Source of the DNA: Rhodospirillales bacterium
Lineage (GTDB): Bacteria; Pseudomonadota; Alphaproteobacteria; Rhodospirillales; CAMCUA01
Assembly: GCA_947470575.1 (NCBI GenBank)
Contig: CANITX010000008.1
Location: 1-37,844 of the forward strand
DNA length: 37,844 nt
Direction: 5' to 3'
Shown here: positions 1 to 37,844 of the stretch, piece by piece
Layout: each line of letters starts with the position of its first letter
Numbering within the stretch: the first letter of the stretch is position 1
Position numbers and translations under genes: made by a program
Notes under the pieces: model-generated
The model's input: only the letters and a program-made list of their open reading frames with translations
The model's database searches: none
Told to the model about the DNA's origin: nothing

Positions 1-62
1 AATACGATCTCCGCCTCGCGCAGCTTGCCGATAACTTCTTCAGGCCCGTGCTTCTTGCCCAT
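1..62 (-). CDS. IS3-family transposase OrfA, N-terminal fragment
   Basis: Partial gene cut by the window edge. The ATG at 60-62 is preceded by a GGAG ribosome site. The visible residues begin MGKKHGPEEVIGKLREAE, resembling the start of IS3-family OrfA proteins (a basic stretch, then P-E-E-[IV]-I-x-K-L-R-E/Q), which is the first helix of the helix-turn-helix that binds the terminal repeats. OrfA is normally joined to the DDE catalytic OrfB by programmed -1 frameshifting; that part is not in the window. The gene points away from comM. It is not possible to say whether the element is intact. Confidence 0.65.
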   Translation of the reverse strand, partial: MGKKHGPEEVIGKLREAEIV

Positions 63-125
63 GTTCCGTCTCCTTCAGGGTCCAGTCTAAGTTAACTTTT
101 GGACCGCTCTAAAGGGGGCAGATCA
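1..125 (-). mobile_element. IS3-family insertion sequence, terminal part only
   Basis: The outer end of an insertion sequence that continues beyond the left edge. It holds the start of a transposase gene (1-62, minus strand), about 60 bases of untranslated leader, and an outer terminus that I place at 125 because the element strand there begins TGATCTGCCCCC, fitting the 5'-TG...CA-3' ends of IS3-family elements. The comM reading frame runs normally up to codon 'AEAL' and turns into unrelated codons exactly at this point, which supports the boundary. The other end, the target duplication and the second transposase frame lie outside the window. Family assignment rests on only 20 transposase residues plus the TG end, so it is probable, not certain. 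Confidence 0.7.
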
Positions 126-1605
126 CTAACGCCTCGGCGATATGGACCCGGCGCACCGCCTCCGACTGGTCCAGGTCGGCCAGTGTGCGCGCTACCCGCA
201 GCACACGATGATAACCGCGCGCCGACAGCCGCATTCTTTCGGCCGCCTCCAGCAGCAGCTTGCGGCCCGCCTCATCCGGTGTGGCGATGTCTTCTAGCAA
301 TTGCCCATCGGCCTCTGCATTGGTCCGGGCCGTCGCCCCTCTGATGGCGGCGAAACGGGCCGCCTGCCGGTCCCGCGCCTGCGCGACGCGGGCGGCCACC
401 GCGGCGCTGCCTTCCGTCGGCGGCGGCAGCGACAGATCGGCGGGGTTGACCGAAGGCACGTCGACATGCAGGTCGATACGGTCGAACAGCGGGCCGGAAA
501 TTTTGCTTTGGTACTCGGCGGCGCACCGCGGGGCGCGCGAACAGGCCTGGGCGGGATCGTCGAGATAACCGCAGCGGCACGGGTTCATCGCGGCCACCAG
601 TTGCACGCGCGCCGGATAGGAAACATGGGCATTGGCCCGTGCTACCGCGATGCGCCCGCTTTCCAGCGGCTGGCGCAGCGCCTCCAGCGCGCCCCGTTGA
701 AACTCCGGCAATTCGTCTAAGAACAGCACGCCGAGATGCGCCAAGGAAACTTCTCCCGGCCGCGCCCGCAAGCCGCCGCCGACCAGCGCCGGCATCGAGG
801 CCGAATGGTGCGGGTCGCGGAACGGGCGGCGGCGAATCACCGCGCCGTTGGCGAGTTGCCCGGCCAGGCTGTGGATCATGCTGACCTCCAGCGACTCGGC
901 CGGGCTCAGCGGCGGCAGGATGCCCGGCAGGCGCGCCGCCAGCATCGACTTACCCGAACCCGGCGGCCCGACGAAAAGCAAGTTGTGGCCGCCGGCCGCC
1001 GCGATCTCCAAGGCCCTCTTGGCGCTCTCCTGGCCCTTGATATCGGCAAGGTCGAGCCGGCTTTTCGCCTCGTCGGCCAGCTGCGGCAGCGGCCGCCCAA
1101 GCACCTGTGTGCCCCTGAAATGGTTGATCAGGGCGAGCAGCGACGGTGCCGCTACCACGTCGATATCGCCCGCCCAGGCTGCCTCGCCGCCCTGCGCCGC
1201 CGGGCAGATCAGGCCGCGCTCCAGGCTCGACGCGTGGATCGCCGCCGGCAGCACCCCGGCCACCGCCCCGTCGAGACCCAATTCGCCCAAGGCGACATAG
1301 CCGTCCAGAACGTCGCCCGGCAGCGCTCCCATGGTGGCGAGCAGGCCGAGCGCGATGGGCAGGTCGAAGTGGCTGCCTTCCTTGACCATGTCGGCCGGTG
1401 CCAGGTTGACGGTGATGCGCTTCGGCGGCAGCGCTAGTCCCATGGCGGCCAGCGCGCCGCGCACCCGCTCGCGGCTTTCGCCCACTGCCTTGTCGGCCAG
1501 GCCGACGACGGTGAAGGCCGGCATGCCAGAGGTCATCTGCACCTGAACGTCGACGTCCAGCGCCTCGATCCCTTGAAAGGCTACCGTGCGGACGCGTGCG
1601 ACCAT
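109..1605 (-). CDS. comM: ComM/YifB-type AAA+ Mg-chelatase-like ATPase, C-terminus altered by IS insertion
   Basis: 498-residue protein of the ComM/YifB family, hexameric AAA+ helicase-like factors; in naturally competent bacteria ComM promotes branch migration during integration of transforming DNA. The N-terminal S5/Lon-like domain starts VARVRTVAFQGIEA; the Mg-chelatase AAA+ core has Walker A GPPGSGKSM and Walker B LFLDELPEF. A zinc-type group follows (MNPCRCGY, then two more cysteines). I start it at 1605, where family similarity begins and GAGGG lies about 11 bases upstream; a longer frame to 1674 would add 23 atypical residues. The last true codons are those for VRRVHIAEAL; the final five residues (VICPL) and the stop are read from the inserted IS. 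Relatives carry roughly 8-20 more residues (e.g. SYR...), so the protein is slightly truncated and may still fold. Confidence 0.9.
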   Translation of the reverse strand: MVARVRTVAFQGIEALDVDVQVQMTSGMPAFTVVGLADKAVGESRERVRGALAAMGLALPPKRITVNLAPADMVKEGSHFDLPIALGLLATMGALPGDVLDGYVALGELGLDGAVAGVLPAAIHASSLERGLICPAAQGGEAAWAGDIDVVAAPSLLALINHFRGTQVLGRPLPQLADEAKSRLDLADIKGQESAKRALEIAAAGGHNLLFVGPPGSGKSMLAARLPGILPPLSPAESLEVSMIHSLAGQLANGAVIRRRPFRDPHHSASMPALVGGGLRARPGEVSLAHLGVLFLDELPEFQRGALEALRQPLESGRIAVARANAHVSYPARVQLVAAMNPCRCGYLDDPAQACSRAPRCAAEYQSKISGPLFDRIDLHVDVPSVNPADLSLPPPTEGSAAVAARVAQARDRQAARFAAIRGATARTNAEADGQLLEDIATPDEAGRKLLLEAAERMRLSARGYHRVLRVARTLADLDQSEAVRRVHIAEALVICPL

Positions 1606-1680
1606 GTGTTGCAGAACCCTCGTGGCCTTTTGCCGCGAGGATTGTAGGGGGGGGGGTCCAGCGGGGGCAAGCACCAGCCG

Positions 1681-2865
1681 TTACGCCAGCAACGCTCCCA
1701 GCACCCCGTCGAGCCGCACCAGCCCCGCCGCCGTGCAGCGTAGCCCGGCATCGTCCATGACAAGGAACCCACCATCGATCAGGCGCCTAAGCTTGGCCGT
1801 TTCGAAGGCGCTGCCAAGCTCCAGCCCCGTCGCGGCGCGAAACGTCGCCGGGCGCAGTCCCTCGCCCAACCGCAGGCCCATCATTGCCGCCTCGTCGCGG
1901 CGTTCCTCGGCGCTCAGCGTCTCTGCCGTGATGATGCCGTGGCCACGGGCCTCCACCGAAGCCAGCCAGGCCAGCGGTCCCGGCAGCGTGCGGGTTCCTG
2001 TCCACGTCTCGCTCCCGCCGCCGGGCGGCAGCCGGCCGTGGGCGCCAGGACCGATGCCGACATAGGGCCCGGTCCGCCAATAGGTCAGGTTGTGGCGGCA
2101 TTCGGCGCCCGGCCGGGCGTGGTTGGAAATCTCGTAAGCGGGCAGGCCGGCAGCGGCGAGGCGCGCCCGGGTCGCTTCCCACAGGTCGACGGCTTGGTCT
2201 TCCTCGGCGGCGGGCACGCCCTGCTTGTGGAAGGCGGTGCCCTTCTCGATGGTCAGCTGGTAGACCGACAGATGCTCTGGCCCAAAGGCCAGCGCATGGT
2301 CGAGTTCCGACTGCCAAGCGGCCACTGTCTGACCCGGGCGCGCATAGATCAGGTCGAAAGAAAAGCGCGGCACCGCACCTGCCGCTGCAGCGACGGCGGC
2401 TTCCGCCTGTTTCGCATCGTGGGCGCGGCCGAGGAAAGCCAGCGCGTCGTCATCGAAGGCCTGCACGCCGATCGAGATGCGATTGACGCCGGCCGCGGCG
2501 AAGGCGCGGAACCGCGAGGCTTCCACCGACGACGGATTGGCTTCCAGGGTGATCTCGACGTCCCTGGCCACCGGCCAGCGGGATCGGATTCCCTCGATCA
2601 CGGCGGCGACCGTTTCCGGCGCCATCAGCGAAGGCGTGCCGCCGCCGAAGAAGACGCTGGTCACCGTCCGTCCCGCCGTGCGGGCAACATGATGATCGAG
2701 TTCGGCGAGATAGGCTTGCCGCCATCGCCCATGCTCGACGGCACCTTCGGCGACATGGCTGTTGAAATCGCAATAGGGACACTTGGAGACGCAGAACGGC
2801 CAGTGGACGTAGATACCGAAACCCGCGTCCGTGCCGGCCGATATTGCTGCGCCGCGGCCGGTCAG
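1681..2865 (-). CDS. hemW: HemW, radical SAM heme chaperone
   Basis: Coproporphyrinogen III oxidase-like radical SAM protein of the HemW (YggW) branch, now regarded as a heme chaperone for respiratory proteins rather than a CPO. The SAM cluster motif C-x3-C-x2-C is at about residues 25-32 ([14 protein letters not shown]), followed by FFGGGTPSL. The HNxxYW motif linked to heme binding in HemW is present ([22 protein letters not shown] region). There is no ATG, GTG or TTG between the rdgB stop and the SAM motif. The best start is CTG at 2863-2865, which overlaps the rdgB stop as CTGA and follows GGAGGGAA by only a few bases; this gives 394 residues, normal for HemW. The open frame continues upstream to 3237, but that part is antisense-frame noise over rdgB. 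Function is secure; the start is inferred. Confidence 0.9.
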
Positions 2866-3494
2866 GTTCCCTCCGGCCGCAAACAGGCGGCAACCAGTTT
2901 GTTGAAAGCGACGGCGCGATGGCTGATGGCGTGCTTGGCGTCCGGGTCCATTTCGCCGAAGGTGATGTCGTAACCCTCGGGGATGAAGATGGGATCGTAG
3001 CCGAAGCCCCGCTCGCCGCGCGGCGGCCAGGTCAGCGTGCCGCGCACCATGCCTTCGAATACCTCCTCGTGGCCGTCGGGCCAGGCCAGCGCCAGCCAGC
3101 AGACGAAGGTGGCGCGCCGGTCCAAGCTGTCGCCCAGCGCCAGTTGCACCCGTTCCATGGCGATGCGGAAATCCTTGCGCGGTCCGGCCCAACGGGCGGA
3201 GTAGATGCCCGGCTGGCCGTCCAGCGCTGCCACGCACAGGCCGGAATCGTCGGCCAGCGCCGGCAGGTTGGCCGCCCGCGCTGCCGCATGGGCCTTGATA
3301 CGGACGTTGTCGAGGAAGGTGGCACCGTCTTCTTCCGGCTCGATCAGGCCGAGATCGCCGGCCGATTGGGTCTCCATGCCGAAAGGCGCCACCAGCACCG
3401 AAATTTCCGCCAGCTTGCCCGGATTGTGGGTGGCGATGACCAGTTTGCCGGGCGGCAGCCGCCGGCGGCTTAGGGGGGTTCGCTTCCTTGCCAT
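2862..3494 (-). CDS. rdgB: RdgB/HAM1 non-canonical purine NTP pyrophosphatase
   Basis: 210-residue nucleotide-sanitizing enzyme that hydrolyses dITP, ITP and XTP to the monophosphate and pyrophosphate, keeping deaminated purines out of DNA and RNA. Recognised by the N-terminal nucleotide motif [10 protein letters not shown] (T-x-N-x-x-K), [10 protein letters not shown] with the catalytic aspartates, the [11 protein letters not shown] loop, and the C-terminal [10 protein letters not shown] motif that contacts the base. Start ATG at 3494 has GGGAGC upstream. It lies 21 bases downstream of rph and its stop overlaps the proposed CTG start of hemW, so rph-rdgB-hemW looks like one transcript. The first 15 residues are a basic extension ([10 protein letters not shown]) beyond the usual family start. 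Confidence 0.95.
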
Positions 3495-3515
3495 GGCGGC
3501 TGCTCCCGGTCCGGC

Positions 3516-4244
3516 CTAGGCGATGCCGAGCACCGCGCGTTGCAGGGCGCAGAGCTCATCGACGCCCTTCTGCGCCAGGCTCAAGAGCTCGATGAACTGC
3601 TGGCGCGAAAACGGATGCTCCTCGGCGGTGCCCTGCACCTCGACGATGCCGCCGCGTGCCGTCAGCACGAAATTGGCGTCGCATTCGGCGGTGCTGTCCT
3701 CGGCGTAATCGAGGTCGAGGACGGCGTTGTTCTGATAAAGGCCCGACGACACGGCAGCTACTTGATCGGTGAACGGCAGCGCCTTGAGCAGGCCGACCGA
3801 TATCATCCGCTGACAGGCGCGATGCAAGGCGACGTAGGAGCCGGTGATGGCCGCCGTGCGGGTACCGCCGTCGGCCTGGATGACGTCGCAGTCGACCTTG
3901 ATCTGCACTTCGCCCAGCGCCTTGAGGTCGGTGACGGCGCGTAGACTGCGGCCGATCAACCGCTGGATCTCCTGGGTACGCCCCGATTGCTTGCCGCGCG
4001 CCGCCTCGCGATCGGTGCGCTGCGCCGTGGCGCGCGGTAGCATGCCGTACTCGGCAGTCACCCAGCCTTTGCCCGAATCGCGTAGCCAGAACGGCACCCG
4101 TTCTTCGACGGAGGCGGTGCACAGCACGTGGGTATCGCCGAACTTCGCCAGGCACGAACCCTCGGCATATTTCGCCACGTCGGGTTCGAGTGTAACCGGG
4201 CGCATGGCATCGAAGATGCGTCCGGAAGGTCGGGAAACGGTCAT
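3516..4244 (-). CDS. rph: RNase PH, phosphorolytic 3'-exoribonuclease
   Basis: 242 residues, the usual length. RNase PH trims tRNA precursor 3' ends using inorganic phosphate and releases nucleoside diphosphates; it works as a hexameric ring. Hallmarks: N-terminal RPSGR, the conserved [10 protein letters not shown] segment followed by the R-x4 repeats ([19 protein letters not shown]), the phosphate-binding loop [13 protein letters not shown], and the metal-binding [16 protein letters not shown] region. ATG at 4244 has AGGAGC upstream. It is transcribed divergently from hrcA across 4245-4442, the common alphaproteobacterial arrangement, and is the first gene of the rph-rdgB-hemW-comM run. Confidence 0.97.
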
Positions 4245-4350
4245 TGGCGAGCTCCTGGCTAGGCCGGTCTCCAGGCGGAATCCGGCGGGGGCGGCACGCT
4301 AGAGCATTTTCCCGCCATGTTGAACCGTTCTGATGAATTGGGTCGTTGCG

Positions 4351-4379
4351 TTGACGGGGGGTGGGGCGATTACTACATT
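4351..4379 (+). promoter_or_regulatory. Predicted sigma70-type promoter of hrcA-grpE
   Basis: TTGACG at 4351-4356 (5 of 6 to the -35 consensus), a 17-base spacer, then TACATT at 4374-4379 (4 of 6 to the -10). The start of transcription would fall near 4386, leaving a leader of about 57 bases before the hrcA ATG at 4443. I searched 4245-4442 for the CIRCE inverted repeat (TTAGCACTC and GAGTGCTAA) and saw none. Confidence 0.55.
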
Positions 4380-4442
4380 CCCGTCGCCCCCGTCGCCGGT
4401 CTCCTTGTATCCGCGGGCGTCTGCGACGGACGAAGGATGGCC

Positions 4443-5477
4443 ATGATCCACGAGCTGAACGAACGATCGCGGGAAATCTTCCGGCATATCGTCGATGCCT
4501 ATGTCGCGTCGGGCGAGCCGGTCGGTTCGCGCACGCTGGCCCGGCGCATGGATTTGCGCCTGTCGCCGGCCACCATCCGCAACGTCATGGCCGACCTGGA
4601 AGAGGCCGGCCTGCTGTTCGCACCGCATACCTCGGCGGGACGTTTGCCGACCGAAGCCGGGTTGCGTCTGTTCGTCGACGGCCTGCTCGAAGTCGGCAAC
4701 CTCGGCGCCGACGAGCGAAAATCCCTGGAAAGTCGAATCGCCGGCAGTGGCCGCAATGTCGAAGCCCTGCTCCAGGAAGCGACCCTGGCGTTATCGGGGC
4801 TCGCCCATTGCGCCGGCGTCGTGCTGGCGCCGAAGACGGAAAGCCCGCTCAAGCACATCGAATTCGTCAATCTTAGCCCCGGCCGGGTCCTGGTCGTCCT
4901 GGTCACCGAAAACGGTGTCGTCGAAAATCGCATCTTCGAGGCACCTCCCGGCATTCAGCCCTCGACCCTGGTCGAAGCCGGCAACTACCTCGGTGCCCGG
5001 CTGGTCGGGCGCACGCTGCACGAAACGCATGAATCGATTGTCGCCGATTTGGAGCAACAGAAGGCCCAACTCGACGAGCTGACCAAGAAAGTGGTCGAAG
5101 GCGGCTTGGCTACCTGGGCGGGCGAGAAGACCGACGGTGTGTTGATCGTGCGCGGTCAGGCCAATCTGCTGGAAGACATCTCGGCCGTCGCCGATCTGGA
5201 ACGTATCCGCGCCCTGTTTCAGGCCCTGGAGACCAAGGAGACGGTGCTCAAGCTGTTATCGCTGGCCGATACAGCGGAAGGCGTACGCATTTTCATCGGT
5301 GCCGCCAACCAGTTGTTCGACGTCACCGGCTGCTCGATGATCGTGTCGCCCTATCGCGACAGCCATGAAAAGATCGTCGGCGCCATCGGCGTGATCGGCC
5401 CGACCCGCATGAACTATGCCCGCATCATTCCGATGGTGGACTATACGGCCAAATTGATCGGCCGGATGCTCGGCTGA
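4443..5477 (+). CDS. hrcA: HrcA heat-inducible transcription repressor
   Basis: 344-residue repressor that binds CIRCE operators of chaperone genes; its activity is helped by GroEL. The N-terminal winged helix is clear (SREIFRHIVDAYVASGEPVGSRTL, then LSPATIRNVMADLEEAGLL and PHTSAGRLPTEAGLRLFVD, the highly conserved recognition and wing segment), followed by the GAF-like and dimerization domains (GVVLAPKTES; QLFDVTGCSMIVSPY; IGVIGPTRMNYARIIPMVDY). I use the ATG at 4443, six bases after GAAGG; the ATG at 4437 is in frame but touches the ribosome site. The frame extends to 4317 but those residues are atypical. grpE follows after 26 bases. No CIRCE is visible here or at dnaK, so its targets (groESL is usual in this class) probably lie elsewhere. 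Confidence 0.96.
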   Translation: MIHELNERSREIFRHIVDAYVASGEPVGSRTLARRMDLRLSPATIRNVMADLEEAGLLFAPHTSAGRLPTEAGLRLFVDGLLEVGNLGADERKSLESRIAGSGRNVEALLQEATLALSGLAHCAGVVLAPKTESPLKHIEFVNLSPGRVLVVLVTENGVVENRIFEAPPGIQPSTLVEAGNYLGARLVGRTLHETHESIVADLEQQKAQLDELTKKVVEGGLATWAGEKTDGVLIVRGQANLLEDISAVADLERIRALFQALETKETVLKLLSLADTAEGVRIFIGAANQLFDVTGCSMIVSPYRDSHEKIVGAIGVIGPTRMNYARIIPMVDYTAKLIGRMLG

Positions 5478-5503
5478 CCGGTAAGACGAAGAAGGACGAT
5501 TCG

Positions 5504-6193
5504 ATGACTCCAAACGAAACCCCGCACCATCAGGACGATCCCGTGACGGCTATTGCGGACGAAGGCGAAGGCGCGGTGCCGACCGATGCGGCGGCCAACG
5601 AAAATGCCGCTGCTTCGGCCGATCCCGAGGTGCTGGCCGCCGAACTCGCCGATGCCCAGGACAAGCTGCTGCGCGCGCTCGCCGAAGTCGAAAACGTCCG
5701 CCGCCGGGCGCAGCGCGACAAGGAAGACGCCACGCGCTACGCCATCGCCGGCTTTGCCCGCGATATGGTCGGCGTCTCCGATGACTTGCGCCGGGCCCTC
5801 GAAGCCATCGCGCCGGAGGCCCGCGCCGCCAGCGAAGCGGTGAACAATCTGGCCGTCGGCGTCGAGATGACCGAACGTACCTTGCTTTCCGCCTTGGAAC
5901 GCAATGGGGTGAAACCGATGGAGGTGATCGGCCAATTGTTCGATGCCAATCGCCACGAAGCGCTTTACGAGGTGCCCGATCCCAATCAACCCGCGGGGAC
6001 CATCGTGCAGGTGGTGGAACGCGGTTACATGCTGCGCGACCGCCTGCTCCGCCCGGCTAAGGTCGGCATCGCCAAAGGCGGCCCTCGGGCCGAGCCGCAG
6101 CAGGCGTCCGGAGCCGAGGCCCCCAGTCATCGCGCTTCTTCGGCCTATGAAAAGCGCGGGGACGCCGGCGGTTCATTTAACGAGGAACTTTAG
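5504..6193 (+). CDS. grpE: GrpE nucleotide exchange factor
   Basis: 229-residue co-chaperone that releases ADP from DnaK. The N-terminal 40 residues are acidic and low-complexity, followed by the long coiled coil (about residues 45-90; DKLLRALAEVENVRRRAQRDKEDATRYA split over heptads) and the four-helix/beta domain containing NGVKPMEVIGQLFDANRHEAL and the GTIVQVVERGYMLRDRLLRPAKVGI signature. GAAGGA precedes the ATG at 5504. It is co-transcribed with hrcA. The C-terminal 35 residues after the signature (PRAEPQQ...) are a variable tail. Confidence 0.96.
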   Translation: MTPNETPHHQDDPVTAIADEGEGAVPTDAAANENAAASADPEVLAAELADAQDKLLRALAEVENVRRRAQRDKEDATRYAIAGFARDMVGVSDDLRRALEAIAPEARAASEAVNNLAVGVEMTERTLLSALERNGVKPMEVIGQLFDANRHEALYEVPDPNQPAGTIVQVVERGYMLRDRLLRPAKVGIAKGGPRAEPQQASGAEAPSHRASSAYEKRGDAGGSFNEEL

Positions 6194-6200
6194 GCGTCGC

Positions 6201-6240
6201 GGGAACGCACCCCCCCCTGGCTGCCGTCGCGTGCGTTCCC
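6201..6240. terminator. Stem-loop between convergent grpE and ompW
   Basis: Perfect 10-base inverted repeat GGGAACGCAC (6201-6210) and GTGCGTTCCC (6231-6240) with a 20-base loop, placed 7 bases after the grpE stop and 17 bases beyond the ompW stop. There is no T-run on either side, so if it stops transcription it does so without a classical U-tract, or it serves as a 3' stabilizer for both messages. Confidence 0.5.
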
Positions 6241-6257
6241 TGACCGAGGCCTTCCGG

Positions 6258-6920
6258 CTAGAATTTGTACCCGACGCCGATGCCGAAGAGCCAGGGGTCA
6301 AGGTCGACCTGACCGGTGATGGCGCCACCGTTCAAACTTGCATCGGCCTCGATGAACACCTTCTTGATATCTAGATTGAGCGACCACTTGTCGTCGATCT
6401 GATAGTCCATGCCGACCTGCGCGGCAAAGCCGACGGAAAAATCATCGAACGACAGGCTTCTCACCGTGCCGCCGGCGGCGTCGGCAGCGTAGAAAAGCGT
6501 AACGTTCAGGCCGGCGCCGACGTAGGGACTGAAACGCGATTTCGGGAAGGGGTGGTATTGTAGGGTCACGGTGGGCGGCAACAGCCAGACGTCGCCGACA
6601 TCCACTTTGCCGAGCGTGGTGCGATTGGCGGAAATACTATGGGGGGTGGTGGCCAAGATGAGTTCGGCGGCGATGTAATCCGTGAAGAAATAAGAAAAGT
6701 CCAGTTCCGGGACGAGCGTATTGCTGGCATCCAGTTCGCCGCCGATGACGCTGACGCGGGAATCGTTTTCGTCGGGCACGACGCCGACGGCCCGAAGGCG
6801 TACCAGAAGATCGCCCGCTTTCTTGCCTTGTAGGCCTGCATCTTGTGCGTAAGCCTGTTCGGAATGAGTTGCCAGCACCATGACCAGCATGGCGGCGACA
6901 ATGGCGATCTTTCTGTTCAT
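6258..6920 (-). CDS. ompW: OmpW-family outer membrane protein
   Basis: 220-residue precursor of the small eight-stranded OmpW barrel, a porin-like protein thought to pass small hydrophobic compounds. A signal peptide is plain: basic MNRK, hydrophobic core, and AYA|QD cleavage after about residue 25. Family features include the GDLLVRLRAVGVVPDE strand, LDFSYFFTDYIAAEL, LPPTVTLQYHPFPKSRFSPYVGAGLN, the DLDPWLFGIGVGYKF end, and a C-terminal phenylalanine as expected for BAM-dependent insertion. The ATG at 6920 follows GGAGAGGGCAAGG; the frame opens earlier (6998) but without a signal peptide. A putative FNR-type site and -10 element lie upstream (6984-7025), suggesting oxygen-dependent control. 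It is monocistronic, converging on grpE. Confidence 0.92.
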   Translation of the reverse strand: MNRKIAIVAAMLVMVLATHSEQAYAQDAGLQGKKAGDLLVRLRAVGVVPDENDSRVSVIGGELDASNTLVPELDFSYFFTDYIAAELILATTPHSISANRTTLGKVDVGDVWLLPPTVTLQYHPFPKSRFSPYVGAGLNVTLFYAADAAGGTVRSLSFDDFSVGFAAQVGMDYQIDDKWSLNLDIKKVFIEADASLNGGAITGQVDLDPWLFGIGVGYKF

Positions 6921-6983
6921 CCTTGCCCTCTCCAATCTCTTTGGTGCCGTGTGACGACGGCATGGTCTCGCGCAATAGAAATT

Positions 6984-7025
6984 TATGTATCCGCCCAAGG
7001 CAGAGGATGAATTGATCTAAGTCAT
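6984..7025 (-). promoter_or_regulatory. Putative FNR/CRP-family box and -10 element of ompW
   Basis: Reading the minus strand, ATGAC-TTAG-ATCAA occupies 7025-7012 and TACATA occupies 6989-6984. The box matches TTGAY-N4-RTCAA at 9 of 10 positions. With transcription starting about 7 bases after the -10 (near 6977), the centre of the box (7018.5) falls at -41.5, the standard position for class II FNR activation. No good -35 element is present, as expected for an activated promoter. Spacing and match were worked out by eye. Confidence 0.5.
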
Positions 7026-7093
7026 GCTAAAGGTCGCAGCTCGGCACAATTGCGAGCCGATACGGCTGCCAGACGCCTTAGCGCTTTCGCTCG

Positions 7094-7987
7094 TTAGAGA
7101 TCGGCCGATCGGATGGGCGACAGGGTATCTGCTTCTGCGTCAATTTCGGCCAAGCGCCGTTTGGCCCGCTCCCGATCGCTTACCGCATAGCAATAGATGC
7201 GGCCGTGCGGGCAGGAGTCATAAGCGCCGATATCCGTCGAACGGGCGCAGGCACAGCCCTGCCGGTGCGATTTTTGGGCGGCGGCGATGTGCCGACCGGC
7301 GACGTCGGAAAGGCGGGCTGCGTCGATGCAATGGGCCTCGCCGACGCCATATCCCAATAGCTGCGGCTGGCCGCACAAGGTCAGCTGCATGCCGTGTTCG
7401 GTGGCGATGGCTGCGAATTCTGCCAGTAAAGCTCGTTTCTCGCTGTCGTCCGGATCCTGCCAAGAAAAACCGTGGCGGATCGCGGCTCGGTTCAGATTGC
7501 GTTGCGTCTTACGGTAGACCTGCAGGAACGAGACGACGACTTCGTCGACAGCGCCGGCCAGCCTCGCGGCCAGCCGCGCGAAGTTTTCCTTATGCCAGGC
7601 GGCGGGCGTCGTGTCGGTAACGGCGATGGGGTCGTAGCGCCATACGGCGGATCGTCGCCCGTAACGTTGCGAAATCCGTTGCAAAGCCGCCACGCCGTCG
7701 GCGGCCAATGGCGTTGCGGCGTCGAGTGCGCGGGGATAGCCGGTGATGGTCTGCTGGACGATGAAAGGGTCCCCACGTCCGTGGACGACGGCCAGCGCTT
7801 CGGCGAAGGGTGCCGGATTGCGGGTCCAAAAGACGAACCCGTCGACGGCCTCGCGGTCCAGGTCTACCCGGTAATCGGGTCCGCCGTAGGGGTTGGCGAC
7901 CCGACAGCTGCCGCTGGCCAGGCGGTTCAGAAACCAGGTGCCATAAAAAGCCGGGATGTCGGTGCGATAACTGGCCGAAACGATCAC
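7094..7987 (-). CDS. DUF1848 family protein with altered cysteine cluster
   Basis: 297-residue member of the DUF1848 family (N-terminal SASYRTDIPAFYGTWFLNRL; DGFVFWTRNPAPF; VVVSFLQVYRKTQRNL; LTLCGQPQLL). Family function is unknown; the C-terminal cysteine group resembles the iron-sulfur site of radical SAM enzymes. Here that region is GCACARSTDIGAYDSC (C245, C247, C259) followed by PHGRIYCYA (C266). The position that would complete C-x3-C-x2-C is Arg263 (codon CGC, forward strand 7199-7201), one transition from a Cys codon. It therefore may not assemble a normal cluster, unless the change is an error or recent mutation. The gene is divergent from dnaK and separated from ompW by 173 bases, with no obvious partner. 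ATG at 7987 lies in the dnaK upstream region. Confidence 0.85.
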   Translation of the reverse strand: MIVSASYRTDIPAFYGTWFLNRLASGSCRVANPYGGPDYRVDLDREAVDGFVFWTRNPAPFAEALAVVHGRGDPFIVQQTITGYPRALDAATPLAADGVAALQRISQRYGRRSAVWRYDPIAVTDTTPAAWHKENFARLAARLAGAVDEVVVSFLQVYRKTQRNLNRAAIRHGFSWQDPDDSEKRALLAEFAAIATEHGMQLTLCGQPQLLGYGVGEAHCIDAARLSDVAGRHIAAAQKSHRQGCACARSTDIGAYDSCPHGRIYCYAVSDRERAKRRLAEIDAEADTLSPIRSADL

Positions 7988-8067
7988 GGCACGGTGGACC
8001 TGTGCTGTCCGGCGGGTATTTCCGCCGCGAACGGTCGAGGATAGATGTAATTCTTGGAACGGTGGCG

Positions 8068-8099
8068 GTTGCGTGGCCGTATGGCGGGACCTATATATC
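8068..8099 (+). promoter_or_regulatory. Sigma32-like heat-shock promoter of dnaK
   Basis: GTTG at 8068-8071, 18 bases, then CCTATATAT at 8090-8098. This is close to the alphaproteobacterial heat-shock pattern CTTG-N17/18-CYTATnT; only the first base of the -35 core differs. The same bases also give a plausible sigma70 reading (TTGCGT, 18 bases, TATATA). The leader to dnaK would be about 115 bases. No CIRCE repeat is visible in 7988-8222. Confidence 0.5.
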
Positions 8100-8167
8100 G
8101 CGCGGGCTAGGAGGACAAGGTTGGCCTTTTCGCTCCATTAGGTTAGGGGATTTCATTTCACACTCCC

Positions 8168-8200
8168 GCCGTCGCGGTGCCAACGGGTATGGCAGACGGC
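8168..8200 (+). promoter_or_regulatory. Stem-loop in the dnaK leader just upstream of the ribosome site
   Basis: GCCGTC (8168-8173) pairs with GACGGC (8195-8200) and, after a four-base bulge, TGCC (8178-8181) pairs with GGCA (8191-8194) around a nine-base loop. It ends about 10 bases before the AGGTGA ribosome site of dnaK. It does not include the ribosome site itself, so a thermometer role is only a possibility. Confidence 0.35.
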
Positions 8201-8222
8201 CGAGTCACGGCAGGTGATCGCA

Positions 8223-10148
<1,926 letters not shown>

Positions 10149-10200
10149 TCCGCGAGGGCAAAAGCCGCATGCCGAAGCAAGCCCGCCATGCAAGAAATGT

Positions 10201-10232
10201 CGCCCGTCCCGCCGTAACCGGCGAGGCGGGCG
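10201..10232 (+). terminator. Strong hairpin between dnaK and dnaJ
   Basis: Fourteen bases on each side (10201-10214 and 10219-10232) pair with one mismatch and one G-T pair around a TAAC loop. The stem is almost all G-C. It is followed by CCGTCTTGCC, with no T-run. It sits 52 bases after dnaK and 33 before dnaJ, so it could act as a partial attenuator or as a 3' barrier that stabilises the dnaK message after processing, keeping DnaK in excess of DnaJ. Confidence 0.55.
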
Positions 10233-10265
10233 CCGTCTTGCCGGGCCACCGTTTGAGGGGGGACG

Positions 10266-11390
10266 ATGGCCGCTGACGACTACTATGCCATTCTTGGCGT
10301 CGCCCGCGACGCCAGCGCGGATGACCTAAAAAAGGCCTACCGCAAATTGGCCTTGCAGCATCATCCTGACCGCAATCCCGACGACCAAGGCGCGGAACAG
10401 CGATTCCGCGAACTCGGCGAAGCCTATGAAGTGCTCAAGGATCCGCAAAAGCGCGCTGCTTACGACCGCTATGGCAAAGCCGCGTTCGAGCAGGGCGGCG
10501 GGTTCGGTGGGGGTGCCGGCGGTGGCTTCGCCGATGTTTTCGACGAAATGTTCGGCGACTTCTTTTCCGGCGGCCGCGGCGGCCGCCGCGGCGGGGCCAG
10601 TCGTGGCGCGGACCTGCGCTACAACATGGAAATTACCCTGGACGAGGCGTTTTCCGGCAAACAGGCGAAGTTTACCGTACCGACCTCGGTCGCCTGCGAA
10701 CCGTGCAAAGGTACAGGGGCGGCCCACGGCAGTGCGCCGGCGACCTGCGGCACCTGCAACGGCCATGGCCGGGTACGGTCCCAGTCGGGTTTCTTTACCG
10801 TCGAGCGCACCTGTCCAACCTGCAATGGGGCCGGGCGGGTGATCAAGGACCCTTGCCGCGGCTGCGGCGGATCGGGTCGCGTGCATAAGGAAAAGCAGCT
10901 TTCCGTCACCGTCCCGCCGGGTGTCGAGGACGGCACCCGCATCCGTCTGTCCGGGGAAGGCGAAGCAGGCATGCGCGGTGCGCCGCCCGGCGATCTCTAT
11001 ATCTTTCTGTCGCTCAAGCCGCACCGCCTGTTCCAACGCGACGGTGCCAATATTCATTGCCGGGTGCCGATCCCGATGACCACGGCGGCGCTCGGCGGCG
11101 CGATCGAGGTGCCGACTATTGACGGGTCGCGGGCCAAGATCGCCATTCCCGCCGGCGCCCAGACCGGACATCAGTTCCGCCTGCGCGGCAAGGGCATGAG
11201 CGTGCTGCGTTCGGAAGCGCGCGGCGACATGTTCGTGCAAGCCACGGTCGAAACCCCGGTCAGCCTGACCAAGCGTCAGAAGGAACTGCTGAAGGAATTC
11301 GCCGCCGCCGGGAAGGAATCCGAACAGAGTCCCGAGTCCCACGGTTTCTTCGCCAAGGTGAAAGAGCTGTGGGAGGACCTGAAGGAATAA
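10266..11390 (+). CDS. dnaJ: DnaJ (Hsp40) co-chaperone
   Basis: 374-residue type I J-protein. The J domain (residues about 4-68) has the HPD motif in [13 protein letters not shown]; a Gly/Phe-rich linker follows ([27 protein letters not shown]). Four zinc-binding CxxCxGxG repeats are present: [27 protein letters not shown] and CRGCGGSGR. The C-terminal beta domains hold the substrate-binding region ([20 protein letters not shown]) and the dimerization end. It stimulates ATP hydrolysis by DnaK and delivers unfolded substrates. AGGGGGG lies just before the ATG. It is co-directional with dnaK, with an intervening hairpin. Confidence 0.98.
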
Positions 11391-11477
11391 GGGCGCCCTT
11401 ACGTCGGTGTATTCCGGCCCGAGGTATTGGGCGTTATGTTGGCGCCGGTACATTCGGGTTTCGGGCGGGGGATCATC

Positions 11478-12278
11478 ATGAAGATCGGGATCGTCGGCTG
11501 CGGTGGGCGTATGGGCCGCATGCTGGTGGCTGAAGTCGTGGCCACCGCCGGATGCGAGCTTGCCGGTGGTACCGAAGCCCCGAACAGTCCGCTTATCGGC
11601 CAGGACGTCGCCGAATTGGCCGGGCTCGCCGCTGCGGGGGTTGCGGTCGGTAGCGATGCCGAAGCCCTGTTCGCCATTACCGATGCGGTCATCGATTTCA
11701 CCGTTCCCGCCGCTACCGCATTGCATGCGACGCTGGCCGCCCGCCACCGCACGGCCCTGATAGCCGGCACGACCGGCCTTTCTGCGGAACAGCAGGCAGC
11801 GGTCGTCGCCGCGACAAAGCAGACGGCCGTTCTGCAGGCAGCCAACATGAGTCCGGGCATCAATATGCTGATGGCCTTGACCAAACGGGTGGCGGCGACG
11901 CTGGGTGCCGACTACGACATCGAGGTGTTGGAAATGCACCACCGCCATAAGGTCGATGCGCCGTCGGGTACGGCGCTAGCTCTTGGGCGCGCGGCTGCCG
12001 AGGGCCGCCAAGTGGTACTGGACGAGGTTGCCCAACGGGTGCGCGATGGGCATACCGGTGCCCGCCGGTCGGGCGATATCGGATTCGCCACCCTGCGCGG
12101 CGGCGATGTCGCCGGGGAACACACAGTGATTTTCGCCGCCGATGGCGAGCGGCTGGAGCTTGGCCATCGGGCTTCATCGCGCGCCGTCTACGCGCGCGGC
12201 GCCGTGCGCGCCGCCCAATGGGTCTACGGCAAACCGCCTGGGCTTTACTCCATGCTCGACGTGCTGGGTTTCGCCTGA
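11478..12278 (+). CDS. dapB: 4-hydroxy-tetrahydrodipicolinate reductase DapB
   Basis: 266-residue enzyme of the diaminopimelate/lysine pathway that reduces 4-hydroxy-tetrahydrodipicolinate with NAD(P)H, supplying meso-DAP for peptidoglycan. N-terminal Rossmann motif GIVGCGGRMGRM; AGTTGLS loop; catalytic EMHHRHKVDAPSGTAL (His154/His155, Lys158) in the conserved positions; GDIGFATLRGGDVAGEHTVIF near the end. The start at 11478 is set by the family N-terminus and GGGGG about eight bases upstream; the frame opens at 11427. It converges on the DUF2244 gene, four bases apart, and is 87 bases after dnaJ without a convincing terminator, so some read-through from dnaJ is possible. Confidence 0.97.
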   Translation: MKIGIVGCGGRMGRMLVAEVVATAGCELAGGTEAPNSPLIGQDVAELAGLAAAGVAVGSDAEALFAITDAVIDFTVPAATALHATLAARHRTALIAGTTGLSAEQQAAVVAATKQTAVLQAANMSPGINMLMALTKRVAATLGADYDIEVLEMHHRHKVDAPSGTALALGRAAAEGRQVVLDEVAQRVRDGHTGARRSGDIGFATLRGGDVAGEHTVIFAADGERLELGHRASSRAVYARGAVRAAQWVYGKPPGLYSMLDVLGFA

Positions 12279-12282
12279 GGCG

Positions 12283-12780
12283 TCAGTCGGGGGCGCTGGC
12301 CTGCGGCCCCGACAGCCGTCTGATCGCGTCTTCCAGCATAACGCCCAGTTCGGCGATCTCCTCAGGGGCCAGAAAGGTGCCGACAACCAGACTGCGGCCA
12401 TGGGAGCGCAACTCCAGGCCGACGTTTCGTCCGTTCTGGACATGCGTTCGCAGCCGCAACCAATGCGGCTGGAACGCCCAGCGCTGCCGCCGGCCGCCGC
12501 TGTCGACCCGCTCGACCACCAGTTCGCGCTCGGTCAGGGCGATGATTTCGTACATCCGGCCCCGCCGTTCATTTAGCCAGAAGGCGCCAGCCAGCAGCAC
12601 CAGCTCGAGTCCCAGGAAACCGCTGACGGGCCAAGCGCCCAGCGCGATAAAGGTCATGCTAAGTGCTGTCAGGGTAAAGGCCAGTAGCAACAAAACGCGG
12701 AACAGAACGATGCCGCCCGCACTGCGATGCGGAAACAGTATCCGGCGAAAATGGATCGTGCTGTCGTCCGGCTCGTTCAT
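12283..12780 (-). CDS. DUF2244 membrane protein
   Basis: 165-residue protein of the DUF2244 family (alphaproteobacterial; function unknown). An N-terminal cytoplasmic segment ends in PHRSAGGIVLFR. Two adjacent transmembrane helices follow (VLLLLAFTLTALSMTFIALGAW, split by a short break, and VSGFLGLELVLLAGAFWLNE). A cytoplasmic beta-rich domain then begins ELVVERVDSGGRRQRWAFQPHW and contains LELRSHGRSLVVGTFLAPEE, like a small membrane-anchored sensor or assembly factor. I start at 12780 (MNEPDDS); the frame opens at 12927 but overlaps nth. No strong ribosome site is visible. It is divergent from nth. In some relatives it neighbours cytochrome oxidase genes; here it does not. Confidence 0.85.
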   Translation of the reverse strand: MNEPDDSTIHFRRILFPHRSAGGIVLFRVLLLLAFTLTALSMTFIALGAWPVSGFLGLELVLLAGAFWLNERRGRMYEIIALTERELVVERVDSGGRRQRWAFQPHWLRLRTHVQNGRNVGLELRSHGRSLVVGTFLAPEEIAELGVMLEDAIRRLSGPQASAPD

Positions 12781-12910
12781 CGGATTTCGCTGACCAGGGC
12801 GCCTGTCGGGTAGTCTAGCCGCCGCCGCCTTGCCGACCAAAAGGAATCCCTTGCCGCTCTTGGTCGTGCCGATAAGGTAGCGGATCGGTAAAAGGGGGAG
12901 GCAAAGGGCC

Positions 12911-13609
12911 ATGAAAAAGGCTGACATCGCGCTGTTCTACGATCGCTTGGCGGCGACGATCCCCGAACCGAAGGGTGAACTCGACTACATCAATCCCTAT
13001 ACCCTGCTGGTCGCCGTCGTGCTGTCGGCGCAGGCCACCGACGTCGGCGTCAACCGCGCCACCGGACCGTTGTTCAAGGTTGCCGATACGCCGCAGAAGA
13101 TGTTGGTCTTGGGCGAGGCGCGGGTGCGCGATTACATCAAAACCATCGGCCTGTTCAATACCAAGGCCAAGAACGTTATCGCGTTAAGCCGCTTGCTCAT
13201 CGAGCGCCATGGCGGCGAAGTACCGCGCGACCGGACGGCGCTGGAGGCTTTGCCCGGCGTAGGGCGGAAGACCGCCAATGTCGTGCTCAATATCGCCTTC
13301 CGCGAGCCGACCATTGCGGTCGATACGCACATCTTCCGGGTCGGCAACCGCACCGGTCTGGCTCCCGGGCGTACTCCGCTGGAGGTCGAACGCAAGCTGG
13401 AAAAGGTCACGCCGCCGGAACGCAAGCTGCATGCCCATCACTGGTTGATCCTGCACGGTCGTTATGTCTGTAAGGCGCGCAAGCCCGATTGTCCGGTTTG
13501 CGTCGTTGCCGAGGTCTGCGCCTATAAGGCGAAGACGACCTTGGAGCCGGCCGTGAAGACGAGGATTGCGAAATCCGCGCCGCCGAAAACATCCCGTCGG
13601 GTGGGATAG
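12911..13609 (+). CDS. nth: Endonuclease III
   Basis: 232-residue base-excision-repair glycosylase/AP lyase for oxidised pyrimidines. The helix-hairpin-helix LPGVGRKTANVV carries catalytic Lys120, and VDTHIFRVGNR carries Asp138, the same numbers as in E. coli. The four cluster ligands for [4Fe-4S] are Cys187, Cys194, Cys197 and Cys203 (C-x6-C-x2-C-x5-C), also identical to E. coli. ATG at 12911 is preceded by GGGGGAGG. A 29-residue basic tail (KTTLEPAVKTRIAKS...) follows the cluster. It converges on the lipoprotein gene with a 10-base gap. Confidence 0.98.
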   Translation: MKKADIALFYDRLAATIPEPKGELDYINPYTLLVAVVLSAQATDVGVNRATGPLFKVADTPQKMLVLGEARVRDYIKTIGLFNTKAKNVIALSRLLIERHGGEVPRDRTALEALPGVGRKTANVVLNIAFREPTIAVDTHIFRVGNRTGLAPGRTPLEVERKLEKVTPPERKLHAHHWLILHGRYVCKARKPDCPVCVVAEVCAYKAKTTLEPAVKTRIAKSAPPKTSRRVG

Positions 13610-13619
13610 TGTGGTTGTA

Positions 13620-14165
13620 TCAGCTCGCCGCCAACCGTTCGGCGAGCACGGCCTTCAGGCAACCGGGCCCGGCTATCGGTGTGCCTTTGCTGCGGTCGCG
13701 GGTCTCGACGTGTTCCACCGTCATGCCGTCGCTCTTCTGATAGAGGATAACGGTCAGCACACAGGTATCGCCGGCGTACTGCCACATTTCTGCCGGGGCA
13801 TCGCGGCGCGTCAGGTCAGGATCGCCCAAAATGGCGGCGACGCTTTCTGCCTTTCGCCCCTTCAGGGCGGTAGGATCCTCGAAGGCAGGCTCACCTAGGG
13901 CCGCGAAATGCCGGCGCACAAGCGCATCGGCATCCGGCTCAGGCGCCGCGCGCAGAATATTTTGCGACGGCGTCCGCCGGGCCGAAGTTGGCCGATTGGG
14001 GTGCTCCTGTACGGCGACCGTCGCGGCGACTGCGGGTCCATTGGCTGCCGGCGGTGGCGACGTCTGACAGGCTGCTATCGGTGCGACCAGCAGGGCGACA
14101 ATGGCCAAGCGGCGAAACCCGAACCTCCGCCAACCATCATGGCTCCGACTTTGGCGTCGGAACAC
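13620..14165 (-). CDS. Predicted lipoprotein, translationally coupled to bactofilin
   Basis: 181-residue protein with a basic N-terminus, hydrophobic core and lipobox P-I-A-A-C33, so a probable lipoprotein (about 148 mature residues). The segment after Cys33 is Pro/Ala-rich and probably disordered. A small domain follows from about residue 80 (LVRRHFAALGEPAFEDPTAL; ESVAAILGDPDLTRRDAP; MWQYAGDTCVLTVILY), and its 'W-Q-Y-x-G-x-x-C-x-L' stretch recalls BamE/SmpA-type small lipoproteins, although I cannot assign it to that family. The start is GTG at 14163-14165, overlapping the bactofilin stop by one base (TAGTG), so it is likely translated by coupling. It may work with the bactofilin at the envelope; that is inference from position. 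Confidence 0.75.
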   Translation of the reverse strand: MFRRQSRSHDGWRRFGFRRLAIVALLVAPIAACQTSPPPAANGPAVAATVAVQEHPNRPTSARRTPSQNILRAAPEPDADALVRRHFAALGEPAFEDPTALKGRKAESVAAILGDPDLTRRDAPAEMWQYAGDTCVLTVILYQKSDGMTVEHVETRDRSKGTPIAGPGCLKAVLAERLAAS

Positions 14166-14797
14166 TAACGGTCGCCGGTAGGTGATTCGGTTGCACTGCT
14201 CTCATGACTATCCGCACTCTCGGGGCCGTGATCGTCGGTAGGTCCGCGGTTCAGCGATTGCATATCGCCCGAAACCTCGCCACCCGATTCGATAACGATG
14301 CGTCCGTAACGGATGGAGCCGCTAACCCGGCCCTGGGAACGTACGGTCAGCTTGTCGCGGGCCAGCAACTGTCCTTCGAAGATGCCGGAAATATCGGCCT
14401 CATCGACATTGGCGCTGCCTTTGAACGTACCGGATAGGGCGACTTCGATGATCCGGGCGTCCGAAAGCGCCGCCTCGACCCGGCCTTCGATGACCAGCCG
14501 GTCGCAGGAAGTGATCTCACCTTTGACCTCGATTTCGCGGCCGACGATCAGCTGCTTGGTCATGCCGTCGCTGGGACGGGGGCGGTCGGTGCGCTCGCCC
14601 CGGTCCATGCGCCGCGCCGGCGCCGCCGGTTCACCGGCTCGGCGGACGGGTTCCACCCGGAAGGTGCGGGGGGTGGGGCCGGAGGTGGGCGATGGCGTCC
14701 GTCCGCCCCGCCGGGAAAAAGGCGTCAACGGCGGTACGCCATCGTCGCCGACGTCTTCGTCGGTGGTGTTAACCTCGTCGTCGCGCTCGTCGGCCAT
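14165..14797 (-). CDS. Bactofilin
   Basis: 210-residue polymer-forming cytoskeletal protein of the bactofilin family. A disordered, acidic then Pro/Arg-rich N-terminus (1-78) precedes the beta-helix core (about 80-180), shown by regular hydrophobic repeats such as QLIVGREIEVKGEITSC, LVIEGRVEAALSD, VDEADISGIFEGQLLA, LTVRSQGRVSGSIRYG and IVIESGGEVSGDM, each turn about 17 residues. A short acidic tail follows. Bactofilins assemble without nucleotides and localise peptidoglycan or polysaccharide enzymes at the membrane. ATG at 14797 has AAGGAAGG. The next gene is the coupled lipoprotein; the EI24-like gene is 62 bases upstream on the same strand. Confidence 0.92.
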   Translation of the reverse strand: MADERDDEVNTTDEDVGDDGVPPLTPFSRRGGRTPSPTSGPTPRTFRVEPVRRAGEPAAPARRMDRGERTDRPRPSDGMTKQLIVGREIEVKGEITSCDRLVIEGRVEAALSDARIIEVALSGTFKGSANVDEADISGIFEGQLLARDKLTVRSQGRVSGSIRYGRIVIESGGEVSGDMQSLNRGPTDDHGPESADSHESSATESPTGDR

Positions 14798-14853
14798 CGG
14801 TGCCCTTCCTTATTCTTTAACCGGCCGCTATGTGGGCCGAAATTGACAGCTTT

Positions 14854-14868
14854 CCGGGGTCACCCCGG
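14854..14868 (-). other. Hairpin centred on the stop codon of the EI24-like gene
   Basis: CCGGGG and CCCCGG flank TCA at 14860-14862, which is the TGA stop of the minus-strand gene. The six-base stem is all G-C and the stop codon forms the whole loop. No T-run follows. It may act as a weak terminator or RNA end between this gene and the bactofilin. Confidence 0.35.
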
Positions 14869-15546
14869 TATCCGTCTGACGCCGCCTCGCCAAGATTCGA
14901 ACAGGTGGACCATGGCGGCGGTGGCAACCACCGGGGTCACTAGGTTAACCAGTGGCACCGTCAGCAACAGCGCGATGGTAACACCCGTCGCCAGCAGGCT
15001 GGCACTGTGACGCTGGCGAAGCGCTCTAGCCTCGGCCGGTGACAGGCGGCGAAGCGCCACCAGTTCGAAATATTCACGTCCGAGAAGATAGCCGTTCACG
15101 GCATAGAACACAAAAGGGAATACCGGTGGGAAGAACAGGAAAACCAGCAGGACGAAGTTGAGCAACACCAGTATCGCCGCAAACCGCAACGCACCCCCTA
15201 CCGAGGCTAACAAGGGTTGACCCTGGGCCTTCGGCAGATGGGGATAATGGCGTTCCTCGACGGCCTCGGCGATCGATTCCAACATGACACCGACAACCAG
15301 TGTGATCACTGCTGGGAACAAAATCCAAGTAAGCCAAAGGGTTGCCGCCCCACCCAGAATGTCGGCGACCCAGTTAAGCCAGCCGAGCCAGGGGCCGTCG
15401 AAGGCTTGGGTCGATGCCAGGAGGTAGAAGACCGCCGCCCATAGCCCGGCGAATGTCGCCGTGGCAACGAGAATGCCAATCCAAAATACCCGCCGCGTGC
15501 GCGGGTCGCCGAACTGGCCCAGGGCTTTGGCAAAGGCGCTGAACAT
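14860..15546 (-). CDS. EI24/CysZ-like membrane protein
   Basis: 228-residue inner-membrane protein of the EI24 domain family, which includes the sulfate permease CysZ. I see four to six hydrophobic segments: IGILVATATFAGLWAAVFYLL, WVADILGGAATLWLTWILFP with AVITLVVGVMLESIAEAV, ALRFAAILVLLNFVLLVFLFFPP, and ATGVTIALLLTVPLVNLV with PVVATAAMVHLF. The hallmark NGYLLGREYFELVALRR follows the central pair and PHLPKAQGQPLLASV resembles the loop of the family. It has no cysteine-biosynthesis neighbour, so sulfate transport is not implied. Start 15546 (MFSAFAKALGQFGDPRTRR) fits the family; the frame opens at 15669 but that part is not typical. The ribosome site is poor. Confidence 0.8.
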   Translation of the reverse strand: MFSAFAKALGQFGDPRTRRVFWIGILVATATFAGLWAAVFYLLASTQAFDGPWLGWLNWVADILGGAATLWLTWILFPAVITLVVGVMLESIAEAVEERHYPHLPKAQGQPLLASVGGALRFAAILVLLNFVLLVFLFFPPVFPFVFYAVNGYLLGREYFELVALRRLSPAEARALRQRHSASLLATGVTIALLLTVPLVNLVTPVVATAAMVHLFESWRGGVRRIPG

Positions 15547-15612
15547 GAGGTGCCCTATAGCATCGTGCCGCGGCCCTGGCGAGGTCGGCGCAAGGTCGGA
15601 TCGTGCGCTGCC

Positions 15613-15640
15613 TTGTGAAGCGGCCCGCCATGGGTATACT
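15613..15640 (+). promoter_or_regulatory. Predicted sigma70-type promoter of the PfkB kinase gene
   Basis: TTGTGA at 15613-15618 (4 of 6), 16 bases, TATACT at 15635-15640 (5 of 6). Transcription would start near 15647, about 97 bases before the ATG at 15744. It lies in the divergent region between the EI24-like gene and the kinase. Confidence 0.45.
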
Positions 15641-15743
15641 GCGCCGCTTTGCCGGGGCCCCTTCGACACCTGCCGGAAAGGCCGATGCCCGCGTGCGCTA
15701 ATCGATCGGTTCCGTCGGGCCGTACCATCACGGAGACCGCATA

Positions 15744-16742
15744 ATGCCCAACCGCCGTTTTGATGTCTTAACCATCGGCAATGCCTTGGTCGATGTGTTG
15801 GCGCATGCCGACATCGAGGCGATCGAGCGGCTCGGTTTGGTCAAGGACGCCATGACGTTGATCGATGAGGCGCGTGCCGACATCCTTTACGCGGCCATGC
15901 CGGCGGGTATCGAAAGCTCCGGTGGCTCCGCTGCCAACACGGCGGCTGCCTTGGCTTCCCTCGGCGGTCGCGGTGCCTATATCGGCAAGGTGCGTGACGA
16001 TCAGTTGGGCAACGTCTTTCGGCATGACATCCGCGCGCTCGGCGTTGCCTTCGACACCCCGCCCAGCGACTCGGGCCCGGCTACCGGTCGCTGCTTGGTC
16101 TTCGTAACCCCGGACGCGCAACGTACAATGCAAACCTACCTGGGCGCGGCCGTGACCCTGAATCCCGACGATATCGATTTGGCGACGGTGGCCGGCGCCA
16201 GGATCACGTATCTGGAGGGATATCTGTGGGATCCGCCTAATGCCAAACGCGCTTTCCTGAAGGCAGCCCGGCTCGCCGCCGCCGCGGGTGGCGAGGTGGC
16301 CTTGACCTTGTCGGATGCTTTCTGCGTCGATCGCCACCGGGATTCGTTCCTGGAACTGGTGCGCGAACATGTCGATATCTTGTTTGCCAACGAGGATGAA
16401 ATAAAGTCGCTCTATCAGGCGACATCCTTCGAACAGGCGCTGGCCCATGTCCGCAAGGACTGCAAAATCGCTGCGTTGACCCGCAGCGAAAAAGGCTCGG
16501 TGATCTTTGCAGGTGACATGGTTCATAAAATCGACGCGGAACCGGGCGTAACCTTACGCGACACCACCGGTGCCGGCGATGCCTACGCTGCCGGGTTCCT
16601 TTACGGATACACCCGCGGCACGGACCTTGTGACGGCGGCGCGCATCGGGGGGATTGCCGCGGCCGAGGTGATTAGCCATATGGGACCTAGGCCGGAAGTC
16701 GAACTCGCCCAATTGGTCCACAACGCCCTCGGCCCGGTTTGA
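15744..16742 (+). CDS. PfkB-family sugar/nucleoside kinase, adenosine kinase-like
   Basis: 332-residue ribokinase-fold enzyme. It starts with the family's [12 protein letters not shown] strand and carries the first PfkB signature in [24 protein letters not shown] (in two parts) and the second in [17 protein letters not shown], where the GAGD aspartate is the catalytic base. A likely nucleotide-binding element [10 protein letters not shown] precedes it. Alphaproteobacterial proteins of this type are usually annotated adenosine kinase, which would salvage adenosine to AMP, but the exact substrate cannot be read from sequence. GGAG lies about ten bases before ATG. typA follows after 48 bases on the same strand and may be co-transcribed. 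Confidence 0.88.
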
Positions 16743-16790
16743 ACGCCCGGCTTTTTCAAAACCCCGTTTTTGGTAACAGCAGATATATCC

Positions 16791-18626
<1,836 letters not shown>

Positions 18627-18685
18627 GACGGCGTCCCCTATACTGGCCCTCGGCTCTCACTAACCGTTGTGAGCAGGGTAGGCGC

Positions 18686-19951
18686 ATGGCCGACATTCCG
18701 ACGATGACCGTGACGCCCGGCGAAGGCGCGCAGCCGCCGGCCCGCCTCGGCTTCGCCGTCTCGCGCTTTTGGCGGTTGATGCCGGCTGGCATGCCGCGCC
18801 GCTGGTGGCTGTTCCGCCTCTTTGACCTGATTGCCCGACATTGGCCGGTGTTCCGCAAACCGCGCGGCCTGCTGGTGGTGCGCATGGACGGTATCGGCGA
18901 CATGGTGCTGTTTCGTGGCGCCCTCGATGCCTATGCCAAAGCATTCGGCGTCGATCCTGTCGATATCACCATCCTCGGCTGTAACAGTTGGGAGAGCATC
19001 GGCGATCGTGTCTTCGCCGGCTATCGGCTGATAACCATCGATGAGCATGCCTATGCCCGCCGGCCGTTCTATCGCTTCGGCGTCAATCTTCGGGTCCGCC
19101 GCCTCGCCCCGGCGGTGGCGACCTGCGACTCCTATCTACGCCGGGTGTTGATGGCCGATAGCCTCGTGTGGGCCGCCGCCGCGCCGCGCACCATCGTCTC
19201 CCTGCCCTACGTCAATGGGCCGACCCGGGCGCCCTTCACGTGGTACTTGAGTCAGGCGGATGGCATTGTCGATACCGGTCCCTATCCGACTCATGAGGTG
19301 GTGCGCCATGCCCGCTTCCTTGCCGCTGTCACCGGCCGCGAATCGGCCGCGCTTTCCCCTAGCATCGTTTGGCGCGATACCTTGCCTGATCTGCCGGCCG
19401 GCAATCCTTATGTGGTGCTTAACCCAGGCAGCAACGAACACGGCCGGCGCTGGCCCTTTGCCCAATATGCGGCGCTGGCCCGCCGGCTGCTGGCTGAAGG
19501 CTACCGCGTCGTCGTCGCCGGCAGCGCCAAAGAAGCGCCGCCGGAAGATATTTGGGCGCCGCTGCGTGCCCTGCCGGGGGTCGTCGACCGCATCGGCAGG
19601 ACCAGCTTGCCCGGCCTACTTGACCTGATGCGCAACGCCGCCGGCGTGATCAGCAATGATACTGGCCCGGCTCATCTTGCCATCGCCCTCGGTGCCCCGA
19701 CGGTGGTTATCGTCGGCGGTGGTCATTTCGGCAGCTTCGTGCCCTATCCCGATGGCGTTGCGCCGCCGACCGCCCGCTTCGTCCATCATCGTATGGCGTG
19801 CTATCATTGCTTCTGGCGCTGCGACAAACGCGCCGCGCGCACGGACTCCTTCCCTTGCGTCACTGCCGTGTCGGAAGATGCGGTGCATGCCGCGCTCATC
19901 GCCGCGATGGCTGCCGCCACGCCCCACCGCCAACCGACCGCCGCCCCATGA
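18686..19951 (+). CDS. Glycosyltransferase family 9 protein (heptosyltransferase-like)
   Basis: 421-residue GT-B enzyme related to ADP-heptose:LPS heptosyltransferases. The N-terminal domain begins with VVRMDGIGDMVLF (R-x-D-x-I-G-D), preceded by about 55 variable residues with amphipathic, Trp/Arg-rich character that may touch the membrane. The C-terminal domain has VLNPGSNEHGRRWPFAQYAAL and the donor-binding SNDTGPAHLAIALGAPTVVIVGGG. A cysteine group near the end (C-Y-H-C-F-W-R-C, then PC) is shared with a subset of GT9 proteins. The donor and acceptor are unknown; LPS core or another surface glycan is likely. The downstream methyltransferase starts inside its stop codon, so the pair is co-translated. 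Confidence 0.85.
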   Translation: MADIPTMTVTPGEGAQPPARLGFAVSRFWRLMPAGMPRRWWLFRLFDLIARHWPVFRKPRGLLVVRMDGIGDMVLFRGALDAYAKAFGVDPVDITILGCNSWESIGDRVFAGYRLITIDEHAYARRPFYRFGVNLRVRRLAPAVATCDSYLRRVLMADSLVWAAAAPRTIVSLPYVNGPTRAPFTWYLSQADGIVDTGPYPTHEVVRHARFLAAVTGRESAALSPSIVWRDTLPDLPAGNPYVVLNPGSNEHGRRWPFAQYAALARRLLAEGYRVVVAGSAKEAPPEDIWAPLRALPGVVDRIGRTSLPGLLDLMRNAAGVISNDTGPAHLAIALGAPTVVIVGGGHFGSFVPYPDGVAPPTARFVHHRMACYHCFWRCDKRAARTDSFPCVTAVSEDAVHAALIAAMAAATPHRQPTAAP

Positions 19952-20661
19952 CCATCGACTTCAACGACGGACCGGACGATCCCTTCTACGCCGCCTATCG
20001 GCGCTTCAAGGGCTATGCAATGCCGGCTCTCAAGCCAAAGCATATCCGCCGCTTCGACCGCGACGTCTGGGGACCGGGCGGCTTCAGGCCGGGCATGTCG
20101 GTGCTGGAGATCGGCTGCGGCACCGGCCAATTCCTCGCCTATCTCGCCGCCAAGGGATTGACGGATTTCGAAGGCGTCGATCACGATCCGGCGCTTCGCG
20201 ATGTGGTACCGGCAGCGGTGCGCGACAAGCTTGCCATCGTCGATCTCAACGACTACCTGGCCCAGGCGCAAGTGGCCGGCCGCCGTTTCGATCGGGTGGT
20301 CCTCTTCGACGTGCTCGAACATTTCACGCCCTACGCCGGGCTCGATCTGCTCGAAGCCGTAGCTGCCGTGCTAGCCCCCGCCGGACGCGTGATGGTGAAG
20401 GTGCCCAACGTCGCTTCGCCTTGGGGCGCCGCCTACCAGTACGGCGACCTGACGCATCGCACCGCCTTCACGCCGGGCAGCCTGCGCCAACTGGCGCAGA
20501 CGGCTGGCTTCCAGGTTGTCGCCTGCTATCCCCACCGTGAGGGTAGTCCTGTGCGCCAGGGGCTCGACCGTGTGTTCCATGGCCTGCTCGGAAAGCTGGT
20601 GGCAACCCCGCCGGAAATCTGGACGGCCAATATGTATGCAGTGCTGACGCCGGCCGAATGA
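19948..20661 (+). CDS. SAM-dependent methyltransferase, class I
   Basis: 237-residue protein of the Methyltransf_23/11 type. SAM-binding motif I is VLEIGCGTGQFLAYLA; an acidic residue ends strand 2 in FEGVDHDPA; motif IV is VVLFDVLEHF; and a post-I segment VMVKVPNVASPWG follows. These traits are common in methyltransferases or ubiE-like enzymes of polysaccharide clusters. It begins at the ATGA overlap with the GT9 gene (ATG 19948-19950), so its substrate is probably a sugar or lipid-linked glycan from the same pathway; this is inference from position. It converges on ampG with only two bases between the stops. Confidence 0.85.
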   Translation: MTIDFNDGPDDPFYAAYRRFKGYAMPALKPKHIRRFDRDVWGPGGFRPGMSVLEIGCGTGQFLAYLAAKGLTDFEGVDHDPALRDVVPAAVRDKLAIVDLNDYLAQAQVAGRRFDRVVLFDVLEHFTPYAGLDLLEAVAAVLAPAGRVMVKVPNVASPWGAAYQYGDLTHRTAFTPGSLRQLAQTAGFQVVACYPHREGSPVRQGLDRVFHGLLGKLVATPPEIWTANMYAVLTPAE

Positions 20662-20663
20662 TG

Positions 20664-22232
20664 CTACTCCGCGGCGCTTTGCGCCGTTTGTTGCACCGGC
20701 GCGGCGCGGGCGATCCAGGCGATCAGCACCAGCACGGGCAACCCCATTAGCGCCGTGACGGTGAAGAAGGTGGGATAGCCGAGGCTGTCCACCATCGATC
20801 CCGAATAGCCGGCGATCAGCTTTGGCGCCAAGGTCATCAGCGAGGTGTAAAGCGCATACTGCATTGCTGTGAACGACACGTTGGTCAGCCCTGACAGATA
20901 GGCGACGAAGGCGGCCGAAGCGATGCCGGCGCTGATATTGTCGGCGACGATAACGGCGGTCAGCAGTTGGGCGTCGGCCGCTTGTATGGCGACGAAGGCG
21001 AACAAAAGATTGCTCGCCGCCGCCAGCAGGGCACCGACGAACAGCATGCGCGTCACGCCGTAGCGCATGGAAAGTACGCCGCCAATGAAGCTGCCGGCGA
21101 TGGTCGAAAATAGGCCATAGGTCTTCGAATAGAGCGCGATCTCTTCCTTGCTGAAGCCAAGGTCGCTGTAAAAGACATTGGCGATCACGCCCATTACCAC
21201 GTCGGAAATGCGGTAAAGCGCGATCAGGGCCAAGATCAGGAAGGCCAGCCGCCCGTGGCGGCGGACAAAATCGGCCAGTGGTTCAACGTAGCCTTCGATC
21301 AGCATGCGCTTCGGCGCGGCGCCCAACACCACCAACCCCCAGGCGACGCCGCCGGCCAGGGCGATGGCGGCGCTAAGGTGCAGCACCTCGCCGATGAAGC
21401 CGGCAAGCAGCGGGTCCATCGCACCTGCCATGGCCGCTTTCACAGTATCGATGGGCGCGGCCGCGATCACGAAGCCCCCGGCGAAGGCACCCGCTGCGGC
21501 CAGGAACACGCCGACGAAGCGTAGATTAGCTATCGGGTCGGCAAAGGCAGTGTCCACGCGGCGCGCCACCTCGGGCTCGGCGATGGCGAGCGTCGTCGCG
21601 ACGCCCACCAGCATGCAGGCGGCCATGGCGCTGTAGGCGATCATCCAGCCGCGATAGACGTAGGTGCCCGCGTCGCCGCCGAAGATGCTGGCAAGGTAAA
21701 GTGCTCCGGCGCCGGCCAGTAGCATGGCGATGCGATAGCCAGCCATGTAGGTCGACGACATCATCGCCTGCAGGTCCTGCCCCGCCGATTCGATGCGATA
21801 GGCATCGATGACGATGTCCTGCGTTGCCGCCGAAAAGCCCAGCGCCACGGCGCAGAGCGCGGTAACCGTCGGGTTGCCTTGCGGATCGTTCATCGCCATG
21901 GCGACGATGGCGGTGGCGACCGCGATCTGGGCGGTCAACATCCAGGCACGCCGCCGTCCGAGTCGCGCGGTCAGGATCGGCAACGGAATCTTGTCGACCA
22001 GTGGGGCCCACACGAACTTGAAGGAATAGCCGAGTGCCGCCCACGAGAAGAAGGTGATCGTCGTGCGCTCGAAGCCGGCCTCGCGCAGCCATAGCGAAAG
22101 GGTCCCAAAGATCAGCAGGATGGGAATTCCTGCCGAGAAGCCGAGGAACAGCATGGTGATGACGCGGGGGTGACACAACGCTGCCAGGGAATCGCCCCAG
22201 GACCGCTGCCTGCCGGAAAGGCCGTCGCTCAT
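20664..22232 (-). CDS. ampG: AmpG-like MFS muropeptide permease
   Basis: 522-residue major facilitator protein with about 14 predicted hydrophobic helices. The N-terminal pattern VITMLFLGFSAGIPILLIFGTLSLWLREAG, split here by its motif, and YSFKFVWAPLVDKIPLP with LGRRRAWML are typical of AmpG, which imports GlcNAc-anhydroMurNAc peptides from the periplasm for cell-wall recycling. TQDIVIDAYRIES is also diagnostic. The segment about 200-300 (VARRVDTAF...LVVLGAAPKR) holds two extra membrane pairs, giving a longer protein than average MFS members, consistent with AmpG. Start ATG at 22232 is divergent from the macrodomain gene (22316). No other recycling gene is adjacent. Confidence 0.85.
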   Translation of the reverse strand: MSDGLSGRQRSWGDSLAALCHPRVITMLFLGFSAGIPILLIFGTLSLWLREAGFERTTITFFSWAALGYSFKFVWAPLVDKIPLPILTARLGRRRAWMLTAQIAVATAIVAMAMNDPQGNPTVTALCAVALGFSAATQDIVIDAYRIESAGQDLQAMMSSTYMAGYRIAMLLAGAGALYLASIFGGDAGTYVYRGWMIAYSAMAACMLVGVATTLAIAEPEVARRVDTAFADPIANLRFVGVFLAAAGAFAGGFVIAAAPIDTVKAAMAGAMDPLLAGFIGEVLHLSAAIALAGGVAWGLVVLGAAPKRMLIEGYVEPLADFVRRHGRLAFLILALIALYRISDVVMGVIANVFYSDLGFSKEEIALYSKTYGLFSTIAGSFIGGVLSMRYGVTRMLFVGALLAAASNLLFAFVAIQAADAQLLTAVIVADNISAGIASAAFVAYLSGLTNVSFTAMQYALYTSLMTLAPKLIAGYSGSMVDSLGYPTFFTVTALMGLPVLVLIAWIARAAPVQQTAQSAAE

Positions 22233-22315
22233 CGGGGACGCTCCGCCTTGGGTGATTGGCGAATCACATGAACCGGGCGATTCTACTCTCCCGGACCGGG
22301 AAAGAGGAGGCTGCC

Positions 22316-22834
22316 ATGAAGGCGTTGGACCGCATCGAAGTTGTCGAAGGCGATATCACCCGTCTGGCCGTGGACGCCATCGTCAATGCCGCCAACGAAT
22401 CGCTGCAGGGCGGCGGTGGGGTTGACGGCGCCATTCATCGCGCCGCCGGTCCGAAGCTGTTGGCGGAATGCCGGCTGCTGGGCGGTTGCCGCACGGGCGA
22501 AGCAAAAATCACCGCCGGTTACAATTTGCCGGCCCGTCATGTCATTCATACGGTCGGGCCGATCTGGCGCGGCGGCGGGGCGGGCGAAGACGGGTTGCTG
22601 GCCAGCTGCTATCGCGGATCGCTGGGCGTGGCCGTTGATAACGGCCTTGTCAGCATCGCCTTCCCCGCCATCTCGACGGGCGTTTACGGATTTCCGGCGG
22701 CGCGTGCCGCCGGCATAGCCGTAGCGACGCTTACCGAGGCTTTGGTGGCCGGCTCGACGGTCCAGCGCATCGTCCTGTGCTGCTTCGGCGCCGAATCCGC
22801 CGCGCTGCACCGTCAGGCGCTGAAGGGCAGATGA
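22316..22834 (+). CDS. Macrodomain protein, O-acetyl-ADP-ribose deacetylase-like
   Basis: 172-residue stand-alone macrodomain of the YmdB/MacroD type. The ADP-ribose-binding strand is [24 protein letters not shown], and the catalytic loop [19 protein letters not shown] has the Asn and Asp/Gly run used for hydrolysis; [23 protein letters not shown] and [12 protein letters not shown] complete the pocket. These enzymes remove acetyl or ADP-ribosyl groups; E. coli YmdB also affects RNase III. GAGGAGG lies six bases before the ATG at 22316; the frame opens at 22256 but has no site. It stands between ampG (divergent) and maeB (convergent, four bases), with no toxin-like neighbour. Confidence 0.9.
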
Positions 22835-22838
22835 AGCC

Positions 22839-25121
22839 TCATCCCTCTTCCCTGCGCTTGATGGCGTCATAGGCGGCCAGCGCCGCCATATTCACCATGT
22901 TCGACACGGTACTGCCGATCGGCACGATCTGCGCCGAATGCTCGAGCCCGGTCAGCAACGGCCCGATGACCGTGGCGTTGCCCATCTTTTGCAGCAGCTG
23001 CGGCGCGATGGTGCCGGCGTTCAAGCCGGGCAGGATCAGCACGTTGGCCGGCCCGGTCAGGCGGCTGAATGGGTAGACGCTGTCCATCAGTTCCTTGTCG
23101 AGCGCGATGCTCGGTGTCATCTCGCCGTCGTACTCGAAGTCGACCTTCATGGAGTCCAACAGGGCGACGGCGCCGCGTACCGATTCGGCGCGCTCCGCCA
23201 TCGGATGGCCGAAGTTGGAGAATGACAGGATCGCCACCCGCGGCAGATATCCCATCTGGCGAGCGGTGGCCGCCGTGCCGATGGCGATGTCGGCGATCTG
23301 CTTGGGCGTCGGCGATACGTGCACGGCGGTATCGGCCAGGAATACGGTCTGCCCGCCGGCGATCATCAGGCTGATGCCGAACAGCGTGGCGTCGGGTGCG
23401 GTGTCCAACACCCGCATCAATTCGTTCATCGCCACGTGATAGCTGCGCGTCAGACCGGTGACCATGGCATCGGCATCGCCCATGGCGACCATGCAGGCGG
23501 CGAAGATGTTGCGCTGCTGGTTGATCATGCGCTGGCAATCGCGCGCCAGCCAGCCCTTGCGTTGCAGCTTGCGATATAGAAAGGCGGTGTACTTCGCCGT
23601 GCGGTCGTTGAGCGCGGCGTTGTCGATCTCGATGCCGTTGAGGTCGGGAATACCCAGCGTCTTTACCGTCTCGCGGATGCGGTTCTCGCGCCCGACCAGG
23701 ATGGGAACGCCGTAACCCGCGTTATAAAAGGCGACGGCGGCACGAATGCACTTTTCGTCTTCGCCCTCGGCGAATACCACCCGCTGCGGCTTGTTGTGGA
23801 CCGTGTCGAAGATGGCGGTCAGGCTGGCCATGGTCGGATCGAGGCGGGCCGACAGCTGGGCCCGATAGGCTTTCATGCTGGCCACCGGCTTGCGGGCGAC
23901 TCCCGTATCCATGGCCGCCTGGGCCACCGCCGAAGGAACGGCGACGATCAGTCGCGGATCGAAAGGTGCCGGAATGATGTAGTCGGGGCCGAAACGCAGT
24001 TGTTTGCCCGAATAGGCCGCCGCCACTTCGTCGGGCACGTCCTCGCGGGCCAATTGCGCCAACGCCTCGGCGGCGGCGATCTTCATGGTGTCGTTGATGG
24101 TACTGGCGCGGACGTCGAGCGCGCCGCGGAAGATATAGGGAAAGCCCAAAACATTGTTGATCTGGTTGGGGTAGTCCGAACGGCCGGTGGCGATGATCGC
24201 GTCCTTGCGCACGGCCATGACTTCCTCGGGCGTGATCTCCGGGTCCGGATTGGCCATGGCGAAGACGATGGGGTTCTTGGCCATCGAGCCGACCATGTTG
24301 CGGCTGACCGCGTCTTTCACTGATAGGCCGAGGAAGACATCGGCGCCCTTCATGGCGTCGGCCAGCGTTCGCGCCTTGGTGTCGGCGGCCAGCGCCGACT
24401 TCCACTGGTTCATGCCGTCGGTGCGGCCGCGGTAGATGACACCGGTCGAATCGCAGACGATGGCATTGTCCGCCGGCATGCCCATGCTGCGCAGCAATTG
24501 CACGCCGGCTACGGCGGCGGAACCGGCACCGTTGACGACGATCTTCGCGGACTGCAGCGTCCGCCCCGTCAGGTGCAGCGCGTTGATCAAGCCGGCGGCG
24601 ATGATGATGGCGGTACCATGCTGGTCGTCATGGAAAACGGGGATGTCCAAAAGCTCGCGCAAGCGCTCTTCGATGACGAAGCACTCCGGCGCCTTGATGT
24701 CTTCCAGGTTGATGCCGCCGAAGGTCTTGCCCAGGAAGCGAACGCAGTTGACGAACTCATCGATGTCCTGGGTATCGACTTCCAGGTCGATGCCGTCGAC
24801 GTCGGCGAAACGCTTGAACAGAACCGCCTTGCCCTCCATCACCGGCTTGGCGCCCAAGGCGCCTAGGTTACCGAGACCGAGAACGGCGGTGCCGTTGGAA
24901 ATGACGGCGACGATATTGCCCTTGGCGGTGTAGTCGTAAGCCTTGCTGGGGTCTTTGGCGATCTCGAGGCACGGTGTGGCGACGCCCGGCGAATAGGCGA
25001 GCGACAGGTCGCGCTGCGTGGTCAGCGGTTTGGTCGCGCGGATTTCGAGTTTGCCCGGCCGTCCGCCGGCATGCATCGCCAGCGCATCGCGGGCCAAGTC
25101 GTTTGCGGCTTTATCCGCCAT
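22839..25121 (-). CDS. maeB: NADP-dependent malic enzyme with C-terminal phosphotransacetylase-like domain
   Basis: 760-residue hybrid enzyme of the MaeB type, converting malate to pyruvate and CO2 with reduction of NADP. The malic domain has LSLAYSPGVA (Tyr43), the Lys-bearing GKAVLFKRFADVDGIDLE, the metal site ECFVIEE, FHDDQHGTAII and the NADP fold VVNGAGSAAVAGVQLL. From about residue 430 a phosphate acetyltransferase-like domain follows (VVFAEGEDEKCIRAAV; DADAMVTGLTRSY; LPGLNAGTIAPQLLQKMG), which in such hybrids is regulatory rather than catalytic and binds acetyl-CoA. I start at 25121, with GGAGGCG upstream; the frame is open to 25442 but not similar. It is preceded by the longest gene-free stretch here, shared with mutS. 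Confidence 0.95.
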   Translation of the reverse strand: MADKAANDLARDALAMHAGGRPGKLEIRATKPLTTQRDLSLAYSPGVATPCLEIAKDPSKAYDYTAKGNIVAVISNGTAVLGLGNLGALGAKPVMEGKAVLFKRFADVDGIDLEVDTQDIDEFVNCVRFLGKTFGGINLEDIKAPECFVIEERLRELLDIPVFHDDQHGTAIIIAAGLINALHLTGRTLQSAKIVVNGAGSAAVAGVQLLRSMGMPADNAIVCDSTGVIYRGRTDGMNQWKSALAADTKARTLADAMKGADVFLGLSVKDAVSRNMVGSMAKNPIVFAMANPDPEITPEEVMAVRKDAIIATGRSDYPNQINNVLGFPYIFRGALDVRASTINDTMKIAAAEALAQLAREDVPDEVAAAYSGKQLRFGPDYIIPAPFDPRLIVAVPSAVAQAAMDTGVARKPVASMKAYRAQLSARLDPTMASLTAIFDTVHNKPQRVVFAEGEDEKCIRAAVAFYNAGYGVPILVGRENRIRETVKTLGIPDLNGIEIDNAALNDRTAKYTAFLYRKLQRKGWLARDCQRMINQQRNIFAACMVAMGDADAMVTGLTRSYHVAMNELMRVLDTAPDATLFGISLMIAGGQTVFLADTAVHVSPTPKQIADIAIGTAATARQMGYLPRVAILSFSNFGHPMAERAESVRGAVALLDSMKVDFEYDGEMTPSIALDKELMDSVYPFSRLTGPANVLILPGLNAGTIAPQLLQKMGNATVIGPLLTGLEHSAQIVPIGSTVSNMVNMAALAAYDAIKRREEG

Positions 25122-25453
25122 AGCTATTCGCCTCCTGCGTGTGTCGCTTCTGTCGTCCGGCGACACCCTTTCGGCGTCGCCGGTGGCACGAAATCTGATC
25201 GGCCGATGTTTTCGTCCTGTTGCCGCCCGCCGCTTTCGCTTCAGCGAATCCAGCGACAGGTGACGCTGTCTCGCGAGGTTCGGTGGACAAGTCTTGCGGA
25301 CATTCTTGGTTTGGTGGTTCCGTGAAGCCGGGGTTTCTTGATGCTCTAACCTTGAACGCGACATTCTGCCCAAGCGCGCGTGCGATTCATAGCCCGGAAG
25401 CATGCTGCACATGCTAAGGTCGTGGCCTTCCTGCACCCGCATGCGCCAGAACC
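25122..25453. other. Divergent maeB-mutS intergenic region
   Basis: The only gap above 300 bases. It contains an eight-base hairpin (25157-25183) and a smaller one (TTCGCT, 25235-25240, with AGCGAA, 25243-25248), both in the maeB leader, and the inverted repeat AGCATG (25399-25404) / CATGCT (25410-25415) about 40 bases before mutS. No promoter meets a reasonable -35/-10 spacing on either strand by eye. No gene is seen; the open frames crossing it are extensions of maeB or short and unlike anything known. Confidence 0.6.
25157..25183 (-). promoter_or_regulatory. Stem-loop in the maeB leader
   Basis: CCGGCGAC (25157-25164) and GTCGCCGG (25176-25183) form a perfect eight-base stem around an 11-base loop, about 36 bases ahead of the maeB start and upstream of its GGAGGCG ribosome site. 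It resembles no riboswitch I know; a leader structure of unknown effect. Confidence 0.35.
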
Positions 25454-28165
25454 TTGTCCCCCGATACCGAACACCCCGAAGACAGCGCTGAAACCGCCCC
25501 CGCTGCGGCGACGCTCGCCGGCGCGACGCCGATGATGAGCCAGTATCTGGCGATCAAGCGGGCGCATCCCGACTGCCTGCTGTTCTATCGCATGGGCGAC
25601 TTCTACGAGCTGTTCTTCGCAGATGCGGAAAAGGCGGCGCGGGCGCTCGATATCGCGCTGACCAAGCGCGGTAAACATGGGGGGGAGGACATCCCCATGT
25701 GCGGCGTCCCCGTGCACAGCCACGAGGCTTACCTCGCCCGGCTCATCCGCCAAGGTTTTCGCGTCGCCGTCTGCGAACAGACAGAAGACCCGGCCGAAGC
25801 GCGCAAGCGCGGCGGCAAGTCCGTGGTCGCGCGTGCCGTGGTGCGCACCATCACGGCGGGAACGCTGACCGAAGACACCCTGCTCGACGCGCGGCGCCAC
25901 AATTACCTTGCCGCCTGTGCCGAGACCCGTGGCGCGCTGGGCTTGGCCTGGCTCGACATGTCGACCGGCGATTTCGCCACCCAACCGTTGGAACCGGGAG
26001 GGCTGGATGCGGCGCTGGCCCGTCTCGCGCCCGGCGAACTGCTGCTATCCGATCGCCTGCTCGAACGGCCTGAGCTGTTCGAAACGCTATCCGCCTGGAA
26101 GGAACGCCTGACGCCGCTCCCGGCGCCGCGTTTCGACAGTCAGGCCGGCGAGCGCCGCTTGTGCGAGTTGTACGGCGTCGAAACGCTGGATGCCTTCGGT
26201 GCCTTCGACCGGGCCGAGATCGCCGCCGCCGGTGCGCTGGTCGATTATGTGCGCCTCACCCAACAGGGCAAACTGCCGCGCATCGCCCAGCCGCGCCGCC
26301 TGGCACAGGGCGCGGCGATGGCCATCGACGCCGCCACCCGGCGTAACCTGGAACTGACCGAAAGCCTGATCGGCGAGCGTCGCGGCAGCCTGCTCGGTGT
26401 CATCGACCGCACGGTGACCGGTGCCGGCGCCCGCCTGCTTGCAGCCCACCTCGCCGCACCGCTGACCGATCCCGAGGCCATTCACCGCCGTCTCGACATG
26501 GTCGGGTATTTCGTCGGCGACACCCGCCGCCGTGCCGACCTGCGCGCTCTGCTCGGCCGTTGCCCCGACATCGAACGGGCGTTGTCGCGCCTGACCGTCG
26601 GCCGCGGCGGGCCGCGCGATCTCGCCGCCGTGCGCGATGGGCAGACGCTGACTGCCGGCATCCGCGATCTGTTGGCAGGGAGCGACCCATTGCCTGACGG
26701 TATTGCCGCCTGCCTGAAAGGGCTCGGCTTCCATCAGCCGACGGTGGACCGGCTGACCCGGGCGCTGGCCGCCGAATTGCCCCTGCTCGCCCGCGACGGG
26801 GGCTTCATCGCCGCCGGCTATGCGCTGGAGCTGGATGAACTGCGTTCCTTGCGCGACGAAAGCCGCCGCCATGTCGCCGGCCTTCAAACACGCTACGCTG
26901 CCGAAACAGGCGTTGGTGCGCTCAAGGTCCGTCACAACAACGTGCTCGGCTATTACATCGAAGTACCGGCCCGCCACGCCGAATCGCTACCGACCGGTGC
27001 GGCCGGGACTTTCATCCATCGCCAGACCATGGCCGGGGCGATGCGCTTCACCACCGTCGAATTGGGCGAGTTGGAGAGCAAGATCGCGCGTGCCGCCGAT
27101 CGGGCCTTGGCCGTGGAGATGGAAATGCTCGCCGACCTGATCGGCGAGGTGACGGGCCGCGCCGACGACATTGCGGCCGCCGCCCGCGCGCTGGCCGCCC
27201 TCGATGTCGCTTCCGCCCTGGCCGAACTGGCGGCGGGCGGGCGCTATGTGCGCCCGCAGGTCGACTCCGGCACCGATTTCATCGTTGTGGGCGGCCGCCA
27301 TCCGGTGGTCGAATCGGCGTTGGAGGCGGGTGCTGGCGGCGGCTTCGTCGCCAACGACTGCCGACTCGACGACGAGGCCCGGCTATGGCTGATCACCGGC
27401 CCCAACATGGCCGGCAAAAGCACCTTTTTGCGCCAGAACGCGCTGATCGCCGTGCTGGCTCAGATGGGCGCCTACGTGCCGGCCGAATCGGCGCGAATCG
27501 GCGTTGTCGACCGTCTGTTCTCGCGGGTCGGCGCCGCCGACGACCTGGCCCGCGGCCGATCCACCTTCATGGTGGAAATGGTCGAAACGGCTGCCATCCT
27601 CAACCAATCCGGTTCCCGGGCGCTGGTCATCTTGGACGAAATCGGGCGCGGCACCGCGACGTTCGATGGCCTGTCGATCGCCTGGGCTGTGGTCGAACAC
27701 CTGCACGAGGTCAACCGCTGCCGGGCGCTGTTCGCCACTCATTATCACGAGCTGACGGCGCTGGCGGCCCGCCTCGGCGGTTTGCGCTGCCATAGTATGC
27801 GGGTCAAAGAATGGCAGGGCGATGTGGTCTTCCTGCACGAAGTCGGCCCCGGCGCCGCCGACCGCTCCTATGGCATCCACGTCGGCCGTCTGGCCGGGCT
27901 GCCCGCTCCGGTGGTGGCGCGCGCCGAGGAGGTTCTGCGTACATTGGAAGCTGGCGAATCCTCATCGACACTCACCCGGTTGGCCGACGATCTCCCTCTC
28001 TTCGCCGCGATCCGTCCGCGCTCCGGCAGTCCCGTCGCTCCTGCCGCGCCGTCGCCGGTCGAAGACGCTTTGCGCGGCACCAATCCCGACGATCTGACGC
28101 CGAAGGAGGCGTTGGAGGTGCTGTATCAGTTGCGGGGTCTGCTGCCTTCGAGTAACAAAGATTGA
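25454..28165 (+). CDS. mutS: DNA mismatch repair protein MutS
   Basis: 903-residue mismatch sensor, full length. The mismatch-probing F-Y-E motif is at residues 50-52 ([12 protein letters not shown]). Connector, core and clamp domains follow, with [14 protein letters not shown] and [13 protein letters not shown]. The ATPase has Walker [10 protein letters not shown] (about 649-657), then [14 protein letters not shown], Walker [15 protein letters not shown] (about 727) and the FATHYHEL switch. The C-terminal tail includes [17 protein letters not shown], the usual small dimerization helix. The first possible start is TTG at 25454, after an in-frame stop; no strong ribosome site is evident, and the next ATG (25529) is so close to domain I that TTG is preferred. 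The toxin-antitoxin cassette starts 48 bases downstream. Confidence 0.96.
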
Positions 28166-28185
28166 TATTTTTTGTTATCGATATC
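28152..28185 (+). promoter_or_regulatory. AT-rich inverted repeats upstream of the RHH-MNT gene, candidate operator
   Basis: Two overlapping imperfect dyads in a short AT-rich island: TAACAAA (28152-28158) with TTTGTTA (28170-28176), and TGATAT (28162-28167) with ATATCA (28180-28185). The first also overlaps the end of mutS. Such symmetry next to a gene encoding a ribbon-helix-helix domain is expected for autoregulation. TTGATA at 28161-28166 could serve as a -35, but no well-spaced -10 follows, so a promoter is not claimed. Confidence 0.4.
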
Positions 28186-28213
28186 ATTCTCTCCGCCAGA
28201 GGAGAAATGAACG

Positions 28214-28651
28214 ATGAATGTCTCGCTCACACCCAAACTTGAAGCCTTCGTTCGGCAAAAAGTCGAATCGGGGCTTTACAACAACGCCAGCGAGGTCGTC
28301 CGCGAGGCATTGCGGCTGCTCGTCGAGCGCGAGACGGAACGTCCCGCCGAAAGGCCGGACAAGGAGCGAATCCGCGCGAAGATCGTCGCCCTGGAAAAGC
28401 CGCTGCGCAAGCGCGGTATCGTGTCTCTGTCCCTGTTCGGCTCCGTGGTCCGGAACGAAGCCCGGCTCGACAGCGATATCGATATTTTGGTCGATATCGA
28501 TCCCAAACGGCGTTTCAGCCTGATCGACCTCGCTTCGGCGAAAGGCTTCCTGGAGGACGAACTTGGGCACGGAGTCGATGTGGCCATCCGTAAACATCTC
28601 GATCCTCGCATTCGATCTAATATCTTAAGCGAGTCAGAGCGTGTCTACTGA
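28214..28651 (+). CDS. ParD-like ribbon-helix-helix domain fused to an MNT nucleotidyltransferase (antitoxin)
   Basis: 145 residues in two parts. Residues 1-40 are a ParD-type antitoxin DNA-binding domain: MNVSLTPKLEAFVRQKVESG, then the NNASEVVREALRLL helix. Residues 41-60 are a charged linker. From about 60 a minimal nucleotidyltransferase (MNT) domain follows: LFGSVVR, then SDIDILVDI, fitting GSX10DXD exactly (Gly76, Ser77, Asp88, Asp90), with a third acidic residue in GVDVAI (Asp122). All catalytic residues are present, so it should be an active AMP-transferase like MntA, which neutralises a HEPN toxin by attaching AMP. In ordinary ParD the part after the RHH wraps the ParE toxin; here MNT replaces it. 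GGAG lies nine bases before the ATG at 28214. The HEPN gene overlaps its stop by one base. Confidence 0.88.
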   Translation: MNVSLTPKLEAFVRQKVESGLYNNASEVVREALRLLVERETERPAERPDKERIRAKIVALEKPLRKRGIVSLSLFGSVVRNEARLDSDIDILVDIDPKRRFSLIDLASAKGFLEDELGHGVDVAIRKHLDPRIRSNILSESERVY

Positions 28652-29007
28652 TGGCCAGAGCTTTGCAACTTTACGCCGATGATATCCTCGAGGCTTTGAG
28701 CCATGTCGAGGAAGATATCGTCGGACATGATTTTGCGACCTTCCAAGGCGATCGGCGCACGCGCCAGTTGGTCGAGCGCAATCTCGAAATCATTTCCGAA
28801 GCAAGCAGGCACTTGCCCGAAGATATCAAGAAAAGCGAAGGCGGCATCGACTGGAAAGGCATAGCCAATATTGGAAACATACTTCGCCATGAGTACCATG
28901 GCAGCCGGGCGGAAATCTTATGGGAGGTCTGTCGCGGGGATTTGAAGCCCCTCAAGGCCGCGATCAGGCGCGTCCGTCGTGTACTGCTTGCACGGAAGAA
29001 GGATTGA
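28651..29007 (+). CDS. HEPN/DUF86 family protein, putative toxin of the cassette
   Basis: 118-residue all-alpha protein of the DUF86/HepT group. Helix 1 (LYADDILEALSHVEEDI), then FQGDRRTRQLVERNLEIISEA (typical R-x2-V-x-R-x-L-E-x-I-S/G-E-A), and the core IDWKGIANIGNILRHEYHG. In HepT toxins the core reads R-x4-H-x-Y; here the Arg position is Gly75, while His80 and Tyr82 are kept and an extra Arg79 sits next to His80. Tyr82 aligns with the tyrosine AMPylated by MntA. Canonical HEPN RNase activity may thus be changed or lost, or Arg79 may replace Gly75 as in what I recall as a DUF86 subgroup. ATG at 28651 overlaps the antitoxin stop (TGATG), implying coupled translation. A strong terminator follows. 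Confidence 0.85.
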   Translation: MARALQLYADDILEALSHVEEDIVGHDFATFQGDRRTRQLVERNLEIISEASRHLPEDIKKSEGGIDWKGIANIGNILRHEYHGSRAEILWEVCRGDLKPLKAAIRRVRRVLLARKKD

Positions 29008-29033
29008 CCAGCGACGAGAGTCCCAGAAATGAA

Positions 29034-29059
29034 AAAGGCCCCGCTTTTGCAGGGCCTTT
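29034..29059. terminator. Bidirectional Rho-independent terminator between the HEPN gene and purH
   Basis: AAAGGCCC (29034-29041) pairs with GGGCCTTT (29052-29059); inside, GC-TTTT-GC closes the loop past one C/A mismatch. The plus strand continues CTTCT; the minus strand ends the stem with TTTTTCATTT, a good U-tract for purH. It lies 26 bases after the HEPN stop and 24 bases past the purH stop, serving both convergent units. Confidence 0.85.
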
Positions 29060-29083
29060 CTTCTAAGGACGGACGTCTCTGCG

Positions 29084-30652
29084 TCAGTGCCGAAAGTGGC
29101 GCATCCCCGTGAATACCATGGCCAGGCCGTTGTCGTCGGCGGCCGCGATCACTTCGGCGTCACGTACCGAGCCGCCGGGCTGGATCACCGCTGTGGCGCC
29201 GGCCTCGGCGGCGGCGATCAGGCCGTCGGCGAAGGGAAAGAAGGCATCCGAGGCAACCACCGAACCGACGGCCCGGCTCGCCGGCTCGCCAGCCGCTTCC
29301 GAAGCCTCGCGGCATTTCCAGGCGGCGATGCGCGACGAATCGACCCGGCTCATCTGCCCCGCGCCCAGGCCGACGGCGGCGCCGTTCTTGGCATAGACGA
29401 TGGCGTTGGACTTCACATGCTTGCACACCGTGAAGGCGAATTTGAGATCGGCCATCTCGGCTGCCGTCGGCGCCCGTTTGGTCACCACCTGCAAAGCGTC
29501 TTCGAACACCCGGTCGTCGCGCGACTGCAACAGGTAGCCGCCGGCCAGGGTGCGTAGCGTCATCCCCGCCTGGCGCGGGTCCGGCATGGCGCCGGTGACC
29601 AGTACGCGCAGGTTCTTCTTCGCCGCCAGCAGCGCCTTTGCCTCATCGTCGAGTGACGGTGCGATAACGACCTCGGCGAACAGCTTGGCGATGGCGTCTG
29701 CCGTTGCGCCGTCGAGCGCCCGGTTCACCGCGATGATGCCGCCGAAGGCGCTCACCGGGTCGCAGGCCAGTGCTTTGGCATAGGCTTCGCCCAGGCTGGC
29801 GCCGACGGCGACGCCGCAGGGATTGGCGTGCTTGATGATCGCTACCGCCGGTGCGCCGAATTCGGCGGCGAGTTCGAAGGCGGCGTCGGTGTCGTTCAGG
29901 TTGTTGAAGCTCAGCTCCTTGCCCTGCACCTGCTCGGCGCTGGCGACACCGGGGCGTGGTTGGCCGCCGACGTAGAGCGCGGCTTGCTGGTGGGGATTCT
30001 CGCCGTAGCGCAGCGTCTGCTTGAGCGTTCCGGCGAAGGCGGCGCGGCGCGGAAACGTCTCGCCCAGTTGGCCGGCGAACCAGGTCGAGATCGCCGTGTC
30101 ATAGGCCGCCGTGCGGGCATAGGCCGTGGCTGCCAACCGGCGCCGGGTTGCCGTGCCGACGGCGCCGTTGCTGGTGTCCATCTCGGTGATTACCAGCTCG
30201 TAGTCCTCGGGATCGACGACCACCGTCACCCAATTGTGATTCTTGGCGGCGCTGCGAATCATCGCCGGGCCACCGATATCGATGTTCTCGATGCAGTCTT
30301 CGAAGCCGGCACCTTTCGCCACGGTCGCCTCGAAGGGGTAGAGGTTGACGACCAGCAGATCGATGGGCGCGATGTCATGGGCGCGCATCGCGGCCTCGTG
30401 CTCGGGATTGCCGCGGATGCCCATCAGGCCGCCATGAATGGTCGGGTGCAGGGTCTTGACTCGGCCGTCCATCATCTCGGGAAAACCGGTGTGTTCCGAG
30501 ACGTCGGTAACGGTCACGCCGGCTTCGCGCAGCGCCTTGGCCGTGCCGCCGGTCGACAGAACCTCGACACCCTGGGACGCCAGAAAGCGGCCGAGCCGTT
30601 CGAGCCCGGTCTTGTCGAAAACGGAAATTAGGGCGCGGCGGATGGCGGTCAT
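29084..30652 (-). CDS. purH: Bifunctional AICAR transformylase/IMP cyclohydrolase PurH
   Basis: 522 residues, full length; catalyses the last two steps of purine synthesis, formylation of AICAR and closure to IMP. The N-terminal cyclohydrolase half (1 to about 200) shows [54 protein letters not shown] and [13 protein letters not shown]; the transformylase half shows [29 protein letters not shown], the catalytic Lys-His in [12 protein letters not shown], and the [11 protein letters not shown] segment. AAGGAAAG lies just before the ATG at 30652. The polysaccharide operon ends 38 bases upstream on the same strand, so purH may be read from it as well as from a promoter of its own inside the preceding gene. 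Confidence 0.98.
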
Positions 30653-30690
30653 CGGCTTTCCTTGGATGCGGGTCGCGGTCGGTGCTGTGT

Positions 30691-32688
30691 TTAGCCGGCG
30701 ACGGAGACGGCCGGCAAGTCCGCAACCGCTTGTTCCGTTCCATCCGGCCGGTATTCCGGCACCAGACGGTGGATGGTCGCCATGATGCGCCGCCGGTCGC
30801 CCTGGCCGACAGCGTCGCGCAGTTCCGCCAATCCGGCCCGCAATGCGTCGCCGTCGCCCATGCGCGGCGCGGCCAGCAGCACGCCCTTGCAGGCGGTGGA
30901 CACCAGCGGCTCGCCGCCGTGGAACAGTTCCTCGAACAACTTTTCGCCCGGCCGTGGGCCGGTGATCGCGATCTTGATGTCGATATCGGGTCGGTGGCCG
31001 GCCAGCCGGATCATCTGTCGGGCGAGATCGAGGATCGCCACCGGCTCGCCCATGTCGAGCACATGGATGCGTCCGCCTGTGGCATCGTCCTCGGCAATGC
31101 CCAGCGCCGAGGTCTGCAGCACCAGTTCGACGGCCTCGCCGATGGTCATGAAATAACGCTTCATGTCAGGATGGGTGACGGTCAACGGCCCGCCGGCGGC
31201 CAGCTGGCGTTGGAACAGCGGTACCACCGATCCGGTCGAACCCAGCACGTTGCCGAAGCGCACGGTGACGAAGCGGGTGGCATGCGCGCCCTCCGCCCGC
31301 TTCATGTCCAGGCGTTGGCAATAGCTTTCGGCGATGCGCTTGGTGGCGCCCATGACGCTCGACGGATTCACTGCTTTATCGGTGGAGATCATCACCATCA
31401 CGCCGACCCCGGCGGCGACGCAGGCATCGGCAACGTTGACGGTGCCCTGCACGTTGGTCGCAACCCCTTCGACCGGGTTGGCCTCGACCAGGGGCACATG
31501 CTTCAGCGCAGCGGCGTGGAAGACCAGTTCGGGGGTGTGTTCGCGGAATAACCTTGCGACCCGGGCCTGATCGCGCACGTCGCCCAATTCGGCGTGGCGC
31601 GGTAGCGTGGGGTGCCGTTCGCCCAATTCCATGTCGATGGCGTAAAGATTGAATTCGGAACTGTCGAACAGTACCAGTTCGGCCGGCCGATAGCCGGCGA
31701 TCTGGCGTGCCAGTTCGCCGCCGATGCTGCCGCCGCCGCCGGTGATCAGCACTCGTTTGCCTTGGATCAGAGCTGCCATGGCGCTGCGGTCGAGCGCGGT
31801 CTTCGGTCGGCCGAGTAGGTCCTCGATGGCGATCGGGCGGACTTCCATGCGATTGTCCTCGCCGCTGCGGAAGTCGGTCAGGCGCGGTAGGCGGGCCATG
31901 GTCATGCCCAGGCTGTCGGCGGTTTCCAACATTCGGCGCAGCACGGTGCCGCCCAGATCGTCTTTGGTAACGATCAGGCGCTGCGGTTGCTCGCCCTGAC
32001 GTCCTAGGCGATCGACCACCGCTGCCAGATCGCCGAGCGTGCCCAGCACTTCCACCCCGTGGATGCGCCGGCCGACGCGGGCGGCGCGGTCGGCAAGGAT
32101 GCCTACCACCCGATAATTGATGTCGCCGCCGCGCGACAGGTGGCGGATGAACAACTCGGCGCCGTCGCTGGCTCCGGCCAGCAGCACCGGAATGCGGTTG
32201 GTGCCTTCCCGTTGCAGGCGTAGGTCGAGCCGCCGGTCCTTGAACATGCGATACAGGAAACGCGGTCCGCCCAACAGTACCGGCAGGATGAACCACTGGA
32301 TGACCAGCAGCGACCGCGGCAGGCTTTCCAACCGGGTCCATAGGAACATCGCCAGCAGGAACAGCAGGATGGCCAGTGTCGAGGCCCGCCCGATGGCCAG
32401 CACGTCCTCGAGCGAGGCATAGAGCCAGACCCCCCGGTACAGGCCCATGGCCCAGAACACCGGGGCCGCCACCAGGATGAATAACAACGTCCCTTGGAGG
32501 ACCAAGCTGCCGCTGTAGTCGAACGCGGAATCGCCCAGACGCAACCACATGGCCAGGACAAAGGACGCCCCGGCCATGATCAAGTCGTGGCTGTAAGCGA
32601 TCAGGGCCCGGGAAGGCGGCAACTTTGCAAGCAGCTTGTTAGAGATCGGACGGTTTCCTTCGATCAGCGCGCGGTGGCGAGGAACCAA
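30691..32688 (-). CDS. Membrane-bound UDP-sugar 4,6-dehydratase, PglF/WbpM/CapD type
   Basis: 665-residue protein in three parts: about four N-terminal membrane helices ([67 protein letters not shown]); a CoA-binding-like Rossmann region ([15 protein letters not shown]); and a C-terminal extended SDR dehydratase ([15 protein letters not shown] near residue 315; [33 protein letters not shown]). In the last, Met replaces the usual SDR tyrosine four residues before Lys, the hallmark of FlaA1/PglF/WbpM enzymes that turn UDP-GlcNAc into the 4-keto-6-deoxy sugar. The frame has no ATG until residue 38, in the first helix; the likely start is TTG at 32688, overlapping the upstream gene by 25 bases. 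Start uncertain. Confidence 0.88.
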
Positions 32689-33617
32689 GCCACGGTTTCC
32701 GCCAGGCCCCGCTCCACCGACAGCGGCGGAATCCAGCCCAGATCATGGCGGATTTTTGCGTCATCGAGAACAAGCGAGTCAAGCAATCGCGCCGCCATGG
32801 CCCGCCGGCCCAGCATCGTCAGGCCGGCCCGCAGGAGGCCGGGCGGAACGGCAATGAGCCGCGCCGGCAGGCCCATCGAGGTCCTCAGCCGGCGGATCAG
32901 ATCCGCGACCGACAGGTCGTCGCCGTCGCGCACCACATAAGTTTGCCCCGTCGCCGCCGGGTGTTGCAGCGCCAAGCGGATGGCATCGGTAAGGTTGTGC
33001 AATGCGATCAGGCTGCGCCGATTGTCGGCTCCACCCAGTGGCAATGGCAGACCGGACCGGCACAGCTTGAGCAACGACAGCATATTGCCGACGACCTTCG
33101 GCCCGTGAACCAACGGTGGGCGCAGCACCACTGTCTCCAGTCCCCGCGTTTGGCCGATCCGCATCAATGCCTGCTCTGCCGCCCATTTCGATTCGCCGTA
33201 GGGTTCGTCGGGACAGGGCGGGGCCGATTCGCTGAGCGGTCGGGCGTCCGGCAAATCGCCATAGACCTTGATCGAACTGACGAAGAGCATACGGCGCACG
33301 CCGGCATCGGCCGCCGCTTCAGCCAGCCGCCGTGTGCCTTCGGTATTGATCCGGGCATGGGCGGTTGCCGCCTGTTGGTCTTCGTTCACGACATGGACGC
33401 GCCCAGCCAGATGAACCACGGCATCGATACCGGCCAGGGCGGCGCGCCAATCCGTGTCCGGGCCGATATCGGGGACAACGGTCGTTTCGAGCGCACCGGC
33501 CGGTATCGCACCATCGCGGCGTACGGCGGCACGCACGCTGTTTCCCGCTGCGGTCAACACCGGGCACAGGGCTCGGCCGACAAACCCCGTAGCGCCCGTG
33601 ACCAGGATGCGGCTCAT
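32664..33617 (-). CDS. NAD-dependent SDR epimerase/reductase, WbpV/WreQ-like
   Basis: 317-residue extended SDR. N-terminal cofactor motif VTGATGFVGRALCPVL, then DAVVHLAGRVHVVNE, LFVSSIKVYGD, catalytic YGESKWAAEQAL (Tyr about 140, Lys about 144) and VVLRPPLVHGP. The residues around the active site fit the group of enzymes that reduce UDP-4-keto-6-deoxy-GlcNAc to UDP-QuiNAc or -FucNAc (WbpV, WreQ), or 4-epimerases of similar sugars. The placement beside a 4,6-dehydratase and a WbpL-like transferase favours the reductase reading; this is inference. The ATG at 33617 is seven bases after the GT4 stop. Its last 25 bases overlap the dehydratase frame. Confidence 0.85.
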   Translation of the reverse strand: MSRILVTGATGFVGRALCPVLTAAGNSVRAAVRRDGAIPAGALETTVVPDIGPDTDWRAALAGIDAVVHLAGRVHVVNEDQQAATAHARINTEGTRRLAEAAADAGVRRMLFVSSIKVYGDLPDARPLSESAPPCPDEPYGESKWAAEQALMRIGQTRGLETVVLRPPLVHGPKVVGNMLSLLKLCRSGLPLPLGGADNRRSLIALHNLTDAIRLALQHPAATGQTYVVRDGDDLSVADLIRRLRTSMGLPARLIAVPPGLLRAGLTMLGRRAMAARLLDSLVLDDAKIRHDLGWIPPLSVERGLAETVAWFLATAR

Positions 33618-33624
33618 GATAACC

Positions 33625-34881
33625 TCATGGTAGTACGAGGACGCCGGCCCGGCTGCCGTCGCCGATGGACGCTGCTTCCAGCACCCGGATCATGCGCGCC
33701 GCTTGGCGCTCGCGGCTGTGGCCCGGCGCGGCGGCCAGACTGGCGCGACCCAGTTGGGAACGCAACCCGGCATCGCTCATCAGGGTCGTTACCGCTTCGG
33801 CCAGCGCCTGCGGATCTTCCGGTGGCACGCAAAGCCCGGCGCCGTCGGCCTTCAGGATCGCCGTCGCCTCGCCGGGTGGCGCCGCCAGGATCAGCGGCAG
33901 GCCCATGCCCATCGCCTCGAACATCTTCGATGGGATGACATCGGCGAATACCGGAGCGTTGCGCAAATGGACCAGCGCAACGTCGCACAGGCTCCAGATG
34001 CGCGGCATCTCTTCCTTCGGCTGCGGCGGAATGAAGACGACGTTGGTCAGCCGCCGCCGTTCGGCTGCCGCCATCAGGTGGCTCCGTTCGGCGCCGGCGC
34101 CGACCAGGACGAAGCGCAGGTCCGCCTCGCCTCTCAGCCGCTCGGCGGCATCCAGCACGTTGCCCAGGCCATGCGCCATGCCGTGGGTGCCGACATAGCC
34201 GACGACGAATGTGCCGCCAAGATTCCAGCGCTCGGCCAGTTCCACATCGCGCGGGTGCGGTGCGTAGCGCGGCGTGTCGACGCCGTTGACGACGACGGCG
34301 ATCTTCTCCGCCGGGATGGCGCGCGAAACAAGATTGGCTTTGAAGGCACCCGTCAGGGCGACGACGCAGGCGGCGCGGCGGTACAGGAACAGTTCCAGCT
34401 TCTCCATCCAGCGCAGAAACAGATTGTCCCCCATGGCGCCGACGGCGGTGATCGATGCCGGCCACAGGTCGCCCAACTCGAAAACGAAGGGCCGCCGCCG
34501 GACCGCGCCCAGCATCCAGCCGGCTACCGCGGCGAAGAACTGCGGCGAGGTGGCGACCACCACGTCCGGCCGTTTCTCGAACAGGCCGGCAACGAAGCTG
34601 CTGGCCATGAAGCTGAGAAAATCGAGGGTACGCAGCGCTACGCCCCGATTGGCGGCGATGAAGGTCTTCACTCGCACCACCCGGATGCCGTCCCATACCT
34701 CCACCTGACGCCAGCGATTGCGATAGCCCGCGAACAGTTTGCCTTCGGGGAAGTTAGGGGCCGAGGTTATCACCGTAACCCGATGTCCCCAACGGACCCA
34801 ATAGCAGGCCCGCTCGTATACCCGGGTGGCGGCGGCATTGGTTTCCGGCGGGAAGTTTTCGGTCAGGAACAGGATATTCAT
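33625..34881 (-). CDS. Glycosyltransferase family 4 protein
   Basis: 418-residue GT-B enzyme. The N-terminal acceptor domain starts MNILFLTENFPPETNAAATR and contains GHRVTVITSAPNFPEGKLF, the typical beginning of WbuB-like GT4 transferases, and PFVFELGDLWPASI. The C-terminal donor domain has VVVNGVDTPRY, VGYVGTHGMAHGL, FVLVGAGAER and the EX7E-like stretch PSKMFEAMGMGLPLILA. It should add a sugar, perhaps a 6-deoxy HexNAc or similar, to the lipid-linked first sugar of a surface polysaccharide. The start is the ATG at 34879-34881, which overlaps the stop of the upstream gene as ATGA; the frame extends to 35292 but runs over that gene. No membrane segment is obvious. Confidence 0.88.
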   Translation of the reverse strand: MNILFLTENFPPETNAAATRVYERACYWVRWGHRVTVITSAPNFPEGKLFAGYRNRWRQVEVWDGIRVVRVKTFIAANRGVALRTLDFLSFMASSFVAGLFEKRPDVVVATSPQFFAAVAGWMLGAVRRRPFVFELGDLWPASITAVGAMGDNLFLRWMEKLELFLYRRAACVVALTGAFKANLVSRAIPAEKIAVVVNGVDTPRYAPHPRDVELAERWNLGGTFVVGYVGTHGMAHGLGNVLDAAERLRGEADLRFVLVGAGAERSHLMAAAERRRLTNVVFIPPQPKEEMPRIWSLCDVALVHLRNAPVFADVIPSKMFEAMGMGLPLILAAPPGEATAILKADGAGLCVPPEDPQALAEAVTTLMSDAGLRSQLGRASLAAAPGHSRERQAARMIRVLEAASIGDGSRAGVLVLP

Positions 34882-35894
34882 CGGGCCCGACGCGGCCCAA
34901 CGATGAAGCGCAACAGCAGCAGGCCGACAACCGCGCAGGCGGCGAGCAGCGCTGCCCAACCCCATTCCGGCCATCGCGCGGCGGCGGCGGCCAGGGCGAT
35001 CAGTACGATATTGATGCCGACGATGGCCATCGTGACGGCGCCGTGGCTTCTGCCATGTTGCACGGCGCGCTGATAGGCATGTTCGCGATGCGCTGCGAAC
35101 ACCGCTTCCAACCGCGTCAGCCGGTCGATCAGGGTCACCGTCGCATCGGCGACGTAATAGAGCGGTAGGATCAATGCTGCGGCCCAAAGCCCTTCGGCGG
35201 CCAGGGCGAATAGCAGCCAGCCAACGAGGAAACCCAGCGGTACGCTGCCGACGTCGCCCAGGAAGATGCGGGCCGGCGGCCGATTCCACCACAAAAAGCC
35301 CGCCGCCGCCGCCGCTGCCGTCAGGCCGAAGGCGCCCAATGGGGAGATCAGATTGGCAATCGCAGCAACGATGGCGACGCCTACGCCGATGCAGATCGTC
35401 TCCGCGGCCGTGATGGCGTCGATGCCATCCATGAAGTTATAGAGGTTGAGGAACCAGACCCACAGGAAGCCGGCGACGATCAGGCCGAGCCCCGGCGACA
35501 CCCAGCCCTGCAGCACGCCGAAACTCTCCGGCGCAACGACGATGACAAGGCTCACGGTGGCGAACTGGGCGGAAAGCCGGGTGGACGGCTTCAATCCGCG
35601 CGTGTCGTCGATCCAGGATAGGAAGGCCAGCCCCGCCGCACCGGCTAGTATCGAGGACATCGGCGGGCTGTTGGCGATGGGCTCGCTGATGTTGCTGACC
35701 ACCCACCAGGCGACGATCAGCACCGAAATGACGGCGATGCCCGCACCGCGTGGCGTCGGCTGCGCGTGGCTGCTGCGCTCGTTGGGATGATCGAGGATCT
35801 GGCGCGCCGCGAGCACGGGCAGAACGGTGCGGGTGGCGGCGAAGCTTGCCGCCAGCACCGTGAGACAGAGGATGGTCAGAAATGTCGGGTCCAT
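34878..35894 (-). CDS. Polyprenyl-phosphate HexNAc-1-phosphate transferase, WecA/WbpL family
   Basis: 338-residue integral membrane enzyme of the MraY/WecA superfamily with about ten helices. It begins with DHPNERSSHAQPTPRGAGIA, the usual cytoplasmic loop; Asp96-Asp97 are in SWIDDTRGL; the core motif is NFMDGID (Asn153, Asp156, Asp159); the nucleophile/metal site is IFLGDVGSVPLGF (Asp214); and the uridine-binding loop is HREHAYQR (His269, His272). It transfers a HexNAc-1-phosphate to undecaprenyl phosphate, the first step of O-antigen or capsule synthesis. The N-x-x-N-F-M-D-G form and the neighbours are like WbpL, which prefers QuiNAc/FucNAc. It follows the heparinase gene by eight bases. Confidence 0.9.
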   Translation of the reverse strand: MDPTFLTILCLTVLAASFAATRTVLPVLAARQILDHPNERSSHAQPTPRGAGIAVISVLIVAWWVVSNISEPIANSPPMSSILAGAAGLAFLSWIDDTRGLKPSTRLSAQFATVSLVIVVAPESFGVLQGWVSPGLGLIVAGFLWVWFLNLYNFMDGIDAITAAETICIGVGVAIVAAIANLISPLGAFGLTAAAAAAGFLWWNRPPARIFLGDVGSVPLGFLVGWLLFALAAEGLWAAALILPLYYVADATVTLIDRLTRLEAVFAAHREHAYQRAVQHGRSHGAVTMAIVGINIVLIALAAAAARWPEWGWAALLAACAVVGLLLLRFIVGPRRAR

Positions 35895-35902
35895 GGGCGT
35901 GG

Positions 35903-37576
35903 TTATAGCTTCGCTGCGGTGTCGCCGTCACCGACTCGTTCCAGACGCCAGGCGATGCGAAGTCCCGTGGCGCCGGTGTTACGGTGCAGCACGATCTGCG
36001 ACGTCTTCTCCATGACGTTGAAGCGCGGCGCGTAAACGCTGGGCTCGATGGCGATGGGCCCTTCGGCGATGAACCGCCAGACATTGTCCTGAGTGGTCAG
36101 GCGCACGCCATCCGCGCCATCGCTCGCGGCGGCGACCGTTGGGTGCAGATGGAAGCGAATGGCCGTTGGGCCCGGTGTTCCGTTGCCGAGCGGTTCCAAG
36201 GCATCCTCTCCGGCGAGCCGGCTGCCCCCGGCATCGAGAGTCAGCCGACGTCGGTGCCGCCAGCCGCGCTGGCGATAGCCATCATGCCAGCCCTCCAGCG
36301 TCAGGCCGTCGGCCACGCGCCGCCCGCCGACCTCACGCGGCCGGCGGCCGAGGCGGAAGACGCCGTGCACCTCGGCGCTGTCCTCGCCGGCAAAGGTCAA
36401 CGTGCTGTGACTGGGCGTACCGCGCAGGCGGTTGCGCCATGCCGGGTCCTGATAGGCGAAGGTGCCGCAATTGACGATCAGCCGTTGCGTTCCCGCCGAC
36501 ATCTCGAAGGATAGCGTATCGGCGTGGGCATGGGCCGGCAGGTCGTCGGGGCAGCATGGCCCGGCGTCGAACAGCACCGCGGTCCCGCCTGCCTCCAGCC
36601 GGTGGTAGCCGGCCTGGGGCAGGTCGGCCGGCGCTGCGAGCCGGCCGCTGCGGGCATCGACGGCGGCCAGCAGTGCCGCCTCGCCCACGGTGCCGTCGTT
36701 GAACAAGGCCAGTCCGCCGTCGCCCAGGCGCAAGGTCGCCAGCGCCGACCCCATGCGCCGGATCGCGTCGTTCAACCAAGCCGGCGAATCGTCCCCCAGC
36801 AGGTCGGCCACGTCGATCAGGTCGACCAGGACCTGCAAGTGGTATGTCGGCGACCGTTCCTCGTGCGCGCCATCTGGCAGCACTTGGCGCGCTACGGTTC
36901 GTTCTAAATCCCGTAAGGCGCGCTGTCCTGCCGTCGCTTGGTCGGGCAGGCAAACCCCGGCGGCGATCAGTGCCTTCAAATTCTTGATCGCATGATTGCC
37001 GCCGACATCCCATTCGACGCACTGCGATAGGTGCCAGGCTTGACGATGCAGGGCGGCGATGAAAGCCCGGCGAAAGGCGGTCGGGGCACCGTCGAGCAAT
37101 TCCGGTGCATGGTGCAGCCAAGCGAACAGTCGCAAGGACAGCGGATAAGGATGCCACGCCACGCCGTCGCTCGGCCGCGGATGGCGGGCGATCCAGTCGG
37201 CGATCAGCAAGCGGGCGGTATCGATCCAACGCAGATCACCTGTTGCCGCCAGGTCTGTCAGCCACTCGAAGTAGTGCAAGGTGAAGCGCCACAGCGGCGT
37301 TTCATCGGCGGCCATCCAGTTGACGGGCACCGTTAACGGCCGTTCCCTTTCCAGCAGGCGGATGCGTCCGGCAAGAATGCATCGGCCGTTGCCAGCATCG
37401 CCTGGCGTCAGCGATGGCGGCGATCGCAACGGCGCCGGCAGGTCGCCTGCCGGTAGGCAAAACCGGTCGTAAAGGGCCGAGACGAACCATGGCTGGCGCA
37501 CCCGTGCCCACAGCCGGCGAATGACCTGTTCGATACGCAGGTAGCGCAAGGTACGAAGGTCGGCGCCGAGGCTCAT
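35903..37576 (-). CDS. Heparinase II/III-like protein (uronate polysaccharide lyase fold)
   Basis: 557-residue protein. The N-terminal helical toroid begins WRFTLHYFEWLTDLA (about 96-110). Catalytic-type residues are visible in VGGNHAIKNLKALIAAG (Asn194, His195) and EERSPTYHLQVLVDLI (Tyr245, His246), then PAHAHADTLSFEM in the centre. The C-terminal beta-sandwich starts near GTPSHSTLTFAGEDSAEV. Such proteins cleave or bind acidic polysaccharides; no signal peptide is seen (basic N-terminus, MSLGADLRTLRYLR), so a cytoplasmic role in the pathway is suggested, as for homologues next to asparagine synthetase genes. Start 37576 overlaps the asnB-like stop as ATGA; the longer frame to 37690 is not preferred. 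Confidence 0.9.
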   Translation of the reverse strand: MSLGADLRTLRYLRIEQVIRRLWARVRQPWFVSALYDRFCLPAGDLPAPLRSPPSLTPGDAGNGRCILAGRIRLLERERPLTVPVNWMAADETPLWRFTLHYFEWLTDLAATGDLRWIDTARLLIADWIARHPRPSDGVAWHPYPLSLRLFAWLHHAPELLDGAPTAFRRAFIAALHRQAWHLSQCVEWDVGGNHAIKNLKALIAAGVCLPDQATAGQRALRDLERTVARQVLPDGAHEERSPTYHLQVLVDLIDVADLLGDDSPAWLNDAIRRMGSALATLRLGDGGLALFNDGTVGEAALLAAVDARSGRLAAPADLPQAGYHRLEAGGTAVLFDAGPCCPDDLPAHAHADTLSFEMSAGTQRLIVNCGTFAYQDPAWRNRLRGTPSHSTLTFAGEDSAEVHGVFRLGRRPREVGGRRVADGLTLEGWHDGYRQRGWRHRRRLTLDAGGSRLAGEDALEPLGNGTPGPTAIRFHLHPTVAAASDGADGVRLTTQDNVWRFIAEGPIAIEPSVYAPRFNVMEKTSQIVLHRNTGATGLRIAWRLERVGDGDTAAKL

Positions 37577-37844
37577 GAAGTGCCGAGCGATTCCTTCCAG
37601 GCGACCAGGGTCAAGAGCGCCCAGACCTTCAGCGCATGATCCCGCCCGCCGCGCCGATGCTCGTCGAGCAGGCGCTTGATCGGGGGCCAATCGATATCGA
37701 CGTCGGCCAGCGATTCTGGCGTCAGCTGCCGGGTGACCTCGCCGGCCAATTCGCCTTTCAGCCAGCGGCCCATCGGCGGGTTGAAGCCGCGCTTGCCGCC
37801 CTGCACCAGTTCCCCGGGCAGCAGGCGCTTGGCGACGGCGCGCA
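37573..37844 (-). CDS. asnB: Asparagine synthetase (glutamine-hydrolysing)-like protein, C-terminal fragment
   Basis: Last 90 residues of a gene that continues past the right edge. The end matches AsnB-type enzymes: RAVAKRLLPGELVQGGKRGFN, then PPMGRWLKGELAG and a terminal domain with KVWALLTLVAWKE, corresponding to the family's K-R-G-F-x-x-P-x-x-x-W-L element of the ATP-pyrophosphatase half. In polysaccharide clusters these proteins amidate sugar acids, for instance uronic acids to uronamides, rather than make asparagine. Its last four bases form ATGA with the heparinase start, so the operon begins further right. I cannot see the N-terminal glutaminase. Confidence 0.85.
   Translation of the reverse strand, partial: RAVAKRLLPGELVQGGKRGFNPPMGRWLKGELAGEVTRQLTPESLADVDIDWPPIKRLLDEHRRGGRDHALKVWALLTLVAWKESLGTS

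Follow-up and report, generated by a model that had tools for sequence, protein, structure and literature searches.

Has a gene of the uncharacterised DUF1848 family, located next to dnaK in a Rhodospirillales bacterium, lost a site of its product by a single base change, or is the base wrong? The question arises from the window, i.e., the complete stretch of 37,844 nucleotides analysed here, in which the DUF1848 protein carries Arg263 at the middle position of its C-terminal C-x3-C-x2-C motif. A sequence-only reading had left three options, namely a real loss of the cluster, a variant relying on Cys245 or Cys247, and an error. The first is best supported by the results below, the second is unlikely in view of the invariance of both cysteines beside Cys263, and error persists as a rival. 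No paper mentioning DUF1848 or PF08902 by name was found in the literature searched, so that any statement on function rests on resemblance.

A single invariant cysteine is replaced in an otherwise conserved protein

The window protein matches the PF08902 (DUF1848) profile with an E-value of 1.6e-83 and 281 bits (cut-off 30.5), covering profile positions 1–262 of 262 (Table 1). Its C-terminus reads GCACARSTDIGAYDSCPHGRIYCYAV and includes the site C259-P-H-G-R263-I-Y-C266, in which the C-x3-C-x2-C motif, intact at the C-terminus of relatives, is broken. Six of the seven invariant DUF1848 cysteines are present and the seventh is Arg. Translation bore out the open reading frame, the coordinates and the numbering of Cys245, Cys247, Cys259, Arg263 and Cys266 proposed earlier, and the same holds for the CGC codon (plus-strand gcg at 7199–7201, minus-strand codon 263) and for the surroundings of this codon, where no frameshift or stop was seen in the window gene. 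By profile and position, the protein as predicted is still a homologous DUF1848 member, without the full C-terminal motif. A single DUF1848 copy was found in the source genome.

Table 1. Features of the DUF1848 region (positions in the window).
Feature	Coordinates	Strand	Remark
grpE	5504..6193	+	neighbour
Stretch missing from G001	6193..7963	.	OmpW-family gene and DUF1848 except its first codons
OmpW-family outer membrane protein gene	6258..6998	-	between grpE and DUF1848
DUF1848 protein gene	7094..7987	-	297 aa, GTG start; PF08902 domain at residues 2-268
Codon 266	7190..7192	-	last Cys of the C-x3-[C]-x2-C site
Codon 263	7199..7201	-	CGC (Arg); Cys in all other rows examined
Codon 259	7211..7213	-	first Cys of the C-x3-[C]-x2-C site
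Codons 245-247	7247..7255	-	Cys-x-Cys pair, invariant among relatives
Codon 220	7328..7330	-	invariant Cys
Codon 205	7373..7375	-	invariant Cys
dnaK	8226..10148	+	neighbour, divergent to DUF1848

The search for homologs covered 60 relatives, 385 genomes of the class, 398 of the phylum and 317 of the order, and was extended to the best 80 of 175 named genome loci as well as to plasmids, phage records and viral contigs (5 of 6 plasmid and 2 of 8 phage records fetched). The resulting larger alignment holds 284 rows, 226 of them distinct, and takes in Bacillota, Bacteroidota, Cyanobacteriota, an archaeal plasmid, phage records and viral contigs; it retains L027, a radical SAM chimera and no true DUF1848 protein, and leaves out L142, which has no C-terminal segment.

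Position 263 is Cys in all 113 deduplicated relatives of the first alignment and in 225 of the 225 other distinct rows of the larger one, Arg occurring in the window row alone; distant members from plasmids and phage records likewise have Cys here. Aligning the family at this position was the check suggested by the sequence-only reading, which had named two findings that would speak against it: relatives do carry Cys, as the first of these foresaw, and Arg is not common in the family (0/225), contrary to the second. By that reading's own rule, Cys in the relatives points to an error or a strain mutation. Among the 66 columns conserved to at least 95% in the 113 distinct relatives, the window departs at one, which is 263. 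Cys205, Cys220, Cys245 and Cys247 are present in the window and are Cys in every row of the larger alignment with a residue there, and all seven cysteines are invariant in 35 of 35 rows of a further alignment (A2), from which the window was left out. The nearest relative bearing the gene shares about 64% amino-acid identity, and the searches made found neither a genome of the same species nor a closer relative with a DUF1848 gene. In the sequence as given, Arg263 is a genuine and unique departure, far beyond the variation of the family.

The remainder of the protein appears ordinary. A leave-one-out test was run on 185 sequences after thinning at 90% identity. Here, the window has one departure at position 263, a column invariant in all the other sequences, and a second at position 1, which is an alignment-edge artefact. 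The mean of 0.038 departures over the 185 rows amounts to seven in total, the window's two included, so that no more than five other rows can show any; in overall fit, the window protein ranks 42 from the worst of 185. General decay of the gene was searched for and is absent, given the single departure among the conserved columns and the ordinary leave-one-out fit. The diverged C-terminal tail was considered as a sign of decay and rejected, since no H[DN]P occurs within 25 residues in 61 of 207 distinct tails, a set that includes 6 tails of fewer than 15 residues.

DUF1848 resides beside dnaK and is dispensable in the genus

The neighbouring genes are named grpE and dnaK after their sequence and conserved order. 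DUF1848 lies divergent to dnaK at 68 of 80 named loci (L057–L136; the best 80 of 175), with grpE on its other side in 38 of those 68 (flanks of up to 3 kb). Among the remaining 12 loci, 11 have no DnaK or GrpE match in their flanks and one (L080) has GrpE, HrcA and Rph only. As the place divergent to dnaK is common to relatives, the window gene is a positional ortholog, and in Alphaproteobacteria this uncharacterised family is associated with the heat-shock locus.

One further genome of the genus, G001, was examined; its proteins share 97% (HrcA), 76% (GrpE), 94% (DnaK) and 91% (DnaJ) identity with their counterparts in the window, and it keeps hrcA, grpE and dnaK in order. No DUF1848 match was found in G001. 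Its DNA alignment with the window ends at 6192, the end of grpE, and picks up again at 7964, and between grpE and dnaK a minus-strand remnant, IVSARYR, corresponds to IVSASYR from the start of DUF1848. Remnant and gap together indicate that the common ancestor most likely had the gene and that G001 subsequently lost it. Comparison of the two sequences thus marks DUF1848 as dispensable in this genus, and the deletion itself could have no relation to Arg263.

Across the order, the family is patchy, with a match in 113 of 317 genomes. Two genomes carry split copies only, G851 with DUF1848 in three separate pieces, one of them with a stop (L261, G851:C1:4262000-4263100), and G019 with two separate pieces (G019:C229:19260-20017); their sequences suggest broken genes elsewhere in the order.

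Probable recent loss of the C-terminal site

We consider it somewhat more probable than not that Arg263 reflects a recent mutation inactivating a gene that the genus can dispense with. This explanation draws on Cys263 in 225 of 225 other rows, the ordinary overall fit of the protein, the deletion in G001, the patchy distribution of the family and the low number of departures in the neighbouring genes (one in 486, see below). One recent missense change would have swapped the middle cysteine of the C-terminal C-x3-C-x2-C motif for Arg, leaving the gene otherwise intact. By analogy with radical SAM enzymes, the three cysteines of the site would coordinate a [4Fe-4S] cluster at which S-adenosylmethionine is bound and cleaved; the Arg263 protein, if the base is real, would then fold, be unable to hold the cluster and be inactive. 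A related effect is described for viperin, where replacing the first Cys of Cx3Cx2C by Ala is one of several mutations that reportedly eliminated the tested effect (PMC5970183). The Arg263 allele is best interpreted as an early stage in the loss of this gene, which in G001 is already deleted from beside dnaK. As the rest of the gene is undecayed, the change must be very recent if the gene is dying.

The alternative of most weight is a sequence or consensus error, in which case the organism has Cys263 and the base in the assembly is either mistaken or that of a minority strain; we regard this as possible, if somewhat unlikely. A single transition would suffice, in an assembly of 277 contigs with an estimated contamination of 2.34, and the isolated departure within an otherwise conserved protein looks as an error would. 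Moreover, Arg263 is found in no other row examined, and scanning many genes for oddities tends to select errors. Against this, Rph, HrcA, GrpE, DnaK and DnaJ together show one window departure (GrpE N94D) over 486 columns invariant in relatives, so that the contig is not obviously error-ridden, which is still compatible with a single base error. The DUF1848 gene has no frameshift either, and its dispensability in the genus makes a true inactivating change plausible.

That the metal site is kept in a working variant, with Arg263 tolerated or acting as a ligand, or another cysteine substituting, is very improbable. In its favour, the remainder of the protein is conserved, Cys245 and Cys247 are close by in sequence, and in biotin synthase an Arg is known to coordinate the auxiliary [2Fe-2S] cluster (PMC11138216). 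Against it, that Arg serves the auxiliary and not the SAM-binding cluster, and Arg or any other residue than Cys stands at 263 in 0 of 225 other distinct rows. Cys205, Cys220, Cys245 and Cys247 are invariant alongside Cys263 and so are not spare, each probably having another role already; for the same reason, it was judged unlikely that Cys245 or Cys247 rescues the site.

Taken alone, Arg263 carries modest weight, as it concerns a single genome and is either an error or, probably, one inactivating mutation. Of broader use is the constraint map that it yields for the uncharacterised DUF1848 family, which comprises seven invariant cysteines, the conserved place at the side of dnaK and a testable proposal of a permuted radical SAM fold.

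Resemblance to radical SAM enzymes and a possible permuted fold

The general radical SAM profile PF04055 was not matched by the window protein (E-value up to 0.001), which hit DUF1848 alone, nor by four DUF1848 relatives (E-value up to 10). The PA0069 family of radical SAM proteins (NF033668) resembles DUF1848 in a short segment, in which DUF1848 columns 250–272 pair with PA0069 columns 72–94 (E-value 7e-8) around a shared CxHGCxYCYA/F; the printed pair is 52% identical across its 23 columns. PA0069 proteins are longer and have the site in their N-terminal part, whereas that of DUF1848 is near the C-terminus. Beyond the 23 columns, no extension of the PA0069/DUF1848 alignment was obtained, whether the DUF1848 profile was permuted or not; the permuted profile gave no longer alignment with PA0069 or BioB, in a test whose positive control, BioB with PA0069, failed too (probability 5.8) and which therefore had no power. 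The DUF1848 profile found chance-level matches alone among solved structures (best E-value 0.069).

Predicted models were obtained for the window protein (mean pLDDT 92.4) and for the Cys-bearing ortholog L057 (95.6); over residues 261–270 the values are 80 and 93, a difference that we do not interpret as the sequences and alignments differ. The best refined structural matches of both models are radical SAM barrels, including Elp3, BioB, the PFL-activating enzyme, RlmN and SuiB. The window model matches Elp3 with a Z-score of 9.8 (rmsd 3.6, 185 aligned residues) and BioB with 9.7 (3.7, 188), and the L057 model matches Elp3 with 9.6 (rmsd 3.8, 187), BioB with 9.3 (3.8, 186) and the PFL-activating enzyme with 9.2 (rmsd 2.8, 159). 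Radical SAM proteins account for 13 of 14 rows at a Z-score of at least 8.1 for the window model and for 14 of 20 rows at a Z-score of at least 8.0 for the L057 model. Against a specifically radical SAM barrel, other TIM barrels also score high with the L057 model, e.g., LeuA (8.8) and a designed TIM barrel (8.4), and Foldseek alone ranked hydantoinases first, with a TM-score of about 0.3 for D-hydantoinase, and Elp3 only 15th. Among viral models, Foldseek gave one match (E-value 1.5e-5).

Unlike the radical SAM barrels, DUF1848 has no N-terminal CX3CX2C and carries its own at the C-terminus, and its residue 1 aligns downstream of their cysteine loop. In BioB (8vcw), this loop is at sequence positions 62/66/69 by the alignment count, whereas the alignment sets in at 94 (window model) or 104 (L057 model). 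The E. coli PFL-activating enzyme has its cysteines at 29, 33 and 36, and the part aligned to the L057 model begins at 72. The CX3CX2C of DUF1848 follows the aligned barrel and is itself followed by a helix at 272–280 in the window model. That the models match the barrels from past the cysteine loop, together with the CX3CX2C at the C-terminus, suggests a circularly permuted radical SAM fold for DUF1848 as modelled. In the available parts of PMC1282579 and PMC10853773, the permuted proteins described are methyltransferases.

Tentatively, and with slightly less than even confidence in the whole, these observations could be joined as follows. DUF1848 would be a permuted branch of the radical SAM enzymes, in which barrel strands 2 onward come first and the opening strand, the cysteine loop and the helix come last. 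Cys205, Cys220, Cys245 and Cys247, the remaining invariant cysteines outside this loop, could together make up a second metal site. In Alphaproteobacteria the family would be a resident of the heat-shock locus hrcA-grpE-dnaK-dnaJ, and the window protein would be a natural knockout of the catalytic cluster. If true, the permutation would explain why the general radical SAM profile misses DUF1848, and the radical SAM superfamily, with its great chemical range, would gain a branch without known substrate.

Further occurrences of DUF1848

Several other sightings of the family were made in the course of the searches. In the chimera L027 (G024:C5, a 197-aa ORF), a PA0069-like radical SAM N-terminal part is joined to a DUF1848-like C-terminal tail at CEHGCVYCYA, which is either natural recombination or misassembly via the shared motif. 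A 96-aa ORF (L026, G052:C9:61193-61324) contains the C-terminal cysteine region of DUF1848 a second time, some 1.2 kb away from the intact gene.

Eight phage records contain DUF1848 homologs with 27–43% identity, among them an uncultured phage of 735 kb (L150, LR756501.1, two entries) and human-gut records, e.g., L151 (MT835780.1). On a plasmid of Roseburia sp. 831b (L365, 2729-5942), DUF1848 follows genes annotated as encoding a 4Fe-4S binding protein, a protein-ADP-ribose hydrolase and Sir2. The genes share one strand, and this set is a possible clue to the function of DUF1848 outside Proteobacteria.
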